64,000 bases of DNA, taken from positions 4,224,501-4,288,500 of the forward strand of contig SMSO01000034.1 of assembly GCA_004764695.1 (NCBI GenBank), in the 5' to 3' direction. The notes beneath the pieces were generated by a model that was not told the origin of the DNA, did not search any database, and was given only the letters and a program-made list of their open reading frames with translations. Position 1 is the first letter of the stretch, and the number at the start of each line of letters is the position of its first letter. Below are positions 1 through 64,000 of this stretch, piece by piece. The position numbers and the translations under genes are program-made. The DNA comes from Schizochytrium sp. TIO01 (lineage: Eukaryota > Sar > Bigyra > Thraustochytrida > Thraustochytriidae).

Positions 1-3000
1 AAAAAGATCAAGGACTTCTGGGAACCAGCTCAAAAGAACTTGCTCAATGATGCTAACAAGCTCTTAGCTCGTCTCTTCAACTTTGACAAGGATAATATCC
101 CGGATCGCGTGATTCGGGACATCGAGCCATACATTGAAAGTCCAGAATTTCAGCCGAAGGAAATCGAGAAGGCTAGTAAAGCCTGTACTGCTATTTGTAT
201 GTGGGTCCGCGCTATGCACAAATACCACTATGTAGCGCTTGGAGTGGAACCTAAGCGTCAAAAGCTTGCGGAAGCTGAGGCAGAGCTCAAGGTAACAATG
301 GAAAAGCTTGATCGAGCACGTGGAGAGCTCCAAGCAGTCATGGATAATATTCAAGAACTTGAAGATGGATACAACAAATCTGTAGCCAAAAAGGAACAGC
401 TTGCTCAAGATGTTGAACAGTGCAGTGCTCGTCTCGACCGCGCTCAGAAACTAATTGGAGGTCTTGGTGGCGAAAAAGACCGCTGGACTAGTTCTGTAGC
501 TCAATTTGATCGTGATTATGTTAACCTTCTCGGCGATGTGCTGATCTCTAGTGGAGCTATTGCATATCTTGGACCTTTTACAAGTGTCTATCGTACGGAC
601 CTTACACGTGAATGGTTAAAAGAGCTCATTCGTTTGAAAGTTCCGCACACACCCGGTGTTGACATTGTAAAAACCCTAGGCGAGCCTGTGACAATTCGCT
701 CTTGGAATGTGGCAGGTTTGCCCCAAGATGCTCACTCAGTTCAAAATGCCATTATGATGGAAACTGCTCGACGATGGCCGCTTTTGATTGATCCGCAAAC
801 CCAGGCAAATCGTTTCATTAAAAACCTTGGAAAAGAGAGCAACAACGGTATTGAGGTTGTTAAACAGAGTGACAAAAATTTGCTCCGGTGCTTAGAAAAT
901 GGTTTGCGATTTGGCAAATGGGTACTTATGGAAAATGTTGGTACAAAGCTTGACGCGGCTCTTGAACCCGTATTATTGCAACAGACATTTGTTCAAGATG
1001 GACAAGTTATGATCAAATTGGGTGATAACACTGTACCGTATCATGAAGACTTTCGCTTCTTTATGACAACTAAGCTACCCAACCCTCACTATCCTCCTGA
1101 AGTTGCCGTGAAGGTAAGCCTTCTCAACTTCAGTATTACCCCTCGTGGTCTTGAAGAGCAGCTTTTGGGCATTGTCATGGTCAATGAGCTTCCTGAACTA
1201 GAGTCTCGCAAGAACGAGATTGTAGTCCAGAATGCAGCCATGGGCAAGAAGTTGAAGGAGATCGAAGACACCATTCTATACATGCTTTCGAATTCCCAGG
1301 GCAATATTCTTGATGATGCTGAGCTCATCGAAACGTTAGCAACATCCAAAGTTACATCACAAGAAATCAATTCGAAGGTCGCAGAGTCGAAGGAAACGGA
1401 GCAGGAGATTGATGCCGAGCGTGAAAAATACCGCCCGTTTGCAAAGCGCGGATCAATTCTATACTTTGCAATTGCAGACCTTAGCATTATTGATCCCATG
1501 TACGAATACTCTTTGCAATGGTATAGCCAACTTTTTGCCCAAGGCATTTTGAATAGTGAACCCAAAAGCGATATCGAGGAACGCCTTGAAGTACTGAAGG
1601 ATTTCTTTACTTACATGTTATACGAGAATGTGTGCCGTAGTTTGTTTGAAAGGCACAAGCTTATGTTTTCGTTCAATCTTGTAATTAAGATTCTCCAGGG
1701 AGATGATCTTATTGACAATGCAGAATACAGAAATCTGCTTACAGGCCAAGGCTCAGGACGTGTGTCTGACATGTCGAAGCCCGAGGGCGCTTCTTGGGTC
1801 ACTGACAAGATGTGGGGTGACATTCAAAGTGTGGCAACTCTAACGGCCTTTGGGGGTTTCGAGGAGTCCTTTATTGCACATTTAGACGAATGGAATCTAT
1901 TCTTTGATTCTGAAACATGCTTTGAGGATCCATTGCCAGGTGGCTGGGACGAAAAACTCAATGACCTACAGCGAATGCTTGTTCTTCGTGCAATCCGTCC
2001 AGATAAGATTGCAAGCGCTGTTCAGAACTATATTGTAGTTCGGTTTGGGCAGCGTTTCATTGAGCCTCCTCCTTTTGAGATTAAAAAGTGTTTTGATACC
2101 TCGGTTGTAACCACACCACTTATTTTTGTACTAACAAGTGGTAGTGATCCGACGAAATCGTACTTTGAGTTTGCAGAGACGATGGGTATGAGTGAGAAGT
2201 TAAAGAGTATTTCACTTGGGCAGGGTCAAGGTCCAATTGCAGCTCGTATGATTGAAGAAGGAATCTCCAAGGGCCTATGGATTCTTCTTCAAAATTGTCA
2301 CTTAGCAAGTTCGTGGATGGACGAGCTTGAAAGAATTGTTGAAGAAATCAAACCGGAAACCACAAACCCAGAATTCCGCCTTTGGCTCACGTCAATGCCG
2401 TCCAAAACTTTCCCTGTTTCGGTTCTTCAAGATGGTATCAAGATGACTATGGAGCCACCAAACGGTATGCGTGCAAATCTTCGTGGTGTTTACTTTAAGT
2501 TTGATGACGAGCAACTCAAGGCAACGACGAAGCCTAATGTGTATATGCGGCTTCTATTTGGTCTCTGCTTCTTTCATGCGCTAATTCAGGAGCGACGCAA
2601 ATTTGGACCCTTGGGCTGGAACGTTCCATATGAGTTTAACGAGACAGATCTAGAGATCTCCCAACGCGGTTTGGAGATGTATCTTGACGAGTATGAAGAG
2701 ATTCCTTTTGAATGTTTAACATTTTTGACTGCGCGCATCAATTATGGAGGGCGTGTCACAGATGCAATTGATATTCGTACCATGGATGTTCTTCTGGATC
2801 AATTTTATAATGCGAATGCCTTAGAAGAAGGATATAAATACTGCCCTCGTGAGGAATACTACTTGCCCACTGTAGATGAGGACAATCCTATCCGTGGTTA
2901 CAGAGCGTACATTGACTCGCTGCCTGTCAATGCACCTCCAGAGGTGTTTGGCATGAACACAAATGCGAACATTACATCAGCTCTCCAAGAAACAAATGAG

Positions 3001-3897
3001 ATGCTCGACACATTGGTCCTACTACAGCCGCGTACAAGTTCTGGTGGTGGCGCATCGCGTGAAGACATCATCGAACAAGATATCATCGACTTCCAACAGC
3101 GTCTGCCGCAGCACTTTTCCATTGAAGCTATTCGTATGGACTATCCTGTTCGTTACGAGGAGTCAATGAACACTGTTTTACAACAAGAATGTGCACGTTT
3201 TGAGCGCTTACTTGCAAACATTGAGTCAACGTTGTTTGACCTTCGCAAAGCCCTGCGAGGTTTAATGGTAATGTCCGGCGAGCTTGAGGCAATGAGTAAC
3301 TCCATGTACGCTCAGAAAATCCCGGATCTTTGGGAGTCGACCTCCTATCCCAGCTTGATGCCCTTACGAAGTTACTTTGGAGATTTTGTAAAGCGCTGTA
3401 ACTTCTTACAAGACTGGATTCAAAATGGAATGCCGTCTTCCTATTGGCTTTCAGCTTATTTCTTTCCGCAGGCCTTCTTGACAGGTCAGCTTCAGAATTA
3501 CGCCCGAAAGCATCAACTCCCCATCGACACAATTTCTTTTGATTTCCAGGTAGTTCCAGAAGCCCAAATTAGCACGCGACCTGAGGACGGTTGTTATGTT
3601 TATGGATTGTTCCTGGAGGGTGCTCGCTGGAGCTTTGATGAATTTTCTGTTGTGGATTCTTTGCCAAAGCAATTATTTGCTGAGATGGCACCAATTCACT
3701 TTGTTCCGGTGCGAGGTAAAGTCGAGACTGGTGACATGTACAGAGCACCTCTTTATAAGACATTGCGCCGTGCTGGTACGCTTTCAACAACAGGTCATTC
3801 AACAAATTTCGTCATGTTTCTTCAATTACCTTCAAATGTTGATGGTGCAAAGTGGATCAAAGCAGGAGTTGCGCTCTTTTGTTCCCTCAAGTACTAG
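1..3897 (+). CDS. Axonemal dynein heavy chain, C-terminal part (5' truncated by window edge)
   Basis: The frame is open from base 1 and ends at a TAG, so about 1,298 residues of a normally 4,000+ residue motor are visible. The fragment starts in the microtubule-binding domain (FWEPAQKNLL, LLARLFNFDKDNIP). It continues through the second stalk coiled coil, which ends at the family hallmark GGLGGEKDRW, then AAA5 (GDVLISSGAIAYLGPFT), AAA6 and the long C-terminal domain. The segment FTYMLYENVCRSLFERHKL is typical of axonemal inner-arm heavy chains. The DNAH1 or DNAH3/7/12 groups are the best guess, but the subgroup is not resolved by eye. The product would slide outer-doublet microtubules in a flagellum. 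There is no in-frame stop or intron in the visible part. Confidence 0.95.
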   Translation, partial: KKIKDFWEPAQKNLLNDANKLLARLFNFDKDNIPDRVIRDIEPYIESPEFQPKEIEKASKACTAICMWVRAMHKYHYVALGVEPKRQKLAEAEAELKVTMEKLDRARGELQAVMDNIQELEDGYNKSVAKKEQLAQDVEQCSARLDRAQKLIGGLGGEKDRWTSSVAQFDRDYVNLLGDVLISSGAIAYLGPFTSVYRTDLTREWLKELIRLKVPHTPGVDIVKTLGEPVTIRSWNVAGLPQDAHSVQNAIMMETARRWPLLIDPQTQANRFIKNLGKESNNGIEVVKQSDKNLLRCLENGLRFGKWVLMENVGTKLDAALEPVLLQQTFVQDGQVMIKLGDNTVPYHEDFRFFMTTKLPNPHYPPEVAVKVSLLNFSITPRGLEEQLLGIVMVNELPELESRKNEIVVQNAAMGKKLKEIEDTILYMLSNSQGNILDDAELIETLATSKVTSQEINSKVAESKETEQEIDAEREKYRPFAKRGSILYFAIADLSIIDPMYEYSLQWYSQLFAQGILNSEPKSDIEERLEVLKDFFTYMLYENVCRSLFERHKLMFSFNLVIKILQGDDLIDNAEYRNLLTGQGSGRVSDMSKPEGASWVTDKMWGDIQSVATLTAFGGFEESFIAHLDEWNLFFDSETCFEDPLPGGWDEKLNDLQRMLVLRAIRPDKIASAVQNYIVVRFGQRFIEPPPFEIKKCFDTSVVTTPLIFVLTSGSDPTKSYFEFAETMGMSEKLKSISLGQGQGPIAARMIEEGISKGLWILLQNCHLASSWMDELERIVEEIKPETTNPEFRLWLTSMPSKTFPVSVLQDGIKMTMEPPNGMRANLRGVYFKFDDEQLKATTKPNVYMRLLFGLCFFHALIQERRKFGPLGWNVPYEFNETDLEISQRGLEMYLDEYEEIPFECLTFLTARINYGGRVTDAIDIRTMDVLLDQFYNANALEEGYKYCPREEYYLPTVDEDNPIRGYRAYIDSLPVNAPPEVFGMNTNANITSALQETNEMLDTLVLLQPRTSSGGGASREDIIEQDIIDFQQRLPQHFSIEAIRMDYPVRYEESMNTVLQQECARFERLLANIESTLFDLRKALRGLMVMSGELEAMSNSMYAQKIPDLWESTSYPSLMPLRSYFGDFVKRCNFLQDWIQNGMPSSYWLSAYFFPQAFLTGQLQNYARKHQLPIDTISFDFQVVPEAQISTRPEDGCYVYGLFLEGARWSFDEFSVVDSLPKQLFAEMAPIHFVPVRGKVETGDMYRAPLYKTLRRAGTLSTTGHSTNFVMFLQLPSNVDGAKWIKAGVALFCSLKY

Positions 3898-4368
3898 AAA
3901 AGGTCAATTCTATCAACTTTGCAATGCAATCCTTCATGTTTCATCTGTTTCTATAATAACAGCAAAAATAATATTATATATTTTCACTTCTTTTCAGTAA
4001 ATGTTGTCGCCCACAATCTATTATTTGCTAAGAGATACTAAACCTCTCATTGAAGAAAAATCATTTTGGATTAGATGCGCGAATATTTTGCATTTAAAGA
4101 ATAAGAAAAAATCTTTTTTCATGATTAGTTGCAAGTAGACTTTGTAATGCTTTCAATGTTTGGAGAAAGCTCAACAGTTTCAGAAGCCTGTTGAGGATTG
4201 TGTATAGATCTTAAATCAACGCTCTTTCAAACGGACTCAGCTAGCGGCTCACTGACGACGAGAACATTTGGTTCATGGAAAGAAAAATAAACAAAAAGTG
4301 ACTAAGAATAGGAAACCGAAACAGCAGAAGATCAAGGTGCTTGACGCTCACGAAAGCAATTAAACGCT
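3898..4368. other. Convergent 3' spacer, no gene seen
   Basis: This 471-bp AT-rich spacer lies between the dynein stop and the stop of the EF-hand gene, which face each other. No conserved frame or RNA fold was recognised. It should hold both 3' UTRs and polyadenylation signals. Confidence 0.6.
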
Positions 4369-7300
4369 TCAACTTAATAGGAGTCGCTGGATTTCAGCAC
4401 GACTGATTGGTTCACCATCTTCACTCATACTTCCAAACACCTCATAAGCAAGATGTTTCAGATCTTTAGGTGGAAGCTGAGGACAAAGCTTTTCCAGTGC
4501 TCGACGAAGGTCTCGTAGTGATACTCGTCCAGACTTATCAACGTCCATTACCCGAAGAACACGCTGTGAGTCCAGCGCACCACCGCCTTGTCGTGCTGTG
4601 TCTCGTATTGCTCTTTTTACTAAATCAAGAGTTGACTGGAGTGTCTCTGAGATTGGATAAATGAACCGCTGAATCATACCAAAATCAAGCCCACGAGGCG
4701 GCGCAGCCCGTTCAAAATTGGCAGCTGTCCGTCCGCTCATTTCATAGAGTATTCCCTGCGCAACCCATGGATTATCATGTGCCGCCGCGAATCCCAAGTC
4801 TGTGCAGACAGCAACAATGTCTTGAAGACGAACCCTTCCTTTTCTAGCACGATCGAGGGTACGAAATGCACGACGAGAATTTTCTGTTGGGCCAGCAATT
4901 TCTTTGAGATGCTTATGGATAGCTTTGGCTGCAACTTTGGCGCTATGAAGAGCTTCTGGGTCTGTGTCTGCATCGACTTCGAGAGCGTGATTTACCGCCT
5001 CGCTGGATAGGATAGCCTGGCAAAACTCGTCCCAGTGCCATGGCTTGTTGTCCAAACCAATATCTAGAAGTCTTTGTAAGACCTCCGTATCCGCGGATCC
5101 AAGTTCAATATCCAGATTAGCTCTTACTGCAGTTTGCAAGCTCCGATGGATGGTTGAGGGGTCTTTAGAAAACCCTCTGTCCGCGTCAAGTGCTCTTTTA
5201 CGAACTGCATGTCGAAGCATGACCACCATTGATGTGACAGTACCAGAGAATCCATTAGGAATGCTGTCGTCACGCTTTGTAGTAGCCAATCTAGACCCGC
5301 ACTGTGAGTTAGTTAGCGTTGCGTTCATTGAAGCTTGAGTCAGGAGCTCAGAGAGAGTTAAAAGGTTAACTTCAATCCTACCTTGATCTGTCTGTGCAAG
5401 GTCTAAAGCTGCTTCAAGCTGCCAAGCAGGTGCAAGCAGCCCTACCTGACGCATTACACGCATAGCATCACTCCTTGGCATACGATAATCAGTCTTGCAT
5501 ATTCCAGACCTCCTACTGAGGTAGCGCTTCATGCCTTCGAAAAGGGATCCCTCTCGGGGGTTCTTCGCATGAAACTGCCTTTCTACAGCACCAGTATCTA
5601 AGAACGCAAGAAGAAACTCCGCATATCTTACCTCGCCAAGTTCATTTTTTGGAGAATGATTATATAGTACCTCAAGCTCCTGCTCATGCAACTGAGGGAT
5701 GCTACTTAAGAGTACAGCATCGAAACTTGCTTGGTCAACGTATGGGCTATTCGTTTCAGCACAAATATCACAGAAGGCCTGGTACAGGTTTTTTGTTGTA
5801 CCGCGAACTTTGCGCATGGCCATACGCAGCAGGGCATCTTGTCCATCGCGTGTATGACCTGATCTTGAAGCTCCACTTACAAATGCCTCTAGCTCAATAA
5901 ACGTAACCGTTCCGCTTCCATCAGCATCCAAACGAGACACAATATGATGCAATTGCCGCCTGTTGATATAAAAGTTTATGGATTTCAATAGATTGAAAAA
6001 TTCATCCCCTGTGAACGCATCGTCAAGTGTTGTAGCGAACCGTTTAAAGTGCCGGCTTAAGGATGGCCCTACACGTAATTGTGCTAGTTTTCTGCGTAGT
6101 TGCTCTAGCTGTTCTGCGCTAACTATGTCAACCTTTTTTCTAGACTTCTGGACTTGGAACGAAGTTTGCTCATCTCGGTTTGACGTCAACACAAACTGTC
6201 GGAAGGAAGGAAAATCAATGCTGCCGGACTTATGCGGGTCTAAAGCTCGAAGTATGCCTTGTTCTTCGAACGTACTAAGATGAAATCCCACCTTATGCAA
6301 AGATCTTGCAAAAGCTTGACTCGAAATAAGCCCAGAATGCATTGTGTCGAATGTCTGAAACGCAGCTTTTAAATTATGCTTCCCATTCCCCTCATCAGCT
6401 AGCTTCAAAAGAAGTTTCCGGACACGATTGGTTGCGAGTCCTAACTCCGCATTTTTTCGTTGGGTTTGACGTAACGGAGAAGTCGGTTGTCCATTTACAA
6501 ATTCGTTCATTTCCTTTTGTGAAACCAACCCATCCTCATCGTAATCTAGAGTGTGCATGAGATTATCCTTTTCTGAGGAGGTGAGAGGAACCACCGCATG
6601 CTGATCTACTAAGCGATGAAATTCACGACGATTGGCATGTTTGTGCCCCAACGAGTCTTCCAAATCAACTTCGTTGAGGTCTTTTCGCAACCGATCTTCA
6701 AGTACCGCTCGGCGTTTTGGTGACTTCTGTGCATCATTCTCTAACATTTCGACAATGTTTACAAAGTCAAGATACCGAACTCCAGAGTTCGAGTCAGCAT
6801 GTTTTTCGAAAGCAAGTAGCAGCTGCTTTTGTTCTTCTTTGCTTAAATCTATTCCCGCTCCACTTTGCTGGATCATGGCTTTAAGCTCTTTGCGATCGAG
6901 AACGCCATCACGATTGTGATCATAAGTGTCGAATGCAAGTCTTAAATTAATAACATAGGGAGTTTTGTCTTCCTGAGCATTAGCAAGTATTGCAATTCGA
7001 AGCTTATCCTTGGCAGAAGCAATGCGATCTTCATCCAGATTTGAAGGTGTGAATTCCCTTTCTTCTGAGCTACTTATAGTGTCCACATCTGAGTCAGATG
7101 ACCAATACAGAGCTTTCGGACGGGAGCGTTGGAATTTCTTTACACGATCCTTTGGGGTTCTGCGTCTCACTTTCTCAATTTCAGACTCGTGAGAATAATC
7201 ATCGTCCTTATTACTGTTATTGTCTTCTTCAGAGCTAGACCAAAGAAGGGGTTTCTTCGACTTTCGAGGCGTACTCGCATCAATGGAGCTATCAGTATCT

Positions 7301-7512
7301 GATGCTACATCTGGAATGTCAGAAACACTTGAGCTAGAATTAGAACAAGCATCAGACTCAGAATCAGAATGAAAGAGGAGGTCCCGTTTGAAGTTCTTTT
7401 TTGGTTTTCGCCTTCTATATTTGCGGAGTAGCCGAGAGGTGGAGGCTACTGTCTTGTTTGCAATCCGATTATTTGCATCGTCGATTCTTCGGGAAGCCCG
7501 GACGAGCCTGAG
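4369..7512 (-). CDS. Giant EF-hand repeat protein, C-terminal half (continues 7469-10867 in another frame)
   Basis: The frame is open from 7512 down to a stop at 4369, but there is no in-frame ATG before the first EF-hand pair; the first methionine lies inside it. It therefore cannot start by itself with an intact first domain and is best read as the 3' half of the preceding gene after a one-base shift. Canonical calcium loops include DHNRDGVLDRKE, DYDEDGLVSQKE, DADGSGTVTFIE and DVDKSGRVSLRD, with degenerate partners between them (HADSNSGVRYLDF, FDTMHSGLISS, LDPHKSGSIDF). The N-terminal 110 residues are low-complexity, with three basic-aromatic-SSDSD motifs. It is probably a calcium-responsive scaffold. 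An EFCAB6-like family is possible but not proven. Confidence 0.75.
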   Translation of the reverse strand, partial: LRLVRASRRIDDANNRIANKTVASTSRLLRKYRRRKPKKNFKRDLLFHSDSESDACSNSSSSVSDIPDVASDTDSSIDASTPRKSKKPLLWSSSEEDNNSNKDDDYSHESEIEKVRRRTPKDRVKKFQRSRPKALYWSSDSDVDTISSSEEREFTPSNLDEDRIASAKDKLRIAILANAQEDKTPYVINLRLAFDTYDHNRDGVLDRKELKAMIQQSGAGIDLSKEEQKQLLLAFEKHADSNSGVRYLDFVNIVEMLENDAQKSPKRRAVLEDRLRKDLNEVDLEDSLGHKHANRREFHRLVDQHAVVPLTSSEKDNLMHTLDYDEDGLVSQKEMNEFVNGQPTSPLRQTQRKNAELGLATNRVRKLLLKLADEGNGKHNLKAAFQTFDTMHSGLISSQAFARSLHKVGFHLSTFEEQGILRALDPHKSGSIDFPSFRQFVLTSNRDEQTSFQVQKSRKKVDIVSAEQLEQLRRKLAQLRVGPSLSRHFKRFATTLDDAFTGDEFFNLLKSINFYINRRQLHHIVSRLDADGSGTVTFIELEAFVSGASRSGHTRDGQDALLRMAMRKVRGTTKNLYQAFCDICAETNSPYVDQASFDAVLLSSIPQLHEQELEVLYNHSPKNELGEVRYAEFLLAFLDTGAVERQFHAKNPREGSLFEGMKRYLSRRSGICKTDYRMPRSDAMRVMRQVGLLAPAWQLEAALDLAQTDQGRIEVNLLTLSELLTQASMNATLTNSQCGSRLATTKRDDSIPNGFSGTVTSMVVMLRHAVRKRALDADRGFSKDPSTIHRSLQTAVRANLDIELGSADTEVLQRLLDIGLDNKPWHWDEFCQAILSSEAVNHALEVDADTDPEALHSAKVAAKAIHKHLKEIAGPTENSRRAFRTLDRARKGRVRLQDIVAVCTDLGFAAAHDNPWVAQGILYEMSGRTAANFERAAPPRGLDFGMIQRFIYPISETLQSTLDLVKRAIRDTARQGGGALDSQRVLRVMDVDKSGRVSLRDLRRALEKLCPQLPPKDLKHLAYEVFGSMSEDGEPISRAEIQRLLLS

Positions 7513-10500
7513 CTAGCTTCAGGGCCCGCGTTTGAGACTGTTTTTGTTTTTTGAGAGCAAGTGGCCGCAGCACATCAAGAAACTCTAGATAACGCACTTG
7601 TCCGTCACCATCTCGATCAAATCTTCGGGCTAAATCGTCAAAATCAGAGTGCAATAACCCTGGAAGATGAGTTTCTAAAACCCTACGAAATGAGGCCGAC
7701 GATATGAGATACGCATCCCCATCATCTACGCTTTCTCCTTCCTCCCCCTTTTGATTTGCAAAAGCTCGAGAAAGTGTCACAAGTGTATTCGGGTTTGCTA
7801 CAGAGGTGCAAAGGCGATCTCCAAGCAAATTTCCTGTAGTACTGGCTAGCGTGGTGTCGTTTTGGCCGTTTGACTCTACGTTTGCACGTAATTTGACGCT
7901 TGCTCGGAGACGGCGAGCCATCGAACTTGATGTGACACGAGAAATATGATCCATGTCACAATCTATGAGTTGTTTGGCCAATTCCTCGTCCATAGGTGGA
8001 GGTTGGCCAGTTTCTGCACATTGTTCCCAAAGTTTGATCTCTAAATCCTTGTTACGTTTTACAGTCAATGCGTAGCTGTTTTTAAGATCTTCCAGCTGGT
8101 TGAAGAAATTCCCATCTAAACCTGCAAGCTCTTGTTTTAGTAGACGGACATGTTCATCAATTCCAAATGTTGATGAAATTTGTGCATCTACCGCTTGCTT
8201 GGAGGCATTCGTCTTGCTGAAATCGAAAGAGTGAGAGAGAGAGACATTAGAAGGAGAATCAGATTTCTCTACCCTTTTTGGAGGGCTGAGTACCCAATGA
8301 ACAAGTTCAAGGTAGTCAACGTCTGTGTCCCGTCGGGAACTATCAAAACGAGCGTTCAAACGACTGGATTTCTTCGTTTTCTTCTTTTGAACACGGAATC
8401 GCCTCACAAGTGTCTGAGCCAACGCGATGCTTTCTGCATCTTTACCCAACATTGACTGCATGGCCCGTTCGAAAGCATCACGTGTGAGAACCTCTCTATT
8501 TTTAGAATCAAGAAGACGAAACATTTGCAGAATCGAATTTCGTTGAGCAAACCCTTGCGCCTCCAGCTTGCTTAAAACTTTCTCACGAAGCATATCCTCA
8601 TCACGATCCTTGATTAGATGTTCCAAAGCAGACGCATATGCAATCCATGAATCACCTTTATAAGACATCAGAAAACTTGCAACAATTTCCTGGAGCTCTT
8701 TCTTGGAGCACGGGAGCTTGCTTGAGAGATCGATAGCAGCATCAAGGACCCGGTAAAAGTCTGCAAATAGTATACATCCATGAATCTCTTCTTCTGAAGA
8801 TTTCGTGTCCTTTTCTAACCTAGCACACCGTCGTAAAAGTGCATTGAGTGTGATTCCCAATTCTGAGGCTTGATTTGCAAAGTCATCTACAGACGGCAAG
8901 GAACGAGCTGGAAGTTTATCACTGTATTTGGTTTCTTCTTTGTTGTCAGCCGCACTTACTAACATTTTCATGAGATCAGCGTATGCAACAGAACCGGGCG
9001 TTCCTAGTTTACGAGCGAGATGCTCGGAGATGAGTATAATTTCCTTCCTTGTAGCTTGTACTCTGACATTTTCCAAAAGGTTGCAAAATTGTGCTGTCGA
9101 AATGTAACCATTACCATCTTGATCATGAGAAAAGAAGAGACGGCGGAGTTTCCAAGAGTCAATTCCTAGAAATATGCGTTTTAGATCTTCGTCGTGGATT
9201 TGTTCAAACAGGGCTTTCTCCTCTTTCTCCTGCGATTTCAAACCTGGATGCAGGATATGACTCACGGCTTCGTCAATACTGACCGAACCTTTGTCATCGA
9301 TGTCAAGTGATTTAGCAAGTGCATGTCTTTCATCCCGGGTGCTTGGAAATGCTTTGAAAGCTGTTGCAAGTTGGCTTCGGGATACTAACCCGCAATCTGA
9401 GGTATCAAAACGTGTGAGGTGAGATCGTAAACGTGAACTAGTCCATCCCTCTTTGCGAATAGTTCGCGCCAAAGCTTCGGCCATTTTTTGGTGGTGCTGT
9501 GAGCGCCTCTTTTGAGGTGACATTTTATCTCGTTTAGATTTGGGAGAACTGTGGTGGCTTCGCTTTGATAACTGCTTCGAGGTTTGCTGTGAACTTTTGC
9601 GTGTCAGGTGAAGTTTACCATACATTAGTAGGTCCAAGAATTCCCCAAAGTCCAGTAGTCCATCTTCATTGTTGTCAAACCTATCAAAGAGCATGTTAGA
9701 GGCGTCAATATCAACACCCAAGAAAGAGCATAGGTCTTGCTGCGAAAGTGTCCCACGCTGTTGGTGATCAATACTACGAAAAAGAGCACGGCTATCAAGA
9801 CCGTATTTCTCCTTTAGAATATCGTACAGCTTATTAGCAAGATGCCGAGGCATATTCTTTCCTTTTGCTATAATCTCGCCCTTGCGAGTGTCGGTTTCAC
9901 TCTTTGCATCATTTCGCAAATAATCGTACAAAATGTCGAGTGACACAAGCCCGTTCGAACGCAGCACTTCTCGATTTCGAAGAAGGGTGTAAACCTTATC
10001 CTTAGGTGCTAAACTTGCTCCGTCATCACAAATCGTCTCCCAAAACTCATCAAAAGAAAGACTCTCAACTGTGGGCTTGTCAAGAAAAAGAGAGCACTTG
10101 CATAACTCCGAAATTAACGACTCCCACTCGACGCTGTCTTCTTCATATAGTGCATCTAACAAGTCCTCGGCCATTACTTTCCCTATGTTTCTTCGATCCA
10201 TCGCCTTGAAAAGTTTCATAGCATCACGTCGAAGACTCATATTCAAAAAAAGCTCTTCACACGCTTTCTGAAAGAGCAATTGGGACAATTCGCCTTCTTC
10301 AGCGTGCTTGAATAAGAGTCTTCGTACATCCGTGATTCCAACTTTACGAACTTCTGTGCTAAGATTAGAATTTTGCGATTTACCGTGAGAGGGTAAGGTA
10401 AGCGCACGGACAATAGCCTCGTAATCAACATGTCCATTTTCAGACTCGATGAAGCTTCCAATGAATTGCACAATGTCTTTGATACCCGCAGCTAGTTGCA

Positions 10501-10867
10501 TATCCTCGCAAAGAATTCTTTTCAGGGTAAGAACAGGAAGAACTCCTCGACTTAGAGGATCTGCTTCCGCAAGAAGTGCTTCAAACTGATCATAATTTTT
10601 GCTAAGCGCAGTAAGGATGCGCTTTCGAGGGTTTCCCTTTGGTGATGCTGATCCAAAATTGTTTAATCGCCGCGAAGGCGAACTGGAAATACTATTTTGA
10701 ACCATCTTCACAGAATATGCATCAAGATCCTTTTCCAAACGGCGGTTCTCATCTCGAAGCCACGAGCGAGCGCTTTGCAGTTCATGACTTGCTACTTTAT
10801 CTTGGAGCTTCTCAACATCGCGCTTGTACTTGCGACGCAAGCTGCTCACGGCGCTCCCCTGCACCAT
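7469..10867 (-). CDS. Giant EF-hand repeat protein, N-terminal half
   Basis: Starts at an ATG (10867) and gives 1,132 residues before a TAA. The N-terminus is a coiled coil (RRKYKRDVEKLQDKVASHE), followed by many paired EF-hand units. Canonical calcium loops include DNNEDGLLDFGEF, DIDDKGSVSIDE, DQDGNGYISTAQF and DRDGDGQVRYLEF, with degenerate ones between. A basic, Ser/Lys/His-rich linker lies near residues 420-465. The last EF-hand is complete just before the stop, and the downstream frame (4369-7512) resumes EF-hand repeats, so one product of about 2,165 residues is likely. It shares a 383-bp divergent spacer with the Chibby-like gene, which hints at a flagellar or basal-body role. That role is inference. 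Confidence 0.8.
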   Translation of the reverse strand: MVQGSAVSSLRRKYKRDVEKLQDKVASHELQSARSWLRDENRRLEKDLDAYSVKMVQNSISSSPSRRLNNFGSASPKGNPRKRILTALSKNYDQFEALLAEADPLSRGVLPVLTLKRILCEDMQLAAGIKDIVQFIGSFIESENGHVDYEAIVRALTLPSHGKSQNSNLSTEVRKVGITDVRRLLFKHAEEGELSQLLFQKACEELFLNMSLRRDAMKLFKAMDRRNIGKVMAEDLLDALYEEDSVEWESLISELCKCSLFLDKPTVESLSFDEFWETICDDGASLAPKDKVYTLLRNREVLRSNGLVSLDILYDYLRNDAKSETDTRKGEIIAKGKNMPRHLANKLYDILKEKYGLDSRALFRSIDHQQRGTLSQQDLCSFLGVDIDASNMLFDRFDNNEDGLLDFGEFLDLLMYGKLHLTRKSSQQTSKQLSKRSHHSSPKSKRDKMSPQKRRSQHHQKMAEALARTIRKEGWTSSRLRSHLTRFDTSDCGLVSRSQLATAFKAFPSTRDERHALAKSLDIDDKGSVSIDEAVSHILHPGLKSQEKEEKALFEQIHDEDLKRIFLGIDSWKLRRLFFSHDQDGNGYISTAQFCNLLENVRVQATRKEIILISEHLARKLGTPGSVAYADLMKMLVSAADNKEETKYSDKLPARSLPSVDDFANQASELGITLNALLRRCARLEKDTKSSEEEIHGCILFADFYRVLDAAIDLSSKLPCSKKELQEIVASFLMSYKGDSWIAYASALEHLIKDRDEDMLREKVLSKLEAQGFAQRNSILQMFRLLDSKNREVLTRDAFERAMQSMLGKDAESIALAQTLVRRFRVQKKKTKKSSRLNARFDSSRRDTDVDYLELVHWVLSPPKRVEKSDSPSNVSLSHSFDFSKTNASKQAVDAQISSTFGIDEHVRLLKQELAGLDGNFFNQLEDLKNSYALTVKRNKDLEIKLWEQCAETGQPPPMDEELAKQLIDCDMDHISRVTSSSMARRLRASVKLRANVESNGQNDTTLASTTGNLLGDRLCTSVANPNTLVTLSRAFANQKGEEGESVDDGDAYLISSASFRRVLETHLPGLLHSDFDDLARRFDRDGDGQVRYLEFLDVLRPLALKKQKQSQTRALKLAQARPGFPKNRRCK

Positions 10868-11250
10868 AACTCGCGCCCAGGTAGTTTGCCAGTACCCTTG
10901 TCAAATAGTTCTTCCGAACCTGCTTTGCGTGCTGGCCATGCAATGTCACTTAAAACCTGCCAATCCTGTATAACATTTGTCTCTAACGAGGGACTTCTCT
11001 GGGCTTGATGCGGAGTGCAGCCCACCGCCCTAACTTATTTCGGCCTCAATGCCTTTGCAATAACAAATCCGTTGAGCCGGAAATTAAGCCATTTATTAAG
11101 AATAACTAGTTTACAGAATTTTGCGAGAAAGAAAGCCTGCAAGGTAAATCGGGCTCGCGACTCGCGGGCAGGTCGAATTGCCAGGGGCCAGAGCAGCTTA
11201 CCGGCGTTCGGCGAGGCGAGTCCGCAACTTGCAATTGGCCAAGGAAGAAG
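10868..11250. promoter_or_regulatory. Divergent promoter region between EF-hand giant and Chibby-like gene
   Basis: The 383 bp between two outward-facing ATGs must hold both promoters and 5' UTRs. No TATA box or other motif is convincing by eye. Confidence 0.5.
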
Positions 11251-11859
11251 ATGTCGAAGTACTTGACGCGTCGGCTGTCCTGGAGCTCCAATAAGAGCAG
11301 TACCTCGAAGGGGTCGAGGCCTCCGGTTCCAGAGAGCGAGTGCAAGCTTACTCTGGATGGAAACAAGCTCTCCCTGGACAAAGACGGGCGCTGGAGACTT
11401 GGTAAGTTGGACGTCGAGTTAATCTAAACGCGAAGTCGGGAGTAAGGCAGATCGGTTAACGATGTATTGTTTTGACAAACAGACCCCGGAACTATTGGCA
11501 ATTACGAGGCAGAAATTGATCGCCTCCATCAATACATAGAACAGCTAGAGAACGAAAAGCGCATTTTGCAAGGGCGGTGCGCCAAGGCTCATGGAGATAA
11601 GGAAATGATCATTTTTCAAAATCAGCTTTTGATGGATTTAGTAGGTTGAAATTGCATCTGAATACAAAGATTAATACACAATGAACTGACTCAACTGCTA
11701 CTGTTTTGATTTTATTTAAAACTATCATGATATCGCATTTCTCAACTATAGCTAGCGGTATCTCAGCTGGATGCAAACAAAAATAATGAGGCTTATCAAA
11801 AGGAAGCACTGCGTACGGAAGCTCTGAAGTGGGAGTTAGGCAAATTCCTTACTCCGTAG
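11251..11859 (+). CDS. Chibby-like small coiled-coil protein, three exons
   Basis: Exons are 11251-11401, 11483-11640 and 11752-11859. Introns of 81 and 111 bp have GTAAGT and GTAGGT donors and CAG and TAG acceptors. Phases agree, giving 138 residues. The order is a Ser/Arg/Lys-rich N-terminus, then residues 32-50 with LTLDGNKLSL and DGRW, then an acidic coiled coil (EIDRLHQYIEQLENEKRIL) to the C-terminus. Animal Chibby has the same plan and size (about 126 residues): a short Ser-rich head, an L-x-G-x-x-L stretch ending in NGQW, then a leucine-rich coil. Chibby sits at ciliary basal bodies and helps vesicle docking and ciliogenesis. The gene is too finely split to appear as one frame. A possible alternative fourth exon (about 11950-12028) exists only in another frame. 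Confidence 0.62.
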
Positions 11860-12165
11860 TGAGAGACTTAAAGGTAAGCCAGAGATTTTTCAAAAATAAA
11901 TGTTACAAGGCGAGTCGGTTGAAAACTTTGGTGCAAACACTATATTCTAGACGTTATTTCACTTGGAAAGGCTTAAATTTAGAGATGCAATACAGCGTGC
12001 CGGAGAAATGAGTCACGTTGAAAATTAAACAATAACAAATTCTATCATTTTTAAGTTTATCTCTAAAGCTCCTATCCTATAATTCCATATTATGTAAATA
12101 AAATATTGGCTCATCAAACATTGACACTAGCAGTCATTGAATATCAATAGTACTTAATTCTATTA

Positions 12166-13727
12166 TTACTTGCTCTCACGAGCAATTACAGAGCTGGAGT
12201 TTATTTCACAACCATAACTTCCCATGCATGAGGCCGGTCGAAAACCAAGCGAAGATGAGCAGCCCGGACAAATAATAGGTGATTTACTCATTTCATTGAC
12301 TTTTTCGCACGGCATCCACTGCAAGGGCTGGCCCAAGACAAGTTGCTCCTGGGCAAGCATGTCTCGGACAATACAATCATCCAAACGGACGAGACTTTCA
12401 AGTTTGCGATAGTGAGACGAGTCGGCATCAAATGTAAGAGCAGACAGACGTTCAGTTCGCTCGAGCATTACATGAAAGTGAGACGCTGGCGAGGCACGGA
12501 GGGGCAACATCCTACTAGCTGGGCGTGGTATATCGTCATCAAGATGCGGCGAAAATGCCTCTTCTTCCTCCTCTTCTTCACTGTCGTCCTGGCTTGGCAT
12601 CTGTTCTCCATCCTCTTCTTCACCCTCTTCCTCAAACTCTTGGTTGTCATCGTCTTCATCACCAACATCGCGACAGCAGGCTGTAGTATGTGTAGTGCTT
12701 GGAAGGAGGACATCTGCGGAATGAAAAAGGGGTACCTTGCAATTGCGGCAGGCAAATTCAAGATCCATGGTGAGCATGCGAGGTAAGCAAATAGGCTCTG
12801 AACTGGAATGCAAATGAAGAGTTGATGAGGAAGGCCTATGAGCACGTGTTCGCGGAAGACCGAGAGACGCGCGAGCCTGAACATAGAGTTGATGAGCTTG
12901 ATGAGCATTGCCTCGGGCATCTTCAAAATATTGAAGTTGCTCTTGAAAGCCAGGGTTCATTGACACGACCGGACGTCTTGACTTCACAAGCAAAAGGGCT
13001 TCTTCATACTTCATACCCTGCGATTTCATTAAGTAAGCTACTACGAGTGCTGCGGACCTCGATCGTCCGAACGAACAATGAACTAGAACAGCACCGCGAC
13101 GAGATGACAAATCAGTTTCCTGGTTTTGCTGACCTTGAGGTTGGTATGCCTCAAGAACAGCGTGAATAAAAGTATTTGAGATTGGGATCGATGAAAAGAG
13201 GTTTGTATACTCTCTATAAGTTAAAGGACGCGCATGCAAGGAGGTTAGTTGTTGTTAGTTAATATTCTCGTCTCTGATGCCAACCCGTTAGGTTACATTG
13301 CAACTTACTTGTCACGCATTCCCAACGTCAAATAGGTAAACAACCTCGGAAAAGTAGCCGGCAGACCTGTGGCGTTTACAATATGTGTGATACCAGCATT
13401 CTTCAGAGCTTGATCATTGAATGCACAGTGAATTGATCCAATATAAAGACCAGGAATGATCTCAATAGGGGCATCATCCTTGCAAATTGCCTTGTCAAGG
13501 CTTGCAGGCTTACGCATAACAAGCTTGCTGCGGAAGCTGGCCTTGTTGAGCTGTCTTTTTTTAGCCTGGGAATGATGGTGGCGTGATGGGATTTGTTTTA
13601 AAGAATATTTGTCAAACTCGGGAGCAGCAGCGACGAGAGCATCGCGAAGATCACCATCATCAATTTCTCCGCTAGTTTTGTGCACTGCTGACGTCACAAG
13701 CGTCGGCGCAGCATAGATGCGGTCCAT
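12166..13727 (-). CDS. YVH1/DUSP12-type dual-specificity phosphatase, two exons
   Basis: Exon 1 is 13727-13309 and exon 2 is 13213-12166. The 95-bp intron has a GTAAGT donor, a CTAAC branch-like site and a TTATAG acceptor, and it restores the fold across the join (TYLTLGMRDKEYTNLF). The product is 488 residues. The phosphatase domain spans about 86-225, with the CX5R loop HCSFGRSRS (Cys186, Arg192). The C-terminus has the YVH1 zinc-binding pattern: CRNCKVPLF, then LQWMPCEKV, then CPGCSSSLGF and a final Cys pair. YVH1 proteins act in late 60S ribosome maturation and the zinc domain is the essential part. An acidic stretch rich in Glu/Asp is inserted between the two zinc half-sites. The DSP call is sure; orthology to YVH1 rests on the Cys/W pattern. 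Confidence 0.85.
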
Positions 13728-16700
13728 AATATGAGTTGAGCACAGCTACGTTCAGTCTTTGGGTCGATGGAGAGGAGAAGGATTAGCGTCAAAGCCTTGA
13801 TTGCATAAGTTGAAGGTTTGCTTCACAGGATCACAGGATCGAAAAAATAGGATTTGCTTGTTCTTGGTGCGCTTCCCAGGCACAATGTCTTTTACACCGC
13901 GTGCAACGACCTGCGTGATTATATTGCAGGGTTACTGGCCGGTTTGGCCTGAATATACAATTGAAATAGGGCACAAATTGTTCGGAATTTGCGCAAGGTG
14001 TGGCGCTGCTTACACTAGACGCTGCGTATGCTAGGAGCTTGAAGCGCCCCTTGAACAAGGGTTTGTTGCTTGCTAAAAGTCAATTTTGCTTGCGTTTCCT
14101 GTGTGTCAAGACAAGGCCGTACACACGGTCTTTGGCCTTGTCTTCTCGTCACGTTTGCAGAAACGCGTTACTACACCGAACTAATAGATGAATGTCCTTA
14201 TTCGTCTGCCCTTTTACACCTTTTCAAGTTTAACAACTACTAGCCTTGTTAGTCTCAATATTTTACTCAGTTAAGAGTTCGATTCTAAACCAAGACACGT
14301 CTTTCCTGTAAGCAAATAAATGTTGTTCTAGGAAAGCTATGAGAGGAGGATGTAAGTTACCTCCCGACCGTGCACACATACACACTCTCAATCTCAGCTA
14401 CGCGGTGCAGTTCTACCTATGTTACATCAAGTTACATATCACCGACTCCCTACAAATCCTCGCACGCTCGCGTGCCGGGAGAGGAGTCCTCTTACTGGTG
14501 CGCGATCCGTTGAACGAGGCGTTGGCGGCGCCGAGCCTCCGCGGTAGTACCTTAGCTTCGTGTTAAGACAGATGTGATGTGTCCCGATCTCTCCCAGAGC
14601 TGGCAAACTCACCGAAAGCTTCGAATGGAACGTGCGCACACCTTCGATTATGGTTGATGTTGCCATCTATCGTTTGCAGGTGAGGCCGGGCAAAATCATG
14701 AGTGCCTGTGAGGGACAGCTTCAGTTGCTTGCAACCACTGGGTCGACTGGGGCAGGTTTGCTATAGAGGTTCTCTTCGCGGGAAGATATGCCTTTATCTT
14801 GACGGCGCATCTCATCTCACAAGAGACAAGATTGGAACAGGTAGAGGAGAGTAAGATGGAGGAGGCAGAGACTCGGCGCTGGGAACTTTGGCCAATCCTC
14901 TTTGCAGTCGGTCTGAGCTAGATTTTATTTGGGGAAGTAGGCGAAGGCAGACAAGATGGCAGGTAGTTTAACTGATGTTGGAAAATAAGCGTGAAAGGAG
15001 AGAAACAGATAGGTTCCGGGAGAATAATAATTAGAACTTAAAATCAGAAGTACCGTCGGATACCATATCGATGTAGTAAAATATGAAGAGCGTCCTTGAA
15101 GCGAGACATGATGCATTGTGGTAAGTACAAAACGATTTCTACTGTGGAAAACAGGGATGTGAAACGCACTCCATGCCACGCGTCATGAAGTTGTGCAACT
15201 ACAACTATATATTATTTGAGAACTCCAAGAATGTATTGTATACTAGATCATGCCCCTTGCCTGATAGAAAGCAAACGTCTGTGATGTTATCGCTCTGGCA
15301 CGTGCTCTTTTCGATCGTTTCGAGCTGGCTCCAGGCCGTATTGATTTACCTATGCCAGCCAATTAACTTTCCTTTGTCAAGCTGCTGTACCGACTATGGC
15401 CGTCTAGTCTCAAGCTCAGACCGTCCACAAGGTAAACAACTGCTGGCACAACCTATCTTCCTGTATGAGCTTTCTCCCAACAATTTCCTGCCTATCTACC
15501 TAGTACCTACTCAAATCATTCAAGACTCAAGCCGAGAGGTGCATATTTACCAATAATTAACGAAGACGCTCCTATTACTACCATGGCTGTGCCGCAATAA
15601 TCTCCATACTTTCAGAAAAATAAATAGACAAATAAATAAATAACTTTGCTTCTCTCTTCATAGCTAGCTGTCTTGGTCCCGTTTCGGTCTTTCAGGTCTT
15701 TCATGCTGAAGATAGCCGCTAAGTCTACCTAGCAAAGTCTTATTGTGCAAGTAAGTATGCCTGGAACTTCTGGCAGTTCTCCACATAAGTAACAGTGGTA
15801 ACGCGTAACCATCGCTCGCTAGCTCAAAGAAAGTGGTGAAACCACCGTCAGTTCTCTCTAGTCAATTAGTTTTCTCTCGCTGGAAAGGAATAAGCTTGGT
15901 GTAATTATCTTCAGTCTTCCTTCCGGTTGCCTGCGCCTTGTCTATGTTATTTATTTGCCTAATTGCTCCCTAAATACCTCTAGAGAGATAAAAAAGTGCT
16001 AGAGCGATAGCACCTAGGGAAATTAAGTTATCAAATTGAAAAAGCAATAGAACCTCCCAAGAAAATAATTATGGACTTCAGGTTATGGGCAATTGGCCTA
16101 AGTGAGAATGGCCACTATGAAACAACTGAAAACATTCATCTAACCAATGCATCGCAAAGATCGAACTCATAACAGGAAATAGACGTGCTTCCTTTCTATG
16201 TATCAGCGCCAAGGAAACGTGCAGAAGACAGCACGGGTGCTCCAATCGCCTGTTAGCCTTAGATCCAGCCACCGAAGCTCAGCACAAAGTAAGGCCCTCA
16301 AGGCGCGGCCGCAGCCTTTTGTTATAGAGGAAGGCCATCTGACATTGGTCAAAATGTATGAAAGAAACAAATAAAGAAAGAAACAAAGAAACAGACAAAA
16401 ATAAGAAACAACAAATGAAGGAGGGAAAAAAGAAAAAAGAAAAAAAAAACGAACTTGGAAAAAAGGGTCCGTTAATCCGAGCACAGCTTGCCCTTACAAA
16501 TTACTCGGCTCACTACTATTGCTAGTACTTTAAGAATGCTCTTCCTTAGGCGGAGCTGGAGAAGAGCACGCGAATAGAGAAAAGCATGCAAGCTAGCAAG
16601 TCTCGGCTCACATTGCAGAACAGGCAACGGAGCGAGTTCGTTGGCGAGAGCGAGCAATAGTAGCGCAAGAGTAGCGCAAGAGCAGTTATTGCAAACCACC

Positions 16701-17009
16701 CTCGGAAAGTTGGATGCTCCGTTTGCGTGTCAAGAAGACGAAACTGAGCTAGGTTGCTCAGACCGAGCACAGTACAAGGAAAAACGAACGTTGTCTAAAC
16801 AGTTCCACTCGTACGAAAGGTCGAAACGCAAGATAACGAGAGTACGCGAGATAAAACGAGACGATTAGTAGCATTGCGATAAGACGGGAGGGCACGGTCC
16901 GGAGGTAACTGTGACGACCGAAAATCAGGTCTTAGACCTCATAAGAAAGGAGTCAGACCGCTCATACAAGCGGAGGTTTTGATTTGTTAGAACAAGAGAA
17001 ACAGCGAAG
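13728..17009. other. 3.3-kb spacer without a supported gene
   Basis: Only short overlapping frames are present, with no family similarity. The stretch holds mixed sequence, purine-rich simple sequence at about 16360-16455 (GAAACAAA-type and A-runs) and a weak splice-site-bounded frame on the minus strand near 14440-14666. No tRNA or rRNA was recognised. Promoters for the phosphatase (left) and the coiled-coil gene (right) must lie at its ends. Confidence 0.55.
16360..16455. repeat. Purine-rich simple sequence
   Basis: An A/G-rich tract of irregular AAAGAAACAAA-like units runs into an A-run. It is low complexity and non-coding. Confidence 0.7.
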
Positions 17010-17768
17010 ATGATTGAAGATGATACAGCGTTTGGAATTATCAGTTGGGAGATAGTGGATGATATGGTGCGTGAGCTCAGTAAGATATCCGCGCAGATTG
17101 CACGCGTTGACCTAGGGAGCCTGCCGGAACGCATTGCCTCAGAAAAGAGAAAGTTGAAAAGTCTTTGTACAAAACATTCACAAGCATGCGAAGAGGTAGG
17201 CAAGGCCCGCCGCAGTGCACAGCGAGAAAAATCTGTCCTCGTAGAGTTACATGCGAAATTAGAGCAGGACCTGGCGACTATCAACGACGAAGATGCTGAT
17301 CATGTCTCAAAACGAAATGTCATAAATGTCGAGATTGCCCAGGTAAGGAAAAAGCTTGAGACCAAACGTACCCAGCATGAACAGTTCTTGTCTACCCATA
17401 TCCAGGCTATGAAGAAGCGTGAGAGAATGATTCATGTGCAAGGAAAAACTGTTCGAAACCTTTTACATCGAAAGCTTGCATTGGGAGAAATTGCATTAGC
17501 TGGTTCAGGCTTTCGAACTGTTGATAACCGGCCTGAGGACGTGGTCGTTCCTAATTTTACAAACAAAAAGTCTTCACGACATCGTGCTGAGGTTGCTGTT
17601 AGTATGCATAAAGAAGCTGCGGAGATAGAAAGTGAACTAGGAATCACGGGGCAGGCACCAATCGGTAGTCCACATCGCAGTAAACCTCAGCCAGCAAAGC
17701 CAACAATTAAATCAGGTCGAAGTGTATCTAAAAAGACCAAGAAGAAGAAAGTCAAAGTTGTGATGTAA
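17010..17768 (+). CDS. Orphan coiled-coil protein with basic tail
   Basis: Starts at an ATG and gives 252 residues. Residues about 25-165 are strongly heptad-like (ARVDLGSLPERIASEKRKL, EVGKARRSAQREKS, AQVRKKLETKRTQHEQFL). A Ser/Pro/Lys-rich tail ends in KKTKKKKVKVVM. There is no signal peptide or membrane segment. I do not recognise the family. In a window rich in flagellar genes a cytoskeletal role is possible, but nothing specific supports it. Codon use resembles its neighbours, and the frame has no competing long frame of the same quality, which supports a real gene. Confidence 0.7.
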   Translation: MIEDDTAFGIISWEIVDDMVRELSKISAQIARVDLGSLPERIASEKRKLKSLCTKHSQACEEVGKARRSAQREKSVLVELHAKLEQDLATINDEDADHVSKRNVINVEIAQVRKKLETKRTQHEQFLSTHIQAMKKRERMIHVQGKTVRNLLHRKLALGEIALAGSGFRTVDNRPEDVVVPNFTNKKSSRHRAEVAVSMHKEAAEIESELGITGQAPIGSPHRSKPQPAKPTIKSGRSVSKKTKKKKVKVVM

Positions 17769-18200
17769 TTTTTGTTTAAAGAGGCTACAATGTAATTTTG
17801 TATATTAAGAAATACTTCTTAATAGGTTTACCATCGCATCTGCAGGGGCCGATGTGCTGGGCTTTTTCAATGTGCACAAGACTCTACCGAAAAGATTTGT
17901 CACCACAAAATCATCTAACGCGAGAGATTAATAATAAAATAACATAAGATATGTCGAGAAATATCTTTCTTTAAACTAAAGTTTGACTATTGAAGGAAAA
18001 GAACTCCCTTATTTAAAAAATCGACAATATACGCTAGGATTCTGGTACTCTGGCGTTAAACTTGAGAACTTATTTTGCATCTCTGCAAAGAAGAAAACTC
18101 GGCCTTCGTTTACTACGTCCAATTTCTCAAAATTGAGCGTCTTTTTCTACAACAGAAGGTTGAGTATCCTTGGACTCTCTCTCTTATATGATATACACCT
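17769..18200. other. Convergent 3' spacer, no gene seen
   Basis: This 432-bp AT-rich stretch lies between two facing stop codons. It is probably 3' UTR sequence for both neighbours; no other feature was recognised. Confidence 0.6.
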
Positions 18201-20963
18201 TTACTTCTCTGTAAGTTCACGGAAACCCTTCCATGATTTAGGAGCCTCAAAATCGTATTGCTCCATAACCCCAAGCAGAGATACGGACGGTCCATCTTCT
18301 GGCTTTTCAAGCAAGACAGACTCCAACATACGCCGAGAAGATGCCCAATCGCCAGAAAGATATGCTGAAACAGCTTCGCCAAATTTGGCCAAGAAGCCAT
18401 CTGGAAGGGTACTTTGAATGAACTCCATCTCCGGGCCGTCAAAGTCAAAGGGAAGACGTCTTGGCTTGGGACCTGAGTTGTCAAATTTGGGCTCGCCAAA
18501 TTCTTCTGGGAAGTTAACAACATCACAAGTAAACAATCCCATTGGTTGAATACTACCTTTGACTGTGACTCGATCAATTTTACGGCATCTCTTACGAGCT
18601 TTGGCGGAGAGAGCATCGTAAAAGTCTTCAGAAAGGAGTAAAGGCGTACGGAACTGTTTTGTAGCGGCCTCCAGACGGGATGCCATATTAACATTTGGAC
18701 TGAGGTAGGATGCATCAATTTTGTAGTGACTTCCAATAGCACCTTCGATAGCCCAGCCAATATGAAGACCCATTCCCAAGCGAATTTCAAAGTTGTTCTC
18801 ACCAAAGCGCTTGCGAATAGCAGGATGATCCTTGTAATCATGAAGGCAACCACCAGCTGCGTTCTCTCTCTTGAGATCAATCATGGATTTCAAAAATGCA
18901 ATCAAAGCATTATCAGACATGTTTCCACCATCATAGGTGACGTGGCGCTTACCATCATTCACCTTCCAGACTAACAAGAACGCATCACCGATATTTTTGT
19001 TTGCAGCACCATACCAGACATGGGTAGCCTCATGAACAATTGCACCCACCCGGTTAACGTAAACCATGACCTTTTCTTGCAGGCATTCGGTTGTATCAGT
19101 AAAATTGCGAATATCACAGAAACCAAACACAGCCTCCATCTTTACACCATCACACATAGGCTCGATGCCAGCATTGTTAGACATGTTCTTTGCAATGATC
19201 TCGCTACCTGCTTCACCAAAACCAATCTGTAAGAGCTGACCAATCTTTGCGATCGTGTTCTGAAGAAGAACAGTTTCATCATCGTCGTCATGCTTAGTAG
19301 CTACCTGAAGATTGCTGCTTCCCATGGGGTTCTCAGCAAGTTGCTGAACGCTACGGACCATTCTCTCAATCGGGCGAATGACGAGCTGTTCAGCGTCAGC
19401 AGAGATCATGAGAGAACCAAAGGTAAGAACACACATTACAAAGATCGTCTGGATGATGTTAAGACCAGCCGAGAGTCTAGCATCTGATTTGACATCAAAA
19501 TATGCATATGAGCTGCAATTAGTCACATAAGGATCGAGATAATCGCCCTCAACATTATAACATTCAACGGCATAAGATGCCTCATACTCGGTTTCGCGGA
19601 ATTTATCCCTCAGAGAATCAACATCATCAAAGATGTTTGTAAGTGGGGTGTAATCCTCGTCATTTGTAGTCATGTGCTCCCCATCTTCCGTGGGCCACCA
19701 CGTGGCTTTGGCTGTATCAATCAGAGTCTGGTGTTCAGCACTTGTTTCGCCATACAGAGAAAAAAAGATCAGCCTTCCACCCTCAATACCACTGGTGTAT
19801 TGATGAATTTCTTCCTCGAGACCATACGTCTCCATGAAAGATGTAAGAGAGACGTTTTCAGCGTGTTGCTTGTAACGTTGGAACTGGAGATGCAATCTGT
19901 ATAGACCATAGGTTCCATGCGGAGATTCAGAGACCCACATACCAATGTCAAAAAGCTGTACAAAAATCAACATTGACAAAACAACAGTGATAACTCGTTG
20001 CATTGTCTTTTCGCTGAGCTTTTTTCCAACCAAAGACGGATTCTCTTCAGCAGCAACCTCGTTGTTGTCACGATTGGATACTTTGTACAGCTTTACGACT
20101 CGGACAAGACGAACAAGACGAACGATACGTACAATGCGGGATGATTTTGTGCCTACGCGACTAGCCTGAATTGCGTCTATGGCCTCTTGGCTGTTCGCTG
20201 TAGTGCCACCTGCGAGAACGGCTTCAAGAAAAGGGTTCCAAATAAACCCAATATCAGAAACCATTGTAACTGTAGCGAGAATATCAAGCCAAAAGTAAAA
20301 GCTACGAAAATAATGTGGCTTTGCAGCAGTAAAGATGATAAGCTCAGTGGTAAAGGCCAGTAACGCAATAAAAGATAGCGAGTAGAAGAAGTTGTCGAAC
20401 TTCTTTGCAAAAAGAGCAATACGCAAATCATCTCCGAAGAGCGCATACACTGTAAGGGTAGAGATAAATGTTGTCCACAGTCTACCCTCTAGGAATAGAT
20501 AGGATCGTAACATGCAGGTCATCGGAGGTGGATTTGGGGATGCCGTGACAGCCTGCTTGGAACGAGATTTGTTGAGGTCATCTTGCGATGTGACTGCGCT
20601 TTCAGAAAGAATGGCTCGGTTGGAGTCCTTTTGCATAAGTTCGCCGGATGCCGGCGTGACCTTGCTAGCACCTGGCATGGTGTCCAAGTCTTGGCGAGAA
20701 CGTGCCCAAACCCCTTCGCGGGAGCCCTTTTCACTGGAGCCCCTTTCGCCGCCCAAGGGGACGACGCGGCTACTAGATTTGCTGACCAGGCCAGAAGTTT
20801 TGAGTGTGGGAAGCTGTTTAACACTGGCTGTCAAACGAATTTCGTCAGATTTAGCGCGGGAGTGTTTAAAGCTGCGCGCGAACGCCAGCTTAGGGGGGGT
20901 GGAGTTCTCTTCCAGTTCTTCTTCTTTACGTATCTTATCCCAGCGAAATTCTTCTTTTTCCAT
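18201..20963 (-). CDS. Class III nucleotidyl cyclase with an ion-channel-like, S4-bearing membrane domain
   Basis: Starts at an ATG and gives 920 residues. Residues 1-155 are a cytosolic Ser/Lys-rich head. Membrane segments follow at about 162-180, 191-213 and 220-243, then an S4-like helix at 274-294 with Arg/Lys every third residue (RIVRIVRLVRLVRVVK). A further segment lies at 322-344, then a loop of about 150 residues with cysteines and NxS/T sites, a last segment at 499-521 and a HAMP-like linker (RPIERMVRSVQQLAENP). The cyclase domain spans about 608-815, with metal aspartates at D617 (FGFCDIRNFT) and D660 (KNIGDAF) and transition-state N759/R763 (NVNMASR). It should make cAMP or cGMP; substrate choice is not decided by the sequence. 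Possible voltage control is inference. Confidence 0.9.
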   Translation of the reverse strand: MEKEEFRWDKIRKEEELEENSTPPKLAFARSFKHSRAKSDEIRLTASVKQLPTLKTSGLVSKSSSRVVPLGGERGSSEKGSREGVWARSRQDLDTMPGASKVTPASGELMQKDSNRAILSESAVTSQDDLNKSRSKQAVTASPNPPPMTCMLRSYLFLEGRLWTTFISTLTVYALFGDDLRIALFAKKFDNFFYSLSFIALLAFTTELIIFTAAKPHYFRSFYFWLDILATVTMVSDIGFIWNPFLEAVLAGGTTANSQEAIDAIQASRVGTKSSRIVRIVRLVRLVRVVKLYKVSNRDNNEVAAEENPSLVGKKLSEKTMQRVITVVLSMLIFVQLFDIGMWVSESPHGTYGLYRLHLQFQRYKQHAENVSLTSFMETYGLEEEIHQYTSGIEGGRLIFFSLYGETSAEHQTLIDTAKATWWPTEDGEHMTTNDEDYTPLTNIFDDVDSLRDKFRETEYEASYAVECYNVEGDYLDPYVTNCSSYAYFDVKSDARLSAGLNIIQTIFVMCVLTFGSLMISADAEQLVIRPIERMVRSVQQLAENPMGSSNLQVATKHDDDDETVLLQNTIAKIGQLLQIGFGEAGSEIIAKNMSNNAGIEPMCDGVKMEAVFGFCDIRNFTDTTECLQEKVMVYVNRVGAIVHEATHVWYGAANKNIGDAFLLVWKVNDGKRHVTYDGGNMSDNALIAFLKSMIDLKRENAAGGCLHDYKDHPAIRKRFGENNFEIRLGMGLHIGWAIEGAIGSHYKIDASYLSPNVNMASRLEAATKQFRTPLLLSEDFYDALSAKARKRCRKIDRVTVKGSIQPMGLFTCDVVNFPEEFGEPKFDNSGPKPRRLPFDFDGPEMEFIQSTLPDGFLAKFGEAVSAYLSGDWASSRRMLESVLLEKPEDGPSVSLLGVMEQYDFEAPKSWKGFRELTEK

Positions 20964-21521
20964 GAACTCGATTCATCAAATCTCAAGCGCGTGTCTAGCC
21001 GGCTCGTCTACTACGAGTCCGGCAGCACTGCACCGTAAATGCTACTTCTAGGCGAGACGAAATTGGCAAGGAGGAATTGAAATCAACGCGATTTAGCAAT
21101 TAGTTGCAACTACCGCGTTTCCTTGCTTTCTCTCGACTAGAAAGTCTCTAGCAAAGGCTGTTTCGAGGATCAGATTTAACCAGCTTTTGCGAAATTTCTC
21201 AACCAATCGCTTTGTTTGGCTTGCTTATTTCCCCTTCCTCCGTATGCAAACAGGATACACGAGAATAAAGCACTCTCGACTCCGCCCAGCTCCTAATAGC
21301 ACACCTCAAGAATTCTTAGTAGACGTTGCGTGGATTAAAGACTGTTTTTATTGAGCTTTGCTTTCTCCACTCCGCAGGCTTTGCTTGGCGTTGCGTGTCT
21401 GACGCAAGAAAGCTATCCTGACAAGCAAGAAAAACCAACTCCACAAGACAACTAGGTTGCTCTTGCGAGTGAAGAGTACTTCGATTTCAATTGGGTTTGT
21501 CGAGAATACAAAATCAACTAG

Positions 21522-21617
21522 ACGCAGACACGCAGACACGCAGACACGCAGGCACGCAGGCACGCAGACACGCAGACACGCAGACACGCAGACACGCAGA
21601 CACGCAGATACGCAGGC
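21522..21617. repeat. 8-bp tandem repeat, about 12 copies of ACGCAGAC
   Basis: Twelve consecutive units vary only at the seventh and eighth positions (GAC, GGC, GAT forms). Because 8 is not a multiple of 3, the array is open in several frames and creates artificial Thr/Gln/Arg/His-rich ORFs on both strands. Confidence 0.9.
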
Positions 21618-22904
21618 AGGAAGGAAGGCGACAATGTATTATGGCGATGGTTGAGACCCTGACCAAGAATTCTAAAGTTCGCTTTCTTAGTAGAATATTA
21701 AGCGAGTCTACTTCAGAGAGATAAGGTATCAGCGGCATGCACGGTATCTCCTGTTTCTAGCCTGAGGCAGTGTCTTCGTGAAGGGGGTTCAACGGATCTG
21801 ATCATATTTTACTAACAATAATAACGGCACACTGGATAACATCATGGTTTAGTAATAAAAAGGGGGACAGTGTAATAGCGGAACATGATGCACTATGAAG
21901 TATTCGTTGAGGTGTTATCTCAGTACAGCTTGCAAGTAGTGGAGTGAACTTTACTGACGAACTTCACATTCCATCAGAGTCAGTGCCATTTCTGTCTTTG
22001 GACTAAATTGTAAGTGAAAGCACTGCTGTGTTTCATTGCAAGAGAATGCTGATATCTCACACACCTGTTTAGTCGCAATCTCGGAACACTGAATAACCTT
22101 AGTAAGAGTCATGTCCAGGCTCGAAGAAAGCATGCTCGCGATCAGTTATTCCGAGCTTCATTCAAAAGGACTGTAATTTCGGCGCCTCTTATGAAAAGTA
22201 CCAAGTCCTGATGCCAAAGTACTTCGGGTTTCGACAAAATACAAACTTTGTAGAGGAAGCAAATATGGAGCTATCGGTTACATGCTCGAGTCTGTATTTT
22301 TAACACCATTTATTTCCAACCGCTCTTTTCTATATTTAACGCTCCTTTTTGCACTCAAGCTGCATGTTCAGATCATGGGTTCCAAGATTTCTATTGAAAG
22401 ACGCACTTTTTTAAATAGATGTACAAATTCGACTTGAAGTGTACTTCACCTCACATTGCGGCGCAAGAAGAGCTGGATCACTCTGCTAATAGCTTGCTTC
22501 TTTTTCTGTTAGTTAATGTCCTCTTGGAGAAACAATCCGCCCAACCCCTCTTTTGTCTACCTTGCAGCAATGCAGCTTCTTTGTGAGTTTGGAGGAAGTA
22601 AATCTCGCTAAGTCCTTCATTTTCAAGGGCTAAGGTTGATTTGACATGATGAGCCGCGCGAAATTCTATCAGGTTGGGGAAGCAAAAGAAAGAGGAAGAA
22701 AGAAAGCGAGAGCTCGGAAAGCTAAAGAATCCTGCTTGTATTACAACGAGTTTATTGTTGTTTTTAATTTTAAAAAAAGAGTTTTCAATTGTTTGTGTGA
22801 GTTTGGACTCATTTTGATTGACATAACGCTGCTTCCATTTCCTCAATGCTGTGTAGGTGCGCCTGCGGCAAAAGAACACCCCTCTGCCAGTGATCTGTTC
22901 GCAA

Positions 22905-22932
22905 AAAAGAAAAGAAAAGAAAAGAAAAAGAC
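22905..22932. repeat. AAAAG simple repeat
   Basis: A short run of AAAAGA units within an AT-rich spacer, with no sign of coding. Confidence 0.7.
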
Positions 22933-23191
22933 ATTACATCAAAGAGATGGTATTATTTCGGATTAATGATCGTAACAAGAAAATTAAAATAAATAGTACA
23001 TCGGGTTCAGGCAAGAAATTCAACTTCAAATCCAGGCTGATTTCACAACCAACTTGGGAAAAGGAACAAATTTACGTATATCGATCCATGGATTAGAGTC
23101 TCCTTGACAAGCAACCCTCCTCTTAGCTATTTTCTCTCCTATTTATTCTTTTTCTTTTAAAATTCTAGTCTATTAGTGTGCGCTTTCTCCC

Positions 23192-25063
23192 TTACAGCTT
23201 TTTAATGAGATAAGCTCCTTCTCCACGAAGTTCGTATCCTAAACGCCTGTAGTAAGAACGGGTACCTACCCCAGCAATAACTGCGAGATACCGCATACCT
23301 GCCAAATGCGAGATTCGTTCAGCTTCTGCCATGAGTTTGCTCCCAAAGCCACTGTGTTGTGCTGCTGGGGTTGCCTGTTGTTGTGAAGGTAACGATTTTG
23401 TTGGAATTAGTTTTCCATAAACATGAAGCTCTCGCACAAGTGCTACACCACCCCCGTTCAATTCAGGAAAAGGTGTTGTCGGGGGTGGGTTTTGGTTAGG
23501 AATTCGTAGTCTTACGAAACCGAAAAGAGTGTCTTCATCAGGCGTTTCGAATGACAGGAAATGTTCAATGCCATCTGAGCTGAGGTAAGATCTCTGGCGT
23601 AAGAAGGCCGTATGAAACTTAGTCGAGTCAAGTCGCACCTCTCGGCACCGGATGCACCGACATTTGAGTCCTCGAGCACGCATTTGATCAACTAGATCTT
23701 GCCGCCAATTTGTCTGACAAACACCCCCAAGAATATATGTACTAGGGATATCGCGCACGATACGATTAAGGCGAATCCATGGGTGAATTTGGGACTTGAG
23801 ATCGATAACAACTTCGGCCAGTTCTTCATCCGAATACGGTGTGTACTCACCACGACTATGCCACTTGGATATAACTGTCCAGGGTGTCACTTCACAAGGA
23901 TAAATTTTCCACTGATCAGCTTGCAGACTAGCGTCATAGAGCATTGTCTGAAACATTTCTTTGTCAGACTCTGGTGTGGCGCCAGGTAAGCTCGGCATTA
24001 GGTGGACATCGATTTTAAAGGCAGCATTTTTGAGTAGCTTGATTGAGCGTTTGGCATCCTCACAAGTGCACCCACGATTGATCTTTGCAAGAATTTTGTC
24101 GTCTGTGGACTGCAAACCAATTTGCACCCTTGTACAGCCGTAGCGACGCAATCGGCGAATCTCGTCATCATCGATGCAGTCAGGTCTCGTCTCGAGCGTG
24201 AGACCAATAATCTTGCACATGGCCTCCTCATTTTCACGCTGCTCATCTTCTAAAGATTTCCTTGGCCGTCTTTTCTCTGGTCTACAAGAAAGAGTATTGG
24301 CAGCATAAAACAAGTCTCTACAGAATGCTTCCTGATATTCGTGCTGGTATGAACTCCAAGTACCGCCCAATACTAGCAATTCTACCTTGTCACATGGATG
24401 TCCGTTCTGCATGAGCACATGTGCCCGGTCTGTAAACTGTAAAACTGGGTCAAAACCATTTTGATTTGCTCTAAGAACTGCGGGTTCGTCACGAAGATAA
24501 GATCTCGGTTGACCAGGCTGGTCCGGACAGTAGTAGCAGTTGTACGCACAAGAGAAGCGCTGTTTGCGTCCATCAACTTCTGGGTATGGGCTCGTGAGTA
24601 CGGTGATGACAAGGACACCTGAATCAGATTTAGACTTTTTGGTAACAAGTGCGTTTTCTACTGCAAGGCACCTGTGGAGGCGGTTTTCTGCGACAAGCGT
24701 ACGGTATCCGTGCAGCAACTTGGCCTTGCGGAGGTTAACGTGAACTTCATGCAAAATGGGCACGAAGAGAGCATTGAAGTTGGCCATAGTATCAGCATCC
24801 ACAAGGCCTAATCTACGCCGATCTTTGGCAGTGAGGTTGGGATCAATGTTGGTGTCTACATCGCCTGATTCCACTCGGTCTACAATAGCGACCACCTCAC
24901 GAAGAACACGTTCGACAATGGGCCATTCGTCAGGCTCCACAAGGCGATCAGTGCGAGCAAAGATGTCCTCTACATCATGATTCTCATACCAGAGCTCGCA
25001 CTCACCCACAGAATTGCTGGCCTTCCCCCCTTCCTGCCACGCGATGCGGCCAGGCACGGACAT
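23192..25063 (-). CDS. Elp3-like radical SAM / GNAT tRNA-modifying enzyme, non-canonical cysteine motif
   Basis: The first in-frame ATG is at 25063, giving 623 residues. The frame stays open upstream to about 25278 but only from non-ATG codons, so the Arg/Ser-rich extension is not assumed. The radical SAM motif is CAYNCYYC (Cys172, 176, 179; CX3CX2C), followed by PGQPRSYLRDEP, LVLGGTWSSY, GLTLETRPD and RVQIGLQS. A C-terminal acetyltransferase follows, with ALVRELHVYGKLIP and, near residue 570, the acetyl-CoA loop QHSGFGSKLMAEAE, ending in VGTRSYYRRLGYEL. Elp3 makes the carboxymethyl side chain of wobble uridine-34 in tRNA. Canonical eukaryotic Elp3 has a longer CX9CX2C spacing (CPH...ICVYCPGG), so this is a divergent paralogue or a separate lineage of the family. 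Confidence 0.9.
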   Translation of the reverse strand: MSVPGRIAWQEGGKASNSVGECELWYENHDVEDIFARTDRLVEPDEWPIVERVLREVVAIVDRVESGDVDTNIDPNLTAKDRRRLGLVDADTMANFNALFVPILHEVHVNLRKAKLLHGYRTLVAENRLHRCLAVENALVTKKSKSDSGVLVITVLTSPYPEVDGRKQRFSCAYNCYYCPDQPGQPRSYLRDEPAVLRANQNGFDPVLQFTDRAHVLMQNGHPCDKVELLVLGGTWSSYQHEYQEAFCRDLFYAANTLSCRPEKRRPRKSLEDEQRENEEAMCKIIGLTLETRPDCIDDDEIRRLRRYGCTRVQIGLQSTDDKILAKINRGCTCEDAKRSIKLLKNAAFKIDVHLMPSLPGATPESDKEMFQTMLYDASLQADQWKIYPCEVTPWTVISKWHSRGEYTPYSDEELAEVVIDLKSQIHPWIRLNRIVRDIPSTYILGGVCQTNWRQDLVDQMRARGLKCRCIRCREVRLDSTKFHTAFLRQRSYLSSDGIEHFLSFETPDEDTLFGFVRLRIPNQNPPPTTPFPELNGGGVALVRELHVYGKLIPTKSLPSQQQATPAAQHSGFGSKLMAEAERISHLAGMRYLAVIAGVGTRSYYRRLGYELRGEGAYLIKKL

Positions 25064-25796
25064 TGCTCGTGCCCACTGAATCAAAGATGGTGCCGATCTG
25101 GTGGTTCTGGGTCTTAATCTAGTTCTAGAAGCTCCTCTTCGAGATAGACTCGCAAAATAATGCAACGAGCTAGTCGTTTGGTTCGTCAATTGATCAGGAA
25201 GCTGACCTGACTTGACGTAAGTTGATTGCTGGTTGCTGCGCTTTGCACGGATTCTTGCTTGTTTTCCTTGACCGCCTCATTTTCTGATATATTATTATTA
25301 TTTCCTGTCAGTCAGTAGTGAAAATGAGAAAACATCAAAATGTTTATCAGCTGGAATGAAGTCTCAAAATCAATATACTAGAGCGCAAACAAAATCAGCA
25401 CGTAGTAGTAAGCTCAGTTAAAAATCTCTCGAGATTCATCTAGCTAGAGGAGCTTTCAAATGCCCATCGACCATCGCTTACCTTGGCTAATTTTCGTTTT
25501 GATAATTATTAATTTTTTAAAATATAATTAAAGTAGCATTTCAATTGTGGCATCTGAAATACAGTAATAATTGAAGGACAAATTCTTTCATTGCGTTCCT
25601 TCTCTTGCCTCCATCGCTCTCACCACTCAAGCTTCGTACAGCAATCCCCAAAGGACGAGTGACGCAGAGTGAGGAGCGCTGCACCAATAGAACTGGCGTT
25701 TTGCACGTCAGGTGTACCTTGAGGATCTTCTTTGGCTGGCGTCGTGTTTCGCTCTACTTCGGAGTTGTCCTTTGGTTGATCATTTGGTTGACTGTC
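25064..25796. promoter_or_regulatory. Divergent spacer between Elp3-like and RBM39-like genes
   Basis: 733 bp between two outward-facing ATGs, AT-rich in the middle (about 25490-25560). No motif was recognised. It must contain both promoters. Confidence 0.5.
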
Positions 25797-27942
25797 ATGG
25801 AGGACTCCAAGGCCGCTGAGGCAGTGCGTGAGGATGGACGCGAAGACGATCAACGACGTGAGGATGGGCGTTATGAACGCCAAGGAGATAGAGATCGGCG
25901 TAAAAAGGATCATCGCAAAAAAGATCGAAGTGGGAGAAGTCGAGACGACAAAGAGAAACGTCGGAGCAGAAAATCTCGGACGCAAGATGACGAAGATACT
26001 GCGGCAAAACGAAAATCAAGATCTGCGAGTGTAAGTTCTAGTTCAAGCTCTTCAAGCTCCAGCTCGTCTGGATCGTCGAGCTCATCGGGATCGTCGAGCG
26101 CTAGCTCCAGCTCGTCAAGCTCATCAGATTCGAGCTCTAGCGCATCTGCAGGATCCAAAACAGGCAAAGATCGGAAAAGCCGGAAAAGCCAAAAATCCTC
26201 ACGTGACAAGCACAAACATCATCGAGATAATCTCGAGCACCACGATGACCGTCGTCATCGCACGAGCTCAAGCCGTAGGGACCGTCGCGATGACTACTAT
26301 CGTGAGCAGGATGAGTCCAGATCAAGTAGAAGCCGAGGACATTCTGAACGTGATCGAAGCAGCAGACGCGACTACGATGATCGTATGAGATCAAGTAATC
26401 GAAGCCGCACCCCTGGACGAAGCTCGCATGATCGCGATCGCCACGATCGCTACAACGATCGGGACCGTTCTGATCGCCACGATCGATATGAGCGCAGCGT
26501 TGACACAGAGCGTGATGCTCGAACAGTCTCTGTAACGCAACTTCAAATTCGTGCTGGCGAACGAGACGTGCGAAAGTTTTTCGCGAGTGTATGCTCTGTG
26601 GAAGATGTGCAACTTTTATATGATCGTCGGGGTCATTCCAAGGGCGTAGCTTATGTAGAGCTAAAGACATTGGAAGACAGGGATCGAGCTCTGCTACTTT
26701 CGGGAAAGCCTTTCATCTTCCGCGATGGCCGGCAGGGTTTTCCGTGCGTAGTGCAGCCTGCATTTGTTTCATCAGCAGCAGCACCATCATCTCATAGCAA
26801 TGATTCTGGGTCCGGGCCAAGACAGGTTCTAGACGATAAACGAATCTCAGAGAACTTTAGACGAATTTATATCTCGAATTTGCTGATGACCTACGAAACA
26901 GAAGACGTTCGCGAATTGTGCACTAAATTTGGCGAGATCCTGACAATTGACTTACCTCGGAAATCCGCTCACCAGGCTACCTCGTGGTTTTGCTTTTGTT
27001 GAGTTCAGTACCACCGCCAGTGCTCATAAAGCCGTACAAGAACTTAATGGCTTCATGAGTGGAGGTCAGCGGCTTCTTGTCAAACCAGCTCGGGACCGTA
27101 GCATTAAACCCTCTTCTGTCACAACTCCAAACCCAGGCCCAAGCAGCTACTCATCGAGAAACCAATCAAGCTATGCGCCAAATAATGCTGGGGCAGGAAC
27201 AAGCAGCAACCTTCATGATCGCCATGCGGCACGCGAACAAAAAGACCACCGTGATCACAACAGCCACAATGGCAACACAGAACCTACCGACACTTCTAAG
27301 AACACAGCAAAGGAGAGTACAACAAGTTGGGCACTTGACGATAGCGCCGCGAATGGCCGGGAGGGTGGTGTAAACCTCTCCTCTGCGGACCGGCTTTCTC
27401 TTATGGCCAAGCTTGGTGGCGGTCGAGGCAGTGAAATGCTTCGCCAAGCAAGTGCAGCGTCCCTTGCTCCTAATGCCCCGCTTTCAGCAAGTGAGCCCAC
27501 TCCTTCTGATGCTGCGTCTCGGACTCTTCCAACAGCTTCTAACCCAGCTCCTGTTATTACAGTGCAGCCAACAGTATCGCTACCAGCATCTACAGAGAAT
27601 TCTGCAAGGTCTCCTAAAGGGAGTTCTGACTCTAGAGGATTAATTACGTGTCAAATTCTCATTTCTAACATGTTTGACCCTAGTCAAGAAGAAGGAGATT
27701 CATGGGCCAAAGAGCTTGATGAAGATCTTTGCGAGGAATGCTCAAATTTTGGCAAGGTTGTCAAGTGCTTGATTGACACCAAAAGTCCCGATGGAAGGGC
27801 TTATATTCAGTTTTCAACAGAGGGAGAGGCTTCCAAAGCTTTGAGTGTGCTCAATGGAAGATGGTTTGACCAGCGCAAGTTGCAGGTAAAGTTTATTCCG
27901 TACTCCGATTTTGCGATGGCATCCAGCCGTCTGGAAAATTGA
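25797..27942 (+). CDS. RBM39/CAPER-like SR-type splicing factor, with a +1 frame change near 26961-26980
   Basis: The ATG at 25797 opens a frame ending at a TGA at 27000-27002. A second frame (from 26944) carries the rest to TGA 27940-27942. Order of domains: an RS/RD-rich head with a long poly-Ser tract; RRM1 (DARTVSVTQLQIRAGERDV, RGHSKGVAYVEL); RRM2, which starts in the first frame (RRIYISNLL, FGEILTIDLP) and finishes in the second (RGFAFVEF, HKAVQELNGF); a Ser/Ala/Pro linker; and a C-terminal UHM-type RRM (ISNMFDPSQEEGDSW, NGRWFDQRKLQVKFIP). This is exactly the RBM39 layout. Skipping one base gives RRM2 its normal length between GEI and RGFAF. No GT-AG intron fits. It is either a one-base insertion in the sequence or a frameshifted gene. 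Confidence 0.85.
26030..26155 (+). repeat. Poly-Ser coding tract in the RBM39-like gene
   Basis: Runs of AGC/TCG/TCA/AGT codons encode about 40 residues, mostly Ser with some Gly/Ala/Asp. Mixed codon use argues for selection on the protein rather than pure DNA slippage. Confidence 0.75.
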
Positions 27943-28584
27943 CGAGTGATTCTTTCGTAAAGCATGGGCAGGCGCAAACTTGTGTCGCGTGATTGACCCG
28001 ATGTCTCCAGCGGAAGCAAAATTAAAGGTTTTACTTTTATTGGTATATTTGGGAAACTATAGTATGCAGAAAACCAACAACAGGAGTTTAAATTAACTGA
28101 TCCAGCAATGCTTACACAGTAAGAAACCAATTAGTACAGTGTATAGGCTTCACGTTTTTTTGTTTTGTTTTTTATTCAGACAGACTCTATTTTCAAAGTT
28201 TGTGCACGACTGACTTTTTGCTCTCGGGTGTTAAATTTATGAGTCTTTGTTTTTTTGTTGTCAAAAGAAATTATGAAACATATCACACCAAGACTAAAAT
28301 CCCCGTTTTTGATTCACAGGATCCTACTCTAAATCTTAAAAAGTAGCTAGTGGGTATGCTATCTGAGTGTGTGAATACAGATTGCACCAATACTCAGTAA
28401 AGTGAGTTATCCCTCTTCTCTTGTAAACCGTCGCTGATTTCGGTTAGTTGGCCCTGCACATGATGGGCGAGTTGGCCAGTCAACAAATAATCAGTCAATG
28501 TCTGGCTGCTTGTTTCACTATCCATTGCGTTCTCCATTATGAATGGACAATTGCCATCTTGAGTTGTCGTCAGAATCCATGCGC
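27943..28584. other. Convergent 3' spacer, no gene seen
   Basis: 642 bp between two facing stop codons, with T-rich stretches near 28155-28260. No gene or RNA was recognised. Confidence 0.6.
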
Positions 28585-30780
28585 TCACTTTCCCTTCGCC
28601 GGATTCTTCAACGCTGCAAAAGTCCGAACACGGTCGAATACTTGTTCATCTCCACATTGTGCAGCGACCGCTCTAAGGTCATCTTGGCGCTCAGGTGTCT
28701 GAGAAAGACAGCTACACGCTGGTTCCACAAGCTCACTGAAAACCTTGTCCAAGGCCTCCATGGGGTACTTGGGTTCAGGTAGCATTATCTGCTTGCATTG
28801 TTGAAGAACAAGAACGCACGCGCATCCGCATAAGAACTCATCTGAGGTAGTGTGCAAAATTTGATCCATTAGCCATATCCGACGGGCCTGTACACGCGCT
28901 CGCTCAGTTTTCTTGTCAGCGGGTCGCACTACAAAACAGCATTCGCGACCCGCATCCTGGACGAGCTCTAGCATTTGATCCATCGTCGCCTCTTCATCTT
29001 CGCATGCTTGTAATAATTTCAGCAAGGCAGAACGCGAGCTTGATTCCTTGGGAATTTTTTCTTCTGCGGCATTTCGGCATATGTTAATCGAGTTCCAAGC
29101 CGGATTAAACATAATGCTACCTGCGCTGCAATGACGTACGCCGTTTCGGACACGATGTATATCGTCACCTTCAAGAGGTTCTCCATGTTGTATGCATTGA
29201 TGCTCAACCATAAGTCCTGCTGTGGGCATAACATAGCGAGACTTAAGAATTTGAACAAAGCGTAGATAATCTTTTGCTGGTGTGCTCATGGAAGCAAGGC
29301 GAGTCAGACCCTTGCTATATAATTGAAGCTCAACGTAAAGCTCTGAGAATGATGCCTCAAGCTGACTTTGACGTTGGAACAAAGCTGTAGCGCCACTAAG
29401 AATGACAGAGCTGTTAGCCTCTGCACGAACTTTGGCAAGCTCTTGTTCATAGTGGGGCTTCATCATGCCAACAACCAGATGAAGAAGTTGCTCATCTAAC
29501 TGAGGAAATTCCTCCTGTATAATTTCATCACACGTCAAGGGCCTCGCTGCTGAGGCCTGGGCTTGGCCTTGTGCAGAAGCTTCAATATGAGCTTGAATAG
29601 CATTGAGCAAAGAACAACTTACAACAAATCGTTGCCCAATGAATTGAGTACGGGTCGTGCCCTTTTCACACTTAGATACCAAATCTACAAGGTCTACTTC
29701 GGTCAGTTGATGCGGGACTACACCCTGCCCCAACATGTCGAGCCAGCTACGATTTGAAACTATTTCAAGGATTGCCGATTCCACAGCTTCGATTACTGTT
29801 CCTGAGATTATACAATTAGACAATTCGAATGCATCCGGAAAAGACCTCTGCACAAAGGTAGCCACATTACCAGCCACATGAAAGGAGCGCGCTACGCCGT
29901 ATGGAAGACATTGGTTCTGAGTGAAGTAGCTGTCGACTGCATTGCGCTGTTTATTCGCAAAACTTGTGGGGATAAATTCTCCATGGCGAACCTGGCCCAG
30001 CGTTTCCAAATCGAAGTCTCCCTGCTCAAGCCCGAGATGCTGGTGGTGCGATTGTGAGGTTTTGGATGGCGATGTTTTCACGAGAAGCCGTTCTACTTCC
30101 ACGAGTTCAACCCCAGCGACCTGGGCGACGCGGCTAAGCATCACTGGACGTGTGGTGCCAAGGAGCACACCCCTCACCTTGGCGATTATCATCTCCTCGT
30201 ATGCTCTGGTCCGCAAGGCATGTCCATGAAGGCGCGCATCGTTCAAAATGCCTTTCGCTATGCCCTCATTGATGGTCTCCCTTGCAAACTCCACAGGCAC
30301 TCCATGATCAGCAGAAATCTCACCTAGCGTGAGCATTGGCTTTCCATTGCGAAGAACCTCGTCGATCTCTTTACAAAATGCTTCTCGAAACTCCCCAGAA
30401 ATAATCTCTAGCGCTGTCAAAAATTGTACATCGTGCACTCCTGAGCCATCCTTGTCCTGAGTCTCAACATCTTTGCTTTCCACAAGGCTCTTAGCAAACT
30501 TTTCGATAATGTTGAGATCCAAATCAAGCGCAGATGCGACTTCGTCGAGGCGTACACGCCCCCCCCGTGATCGCAGTTCCGACCAAATTTCTGCATGAAG
30601 CTGCTCCGGTGTCACAAATTCCTTTCCAGAGAGGGAGAAGACAACATCAACCTCGCCAAGTTGCCGTAGCTTAAGGACAAGCTCCACAACGTTGCGGTCT
30701 GATAGTTTGTGTGAGACATCCGCCGTCTGCGCCACCTCAAGAGCTCGAGCAAGCTCTTCTAGCTCTGCATCGACGTCCAT
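28585..30780 (-). CDS. UFL1: E3 UFM1-protein ligase 1
   Basis: Starts at an ATG and gives 731 residues, close to animal and plant UFL1 (about 790). The N-terminus carries the family pattern: a helical start, then LGEVDVVFSLSGKEFVTPEQL and LRSRGGRVRLDEVASALDLDL, which form winged-helix repeats that bind UFBP1 and UFC1. There is no RING or HECT motif, as expected for this scaffold-type ligase. UFL1 attaches UFM1 to ER-bound ribosomal protein uL24 and to other targets, and feeds ER-phagy and ribosome-stalling responses. It is divergent from the PI31-like gene. Its presence implies an intact UFMylation pathway in this organism. Confidence 0.9.
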   Translation of the reverse strand: MDVDAELEELARALEVAQTADVSHKLSDRNVVELVLKLRQLGEVDVVFSLSGKEFVTPEQLHAEIWSELRSRGGRVRLDEVASALDLDLNIIEKFAKSLVESKDVETQDKDGSGVHDVQFLTALEIISGEFREAFCKEIDEVLRNGKPMLTLGEISADHGVPVEFARETINEGIAKGILNDARLHGHALRTRAYEEMIIAKVRGVLLGTTRPVMLSRVAQVAGVELVEVERLLVKTSPSKTSQSHHQHLGLEQGDFDLETLGQVRHGEFIPTSFANKQRNAVDSYFTQNQCLPYGVARSFHVAGNVATFVQRSFPDAFELSNCIISGTVIEAVESAILEIVSNRSWLDMLGQGVVPHQLTEVDLVDLVSKCEKGTTRTQFIGQRFVVSCSLLNAIQAHIEASAQGQAQASAARPLTCDEIIQEEFPQLDEQLLHLVVGMMKPHYEQELAKVRAEANSSVILSGATALFQRQSQLEASFSELYVELQLYSKGLTRLASMSTPAKDYLRFVQILKSRYVMPTAGLMVEHQCIQHGEPLEGDDIHRVRNGVRHCSAGSIMFNPAWNSINICRNAAEEKIPKESSSRSALLKLLQACEDEEATMDQMLELVQDAGRECCFVVRPADKKTERARVQARRIWLMDQILHTTSDEFLCGCACVLVLQQCKQIMLPEPKYPMEALDKVFSELVEPACSCLSQTPERQDDLRAVAAQCGDEQVFDRVRTFAALKNPAKGK

Positions 30781-31624
30781 GCCGCCTCTGTAACCACACC
30801 GGAAGACCCTAGCCTCGTATCACTATTACTTGTGTCCTTCAAATCTGTCCTTTCTTTGTTTATTCGTGTACTCCAGTGCTTGGTTGTTTTCGTCTTTGCC
30901 TGAGATAAAGAAATGCTTGCGTTGGATGCCATTCTACACTTAAATAATAGGCTTAGTGCCAACAAATTGGCAAATTATGAAAGATGTACTCAATCAAGTT
31001 AAGAATACTCACATAATCGAGGATACAGGCTCCAGGTACACTGTGGATTTTGTCTTCCCCAAAGTTTCGAATTAAAGCATCGGTTCGGTCTTTGGTAAGC
31101 ATTTCAAGCATTGCAGTATATCGAACATTTCACAATGAATTTAGAATTTAACCTTCTCCAAACTCTCGCGGCTCGAAAGTCGCTTTTCCTAATTAAATAT
31201 CCAATAGTTAGTTATTATAGCTTTAGTTTAATTAGTCTTAGTATTCCTTTCGTTTCTAATTATTGTCTCCTTCTTGTTTTTTGATAAATCTTCTGAAGGA
31301 ACTTGAAGAAATAAATTAAAAACTTATTTAGATCGGAGGTTGATCTTTGATCAAAACCAAAACTACTCGAACGCCATTAGCTAAAGCAGGCACCGACGGT
31401 GACTTTGGCCTTCTTTAGATAGGGTAAGGCGACAGCTCAATACTACTCAGTGCACATCACGAGGTGATTGTACCAACATCCTTTAAGGTGTCCTGTAGAA
31501 ACCGGGACTGCTGCAGAGATAAGCTTCTGTCGCCCACGGAACTTCAACCTAGATTCCACCTGCAAACCCTGAAGTAAGCTCAAGAGACCTTGAATAGACT
31601 AAGCGCTGTGCACCGTGCATAAGG
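30781..31624. promoter_or_regulatory. Divergent spacer between UFL1 and PI31-like genes
   Basis: 844 bp between outward-facing ATGs, AT-rich at 31130-31340. No motif was recognised beyond its position as a shared promoter region. Confidence 0.5.
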
Positions 31625-32941
31625 ATGAGTTCTGCAAACTGGCAACCGTCTTCTTGGGCGGACTTCGTGGCAGTGGGCCATATATGCAGGAAAGGGGGAG
31701 ATGGAGAAAATTTGGAGCAAGCTGCAACATTTATAGAGAAGTTCGCTGCGGAACGCAGTGAGGAAGACATGAGGCGCGAGCTTGAACAAATGGCTCGGGA
31801 GAAACTTGGAGCAATGGGAAGGCTTGCTCTGTGTGATTTGTCTTTGCTTAATAAAACTTCAGATGTGCTTATGGCCGCTGTACATGTGCAAGTCCTGGGA
31901 AACCAAGAAGACCTAAACCTCTGCATGACGCCGGTTGGCACTGCACACGATGACGATGACGATGATGATGACGACAAGGAAGACGATATGAAGCCCTCCA
32001 GTCAGTGGGACATGGCAAAACAATGGCCCGAGATCTTTCCAGATGGCTGGCTCGTGAGTAAACCTCGTTCTTATTCCATTCGATATAAGCTTTCCGTACC
32101 GGGAGACTTGGCTCGTGAGGCCAAAGTCGCTGGTAAGACGATGGTGATCAAAGGCGTTGCAATGAGCTCTAATATATTGCTTGTAAGCGCAATGCTTGAG
32201 GCCTCTGGTATTGATGGAAACCCTATTTCTGCTTCTCTAACTGTGGGCGATTATGTTGCAAGCACTGGAGGTAAGAGTGCTGTAGAGGCTGCTCTCCAAG
32301 ATTCTAGAACTGGTCTTTGTGGTTTGCTTCCCACTGCAAGTGCGTTACAATTAGGAGAAGTCGTACGGAATCAGATCCTCCGTCCACTACTAGCACAAAT
32401 CTTACCTCCTGTGGATACATCAGCTACTGGCAGTAGCAGAGATACCGACTCTCAGGATCGCGATGGTTCTACACGTTCATGGCGTAGGGAATCTAACGGT
32501 TCACGTGGATCCGGACTTGAAGTTCCCTCGCGTTTGAGTGATCCACGTCGAAGCCTTCGCGTGCCGCGGATGGGAGGCCCTGGCGGTTTCGGGGACGATT
32601 TGTTACCCGGCGGAGGGTTTGGCCAGGGCGGTATGCTCTTTGGACCTGGCAATGCGGCCTTTGATGGTCGCTTTGGACCCGGTGGGGGACGTGGTCTTGG
32701 AGGTCACGGATTTGATGATGATGATGATGATGGTTTCATGGGTAGTGTGCCTCCTGGAGCTCGCTTTGACCCATATGGTCCACCTGGAGTGGGTGGCATG
32801 GGTGGGCAGCCTGGCCCACGGAACTTTCGTGGCTCAAGAAATATGGGCCGTGGAGGGGCTGGGCCTGGACGCAACTTTTCAGGTGAGCCGGACCCAGATC
32901 ACTTACGACCGCCTTTTGGCTCAGATGACATGTTCTCTTAA
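31625..32941 (+). CDS. PI31-like proteasome regulator (PSMF1/Fub1 family)
   Basis: Starts at an ATG and gives 438 residues. An N-terminal helical/beta domain (about 1-165, with a run of nine Asp) matches the PI31/FP fold position. The C-terminal third is disordered and Gly/Pro/Met-rich, with the diagnostic family pieces FDPYGPPG and, at the extreme end, PDPDHLRPPFGSDDMFS, like the PDxDHLxPPGxDDMF ending of PI31. This tail occludes proteasome active sites in the known structures. The protein is longer than human PI31 (271 residues) owing to acidic and Gly-rich insertions. The N-terminal similarity is weaker than that of the tail. Confidence 0.8.
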   Translation: MSSANWQPSSWADFVAVGHICRKGGDGENLEQAATFIEKFAAERSEEDMRRELEQMAREKLGAMGRLALCDLSLLNKTSDVLMAAVHVQVLGNQEDLNLCMTPVGTAHDDDDDDDDDKEDDMKPSSQWDMAKQWPEIFPDGWLVSKPRSYSIRYKLSVPGDLAREAKVAGKTMVIKGVAMSSNILLVSAMLEASGIDGNPISASLTVGDYVASTGGKSAVEAALQDSRTGLCGLLPTASALQLGEVVRNQILRPLLAQILPPVDTSATGSSRDTDSQDRDGSTRSWRRESNGSRGSGLEVPSRLSDPRRSLRVPRMGGPGGFGDDLLPGGGFGQGGMLFGPGNAAFDGRFGPGGGRGLGGHGFDDDDDDGFMGSVPPGARFDPYGPPGVGGMGGQPGPRNFRGSRNMGRGGAGPGRNFSGEPDPDHLRPPFGSDDMFS

Positions 32942-33217
32942 AACTGGAAACTCAAAGTTGAATCTTAACTGAGGTTTCAGGTGCACTGCACTTTGACCTT
33001 TCAATCAAATCGTCACTACTTTCATGTCTTTTTTTTGCCTTGTTAGAATAATTTCTATGGCATGAAAGCAATAACAAACCCTCTCTATAGAAGAATTACT
33101 TCAACTTATTTTTCGATTTTTAAAAGAAGACAATTCTTAGTTTTAAAACTACTAATCAAACTCTGGTATGTTTTCAATACTATATTTTGAAGAGACTAAA
33201 CCATCTCTTGGCGAGTA

Positions 33218-34993
33218 TCAACGAGTCTGCTGAGCATATATAAGATGAACAGCCCTTCTTAATGAGGCTTCTTTGCATAGAGGATCAAGGAAGGTAAAGT
33301 AACATAAAGTTACTCCAATGATCGCTATAGAAAGAAATAAAACGACAGCAGCTTGCATCTGCTCTTCTGGTGGTGTTTCGGTGTCTTCGCCAGACTTAAT
33401 AAGACCTGCGCCTAAAGAGTTGAGGCCACCAGAAATGGCCCACCAGTTCAAAGCTAAAAGGGGAGCATTGATAATAACCGTGCCGATATTTACCCAAAGA
33501 CGAACATTAGAAGCCTGAACACCGTCATAAAGAAATAAGAACCCATCAACAAGAGTGTGAAATTGCACAACGAAAGGGCGTACCATGATGAAAGCGAGCA
33601 TTGAAATGATAATTCCAACTGTACCTGCGATCAAATATAAACCTATGGTTCCACCTGTAAGAGTGATCAAAATACCCCCAATGGCAAGCAGCCAGAAGTT
33701 AAATTGGCGCCCCCCCTTTTGAAAATTAGATGTTTGGTTTGAAAATACTGGCGCATCCATGGATCCTGAACATCGATAAATCCTTACACAAAGAAAGACA
33801 AAAACGATTAGTGCTGCAACGCCTACGATTGCCGTGCCCAAGAAACCATCAAGGTCAAGAATCAACACTGCCAAAAGAGCGTTGTAAGCTTGTTGCGGAA
33901 CTGCGAGTACCACTATAATGAGGACAATAAGGGCTTGTTCATAAGCTGCCATTTTCCAAACCCACATAACGAGTGGCTTACCGTCATCTGCGATCACATC
34001 AACAATGTTCTGTTTGAGTAAATCAAGATCGTGGTAGAGTAGGAGAAAAATGAGAGAATTCAGAGCAGCTATAACTATGACTAAAGTCCAGCGTACAATG
34101 TCCATGTCCTTGACCACGGTGTAAAGAGCCCCAAATACTGCACTTATAATAAGAAATGAAAGCTGGAGATAGACAGCAAGAGAGTCTGCCGACGCTGGTC
34201 GACGAAGAACACCATGTGACCAATCTTGACCTGGAAATACGAGGTCAAGACCTTGGACTGTGCGAAGCCAGTGGGGTTGGGCCATTTCCCGCAAGGAGTC
34301 CCCGATTTGATTCCAGTAAGAGTATTGAAAACTTTGAACAGCAACCAATGCCCCCAATAGGTATACTGATGGCTCAAAAACAGCATAGAGTAGTATAGCC
34401 ATAATTGGGTAGACAATAATTGCGATGAAACAAGATATACCATATCCCTTGAGTGCTGCAACTGTGAGATTACGACTTGTGAATGTGGTTGAGTGCTGCA
34501 ACCAGCGATAGATCTGCGGTGAGGTAGAGGAAGCAAGGAATTCTACCGCAACTTCAACCGTTGTTAATAAAAGAGCGATTTTGACATAGCTTATATTAAG
34601 CTTCTGAGCCATCTGAAGGGATTCAAACTGCATTGCTTTACCAACAATCCATGACAGCGAGTCGATTGCGGCTAAGGAAAAGAGCAACTTGGAACTGTTC
34701 AAACGGCCCTCCACTATAGCTTGTGGCGCTAGATCTTTGCTTGGAACAGTCGTTTGTTCTAAAATAGGTTCTGAGTTATGTTGCAACACGACTTCGACCT
34801 GTTGCTCACCAGATCCAGACTGAGCAGCGCATCCACAATTGTCTTTGGAAATACTCTCCAAGCTTCCTTCTCTACTTTGGAAACGACTCGTGCCTCTTGG
34901 GAGACTCACACCCACATGTAATGTGAGCAACCCAAGCACAACTTTGGATGTCCATCTTAATGTCCCAGGTTCAGGCTGTGAACCAGAATGCAT
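33218..34993 (-). CDS. Orphan multi-pass membrane protein
   Basis: The longest frame begins at a TTG (35020); the first ATG is at 34993, giving 591 residues. A Ser/Glu-rich N-terminus of about 100 residues precedes roughly 10-12 hydrophobic segments, such as ISCFIAIIVYPIMAILLYAV, LVIVIAALNSLIFLLLYHDL, IVGVAALIVFVFLCVRIYRC and LFLSIAIIGVTLCYFTFLDP. Short charged loops lie between, and the C-terminal tail is short. I do not recognise a transporter signature. It is convergent with the PI31-like gene and sits between it and the TEX264-like gene. Confidence 0.75.
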   Translation of the reverse strand: MHSGSQPEPGTLRWTSKVVLGLLTLHVGVSLPRGTSRFQSREGSLESISKDNCGCAAQSGSGEQQVEVVLQHNSEPILEQTTVPSKDLAPQAIVEGRLNSSKLLFSLAAIDSLSWIVGKAMQFESLQMAQKLNISYVKIALLLTTVEVAVEFLASSTSPQIYRWLQHSTTFTSRNLTVAALKGYGISCFIAIIVYPIMAILLYAVFEPSVYLLGALVAVQSFQYSYWNQIGDSLREMAQPHWLRTVQGLDLVFPGQDWSHGVLRRPASADSLAVYLQLSFLIISAVFGALYTVVKDMDIVRWTLVIVIAALNSLIFLLLYHDLDLLKQNIVDVIADDGKPLVMWVWKMAAYEQALIVLIIVVLAVPQQAYNALLAVLILDLDGFLGTAIVGVAALIVFVFLCVRIYRCSGSMDAPVFSNQTSNFQKGGRQFNFWLLAIGGILITLTGGTIGLYLIAGTVGIIISMLAFIMVRPFVVQFHTLVDGFLFLYDGVQASNVRLWVNIGTVIINAPLLALNWWAISGGLNSLGAGLIKSGEDTETPPEEQMQAAVVLFLSIAIIGVTLCYFTFLDPLCKEASLRRAVHLIYAQQTR

Positions 34994-36367
34994 TTGTTGT
35001 TTCTCGTGCTTATCCACCAAAGCATGAATTCCCGTGCCTATCTTTGCAAGCTGGGCTTGGTTAAGAGCTACCTCTCTTCACATTCAAGTGATGCTTTTCG
35101 TGCGTAATCCAGGTCAGGGTTTGTGCTGGACCTGTTTGGTATAGGCGCGTCTGTGTGTGTGCAAACCCGTAAACGTGTCACTGCCCACGTCTCCCGCAAT
35201 AGGCCTAGCTTAGGAAATGGAGAGCTCCAGAACGTATGAAGAGGTTCTGGGGTTCTGATTAACGTCTTCGTCTTCTAGGATGTCGTTCGCAATCCAGCTC
35301 AAGGTAAGCGAATTGGAGAAACTGGTTTGCTCATCTGTGCAGTGCCATAATTCTATGTCCCGGTAATGTTAGCATATCTCATAAAAGGTTGCTATATGTG
35401 GTTTCCTCTAACCAAGCTTAAAGCACACAACTATGCAAAAGTATCATACTCGTCCGCCTTGCCATACCGCAATGATACCTTTGCAACTGCATTTAAGAAT
35501 TTAATAATATGTATGGACGGTAGCTGTAGCTAAACAACGTTTCTCAATTAATTCATCAAATACTTGATGTGGACTATTCTTGATTTGTTGAGAGCAACGT
35601 ACCCTCGTTTCTTCACCTCTTCAGTGCTCACTCCTATACTCCTATCGATTTCGCTTTGAACTGGAGTAAATAAATAAGCTAAAAATATTACCCTTTATCA
35701 AGCGCCTAGTATTAGAAGTATTATTCATAGTATCAGTACTAATATTAGTGTTGTTTCTAATATATTTTGTTCATATTAATAGTAATAGGAGTAGTGTATA
35801 TATTTAAAATAAATAAATAAAAAATCAATACAAAACCAAAACTAATGAGTGATTATTTTAGCTCGAGTTTATACCCAAGTTTACAGCAAGATCAATAAGA
35901 GTTGCCTCTGAGAGTGACAAAGTTTGGTTTTCATATTCCAGTACCAGCCTAATAGAATTTTCGACGCTAACTGAAGAATGATTTTGCAGAATGCCCTCTA
36001 TGTAGTTTTACCTTTCAATATGGCATGACGAGCGAGCGAAGAAAATTTATCTTTTCTAGTCTCTTTCTCTCCAACTCAGTGTCCCAAAACTTTAAGCAAA
36101 AGACTTGTTCCATTTCGTTTCAAAAGTTTCTACATAGGTACACCCTAGAGCCTTGTTTTGTTCTATTTTGGAGAAAACTGAGGCTGAGACGCAAAGGAAA
36201 ACCTTTGACTCGAGAATCAATCACCCAAATTAGAAAGAGCTTGCAGTCCTCGATCACGAGAAGGTGCTAGCCGACCAAATCCTCTTGTTCTTCGCGTTGG
36301 CTGTTCTTCGCGTTGGCTTTTAGCAAGTTCCTAGGTGAAGATCTCACTCGCCAATCAGTCTTTGAAG
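34994..36367. other. 1.4-kb spacer with strong splice-site look-alikes, no complete gene
   Basis: Near 35255-35310 a TTAAC plus pyrimidine-rich TCTTCTAG acceptor is followed by a 25-bp segment with ATGTCGTTCGC and then AAG-GTAAGC, a textbook donor. No convincing downstream coding exon was found. The stretch 35690-35850 is very AT-rich. The TEX264-like promoter lies at the right end. Confidence 0.4.
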
Positions 36368-37060
36368 ATGGAGAAGATTGGAGAACGCGTTGAAAATATG
36401 ACGCTCTGGGAAGCGACAGGTATTGCGTGCGCGCTTGGACTTGCAGGAGCTGCAGCTTACGCATGGCGCGTAGGCGTCTTTACAAAAATGAAGCTTGAGA
36501 AAGTAAAACGAGAGCCTATGCTGGTCATGGTGAAGAGTATTCAGTGTAATGTCACGGAACTCGGAAGCAAGTACGAGCATATTATCTCTGATGTGAACAA
36601 GGCTCTGCCTGCTGCTCGTGATGGTCACCTTCCCATTGGAATATACTACGACTCACCTTCGGATCTTGAAGATGCCAATCATCTTCGCGTGGACATTGGT
36701 ATTCTGCTGACAAAGCCAATAGATGAGAACACAATGGAAGAGGCCGCGGCTGAGCTAGGCATGAAGGTGATCACAATTCCAGAGGGTGAGTGGGTCCAGG
36801 GCACGTGGAAATTTGTGAACCAGCTTTCGTTCGCCATTGGCCCAATGAAGTTTTACCCCGGTGCTACCGCGATTGCGAAAAATGAAAGCAAAGTCCATGA
36901 CTCTTGGACTGGTTCACTTGAAATCAACCATATGCACGGCAAGGGCTCCTGCCACCCTTCTTACACTGAATATCTTTATCCACTGTCGCAGGTTGTACAA
37001 ATTACGGACATCCCAGTTCCTCGCCGCAAAAGCGATACTGCCAAGACTAAGAATCAATGA
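36368..37060 (+). CDS. TEX264-like single-pass membrane protein with GyrI-like domain
   Basis: The first ATG is at 36368 (the longer frame begins with GTG), giving 230 residues. An N-terminal membrane anchor (ATGIACALGLAGAAAYAW) is followed by a GyrI-like domain. The core matches TEX264: GIYYDSPSDLEDANHLRVDIG, then AAELGMKVITIPEGEW and a final EIN...YTEYLYPLSQ. In animals TEX264 is an ER-membrane protein that serves as an ER-phagy receptor through an LC3-interacting motif in a long tail. Here the C-terminus ends soon after the domain in a basic tail (PRRKSDTAKTKNQ) with no obvious aromatic-x-x-hydrophobic motif. It may bind ligands or partners but not ATG8 in the same way. Confidence 0.7.
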   Translation: MEKIGERVENMTLWEATGIACALGLAGAAAYAWRVGVFTKMKLEKVKREPMLVMVKSIQCNVTELGSKYEHIISDVNKALPAARDGHLPIGIYYDSPSDLEDANHLRVDIGILLTKPIDENTMEEAAAELGMKVITIPEGEWVQGTWKFVNQLSFAIGPMKFYPGATAIAKNESKVHDSWTGSLEINHMHGKGSCHPSYTEYLYPLSQVVQITDIPVPRRKSDTAKTKNQ

Positions 37061-37360
37061 GTATGATACTACACCATGACCAAATGCTTCTCAGAATAAT
37101 AGTAAAAGTTATATTTTTCTTTGCATCATGATATTGGTGATTGAACTTTGGAATTTTAAAAAACAGACAGGAAGGCTAAAAAAGACACATTTGGTTCATT
37201 CAAGTAGTTTGATATTATGCTGATGTATTTTCTAATGCTTCGGATGCAAGAAGTTCATATATGTAGCAAGAAGCAAAAAAGCATGAGGAAGGGTTGGGAA
37301 AGGCAGGGGCTACTAAGCAGAGCTAGAGATGGGTTGCTGAGCGACGGAAAAGTAGCGTAC
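37061..37360. other. Convergent 3' spacer
   Basis: 300 bp between facing stop codons. No gene or element was recognised. Confidence 0.6.
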
Positions 37361-40177
37361 TTATGAGCGGTAGCCAGCGTTAACCTCAACGTAGGTATCA
37401 GTAAGATCAGCACCGTAGACAACAGTCTTGAAGCCAGAGGACTTGGTCGGGTTAAGGTTGATAGTGATATCAACGGTCTTGTAGTGAGCAGGGTAACCGG
37501 CGGCCTTGGGGAGCTGGCAGTCCTCAAGGTACTTGATGAGCTTGACCTCCTTCTCAGAGTCAAGGTCAAACTCACCGTTCTTGAAAACAAGCTCGTCACC
37601 AACATGGATTGTGCAGTTCTCCGCGACAGACTTGGCAAACTCGGGGTTCACCTTGCCAACGTAGGAGCCAATAGCAGCAATGATACGGCCAAGGTTAGGG
37701 TCGTTGCCAGCAATGCCGGTCTTGCAAAGCGGGGAGTTCACAACGCACTTAGCAATACCGTGGGCAAGTTTGGCAGACGGGGCGCCCTCGACAGTGCACT
37801 TCATGACGTGCTCGGTACCCTCGCCGTTGCGAACAACATCCTGGGCAAGGTCAGCACAGACAGCACGGACGGCAGCGGTGAGAGCAGAACGTTCAAAGGA
37901 CTTGTCAAGAGCCGGGCGCTTGCCACTGGAAAGAAGAACAATCGAATCAGAGGTACTCTGGTCAGCATCGACACTGATGCGGTTGAAGGATCCCTCAGCG
38001 TTGACAGCCTCCTTAAGGCAGTCCTGGAGTACCTGGCCTTCAGCGGTGATATCGGTCATCACGTACACAAGCATGGTGGCCATGTTGGGCTCGATCATAC
38101 CAGCACCCTTGGCAATACCAGTCACACGACCGAGCACGGTTCCAGTCGATGGGTCGCGAATGACAGCACTACGAGACTTCGGGAAGGTATCGGTGGTCAT
38201 GATGGCCTTGGCTGCGGGGAGGATAGACTCGGACTGCATCTTCTCCACGGCGCCAGGAAGAGCGTCAATCATGCTCTTCACAGGGAGGCGCCAGCCGATG
38301 ACACCGGTGGAACTGGGCATGACAGCGGCGCCCTCCTGGAGACCGAGGAGCTCAGCGGTACGCTTGCACACAGCCCTGGCGTCGGAGACTCCGCCTGCAC
38401 GAGGGTGCACGTTGGAGATCTTGTTGTTGATAACGAGGGCACCAAGGGGTTCGCGCTTAGAGAGAATCTCGCGGCACACACGGATAGGGGCTCCCGGGAA
38501 GGCGTTCTGTGTGAACATGGCTCCGTACATGGAGGTAGGCTCGTCAGGGCGGATGACTGTCAGCTTCATGGTAGCCGGGTTGGCGCTCTCCGGAAGTTCC
38601 TCCGGCTGGAACTGGAACGAGGTGATACCGACCTGGAATCCCTCAGGAAGCTTTGTGTGCTCAAGGTCAACAAGTTTCTTCTCGTACTCCTCCACAGACT
38701 TAGACGCGAGTTCCAAAGCAGTCGGCATCTCAACCACGAACTTTTTACCTTCTGCGGCAGCATCATCAGCGCCCTGGATCTTGGGAAGAAGTGCCTTGAC
38801 TTCCTCATCAGTGGGTTCAGGGACGCATGTCATGATGGCATCCTCAATTGCCTCCAATGCAATGTCGAGCTCCTCCTTGGAAATCACGAGGGGCGGGCAA
38901 AGACGTACAACCATGCCTGTGTCTCCGGCGCCAAGCACAAGAACATTCTTGTTCAAGCAGTGCTTGATCACGTCCGACACCTTAGGCGAAGGCAGCTGCA
39001 GTCCAGCGTACAGAGCTGCGTCTCCGAGCGGTCTGCGCACGGCGAGCACACGGTTGCCTACACGCTCTTTGATGGCGTCGAGGCCCTTAATCATGTAGCG
39101 TCCATTCTCGGCGACACTCTCAAGGAAGCCGGGCTTAAGAACCTTATCGAGAACGACGTTAGCAGCGCGAGTGGCAACAGGGTTACCTGCGAAGGTGGAG
39201 CCGTGGGTTCCGAGCCACTTAGCGGGCTCAACGGCATCATAGGTCTTTGCTGCGACCATAACGGCTCCGATGGGCAGACCGTTGGCAAGGGGCTTGGCCA
39301 TGGTCATGATATCGGGGACAACACCGTACTCCTCGTAGCCCCAGACGCGTCCGTTACCTTGGCGTCCAAGACCGATCTGAACCTCGTCAAAGATGAGAAG
39401 TACGCCGTGCTCGTCACAGAGCTCGCGTGCACGCTGCAGAAACTCGCGAGATGCTGGTGTGATACCACCTTCACCCTGAACGGGCTCCACGATGACGGCC
39501 ATGACGTCGGAACCGATGGTCTTCTCGAGCTCAGCGATGTTGTTGAACTCAATGTGGTCCACGTTGGGGATCAGGAGTGGCTTAAAAGGCTCACGAATGC
39601 CGGGCTTGTAGGTGACCGAGAGGGCACCGAGGGTGCGACCGTGGAAGGACTGCTTGAAGCCGATCAGGCGGTCGCGAAGGCCCTCGCCGCGGGAGTTCTG
39701 GACAACGCGCGCAAACTTGATAGCACCCTCGTTAGCCTCTGTGCCTGAGTTACAGAAGAAGACCTTGCCCATGCCCGGAGCAGACTTGACAAGCTTCTCA
39801 GCAAGCTCGAGGCTCGGGCGGGTGTGGTAAAGGTTACTGGCGTGAGCCACCTTGCCCATCTGGTCGTTCACGGCAGCCTGGATATCCTTGTCAGCGTGGC
39901 CAAGGACAGTCACGGCAATACCGGCGCCCATATCGACAAATTCGCTACCATCCTCGCCGTAGATGCGGCTTCCGGAGCCCTTCTCGAACACAAGTCCCTC
40001 CTTCATGCGAACACCGCCGGCGGCGTAGGTGGGCATGATGAAGTTCTTCTCAATGTCCTCAGGGGAGCCGGCCAGACCGCGGAGGCTCTGGTACATAGCA
40101 GAAGCCTTGCCACGGCCACGGCCAAGACGAGCTGCCTGCGAGACGGAGGAGGAGTTGGTTGCCAATCTGCGCATCAT
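37361..40177 (-). CDS. Fused acetylornithine aminotransferase / ornithine (glutamate N-) acetyltransferase, mitochondrial
   Basis: The first ATG is at 40177, giving 938 residues. Residues 1-40 (MMRRLATNSSSVSQAARLGR...) are Arg/Ser-rich without acids, as in a mitochondrial presequence. Residues 45-455 are a class III aminotransferase with the PLP lysine K295 (MTMAKPLANG), NSGTEANEGAIKFAR and LIFDEVQIGLGRQG, i.e. ArgD. Residues about 512-938 are ArgJ: STGVIG oxyanion loop (623-628), self-cleavage motif KGAGMIEPNMATML with nucleophile Thr701, GRIIAAIG, and the C-terminal VNAGYRS. ArgD makes N-acetylornithine; ArgJ moves its acetyl group to glutamate, releasing ornithine. The two act consecutively, so a channelling fusion makes sense. 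Codon use is C-ending and strongly biased, suggesting high expression. Confidence 0.93.
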   Translation of the reverse strand: MMRRLATNSSSVSQAARLGRGRGKASAMYQSLRGLAGSPEDIEKNFIMPTYAAGGVRMKEGLVFEKGSGSRIYGEDGSEFVDMGAGIAVTVLGHADKDIQAAVNDQMGKVAHASNLYHTRPSLELAEKLVKSAPGMGKVFFCNSGTEANEGAIKFARVVQNSRGEGLRDRLIGFKQSFHGRTLGALSVTYKPGIREPFKPLLIPNVDHIEFNNIAELEKTIGSDVMAVIVEPVQGEGGITPASREFLQRARELCDEHGVLLIFDEVQIGLGRQGNGRVWGYEEYGVVPDIMTMAKPLANGLPIGAVMVAAKTYDAVEPAKWLGTHGSTFAGNPVATRAANVVLDKVLKPGFLESVAENGRYMIKGLDAIKERVGNRVLAVRRPLGDAALYAGLQLPSPKVSDVIKHCLNKNVLVLGAGDTGMVVRLCPPLVISKEELDIALEAIEDAIMTCVPEPTDEEVKALLPKIQGADDAAAEGKKFVVEMPTALELASKSVEEYEKKLVDLEHTKLPEGFQVGITSFQFQPEELPESANPATMKLTVIRPDEPTSMYGAMFTQNAFPGAPIRVCREILSKREPLGALVINNKISNVHPRAGGVSDARAVCKRTAELLGLQEGAAVMPSSTGVIGWRLPVKSMIDALPGAVEKMQSESILPAAKAIMTTDTFPKSRSAVIRDPSTGTVLGRVTGIAKGAGMIEPNMATMLVYVMTDITAEGQVLQDCLKEAVNAEGSFNRISVDADQSTSDSIVLLSSGKRPALDKSFERSALTAAVRAVCADLAQDVVRNGEGTEHVMKCTVEGAPSAKLAHGIAKCVVNSPLCKTGIAGNDPNLGRIIAAIGSYVGKVNPEFAKSVAENCTIHVGDELVFKNGEFDLDSEKEVKLIKYLEDCQLPKAAGYPAHYKTVDITINLNPTKSSGFKTVVYGADLTDTYVEVNAGYRS

Positions 40178-41049
40178 AATGATCTTAGAGACTGGTTCTT
40201 GATGAAAATACCTCAACAAGAATGCGATAGGTTTGTGAGCTGTGAGTTCGGGAGTTAATCAATTTACGCGCGAAAAAGCCCTTCGTTAGTCAAACTGTCG
40301 TGCAATCCTGCGACCACTTAGTTCAAAGTTAAGGATGGGAGAATCTAAGCATAGCTATGCCTACATCAATCAGATCACAGAACATGGGAGTCTATTGAAA
40401 TAATCTTCTTCTATTCTCACTCGTGGGATTCAGGCAGCATCGCTAAGCGCTTCCTCATGGAGTATAAACAGCTATCATGCAATCTTCGTCAAACCCTTCT
40501 ATCCAATTTATCAAAAAATCGTGAACGAGTAAGCTTGCGTGTGCAAACGCCGAAAGCTTGCTTGGTCGCGTGTGTCCTCTCAAGGAGTGCTCTTTTCACT
40601 GCTTATTAGCAATAACATTCAACTTACTTGGAGTTGAGCTGAGCTGAGCTCGCTAACTTTCCCTCGCAGACGACTTGTGCGCGCCTAAGCGAGCGTCAGT
40701 CAGTCCAGTGTTTGCGTGCGGGGCCTTGTCTGCCTCGCGTGCTAGTGCAAGTGCTTCTTTATCTCCGCGCAGCTCGTGAGCTTCGCGCTGGAGAGCAATA
40801 GATACTTGGGTCGATCGAGGTTTGATGATCGAGATAGGGCTCTGCTGCACTGCATCGCCGCCTCTCGTTCACGCCTCTCTTCCTAATCCCCTAATCAAGC
40901 CTAGGCTCCTTCGGTCCCACTCTTGGTACTGCTTTCCGGATATTCCCTGTATTCCCCCTCATTATCGCCCTTCTTCGTGGCGCTTCCTCTCTTTGGATCT
41001 TCTGCCTCTTCTTCCTTCTTTCTCTCTGTCTCTTCTCACACTGTTTCCT

Positions 41050-41072
41050 CTTTTTTTTTTTTTTTTTTTTTC
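41050..41072. repeat. T-run of about 22 bases
   Basis: An uninterrupted T tract preceded by a pyrimidine-rich stretch (40985-41050). It could be a retroposed poly-A tail on the minus strand, but no coding body is adjacent. Confidence 0.85.
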
Positions 41073-41424
41073 TAATTATTACATAATAATAATAAAACAA
41101 TACCTCGAAAGTGATTTTCAACTGCTTTCTTAGGAATAAGTGAATATTAAATAAACTCATTAAAAAATTGAAACTTTTATTATTTTTCAAAGCACACTTA
41201 GTAAGTATACCATAGTGCATACCTACCGTTCTTTTGTGCCCTCGCTTCATTCATGAAAATTCATTGAAATACTGAGCGTTGTTTTTATCTTTTGACTTAG
41301 TTTAATAATTTGTTTACCTGCTAAAACATGATCAGCATAAGATACCTAAGTAAGCTTTGCAATCGATACATTGTGTGAATGAGGATTCAAAAAGAGCTTC
41401 CTAGGTCTGCTATGTCTGCTATGT

Positions 41425-41466
41425 AGATAGATAGAGAGATAGATAGGCAGGTAGGTAGGTAGGTAC
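41425..41466. repeat. GATA/GGTA tetranucleotide repeats
   Basis: A short run of TAGA units passes into TAGG units; a microsatellite. Confidence 0.8.
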
Positions 41467-42523
41467 TAGTTAGGGAAAGAGTCGAAATAAAGGGTCACGG
41501 CATGAAAAGAGTTTGACGAAACTTGAAAGCTCCAAAAACCAGAGCAAAGCTTGGCAAGCTCTCCTCCTCCTCTGATACAAACGTGAGCATCAAAGAGTGA
41601 AGGGCCAACGACGCTCGTATCTCAGGCCTCAGTTCTTCCGCTGCATCGAATTGATCTGATCAATCCACCTCTGCAGTTGTGTTTTCCGTCCTCCCTCATT
41701 GCTTTCAAGTGCTGCCTTTAATTACTCTCCCAAGTTCAACCTGCGAAGAAAGTGACCACAAAACCCATCTCGAACAGATAGAACATTTTTATTTTTTCTT
41801 AATTTAAATATGATAAATAAAATTTTAAGACGGCATAAAATATTAACAACAAACGAAGTAACTTAATTTTTACATCATGATGTAGAGTATAGCCATGGAG
41901 AATCCAGTTTGTTCATTCACTCTTCAGATTCCTCGTCGTTCTCCATCCGTCAGGCCCTTCCAGCTACCTGCAGGTGCCTGGCACCGCCTTCCGCAGAGAA
42001 ACTCCTCGGGAACGGCGCTTCTCAGCTCACGATTTACACTCCATTCGTCGCTCATCAACGGTGCCTCATATCTACATTCCAAAAGAATGAACGATAAACT
42101 TTACAACAACAACCTTTTTTTTTTAATGATGAGGATAAAACAACTATGACAATAACAAAATAGCCTGAAAAAAGAAAAATCAGATTCCTTTCTGTGAGCA
42201 ATAAACAATAAACAACAATCGATCACCGTCGAATGACTCTCTTGAGACTTCGCGATTGTAGCACCTTCTTCTTCTTCTTCTGCGTCTCGAGCCTCTTCTC
42301 GATTGAGTCTGTCTGTTCTATCCACGCGAAGCTGCCGTCACCGCCGCAGCCGCAACTGCAACCGCTGCTCTCCCTGCCGGCCGCGGCCCTCCCTCTGCGC
42401 TCCAGCAACCTTCTTCGCGCCTCTCACCGCGGGAACGGCGCTTGAAGAAGAAGCTATTCGATCTCTGAGCACCGCTTCAGAACCACTGCTTTGGAGTGCT
42501 CCAATTCACCCTTTCAACTCTAT

Positions 42524-42642
42524 TGATTGATTGATTGATTGATTGATGTATTGATTGATTGATGTATTGATTGATATATTGATGTATTGATTGATTGATG
42601 TATTGATCGATTGATTGATTGATTGATGTATTGATCGACTGA
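42524..42642. repeat. TTGA tetranucleotide array with ATGT interruptions
   Basis: Repeated ATTGATTG blocks are broken at near-regular spacing by ATGTATTG, giving a higher-order period of about 16-20 bp. The Ile/Asn/Gln/Ser frame on the minus strand is an artefact. Confidence 0.9.
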
Positions 42643-45600
42643 CGCCTGTTCTAGCCATGCCTATAGCTGGCGCTACGTGTAAATAGCTTTCTACGAAAAC
42701 AAAGATAGTATTATAATTTATTTGATCCACTCATATGTGCTTGTATAGTATGTTCATAATCCTTTTTAATTTCATAATCCTTTTTAATTTTTTAATTTTT
42801 TTTTAACCTTAGTTTTTAGTTTTAGCTTCAATGATATTGTTAGTTTTAATTTTAAAAGAATAATAATAGTGTATTTATTTATTCATTACTTCTTATTTAT
42901 TTTAAATTAATTTTATGTTGGTGTGTTTGCTTTCCAACGGGAGGAGAATAGCAAATGTTATGGCCAACAGTAGCAAGGGCGAAAGCAGCGGAACCACCAA
43001 GGAACGCGAGGAATGGGGACTCGGTCCCATCGCGCATAGCGTGAAGCTATTGGAAACGGTAGGGATTACCAGGAAAGACTGTTTTTGAAGACGATTTAAA
43101 AAAGTTGGTGGATTCCGATGATTTGAATTTCAATTCTGACAATCCTGATTCATTCTGACGACTCTGGCAAAGTTCGAAGGCTACAGAGTCATCAGCGCGC
43201 AGAATTCCTGGCTGCTGCAACGCGGCAATCGATGCGACGGAGAGAATGGATTGGAAGTGGGGAAAGCTGCCGTACAAAGATCTTTGCTGCGGTCGTCGCC
43301 TCAAATGCAGGTGTGCCAAGAGAGACGTGCCGAGTGGCGTTGGATATCTTGAACTCATCACAGGCGAAGCGCAGCGACGAGTCTCTCAGTAAGCAGTGAG
43401 CTGGCAGCTGGTGACACAGGACGAGGCATGTGTGGCCAGGATCACAGCTTGCAAATGATCCAATTCGGACCAATAATACTCATGCGTTGGTTGACAAGTT
43501 GCTCCTCTTACTTACACCTTCTTCTTGAAAAGGCAAGAGTGCTGAGAATGGATTTTCTCTCCATCATCGCCACTATTGACATCATGTCCATACTTTTATT
43601 CACTCGAGAAAGAAGATGACCAATGTTCAATGGATAGCAAGTTCCTCAGCTCAAGCTCTTGCCTAAAACCCTGATCGACGTTACACAACAAATGGTAGGA
43701 CTGCCGGTGTTTTGCTCATCACTCACTTCAAAAACCCGGCGACATAGCCAAATGGCGTTCTTTGGCGTGCTTCAACCTCTGCTTGATGCTGCTAGAGGGC
43801 TGTACATCATGTACAGAGAGGTCTTTCCCATCAACAGCACCAATGTCTCTGTAAACTTGAATGGGTGGCTAAACATATTCACAGATGTTGTCGGTACCTT
43901 GCGGTTTGGAGCCATGACACATGGGAAACATGCTCTTTTGAGCTTTTTGAGCTCGGATTCGCCATGGAAGACGTCAAAATATTGAAGTCACAGAAGCAGC
44001 ATATACTCTCTGTTCTTGCCTGCAATGCTTGTTCTGCATTATGTCACGGTAATGACGAGAATGACCATGCTCAAGGTGATCATGCCATTGAACGATGGCT
44101 GGCGAGATCTTCGAAACGATGCTGGTCGCGTTGGTGTTCCCCGGCATTGCCAGAGAAGCTTCCGGGGACCCACATTGCACGCCGCCCCCTAGCGAGCGGG
44201 GTTTGGAAGCTACAACGGCGGCGTGCGGCAATGGCGGTGGTGATTGCTGCACGATGATTGGTTGAAGCAGGAAGTTCGTTGGCTTGGAGCACAGCTTTGG
44301 GTAGACTTAGCAAATATGATGATTTTGATGATTGTCGTGTTCATCACTACCACCACTGTCCATCATGAATTATAATTACTGGGCAATCAAAAGTAAATTC
44401 GTCTCCCCGATTGGAAGCGGTCAAGAAACAATTTTCACGGAAAGCAGAAGTGTCAGATGGGTAGTCGTAGCGCAATGATAGCCTCATGATCGGTCATACG
44501 CTATAGCAATCCGAGTCTTTTGAGGCCCTCATGAGCATGGTTTGGTGAGAGAATTCATTTGAGCAAGTGGTAACAGCGCGACTCAAGTACAGTAGAAAGT
44601 TGATTCCAGAGTTGCCTTGATGTTTTGACCACGAGAAAAGATGTGGCCCCAAATCACTTTTTCTGGTCATTGATAGGTTCTTCTTTCAATTTGAAAGTTC
44701 TTTGATTAAAAAGAAAGAAAAAAGAAAAAAGTGTTTTCAATGAATAAAAATAAGAATGAATTGCAAAACTAAAAATACTTTCTTTTGGGTTGCGCAACTT
44801 GCGTTGCAGACCGTCTGTTTGAAAGTACCAATGAGTCATAAATTGCAGTGATTTGAGCTCAGTGACCAGCGAAGGTGACGGACAACCAGTGCGTCAAAGA
44901 TTGGTTGAAAATGTTGGCAAGGCGTTGAGCTTGACGGGTTGACAGCACTCAATAGCTCCCCCGATACCTTCAACTGGTCGAGCATGTAGCCGTGAATTGG
45001 TTGTCAATGGGGTGTGTTGCAAAGATTGATGATTCTGTATTTGGTAGTCTATGAGTGGAGCGAATCGAACTTAATTCTGTAGGTAGATGAAGAATTGTCT
45101 CTCGGTTAACCGTAGACATGATAGTTTATATAATCAACTGAATGAATGGAATGAGGGGGGGGATATCCAAGTAGGCGATTCTCCGAGAGCGAGGGTTGTG
45201 TGCTACAAGCCAACCATATTGATCTGAAGGGAGAACCACATGGCAATCATTTCATCTCAGCCAGCCAGTTTCTCAGATATTTGTGCATTCACGATATCAT
45301 GCTAAGAGGGAATTAACTTTTTCAAAGTATTGGAAGCGACTCACTTTATTGAAACTCGTGAAAACAGGATCTCTTTGATCGTCTTCCGCATCGCCATCAG
45401 AAATGCTTTCTTTGTGTATTTTCACTCCAAGTCCTGCAACAAAGCAACCTTCACACGTTGGAGCAAGCTCTTGGGGCTCACCAACATCACGTTGGTCTCA
45501 AGTGTGATTATCTTGTGCAGGCCGGCCATCGCTCCGAAATCTAAAGATGTTTAACATGGCAGCGTCGATATATCGTAGGCGATGGACAGCATAAAGGAAA

Positions 45601-46679
45601 CCGCGTCACCAAAACACAATTCATCGCAGGATCCGAAAACGAAAAAATACAAGTATGTTTTGTTTGTTCTTTTTGTTTAGGTCTTGTTTAAATTTCATAT
45701 ATTTAAAACAAATTTTTATTTTTAAAAATACTAAATTATTACGGTTTAAAGTTTTTATTTCTTTTTGTTTTTTTAGCTTTTTATTATTTGAAGATAAGTA
45801 AAAGGGAACATGTTAGCTTTTGGAACAGCGTTGGGGTGGGTTGCGCAGCAGAACCCAACGAAGAACTGGGGAGAAACTTGCATTCGGGCCCCTTGTGGAT
45901 CTTGCATAGGTTCTGCTCAGCAACCGTCTAGGGGGTATAGAAGGAGTGTAGATGTAGCAAACGAAAGATGAGTTTCACCATTTCACATGGTTGCTTTCTC
46001 GTTATAGTAGGTCTGAACGCCTACAAAGATGTAAAACTGTTTTCACTCATCACGCAAGTTTCTCTTTTCCCTAATAACGTCAACTTAGAGTGGCCCTAAA
46101 TTTGCTGCAACTATACCGAAGACTTTCAAGCAAAAAAATGCTCAGGAACTACAAATTTGGAACTTATTTTACTACGACGTTTTAGATTGCACTTGAGGCT
46201 ATGAAAAGACATGTAATGTAGTACATAATAAAAATCTCGCTGCTACTGTAAACATACCCATTAATACTTAGGTACTCTTAGTAAAGATTTTTCAGTGTTG
46301 ACCTTGCGGTGAACCGTTCCCTTGAATGCGACTATATTTCATCTGACTATGTCTCAGTAGGCTCAGCCGTATAGAATGTAGACTTTTTGACGCTATCTTC
46401 GAAACTCTGATGTGTTTCGTATCTTAAGTTATTTTTCTAATAGAGTATGGTTGTGAATAACCACATGTTATCTTTTAAAGCAATTCCTTTCTGTGATATT
46501 TAAGCAACCAAATTCATTTTGTAGAGGAGCTCAGTAGTCAGGTTCAATTCTTAGCGGAAAAGGGATCAAAACAAAGTAAGTTTTGCAAAATAAGTGTACG
46601 CAGACGTTAATCTGAAAAGTGGTGGCGCTAGAATTCCACAGTACCAGGCTACTACGAGTTCACTAGTTATTTATTTGGC

Positions 46680-47161
46680 TTATGTTACTTAATTAATGAA
46701 AGGCTATAACATTTGTTAGGGCTTCTCTGGGTGGCCCATTCCAGTAGGAAGATATTAAGTGAACTTCATCGACTTCGACTTGAAAGAGAAACACGCCACA
46801 AACCTGCGACATAAACTATGCATTAAAGGTAGACTATGATGGTCACATGTTACTTGATTCATAAAATGCCATAACATGTATTACGGCTTCTCTGGGTGGC
46901 CCATTTATGTAGGAAGGTATTAAGTGAACTTCATCGACTTCAAAGAGAAACACACCACAAACCTGTGACTTAAACTATGCAATTAAGGTAGACTATGATG
47001 GTCATATGCTACTTAATTCATAAAATGCTATAACATATGCTGCAACTTAGGGGCCCATTCCAGTAAGAAGGTATTAAGCAGTGAACTTCATCGACTTCAA
47101 AGAGAAACACACCACAAACCTGTGACTTGAACTATGCAATCAACGTAGGCTATGATGGTTA
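46680..47161. repeat. Three tandem copies of a repeat of about 160 bp
   Basis: Copies run at about 46680-46844, 46845-47004 and 47005-47161. Shared landmarks in each are TATTAAG, AACTTCATCGACTTC, AGAGAAACAC, CCACAAACCTG and CTATGATGGT. Copies 1 and 2 share GGCTTCTCTGGGTGGCCCAT, which is degraded in copy 3. Copy 1 has a small insertion in the GACTTC segment and copy 3 an extra AGC before GTGAACTT. The copies do not stay open in one frame. Confidence 0.9.
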
Positions 47162-49877
47162 CAAGGAAGATAGATGCTGTACTATAGTATTCACTTTTAG
47201 CAACGCATATCCCGATCACTATGTCAGCTCTCTGACCCCATTAGAGTGCCATTGCAAGATAGTACACAATGGTTCATTCAGCAAAAGCTCAACGATTCAA
47301 CGCGATAACCTTAGTGAACTCCTCTTTACCCACGATACACGAACGCTCATGTTACTGCGTCAACATGTTAATGGTATTAGTCAGCTAGTCAGCATAGTTT
47401 TCATATACCCATATGTATTTCCTCGAGAGTTTTACCCAAGTGAAAGGATCGATTGGAGTACCTCAGACTGGTGAAATTTCAGAAGCTAACAATCCAACGG
47501 AATACCTGTTTTCCATTTCTTTTTCTCATTATTCATTATGCCCATATCACTGGGTGTCCAGACTGACACATCTCGATAGTACTTACACAGCCGTACGTAC
47601 TTACTGCCAGTAAATAAGTTTTAATTTCAATTCTTTTTAATTGAGATAGAATTATGGCCTTTCCATTACGGTACGGTACTATAATTCATATTCATTTTAT
47701 GGTTCAGACCCAGGACTGGTATGCTTTCACTTCAGTTTATACCTAACACTTGTAGTAAATAATTTATTATACGTTCACCCTGTGACTAGTGAGAGTAGTT
47801 CAGGGCATCCTGACAAGTACACGTATGATAAAAGTCCCACTAGGATGACCTTGTTTAAACAAAGGTGATAAGCCGACCACAGTTCGACTAGGCTAATGTT
47901 CAATTTATGTATTTTAATGAATGAATGTGTACAGTAGATATTTAACCCGATGTGACATATCGCATAGCGCACACCAGTCAAAACTAGGTAGCATCTAGGA
48001 AGGTATTTACCGTACGTAGAGTAACAAATAGACCTACTCCTACTGGCTACATGTCTTTAATTTCATCATTGTAAACATGTACCTGGTATATATCTATCAG
48101 AAAATCCTGCCACTACAGTGACACAAGTCAAGTGTACCCACCCAACTCTAATCAAAGAAGAGCGGAAAGAAAAGGAAAGGGGTTACGGTGGTACTTACGG
48201 TGGTGAAATGCAGCACTACTTAGGTACTGCAAGAGTGTAACTCCTTAGTGCTAGCATAATTCTCTAATGTCTGTATGGTCTATCTACAATTTTGCCTGAT
48301 TCAAGCAAAATGAAACTGCCACCGTATACTGTCCAACTTCAAGAAGAGTTTACATAAGAATATATCCCATAATAGTATCGTCTTGGAATCCTAACCCACA
48401 GAGTGAACTACCTACATTCCAATTAACAAGTTGCAGGTCATCTGCAGCAAGTTGGAGGAGGTCTTTGAGTATAAACTCCATGTTAGTTCCTGTGTAGTCC
48501 CTATTGCCTACTACAGTAGATTTTCACCTCCCTCTACTTAAATGTGGCGAAGTAAACTTGGATACTGCCCTATAGGATATTCTGAGCTGATCCCACATGT
48601 CGGTGTTTTCTCTGACTTTCGTGGTTACTGCATACCACCACGTAAAATCAGATCCGACAATCCCACAGACACAAGTGTTGTGCTATCCATGTCGCTCATC
48701 GAATACTTTTCCGCACCAGGTCTCCGAGAGCCCGGGACTAAGCATGCAGCATGTTTGTTTAGTTTTGCAGCATAGGTTTTTATTGAAGTATCTTCAAAAG
48801 GCGCAATTCGTCTCCACGGATCCATGGAAGTTCACTACTGGGAAGTTTGTTGTTCGCTTCTTTGACCCGAAGACGTGCTCTCCTTAGTACCAGCTATCGC
48901 ACCCTTAGGATGACCCGCCCCCTTCCGATGACGCATATGCAAGCCTGGTCCCAACAGGCTCGCGCTCTAGGACAAATAGGACTTCTTCTAGCAGTAGGAG
49001 GAACCTACCTTCGGTTGGTTTCACCAATACTTGCACCACCGTGTCATCTCTCTGGAATCATGAATCAAGAGTCATGGTTGGCTGAGGCTTCAGTGTCGTT
49101 GCTCACAGAGATCCTCTTGATCTCAGATCGTTTAAACAGCCTACATGCACAATCTGCGCGAAGAATCTGCCTCCGAGAGGACGCCGAGATGAGATGATCG
49201 CGAAGGCAGCATTCAGATTGCGAGCCGTTTTTTATTTTTTAAATATATTAAAATAAAATAAAATATCCGCTATCTTGAACCTGAACAAGAGACCCATCTG
49301 CCTTGATGCTATAGGCTACCGCCTGACGGCCTTTGCAGCTGCCGAAGATGCTAACACGTTTATAGGCTGGGTATCTATCTACTGCCTACCTACTTATAGC
49401 TTGCTCATCTGGGCACACCATCTTTTCCTCCGGGCCTTTGAAGCGGTAAGACTCCGTATCCTTTTCAAGTTGAAAAGAAGAAGAAGAAGAAGAAGACGTC
49501 GACGATAGGGACCGCAAGCCTCCGGGGGGCGGGCGTGCGGTGTCGAAGCCTTCGGAGGAGCCCGATGCCTCTGTGGTGCTGGTAGCGGTGTCACCGACCT
49601 AGGGAGGCTCAGTCGATCTCCCGAAACCAGGAGAGAAATGAATTTCAAATCCGCCTCCCATTGAAGGCTCAACAGCAAAAGGATAGTTCAGGGAGGTACT
49701 AGTAGGCGGGGGAAGTTTTCGCGAGGTGCTGCTCGCCGTCATCCATTACGCCGCCGCCGGGTAGCTAGTAGGTAGGTAGCTAGGTAGGTACCTACTGCAG
49801 CACGCATGAGTCCAAATGGACACTGAGCCATAGCTTTCAAGATGGATTCTTGAATCATCCATCGATTTGCGCTTTGT

Positions 49878-49905
49878 AATGCAATGCAATGCGATGCAAT
49901 GCAGC
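49878..49905. repeat. AATGC pentanucleotide repeat
   Basis: About five AATGC units, one changed to GATGC. Microsatellite. Confidence 0.8.
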
Positions 49906-50077
49906 TGTAGGGAGGTGGTATGAACCAGAAGGCTGGCCTCGTTCATTTGTATCAGCTCAAGGCGCCGCTGGCTTGAAAAGGCCGAAGACCGCGCCGGAAT
50001 CAAAACAAAAGGATCTAGCCGGAGCAGAGCATCATGAGCCCGCAACGAAACGTCCGCATCTGGAAGAGAAGGAGCTC

Positions 50078-50165
50078 GAGCTCGAAAGCAAGCAAGCAAG
50101 CTCGAAAGCAAGCAAGCAAGCTCGAAAGCAAGTAAGCAAGCAAGCAGGCAATCAAGCAAGCAAGC
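50078..50165. repeat. 20-bp unit with nested AAGC repeats
   Basis: Three copies of a unit beginning CTCGAAAGCAAGCAAG are followed by plain AAGC/AAGCA units. Nested slippage and unit duplication are visible. Confidence 0.85.
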
Positions 50166-50540
50166 CAGTCAATCAGTCAGCCAGCCTCTGAAAGCGGCCA
50201 GCCAGCTTGGCTTCTTCTTGCTCCGGCATGATTTTAAAGCTCCCGACGACCGCCTAGCTGGCTGGCTGGCCTTGTCTGCCTTGGCCGAGAATCTCCGCGA
50301 GCGCTCAAGACAAGACCCGCCGCCATTCATGGCCACGCCCGCGGCTCGCGACGACCAAGCTTGCTTGCTTGCTTTCCTGCCTGCCTGCAACCTCGAACAC
50401 TTGGAAATTCAAATCCAAAGTGACCGCTGCTTCGCAGTTTGCTTTGCATGCGTACCGTCACTAAACTGCCTACGACCTTCAAGAAGTTCAAATGATCCAA
50501 ATCCCTCCGCCATTACATAATACACAGACCATAGATAGAC

Positions 50541-50638
50541 GGATAAATAGATAGATAGATAGACAGATAGATAGATAGATAGATATAGATAGATACACCT
50601 TTCTCAAAATTCAAAATTCAAAATTCAAAATTCAAACT
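50541..50638. repeat. GATA array followed by ATTCAAA array
   Basis: About ten GATA units are followed, after a short spacer, by four to five units of ATTCAAAA. Two unrelated microsatellites side by side. Confidence 0.85.
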
Positions 50639-51092
50639 TCCTTCCATAACAAAACACTAACAAAACAAAGCAAAAATCTACCGAGAGAAAGGAAGATCTA
50701 AGCATTACCCGCCTCACACTCCTACCGATACCGCTATCTCCGCCCTAGCAGCCGGGGGGAAGTAGTCCCTAGGGCCTGCGAGGCTCTGGCTAGCTCTTAC
50801 GCTAGAAGTGCGCGGAAGGGACAGAAAGAGAAGCGAGTAAGTAAGTACCTAGATAGCAGTTTCCTACGGCTCGCTACCGTTGAAATCGAGGCCTCCCGTG
50901 ACAAGGCGCGAGAGAGAGGAAGAAGAGGCCTTGAAATCACAGCCTCGGCCTTGCCAGCCGCCTGCTCATCCTGCGGAAACCGCTTTCTCGCGCTGCACGA
51001 GCCTCCTCAACGCTACCCCGCCGGCGCTCCCTGAGGCGGGCGCCCTTGCTGCGAAGCCGGGTACGGTCGATCGAGCATTCGCGATCGTTCAT

Positions 51093-51262
51093 TCACTCCT
51101 TCGTTCATTCATTCATTCATTCATTCATTCATTTGCTCATCCAAAGTTTGTTTTCTTTTCTTCTTCTTTCGGGCTCCAAAGAAACAAAGAAAGAAAGAAA
51201 CAAAGAAAGGAACGTACATTCATTATTATTACTACATACATACATACATACATACATACGTA
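51093..51262. repeat. ATTC and CATA tetranucleotide arrays
   Basis: ATTC runs lie at about 51093-51132 and CATA runs at about 51233-51260, with AAAG-type sequence between them. Confidence 0.85.
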
Positions 51263-51711
51263 GGTACGTACACAAAGTAACCAACCAACAAAGAGTGTTT
51301 TTTTGAATTCAGGTATCCTCTCATATGATGAAAGCCTTTTCAAGCGCATCGCTCTTCAACGTGAAAGTGATTTCCCCCATGCGTCCCGGGACGTCTCAAT
51401 TCCGTCTCGCCTTAATTTCTCACATAGCCTCAATATTAGGTACGGCTTTCCAGGGGCTGTGGCGACTAGGGCATGAGGCGCAAAGAGCACCTTATTGCAC
51501 ACGTGACCCACTGTAATGCCGGCGGAGTAATGCACGGAGTATGCAGTGCAAATACGGGGTAATATGCGGCGCACATAAAGCGCTGTAGCAAAAGTCTTCG
51601 AGTATCCATGCAATCGAAGAACTACCTCCGTCATCCTCAACTCCTAGCGGTGCGGTAGGAAGTCCTAGCGGTGAGGGGCTAGGTAGGACCTCAGAGGAAC
51701 TAAGAGACTCT

Positions 51712-52275
51712 CTTTCTCTCTTTCTCTCTTTCTGTCTTTGTTTGTTACTTTGATCGATTGATTGATTGATTGATTGTTCACGTTTGATTTGTTTCTCTGT
51801 TTCTTTCGCCTTTGAAACTCGCTTTCATCGCGGAGAAAACTCTCTTTGGCCTGGAGCAGCCTGACTCTTCTCTCTTCGCTGCGGCTGCGCGGGTGCGAGC
51901 GAGCGAGCGAGCGAGCGAGGCCTCCCGCGTGCGGCAGCGGCGAGGGGGAGGGCCATCCTCGTTTGATTGGTTGCCTGATGGATGGATTGATTGAACGTTG
52001 TTGGATTGTTTCTGTCTCCGAGTTGATCGTTTTTCTTTTTCCGCCTGAGTCTCCTTTTTAACCGCCTCGCAGAGACCAGGTTAGCGGTAGATAAGAGGAG
52101 CGTAGCGGGCGTAGCAGTGGGTAGGCGACTCGTAGGCAGAGTAAGTACTATCGGTTCTTTGGGTAAAAGGAGGAGAAGAGAAGAGAAGAGAAGAGAAGAG
52201 AATAGATAGATAGATAGATGGATATATAGAAGGATATTTTGATTTGGGGGAAGGAAGGAAGGAAGGAAGGGAAGT
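51712..52275. repeat. Cluster of microsatellites upstream of acyl-CoA dehydrogenase
   Basis: In order: TTTCTCTC units (about 51710-51735), GATT (51752-51776), GCGA (51895-51920), AGAGA/GATA (52172-52220) and GGAA (52252-52272). They lie within 0.75 kb of the coding start at 52460. Confidence 0.85.
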
Positions 52276-52459
52276 ACTAGGAGTTGGGGTAGGTGGCGTG
52301 TAGGAGTGGTGCGGCGGTGTTAAGAATGAGAAAGAAAGCAAATCCTCGAAGCCGGACGCGCAGCAAATCCCGAACGTGGATTTCTCAAAAGTAAATTTTG
52401 AAGGACGGCATCTGATTGAAGCGGTCGCGAAGGTAGTGGACTTTTGAGAAAGCGGGAAA

Positions 52460-54376
52460 ATGATGCAAGGTGTAAGCATGATGAGGCGCGGCAGCCAGCG
52501 CGTAATGCAGATTCATGGCGCTCGCGCCATGTCGTACGCAGCACCCCTGCGCGACATGAAATTCCAGCTCGACGAGGTGCGTAGCTCTGAGGAGCACTAC
52601 AAGAAGGTGCCCAAGACTGGAGGCGAGGGCGCCACCCCCGACATGGTAGACATGATTCTTCAGGAGTCTGCTCGCTTTGCTGAGAACGAATTGCACCCTT
52701 GCAACGAATCTGCCGACCGCATTGGATGCAAGCAGGAGGGCCCTAACACGGTCAAGACCCCGCCTGGATTCAAAGAGGCATACCAAACCTTTGTTGAAGG
52801 TGGATGGCAAGGACTCAGCTTCCCGGAGAAGTGGGGTGGCCAGGGCCTCCCCTCCTCTCTCGCCCTCCTCCAGAGTGAGATCACCTCCACTGCCAACTGG
52901 ACCTGGACCATGTTTCCCGGCCTCTCCAAGGGTGCCATCAACACCCTCTTGGCCCATGGTGATGACCTTGTACAGAGCAAGTACCTCGAGAAGCTCGTTA
53001 GCGGCGAGTGGACCGGTACCATGTGCCTCACTGAGCCCCACTGTGGTTCTGATCTTGCCCAGGTTGCCACCAAGGCCGTCCCCACCGACAACGGCAAGTA
53101 CAAGATCTCCGGTACTAAGATTTTCATCTCCTGCGGTGAGCACGACATGGTGGACAACATTGTACACTGTGTTCTCGCGCGTCTCCCGGATGCACCCCCC
53201 GGCATCAAGGGTATCTCCCTCTTTGCTGTACCCAAGTTCAAGGTCAATGACGACGGAACCTTGACTGACCAGCTCAACGGTGCCACTGTGGGCCGTATCG
53301 AGAACAAGATGGGTTGCCACGGCTCCCCCACTTGTGAGCTTATTTTTGAGGATGCTGAGGGTGAGCTCCTTGGTGTGCCCCACAAGGGTATGCGCCAGAT
53401 GTTCACCTTTATCAACACCTCCCGTGTTGGTACCGCTATCCAAGGTCTCGCTGCTGCTGAGGGTGCCTACCAGCTCTCTCTCGCATACGCAAAGGACCGC
53501 CTTGCCATGCGCTCCCTCACTGGCCCCAAGTTCCCTGAGAAGGCTGCCGACCCCATCATCGTGCACCCCTCCGTCCGCCAAATGCTTCTCTTTCAGAAGT
53601 GTGTCTCCGAGGGTGGTCGCGGTATGATCTACGACTCTGCCTTCATGGCCGACCTCATGAACGAGGCTGAGGCTAACGGCGACCACAAGAAGGCCCAGGA
53701 CTACGATGACCGCCTCGGCTTCCTTACCCCGATTCTTAAGGGCTTCCTCACTGAGGCTGGCCTTGAGGCCGCTAACATGGGCATCCAGACTTACGGTGGC
53801 CATGGTTACATCAAGTCTAACGGTGTAGAGCAGATTGTTCGCGATGTTCGTATTGCCAGCGTCTGGGAGGGCACTACCCAAATTCAGGCTCTTGACTTGC
53901 TCGGCCGTAAGATCATGCTCCAGAAGCTCAAGCCCATGAACCAACACACCTCTGGCCTTATGAAGCTTGCCTGGGGCGCCTTCTCCTCCCCTGCTTCTAG
54001 CAAGTACGGCAGCATCCGCAAGCACGCCTTCCAGCTTGGCTCTGCTGCTGCTGAGTGGCAGTACCTGACCCTTCGCATTGCTGCCCGTGCCTCCCGTAAC
54101 AAGGACTCTATCGGCTCGGCTGCTGTACCCTTCCTCATGTACGGTGGATACGTTTCCCTCGCAGAGCAGTGGCTCAAGATGGAGATCGCCGCCGCCAAGG
54201 CCCTTGAGGCAGGTGCCGAGGGCTCTGATGCTGAGTTTTACAAGGGTAAGCTTGCTGCCAGCCAGTACATGTTTAGCAACATCTTGCCCCGCATCGCCAC
54301 CCTCAAGCAGCAGATGCTTGCCCCTGTGGAGGATGTTATGACCATCACCCCAGAGCAATTCGCTGCTTCTGACTAA
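52460..54376 (+). CDS. Long-form acyl-CoA dehydrogenase (FadE5/DmdC-like), mitochondrial
   Basis: Starts at an ATG and gives 638 residues, the size of the 600-residue FadE5/DmdC group rather than the 400-residue classical enzymes. Residues 1-30 (MMRRGSQRVMQIHGARAMS) look like a mitochondrial presequence. FAD and substrate motifs include MCLTEPHCGSDLAQV (188-202), SGTKIFISCGEHDM and YGGHGYIKSNGVEQIVRDVR. The catalytic base is predicted to be E470 in VWEGTTQIQ. The enzyme oxidises an acyl-CoA to the 2,3-enoyl-CoA, passing electrons to ETF. DmdC members act on 3-methylmercaptopropionyl-CoA in DMSP breakdown, but substrate cannot be fixed by eye. Strong C-ending codon bias suggests high expression. 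Confidence 0.92.
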   Translation: MMQGVSMMRRGSQRVMQIHGARAMSYAAPLRDMKFQLDEVRSSEEHYKKVPKTGGEGATPDMVDMILQESARFAENELHPCNESADRIGCKQEGPNTVKTPPGFKEAYQTFVEGGWQGLSFPEKWGGQGLPSSLALLQSEITSTANWTWTMFPGLSKGAINTLLAHGDDLVQSKYLEKLVSGEWTGTMCLTEPHCGSDLAQVATKAVPTDNGKYKISGTKIFISCGEHDMVDNIVHCVLARLPDAPPGIKGISLFAVPKFKVNDDGTLTDQLNGATVGRIENKMGCHGSPTCELIFEDAEGELLGVPHKGMRQMFTFINTSRVGTAIQGLAAAEGAYQLSLAYAKDRLAMRSLTGPKFPEKAADPIIVHPSVRQMLLFQKCVSEGGRGMIYDSAFMADLMNEAEANGDHKKAQDYDDRLGFLTPILKGFLTEAGLEAANMGIQTYGGHGYIKSNGVEQIVRDVRIASVWEGTTQIQALDLLGRKIMLQKLKPMNQHTSGLMKLAWGAFSSPASSKYGSIRKHAFQLGSAAAEWQYLTLRIAARASRNKDSIGSAAVPFLMYGGYVSLAEQWLKMEIAAAKALEAGAEGSDAEFYKGKLAASQYMFSNILPRIATLKQQMLAPVEDVMTITPEQFAASD

Positions 54377-55656
54377 ATTTGTCCACTCCACTCCCTCCCC
54401 ATTGGTCATCTTCTTGAAGAAAGTACATATCTCGTAGACGATCGACCATCACACTTCTCAGACCCACAGGTTTTTCTTTTGATTCCTCTGATGACTCTTT
54501 AGAGGGTATAAAATACATGTTGTTGTTACCAACAGCCGAAGCGTGAATCTCAAATCACACTTCTTTGCCAGTATAGAAAACACGCCTACCTGTTTTTATG
54601 TCACTCCCTTTTTTCTTTTTTACACTAGTGTAATCAAATAAGCCCATATTTGGCCCCCTCTTTTAAAGAATATATAAATGACTCACATTAATACCATCCC
54701 TGGCTCGAATGTGCTCTGCATGCTTGATTGTGAAGACGAGCTCCTCATCAATTGAATGTGCCGCCTACCTGCCTACTTTTTCTTTTCTTTTTTTCTTGAT
54801 TGAGTGTAAGCTCTGTAATCGATTACAAGTCTGAAATCAGGGTGGATCACTTTCTTCGCTTTTTTATTCCTGGTAGTTACTTTACACCCTTTCATGGGAG
54901 TAATGTATCTAGTGATACTGTGATACTGGTACCTCCCTCATAGCTCTGACCAGCATAGTTCTTCAAAAAAAACTTAATTTTTTAAGGTTCCACTTAATGC
55001 TGCATTCTCAAATTCGACGTCCTACTCCAGCACTGGCCAGAGCTCCGCTCATTTCTTGCAATGAGCAAAATTTTGATCTAAACAACGGTGCCTTTCTTTA
55101 TTTGTTCGTTCCTTTGAACTTATGCCTTCCGACGGACCGACAGCAGCGTCACCAAGTCAAACAAGATCTCTAAAAAGTTTAGAGAAGAATCTCAGTTGTT
55201 TTCTAGGTTTGATATTTTTAACTTTGCTTATTTCTTGTTGGGTTACTTATTAGGGCTAATATGTAGCTATTAAATGTTATGCTTTACGTCAATCCGTAGG
55301 CATAAGTATCGCGTATTTTAAGAGTGTTTGAGATGGGTGTATAACTTTTTATGAGTTTGCTTTTCATGAGACAAAGAAAAACGTTGTTCAAAGAACGGGA
55401 AACAGGATAACATAAGAGCTTTCACGCGCGCAACACTGCTTACTCTCACTTGGTCAATGTGTAAACTCCATGGCATCCGCCTTAAAGTGCGAAAGGACAC
55501 AAAGAGTGACTCGAAAGCAAGAGGGAGCACAGTTTCTGGTGACAAAGGCTGCTGAGCGGGGAGATATGGATTTTTTGTTGGTCAATATCTTCAGCATAGA
55601 GCCGAGGGATATAATGTATCGTTGGTCGCTTTAGTTGTCTGCCATATTCAACAAAT
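54377..55656. other. 1.3-kb convergent spacer, no gene seen
   Basis: AT-rich, with T-runs near 54605-54625 and 54775-54795. Flanked by two facing stop codons. No RNA gene was recognised. Confidence 0.6.
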
Positions 55657-57114
55657 TTAGTCGTGGCGAGCACGCTTGTGACCGCCACGGCCGCCACGAC
55701 CGCCGCGACCGCCACGGCCGCCGCGGCCACCACCGCGGCCACCACGACCACGGTTGTTCTTAGCACGGCGCATGATCTCCACAGCCTCCCAGTGGGCCTT
55801 GGACTCCTCCTCGTTAAGTGTAGCAACCTCAGAGGGCTTCTGGCCGCCAAAGTCCTCGGCAGAGGCAGCGTTAAGACGTGCCAAGACAGAGTCGACGATG
55901 TTTTCAGCCTTGATCTCCACAGTCGCCTCATCCTCACCACGCTGGTAGTTGATCCAAAGAGCACGAGGGTTGTCAATCTCATCACCCACACAGATCTTCT
56001 TCAAGTTCTCGCGATCACAGTCTGCGCCGAGACCCTTGAGGCGGATAACAGGACCGTGGGCAACGGTGCTCTTGGCCTTGCTTTTCTCATCGTCCTCGTC
56101 GTCCTCATCCTCAGCCTTACGCTTGTTAGATTCGCGGCGCTTAATCTCCTCCTCAATCCACAGGTCGAGACGCTCGACAGTCTTCAGAGGCTTGTCTCCG
56201 CAACGAAGAGCGTCCTTGTTATCGAGGATGCGCTGGGCAGCGGCCTCCTCGGAGAACTCAACAAAAACGGAGCCAAGGAACTTGCCGTGCTTGCCATGCT
56301 TGCGGCGCATCTGGAGGTAGACAAAGTCCTTCTCGCTCTCCAAAGCACTCTTGAAGGTGGCAATGCACTCGTCAAGCTTGGCTTCCTGAGAGAAACCGTC
56401 GGCATAGATGCTGCGACGGCGCACAGCAGCGTCGGAGCTATCCGCCTCATCGTAGGCCTTAATACGGCGCACACAGGTCTTATCGTCGTTGAACTCGAGG
56501 GTACTGCTGCTCTCGAGAGCTTGTTTGATGACATCCACAGAGGTGGTGAGTGCCTTGACGCGGTTGAACTTGAGAAAAGTGTCCACCGGCACAAAGCGCT
56601 CCTCGCCGGCCTTGATGAGCTCTACCATGAACTCATCACGGCGGAGGTTTGCGTCACCGAAGTAGAACTCAATCTGGTTCTTCAAAGACTCTTTCTCCTC
56701 CTCAGTCAGCTCTTTCTCAGGTTCCTTCGCCTCCTCCTTGGTCTCCTCAGCTGCAGGCTTGGCCTCCTCGACGGCCTCGACGGGCTTGGCCTCTTCAACA
56801 GGCTTGGCCTCTTCAACAGGCTTGGCCTCTTCAACAGGCTTGGCCTCTTCAACAGGCTTGGCCTCCTCGACGGGCTTGGCCTCCTCGACGGGCTTGGCCT
56901 CCTCGACGGGCTTGGCCTCCTCGACGGGCTTGGCCTCCTCGACGGGCTTGGCCTCCTCGACGGGCTTGGCCTCCTCGACGGGCTTGGCCTCCTCGACGGG
57001 CTTGGCCTCCTCTGCGGGCTTGGTATCCTCGACGTCCTCCATCTTGGCCTCCTCGACGGGCTTAGTCTCCTCAACAGCCTCAGGCTGGGCAGGTACCTCC
57101 TCGGTTTCCGTCAT
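55657..57114 (-). CDS. La protein with acidic tandem-repeat head and RGG tail
   Basis: Starts at an ATG and gives 485 residues. The head (about residues 1-130) is dominated by about 13 tandem EEAKPV hexapeptides. The La motif follows (KNQIEFYFGDANLRRDEFM, FVPVDTFLKFNRVKAL), then RRM1 (RRRSIYADGFSQEAKLDE, GKFLGSVFVEFSEEAAAQ), an acidic/basic linker, a second RRM-like region (PVIRLKGLGADCDRENLKKI) and a Gly-Arg-rich tail (RGGRGG repeats) ending KRARHD. Genuine La proteins bind the UUU-OH 3' ends of RNA polymerase III transcripts and protect them. The basic C-terminal tail would act as an NLS. The repeat head is unusual for La. Confidence 0.92.
   Translation of the reverse strand: MTETEEVPAQPEAVEETKPVEEAKMEDVEDTKPAEEAKPVEEAKPVEEAKPVEEAKPVEEAKPVEEAKPVEEAKPVEEAKPVEEAKPVEEAKPVEEAKPVEEAKPVEEAKPVEAVEEAKPAAEETKEEAKEPEKELTEEEKESLKNQIEFYFGDANLRRDEFMVELIKAGEERFVPVDTFLKFNRVKALTTSVDVIKQALESSSTLEFNDDKTCVRRIKAYDEADSSDAAVRRRSIYADGFSQEAKLDECIATFKSALESEKDFVYLQMRRKHGKHGKFLGSVFVEFSEEAAAQRILDNKDALRCGDKPLKTVERLDLWIEEEIKRRESNKRKAEDEDDEDDEKSKAKSTVAHGPVIRLKGLGADCDRENLKKICVGDEIDNPRALWINYQRGEDEATVEIKAENIVDSVLARLNAASAEDFGGQKPSEVATLNEEESKAHWEAVEIMRRAKNNRGRGGRGGGRGGRGGRGGRGGRGGHKRARHD
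56760..57020 (-). repeat. 18-bp coding tandem repeat (EEAKPV)
   Basis: Two versions of the unit are visible on the + strand: GGCCTCTTCAACAGGCTT (four copies, left block) and GGCCTCCTCGACGGGCTT (eight copies, right block). Both encode the same hexapeptide. Block-wise homogenisation shows recent expansion by slippage or unequal exchange. Confidence 0.95.
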
Positions 57115-57529
57115 GGCTGCTAGCTCGTTTGCTCAAATGCGCTCGCGTACACGTCCTGGTTTACGACGGCGGTGCAGAGATTTGGGTTCTCGCGCGATTG
57201 GGCTCTGCTCAATCAAAAAGGGAGCGCCACCACCCGTCTACCAGAGGCTGGCGATTTGAATTTTGTCTGATAATATCAAACTAAAAATCCACCTTCGCGC
57301 CCTTCAAATTTCGTCTGAAAAATTGTAGCAAATATTAGTTATCAGGCATATAGACTAGGATGGAATAAATGAACGAACGAATGAATGTGAACGTCATTAG
57401 GCTATAAAAAGTTGGGTTTGAAAGCACGATCAAAACCAGATCGAGAGCGAATAGATCGAGAGCGAGGTGGTCAAGAGCGAACAGAGCTGGTGTACGGGCG
57501 TGCACGACTGGAAGAGACCAGCAGCAGAG
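57115..57529. promoter_or_regulatory. Divergent promoter region between La and SF3B6
   Basis: 415 bp between outward-facing ATGs of two RNA-binding-protein genes. No motif is convincing by eye. Confidence 0.5.
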
Positions 57530-57949
57530 ATGAGCGCCGCGAGTGTAGCAGGCCGCGTTGGCGGCGGAAGCGGTGGGCAGAGGCAAGCACGGCTGCCGCC
57601 CGAAGTGAACCGGATCTTGTATGTGAAGAACCTCCCGTTTCAAGTGACGGGCGATGAGTTGTATGAGATATTTGGAGAGTACGGCGCCATAAGACAAATC
57701 AGGCTAGGCAATGATAAACGTACGCGTGGTACAGCGTTTGTTGTCTATGAAGATATATTTGATGCTAAGTCTGCTGTGGATAAAATGTCGGGCTTCAAAG
57801 TTGGCGACAGATACCTAGTGGTACTGTACTACAGACCTCCGAGGTCTATGCTTAATGGGAGAACAGCAAGCAATGTAGCTAGCATGGACACAGATGACGC
57901 AGAAGACCAGGTTAAGGATGTTAAGCGCCGCCACCGTCTTGCCTTTTAG
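57530..57949 (+). CDS. SF3B6: SF3b complex subunit 14 kDa (SF3B6/p14)
   Basis: The first ATG is at 57530 (an upstream in-frame GTG begins the longer frame), giving 139 residues, close to the 125 of human p14. A Gly/Arg head precedes [32 protein letters not shown], then [24 protein letters not shown] and YLVVLYYRP. This is the single RRM of p14, which contacts the branch-site adenosine and SF3B1 in the U2 snRNP. The Tyr of RNP2 (LYVKNL) that stacks on the branch adenosine is present. The C-terminal tail is short and acidic/basic. Confidence 0.93.
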
Positions 57950-58550
57950 GAATGTCGATGCGGCTAGCTTGATATAATTACAATGACAATTAGGATGGCC
58001 AAACCTCTCAATATAACTTAACATTGCAGGTTTCCAGGTAAAAAAACTGGTTCGATTTCCTCGAATATCCTTAAAGAAACTACAAAGCTTATGAATGAGC
58101 ACCTCTGCGAAGTAGAGACACTGTGTACGGAGATTTATTGCCAAATAAGTTCCTATCTGATCAGACTTACTTTTTAAAAATAACGAAGACACTGGAAGCT
58201 ATTCAATAAAGAAAGCACATCCATCAAGCTGTCTGCACCATCCAGTTTCATTTATGTGCAAAGTTATCTCAAGGAGCACTATGAAGTTACTGATGCCAGA
58301 CGTACGAACCAATTAGCAAATACATGATTATAAACAACGAAAGATTGATTTCTGAATGTACATTAATACTTCATCGATGCAGACGGGAAAAAAGATGCAG
58401 TTAAATTGAAAGCTCTTCCGGTACATTCGCATATAATATTGCCCCAACTTATACACATATCTTTTAGTCGGAGAGTTGGGTAACCCAAATTTGGAGATCA
58501 TGCGTTGATGATTTGCTATTCCTGTCAATATACGCTCTATGATGTCATAC
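57950..58550. other. Convergent 3' spacer, no gene seen
   Basis: 601 bp of AT-rich sequence between facing stop codons. No gene or RNA was recognised. Confidence 0.6.
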
Positions 58551-58811
58551 TTACTTTTTGGCTTTGGCTTTAGCTGCCTTCGCTGCTGCCTGATCTTTTG
58601 CCTTGTCTAGTTCGTATGCATTGCGATCACTAAACTCATCAATCTTCTGCAAGATCTCGTCCACCTTACTGCTATCCACAAGCAGGTGCACCTCGTCAAG
58701 CTCCTGATAAATGAAGTTGCCAATCGAGTTCTCCTCCTGAAGAAACTTCACATATTGGCAAGTTGCCGCATCTTTGCACTTCAGCAACGAGCCTGGTGTG
58801 GCTTTCACCAT
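58551..58811 (-). CDS. TFIIH subunit TFB5 / GTF2H5 (TTDA)
   Basis: The ATG at 58811 gives 86 residues. The longer frame begins with a GTG, and the family's own start (MVxxxxGxLLxC) matches MVKATPGSLLKC. Further matches are FIYQELDEVHLLVDSSKV and the C-terminal DRNAYEL; human GTF2H5 (71 residues) has the same plan. The product stabilises TFIIH by pairing with the XPB-binding subunit p52/Tfb2 and is needed for nucleotide excision repair. An extra Lys/Ala tail of about 15 residues is added here. The gene is divergent from the CCDC77-like gene, with 286 bp between ATGs. Confidence 0.87.
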   Translation of the reverse strand: MVKATPGSLLKCKDAATCQYVKFLQEENSIGNFIYQELDEVHLLVDSSKVDEILQKIDEFSDRNAYELDKAKDQAAAKAAKAKAKK

Positions 58812-59097
58812 CCTCCTTCGTGCCTTCTTCGGGATGATCAACACTGAGTCGAAGCGCAGACTTGCTTCAATTTGTCTTTGCCTTCCTTCTTTCCTTCGTG
58901 CCCCAAATCATCTTTATGTAAAAGCGATATCAACCTTAATACCTAATAATAACCCCTATCTTAAAACCCGCTTATTAAGGCTATTCGATTCATCATAAAA
59001 ATACACACCTTAATATATAGTAGCTTTATAATGACTAATATAGCTTGATTAAGGAGGGACTCATTCAAAGAACCCTTGTGCAACCGCTGTAGCAGAA

Positions 59098-60873
59098 ATG
59101 AGACGACGAACGGCATTACTGAGCTTGGAGAGCAATTCTGCAAAGCAAAGATACTTGGGCCTCGCAGAAGAGGAAATGGAGACCCTTGGGGATGGCCGAG
59201 ATGGCAACGCACTTGTGCAAGATGCATTGTCAGCTGCTGCTGCTGCTGCTGCTGACGTACTGTCTTTGAGCGCGTGTGGTGAAAAGCAACAATACCAGAA
59301 GCAGGACTTGTCTCGTGAACAACAAGAGGAAAAGGAGCAAATCGGAATGCGAAAAGAGCAAGGCCAGTCTCAAGCAAGCTTGCTTGAATTTTATAAAGCA
59401 AGAATTGCTGAAATGGAGCGTGATCGGGAAGATCTTGTCCGACGAGTCGGCTCAACAGAGGTTCCACATGCAGAACTTCATCGTGTAAAGTGGGAGCTGA
59501 AGGTACGCCAAGAAGAGGTTGAACAATTGCAAAATGCGTTAAGTGATGCCAACGTACAGATATTTGAAGAACGTGAAGAGTCTTTGAAGCTCCTTGCTGA
59601 AAATGATGAGCTCAAGATGCAACAAACCGAAGATCGAAGACGCATTCAGCACTTGTTAGCACTCACAGAACCAGTTGCACAAGAGGTTACTTTCTTCAAA
59701 GATTGCCGCCCATACCTGATGTCCCGCAAACTCCATGGTGGCAACAACAACGGTGGCGAGAGTAGTAGCATTGCAAACGAGAAAGGCCGGCCTCGTGGAG
59801 TCCATGTAAACCCAAATGCCAAGCTTACGGCACGCAGTAGTCGAGAAAATACTGGCGGTAAAGTTTTACGAACGATCTATCTCCCAAATGAACATACAGA
59901 CACACTTAACCAACGTGTCCAGGCGCTTGAGAACCAACTTGAGCAACAACAACGCACTTCTCGCGACCGTGTCGCCGCGCTTGAACGCGACCGTGCCGAT
60001 CGAGAGGCCCTGCATAAACGCGCGAAGGAAGCTCTCGAGAAACAAATTGAAGCACTTGAACAACGTTTGAAATACAGTGAGCAAGCAACTCGTGCGGCCA
60101 CAAAAGATTATCTCGAGTTACGCCATCACTCTCAGCTCGAGTCGCGTGAAAACACTGAAAGACTTAGTGAGCTGGAAAAGGAAAACAAGATTATGCGAGC
60201 GCAACTTGACACTCTTGTAGACAGAGTTAGCAAAGAAATGGAAGCAGCACGACAATCGATTCTTCAAGATGCAGATCGTGCCGTACAGCGATTCCGCAAA
60301 CAAGCCATGTTTGCTGATGATCAACTCGTCAAGGTAAAGCACCAAAAGGAGCATGTCAGTCGAGATCTGCGGGATAAAGCAATGTCATTAGAGGACCGCA
60401 ATGTAGTGCTTGTCAAGAAAAATAAGCAACTTGAACAGCGCCGGAAGCTTGACCATGAAGGATTTCTTCATGATATTGCTTCCATGCGTAAGTCAATCCT
60501 TACTCTCGAGCGTATTGCATATAGCCCTAAGCCCTCGGGAGGCATATCCCCACAGCCCGCCTTCGACGCTGCTGCTGAGAACACCCTTGCTGGAGCAAAC
60601 GTGCTTGAGAAGGAAATCGAACATTTGCGTGCGAGGATAGAAAACCTAAAGCCACACCTTGTAAGCAATACACGGGAGTCCTTCGCTCACAGCCCTCCGC
60701 GTGCACCCGTAAATACCCGGCAATCTAAAAAGCCTAGTCGCACGACGTCGCAAAGACCAGTTTCGCGTCAAAACCGTTCACGCTCGCATTCTTCCATTTC
60801 ATCTACAAGCCAAAAACGTGCCAACTCTAAAACTTCCTCTAGAGCATTGCCGAGGCCTGAGTGGGTTTCTTAA
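59098..60873 (+). CDS. CCDC77-like coiled-coil protein (centrosome/basal body)
   Basis: Starts at an ATG and gives 591 residues. After an acidic, Ala/Gln-rich head, residues 95-200 match CCDC77: LLEFYKARIAEMERDREDL, then VKWELKVRQEEVEQLQNALSD, IFEEREESLKLLAENDELK, EDRRRIQHLLAL and EVTFF. A long coiled coil continues to about residue 525, followed by a Ser/Arg/Lys/Pro-rich basic tail. Animal CCDC77 localises to centrosomes and ciliary bases, with no known enzymatic role. The gene is convergent with IFT172, another ciliary gene. Confidence 0.85.
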   Translation: MRRRTALLSLESNSAKQRYLGLAEEEMETLGDGRDGNALVQDALSAAAAAAADVLSLSACGEKQQYQKQDLSREQQEEKEQIGMRKEQGQSQASLLEFYKARIAEMERDREDLVRRVGSTEVPHAELHRVKWELKVRQEEVEQLQNALSDANVQIFEEREESLKLLAENDELKMQQTEDRRRIQHLLALTEPVAQEVTFFKDCRPYLMSRKLHGGNNNGGESSSIANEKGRPRGVHVNPNAKLTARSSRENTGGKVLRTIYLPNEHTDTLNQRVQALENQLEQQQRTSRDRVAALERDRADREALHKRAKEALEKQIEALEQRLKYSEQATRAATKDYLELRHHSQLESRENTERLSELEKENKIMRAQLDTLVDRVSKEMEAARQSILQDADRAVQRFRKQAMFADDQLVKVKHQKEHVSRDLRDKAMSLEDRNVVLVKKNKQLEQRRKLDHEGFLHDIASMRKSILTLERIAYSPKPSGGISPQPAFDAAAENTLAGANVLEKEIEHLRARIENLKPHLVSNTRESFAHSPPRAPVNTRQSKKPSRTTSQRPVSRQNRSRSHSSISSTSQKRANSKTSSRALPRPEWVS

Positions 60874-61142
60874 GATTATGTTTTCTAGTTTATTATGAGG
60901 TATCCCCCTAATCCTTACTTTTCTGTAACAGCCACATTAAAACTAAGCTTGTGCGTTATCCATGAAAAATCTCCTTTCTGCGTTGTATTAAATCATTGCT
61001 GTTTATAGAAGGGGACAGTGCTTGATACGTTTCCAATGATTCTTAGGGGATGTGTTTTCCAAAACTTCATAATAGAAATAAGAGCAAAATTATTATTGAT
61101 ATGAAGATGCTTTTTAAAGCATTCCTGACTAGCTACGATTCC

Positions 61143-64000
61143 TTAGTGGATTCCATATGAAGATCGCACATCCATAAGGTATTCTTCGATCGGCATTGCA
61201 CCACGTTCAAACATGCGGACCAACTGCGTGGTACTTTCTGCGACCGTGGCATTGACATCAGACAGCCAAGCCTGGTCAACAGGCTCTTGTGCGACGTCTG
61301 AATCCATAGCTGCGCCAAGGATCCATTCACGAATCTCTTCACGAGCCTGTCCTGACAAGAACTGCGACTTGGGCAATGGGTTTTTATGGGGTTCTGGAAT
61401 ATCAGTGTCCTGGAAATCAGCATTGTCCAGATCACCAAGTTCGCCCTCGTCAATGGCCTCGCTCAGGTCCAAGTACCTGTTAAGAATTGCAAACGCCTTT
61501 GCATTCCATTCCATTTCCCTGCAGGCCAGGCCAGCAAGATAGAAGATCTTATCGCAGGGAATAGCATCGCCCTTGAATCGCAACAGAGCAACCAAAATCT
61601 TCGCGCCAAGTTCCAAAGAACCCTCTGCAACGCAGACGTAGTACAAGCGGTACAAGTGGGTTACAAGCAAGAGACGCTCTAGAGTTTGCAACTGAGATTC
61701 GCCGCTTGACTTTGATTCAAGACGCCTGGAGTTCGAGCGTTGGCGAATTGCATTGAAAAGTACCTCTCGGAGGTTGCGTAGTGCAACTTCATACGATACA
61801 TTCTCTGATTCACCATCTAGACTGTCGTCCTTAACTTCGCCGTGGTCATTGAGAGGGTTGACGAGCTTGATGTCAGCTTGCTTACGGCCAAGAACCTCTT
61901 GTGCAAGACGACAGAACAACGCAAAATGCTGAGGACCGGAGGGCGTACCATATTTGGCCAGCATAGTCACAGACCGATCGAGCTTTGCCACTGGGACCTC
62001 ACCCAGGGGAGCATCTTCTAAAAGTCTAGATGCCATCTCCCCTGCATATTTGGAACCCAATTCGACAGGGATGCCTTCCTGACTATCGATGACCTGGAAG
62101 ACCTTCCCCCAATCTCCCTGTTCTGCATGGAGATGGAAAGCAGCATCAAAGTCGCCCATCTTCAACAGTTCGCCAGGATTGCGCTCTTGCCGCATATGCT
62201 TTCGGTATGCCTTGTCTACAAGCTCTTGATATGCTGGAGCAATCTCTGCGACATTTCGCGCTTTGTCCCACTTCTTTGCCTTGATGTAGCACCGTACAGC
62301 CTCCTCATGGCGTTCTACCTCTTCATACAAATCACCAGCAGCGTTGAAACGTCCAACGTTGGCTAGACGATCAGCCACATGCTCCACTATATCGCCATAC
62401 GAATCCTTGGCATGCTGGGAGGCGAGACGAATTCCACGGTCCCAGGCGACTACCATTAGATCAACTTCCTCAGATGTCGGCTGAGCGGATGCTTCTCCGT
62501 CGAGGGTTTCACCAGTGTGTAAGTAGCAATCAATAGCCTTGCTAAACTCTTCATTATCCTCGAAAATTTTCGCAGAGTCCATTGCGGAGCGAATTGCTTC
62601 ACTCATACTGCCTCCAATCGCATTAAGTCGAGACGCAGCAGGGTTGTACGCCTTAGGACTACGGCGGCCGCTTGCCTGTGGAGAGCGAGGTCCTGGCGGG
62701 GCAGAGTTTACTGGGGGAGCATCACCCATACTAGCAGCCAAACTTACAGATACGCTACCGCCTTCCTTAAAGGCTCGCTGGACCTCTTGAAGTTTATGAG
62801 GCAAGTGCATCTTCGCAAACCGAATTGCCTCCTCCCAAAGTCCGTGCTCTTGAAACATTGCCAAAGCATACTCAGGCTTCTTTGCATTAAGGAACAATGT
62901 TTCGGCGTTAGAGAACTGCTTAAGGCCCACGGCATGCTTAGCTTGGGCTACCAGAACATCTGGAATTGATGCTGGATCATACCGCTCTGCAACGCGCATA
63001 GCACTGCTCCAATCTTGCTGGTGATTGTACATTTCAATGGCTTCCTTCGGTTTCTCTGCCTTGATAAACTCAGCCTCGGCCTCAGTGAAGCGCTCCTCAT
63101 CTTCAAGGTATAACGCGTGTTTAAGATGTACCTCTGGCACTCGAGCAGGTAACGAATTCTTGGCCAAGTCAAGGGCTTCGTTGTAAGCGCCGTCATCGAT
63201 AGCGTAGTCAATAGCTTGCTCCACCAGACCGAGTTTTGTAAGCAACTTTGCTCCAGCCTCTCCACCCAGGACTTTTGCCCATTGGTACGCGACTTTCCGA
63301 CTGGCAGATACTCCGCCATGGTATTTTGCCACACGGATAGCCTCGTCCCATTTATCGTTCGCAGTGTACATGTTAACAGCCGATGGCCAATCACCAGCAT
63401 GGGCAAAGTGCTCTTCTGCCTGGCGCAAATTGCCTTCCATTTCGAGGCGTCCGGCCAAACGTAAATGAGTATCTTTCAGTTTCTCCTTGCGGTAGGCGGC
63501 GACTAAGCGAACCATATGATCAAACTTACGAGCCTTCTCATACATGGCAATCGCACGATCGACGGAGTCAACGGTAAGAAGCAAGCGCTCGGCCTCTTTG
63601 TATCGGCCCTTGCTCTCCAAAGTTTGAGCTTGTTTGTGGTACAATGCAGACACTTCTTGAGAGCTCATAAATCTCGTGGCGAGCTCATGAGCAGCATCCC
63701 ACTGTCCAGCATCTGTATACATCTGGATAGCTTCCTTCTCACATCCAGCCAGAGTATAGTACTTCTCAGCACGATCAAACTGCTGCGACTGATGGTAATG
63801 GGTAGCAATTCGCTTATAGTAAGGACGAGAGCTGTCCTCATCGCCACCAAATGATTCTACAAGCTGGCCAGCCTTGGTCCACTGGCGGGCGTTGAGAGCA
63901 GCTTCGATTGCCTTGCGAGTAGCGTTTGCTTCGATAAAGTGCCCGATTGCCGGTTCGTGGTTCTTATTCTGAACTAGCCAATCGCCCCACATCTCTTCTA
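61143..64000 (-). CDS. IFT172: Intraflagellar transport protein 172, C-terminal part (5' truncated by window edge)
   Basis: The frame is open from the right edge to a TAA at 61143, showing about 952 of an expected 1,750 residues. It consists of IFT172-type helical repeats (ALNARQWTKAGQLVESF, FDRAEKYYTLAGCEKEAIQMY, YKEAERLLLTVDSVDRAI, FTEAEAEFIKAEKPKEAIEMY). The N-terminal WD40 part lies beyond the window. A Ser/Pro-rich insertion (GPRSPQASGRRSPKAYNP) interrupts the repeats near the middle. IFT172 is a peripheral IFT-B subunit that helps turnaround at the flagellar tip. The C-terminus is shorter than in animals after the PLPKSQFLSG segment. Confidence 0.95.
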   Translation of the reverse strand, partial: EEMWGDWLVQNKNHEPAIGHFIEANATRKAIEAALNARQWTKAGQLVESFGGDEDSSRPYYKRIATHYHQSQQFDRAEKYYTLAGCEKEAIQMYTDAGQWDAAHELATRFMSSQEVSALYHKQAQTLESKGRYKEAERLLLTVDSVDRAIAMYEKARKFDHMVRLVAAYRKEKLKDTHLRLAGRLEMEGNLRQAEEHFAHAGDWPSAVNMYTANDKWDEAIRVAKYHGGVSASRKVAYQWAKVLGGEAGAKLLTKLGLVEQAIDYAIDDGAYNEALDLAKNSLPARVPEVHLKHALYLEDEERFTEAEAEFIKAEKPKEAIEMYNHQQDWSSAMRVAERYDPASIPDVLVAQAKHAVGLKQFSNAETLFLNAKKPEYALAMFQEHGLWEEAIRFAKMHLPHKLQEVQRAFKEGGSVSVSLAASMGDAPPVNSAPPGPRSPQASGRRSPKAYNPAASRLNAIGGSMSEAIRSAMDSAKIFEDNEEFSKAIDCYLHTGETLDGEASAQPTSEEVDLMVVAWDRGIRLASQHAKDSYGDIVEHVADRLANVGRFNAAGDLYEEVERHEEAVRCYIKAKKWDKARNVAEIAPAYQELVDKAYRKHMRQERNPGELLKMGDFDAAFHLHAEQGDWGKVFQVIDSQEGIPVELGSKYAGEMASRLLEDAPLGEVPVAKLDRSVTMLAKYGTPSGPQHFALFCRLAQEVLGRKQADIKLVNPLNDHGEVKDDSLDGESENVSYEVALRNLREVLFNAIRQRSNSRRLESKSSGESQLQTLERLLLVTHLYRLYYVCVAEGSLELGAKILVALLRFKGDAIPCDKIFYLAGLACREMEWNAKAFAILNRYLDLSEAIDEGELGDLDNADFQDTDIPEPHKNPLPKSQFLSGQAREEIREWILGAAMDSDVAQEPVDQAWLSDVNATVAESTTQLVRMFERGAMPIEEYLMDVRSSYGIH

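Follow-up and report, generated by a model that had tools for sequence, protein, structure and literature searches.

The closest known kind of protein to the one described here is the pathway enzyme fusion Arg5,6 of fungi, in which a kinase and a reductase acting at consecutive steps of the ornithine acetyl cycle share one polypeptide. Processing splits the Arg5,6 chain between the two enzymes. The enzymes of the next two steps, ArgD and ArgJ, are known as free proteins, and both are commonly dimers. A preliminary description of the present locus proposed that these two enzymes are fused, an architecture not known to have been described. In agreement with this, no description of an ArgD–ArgJ fusion was found in the open full-text literature searched; an unremarked database listing is possible. 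The term ‘argDJ’ is used in one paper, on the metabolic engineering of a methanotroph (PMC6570963).

A single frame for two enzymes

A genuine ArgD–ArgJ fusion within a single reading frame is confirmed at the level of sequence. The gene is encoded by the minus strand of the window (the whole 64,000-nucleotide stretch that was analysed of the DNA of Schizochytrium sp. TIO01, a marine protist; Table 1). It begins with ATG ATG CGC at 40177 and is open and intron-free throughout its 938 codons, down to the stop that ends at 37361. Pfam finds exactly two domains in the 938-residue protein, each as one stretch with near-full profile coverage: Aminotran_3 (PF00202, 1.7e-101), followed by ArgJ (PF01960, profile positions 15-377, at residues 538-938, 8.8e-100). 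Alignment extends the ArgJ homology back to approximately residue 484. The uninterrupted frame of the preliminary description is thus borne out, as are its complete aminotransferase and complete ornithine acetyltransferase, with full domains and catalytic motifs in each. Its residue numbers for the PLP lysine (Lys295) and the nucleophile (Thr701) are also correct. The large open reading frames that face it on the other strand, of 754 and 472 amino acids, are mirror images.

Table 1. Features of the fused gene, in positions of the window.
Feature	Position	Strand	Basis
Whole fused gene, 938 codons and stop, single exon	37361..40177	-	Frame and Pfam domains
Presequence-like N-terminus, residues 1-37	40067..40177	-	Composition (7 basic, 0 acidic)
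ArgD (Aminotran_3) domain, residues 62-448	38834..39994	-	Pfam; best solved relative T. maritima AcOAT 2ord/2e54
Lys295, aligned with the PLP lysine (TMAKPLANG / TTAKGLGGG)	39293..39295	-	Alignment
Linker, residues 449-483, coding	38729..38833	-	Codon statistics; model
Complete ArgJ half, residues 484-938	37364..38728	-	Alignment, Pfam and tree
Thr624-Gly625, STG motif of the oxyanion hole	38303..38308	-	Alignment
Ala700/Thr701, predicted self-cleavage site and nucleophile (NMA/TML)	38075..38080	-	Aligned chain ends of solved ArgJ

Two other frames of the window may be recorded here. On the plus strand, a frame at 36335-37060 converges on the fused gene, with 300 bases between the ends of the two; its GyrI-like match is weak (1.8e-6). 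Further away (18201-20963, minus strand), a 920-residue frame joins an Ion_trans domain (161-301) to a nucleotide cyclase domain (615-804). This ion channel–cyclase fusion recalls those of ciliates and apicomplexans.

The junction between the two enzymes had been placed at about 38640-38780. A linker does exist, but its coordinates are slightly different (38833-38729), and it comprises the 35 codons that follow the end of the ArgD alignment (residue 448) and precede the onset of ArgJ homology (~484). With codon statistics learned from eight further long frames of the window, the linker scores 0.54 bits per codon in frame, compared with 0.36 and 0.35 for the two domains and a mean of 0.37 for domain windows. 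The other two frames of the same region score -0.53 and -1.60 and contain 1 and 7 stops, while 102 stretches of equal length from the gene’s non-coding flanks average -0.37 and reach at most 0.20. Because the linker scores as coding, and in its own frame only, it appears to be translated and not to derive from collapsed intergenic DNA. This bears directly on whether the fusion might be an assembly artefact, in which two tandem genes were joined through the loss of a stop or of the DNA between them. Although a single assembly is the source, collapsed intergenic DNA would not give 35 coding-like codons, the linker follows the window’s codon usage when read in frame but not when read in the other frames, and the frame is open over all 938 codons. 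An artefact of this kind is consequently extremely improbable.

Met484 aligns near the start of free spirochaete ArgJ proteins, and the ArgJ half therefore resembles a whole former gene. The closeness of the two starts, together with the context GTTGAGATGC, which has G at -3, also fits a genomic fusion in which translation additionally or mainly begins at Met484, so that free ArgJ is made as well as the fused protein. However, the resulting ArgJ would have no preceding targeting sequence, and the linker immediately before Met484 has a coding signal as strong as that of the domains and is hence translated, so that such a start is unlikely to be used. The fused protein carries the presequence-like N-terminus that had been claimed for it, as judged by composition only; the amphipathic moment of these residues is not exceptional. 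This basic, acid-free composition is the basis on which the fusion protein is considered probably mitochondrial.

The two halves and their relatives

The solved structures closest to the ArgD half are those of Thermotoga maritima acetylornithine aminotransferase (2ord/2e54, 328.7 bits), and the PLP lysine is kept. The half scores 398 bits against the argD profile, compared with 215 for ornithine aminotransferase, 211 for GABA-T, and 220 for BioA. It passes NF002325 (373.5 vs a cut-off of 372) and falls just below the TIGR00707 cut-off (398 vs 410). The difference between the argD and ornithine aminotransferase scores, together with a separate ornithine aminotransferase gene in the genome, indicates that the ArgD half is not an ornithine aminotransferase. 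Its AlphaFold2 model is poor, which probably reflects a thin alignment with few relatives supplied. Bacterial ArgD and ArgJ were aligned to the fusion in a small set, anchored by an Acidobacteria gene pair read through its stop. The linker is modelled as partly helical, with low confidence at 465-478.

The ArgJ half, in contrast, is modelled confidently, and its fold matches that of 1vz6 (TM-score 0.81, normalised by target length). Alignment places the KGAGMIEPNMATML motif in this half, beside STG, TTDxxPK, and the C-terminal asparagine and serine, and GMIEPNMATML, STG, TTDxxPK and the C-terminal N..YRS are common to free bacterial ArgJ. A cleavage site before Thr701 had been suggested, and the motif supports it. 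NMA/TML, with its Thr nucleophile, occupies residues 698-703, and solved chains break at the position aligned with A700/T701: the alpha chains 1vra_A, 3it4_A, 2v4i_A, and 2yep_A end exactly there, and the beta chains 1vra_B and 3it4_B begin exactly there. The predicted cleavage products are ~71 kDa (minus some 37 N-terminal residues) and 25.4 kDa.

Against the NCBIfam equivalog cut-offs, which belong to bacterial models, the ArgJ half scores 336 vs 351 (NF003802) and 275 vs 298 (TIGR00120). Of two relatives from the same clade, an Opitutae ArgJ located beside argB/argD misses both ArgJ cut-offs, while a spirochaete ArgJ passes both. Since the cut-offs are missed, and these relatives are divided between one miss and one pass, the C-terminal half is, on its sequence, a member of the ArgJ family and is not claimed as a bacterial equivalog.

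Among the matches listed, the strongest bacterial ArgJ relatives are from Opitutae and Spirochaetota, with ~42-49% identity in the best segment, starting from approximately residue 486. In a 39-row tree, the ArgJ half lies within an Opitutae/Spirochaetota clade (support 100/100), which a long branch separates from common bacterial ArgJ, and it adjoins Opitutae (support 95/78). In the Verrucomicrobiota and Spirochaetota genomes, ArgJ falls into a common clade and a divergent one, the latter scoring near or below the NCBIfam cut-offs. The divergent-clade ArgJ of Opitutae adjoins argB and argD despite these low scores. Verrucomicrobiota genomes with ArgJ carry mostly the common type (85/94, 411-493 bits) and less often the divergent type (9/94, 340-359 bits); the fusion’s ArgJ scores 334.5-336.8 bits. 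The longest ArgJ-bearing frame has 652 residues in these 94 Verrucomicrobiota genomes and 535 in 45 Spirochaetota genomes, which indicates that none of them contains the fusion.

The nearest bacterial arrangement is found in an Acidobacteria metagenome-assembled genome (L008 1-2303), where argD and argJ occur in the same order and frame, with TAG and 12 bases between them. A 766-residue frame in this genome was rejected as a fusion because the DNA has the TAG between the genes. The pair is also not the direct ancestor of the fusion, as its ArgJ is of the common type. No relative was found among viral contigs. A plasmid collection gave two-piece matches only; the annotated ones are separate genes, and the one that was checked has the order argJ, argD.

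The bacterial affinity of the ArgJ half, seen in a comparison with bacterial sequences, does not prove transfer. Diatoms, which are also stramenopiles, have been reported to lack ornithine transacetylase sequences (PMC3901274). Set beside a divergent-clade ArgJ in a labyrinthulomycete, the report for diatoms raises the question of where the gene originated.

The acetyl cycle in the rest of the genome

Profile searches covered one assembly, of 64.06 Mb in 37 contigs. The 18S primer GGGATCGAAGATGATTAG, known from the labyrinthulomycete literature (PMC9241719, PMC9171235), has 43 exact copies in the genome, compared with 0 for a reversed control. Primer sites are spread over many contigs, many of them near contig ends and several no more than 35 kb from the first base of a contig. 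The genome also encodes a PfaD-type PUFA synthase domain in each of two long frames. These features mark it as labyrinthulomycete, most likely from a thraustochytrid.

Across the 64.06 Mb, PF01960 matches only the fusion. There is likewise no second ArgD-grade enzyme in the genome, where no further class III aminotransferase exceeds 36% identity with the ArgD half. By best score, the others are an ornithine aminotransferase (L003, 594 bits) and BioA-like (L004), GABA-T-like (L002), PRK06148-like (L005), and HemL-like (L006) proteins. These searches also bear on whether one half might be catalytically dead and serve only as a scaffold or regulator. The scores somewhat below equivalog cut-offs would be consistent with this, as would a C-terminus that reads VNAGYRS where relatives have ENADYRS or INADYRT. 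However, the catalytic motifs are intact on both sides, and no other gene of the genome was found that could stand in as ArgJ or as an ArgD-grade enzyme, which makes a dead half very unlikely.

Other enzymes of the pathway are present. An ArgA-type NAGS frame contains kinase and GNAT domains (L093); it was located via the argB model, as Pfam NAT matched nowhere, controls included, and was therefore uninformative. NAGK and AGPR form another fusion (L092 1117-3650; contig C13, ~6460174), with a short NAT-domain remnant between the enzymes. Consequently, one polypeptide contains steps 2-3 of the acetyl cycle and another contains steps 4-5. Ornithine carbamoyltransferase is represented by a match of 364.7 bits. 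ArgE has no match at the equivalog cut-off in the genome; a frame for an M20 peptidase (L088) is a weak candidate.

A probable bifunctional ornithine enzyme and its known counterparts

In all likelihood, the gene encodes a bifunctional ornithine enzyme that is probably mitochondrial and probably self-cleaved into a 71 kDa ArgD–ArgJalpha chain and a 25 kDa beta chain. Catalysis, self-cleavage, and dimerisation are attributed to it by analogy with the established biochemistry of ArgD and ArgJ. In the proposed mechanism, a single nuclear gene would supply both activities of ornithine synthesis. The ArgD half would transaminate N-acetylglutamate semialdehyde with glutamate, giving N-acetylornithine. 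The ArgJ half would then move the acetyl group from N-acetylornithine to another glutamate, which releases ornithine and regenerates N-acetylglutamate for the cycle. The precursor would probably be imported into mitochondria, and the ArgJ half would probably cleave itself between Ala700 and Thr701. The mature enzyme would thus consist of the larger chain and a non-covalently bound ArgJbeta with Thr701 at its N-terminus. As free ArgD and ArgJ both commonly dimerise, a symmetric (alpha'beta)2 particle would be the simplest assembly.

What surely follows from the fusion itself is that the enzymes of steps 4 and 5 are delivered together and in equal dosage; channelling of N-acetylornithine between them is no more than possible. 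A broader proposal is that labyrinthulomycetes run the whole cycle on NAGK–AGPR, ArgD–ArgJ, and NAGS, with the ArgJ of the divergent bacterial type self-cleaving, ArgD remaining tethered to the alpha chain, and N-acetylornithine being passed on directly. In this full form, the proposal is speculative and rather doubtful.

With Arg5,6 already known, the bifunctional enzyme would be a second fusion among the enzymes of the ornithine acetyl cycle. It would also be a natural example of a self-cleaving enzyme with its cleavage site located within a larger fusion. It would offer a ready system for asking whether the joining of ArgD and ArgJ speeds ornithine synthesis, and within labyrinthulomycetes the fused gene might serve as an evolutionary marker.

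Compared with its known counterparts, the protein combines familiar parts in a different arrangement. Like free ArgD (T. maritima AcOAT 2ord, 2e54), it has a complete class III aminotransferase with the PLP lysine, but here a linker and ArgJ come after the aminotransferase. It shares with free ArgJ (GNAT2/OAT; 1vz6, 1vra, 3it4) the fold, the STG oxyanion motif, the A/T self-cleavage site, and the C-terminal N..Y. Unlike free ArgJ, it would carry ArgD covalently on the alpha chain, and it belongs to the divergent Opitutae/Spirochaetota clade. The Acidobacteria pair has the same gene order and frame, 12 bases apart, but is parted by a TAG stop and includes an ArgJ of the common type. Arg5,6 likewise places two consecutive acetyl-cycle enzymes on one polypeptide, and in the present case the frame is open and no free copies were found in the genome. 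However, Arg5,6 covers steps 2-3, whereas ArgD–ArgJ covers steps 4-5, and cleavage of ArgD–ArgJ is expected inside the second enzyme and not between the two.
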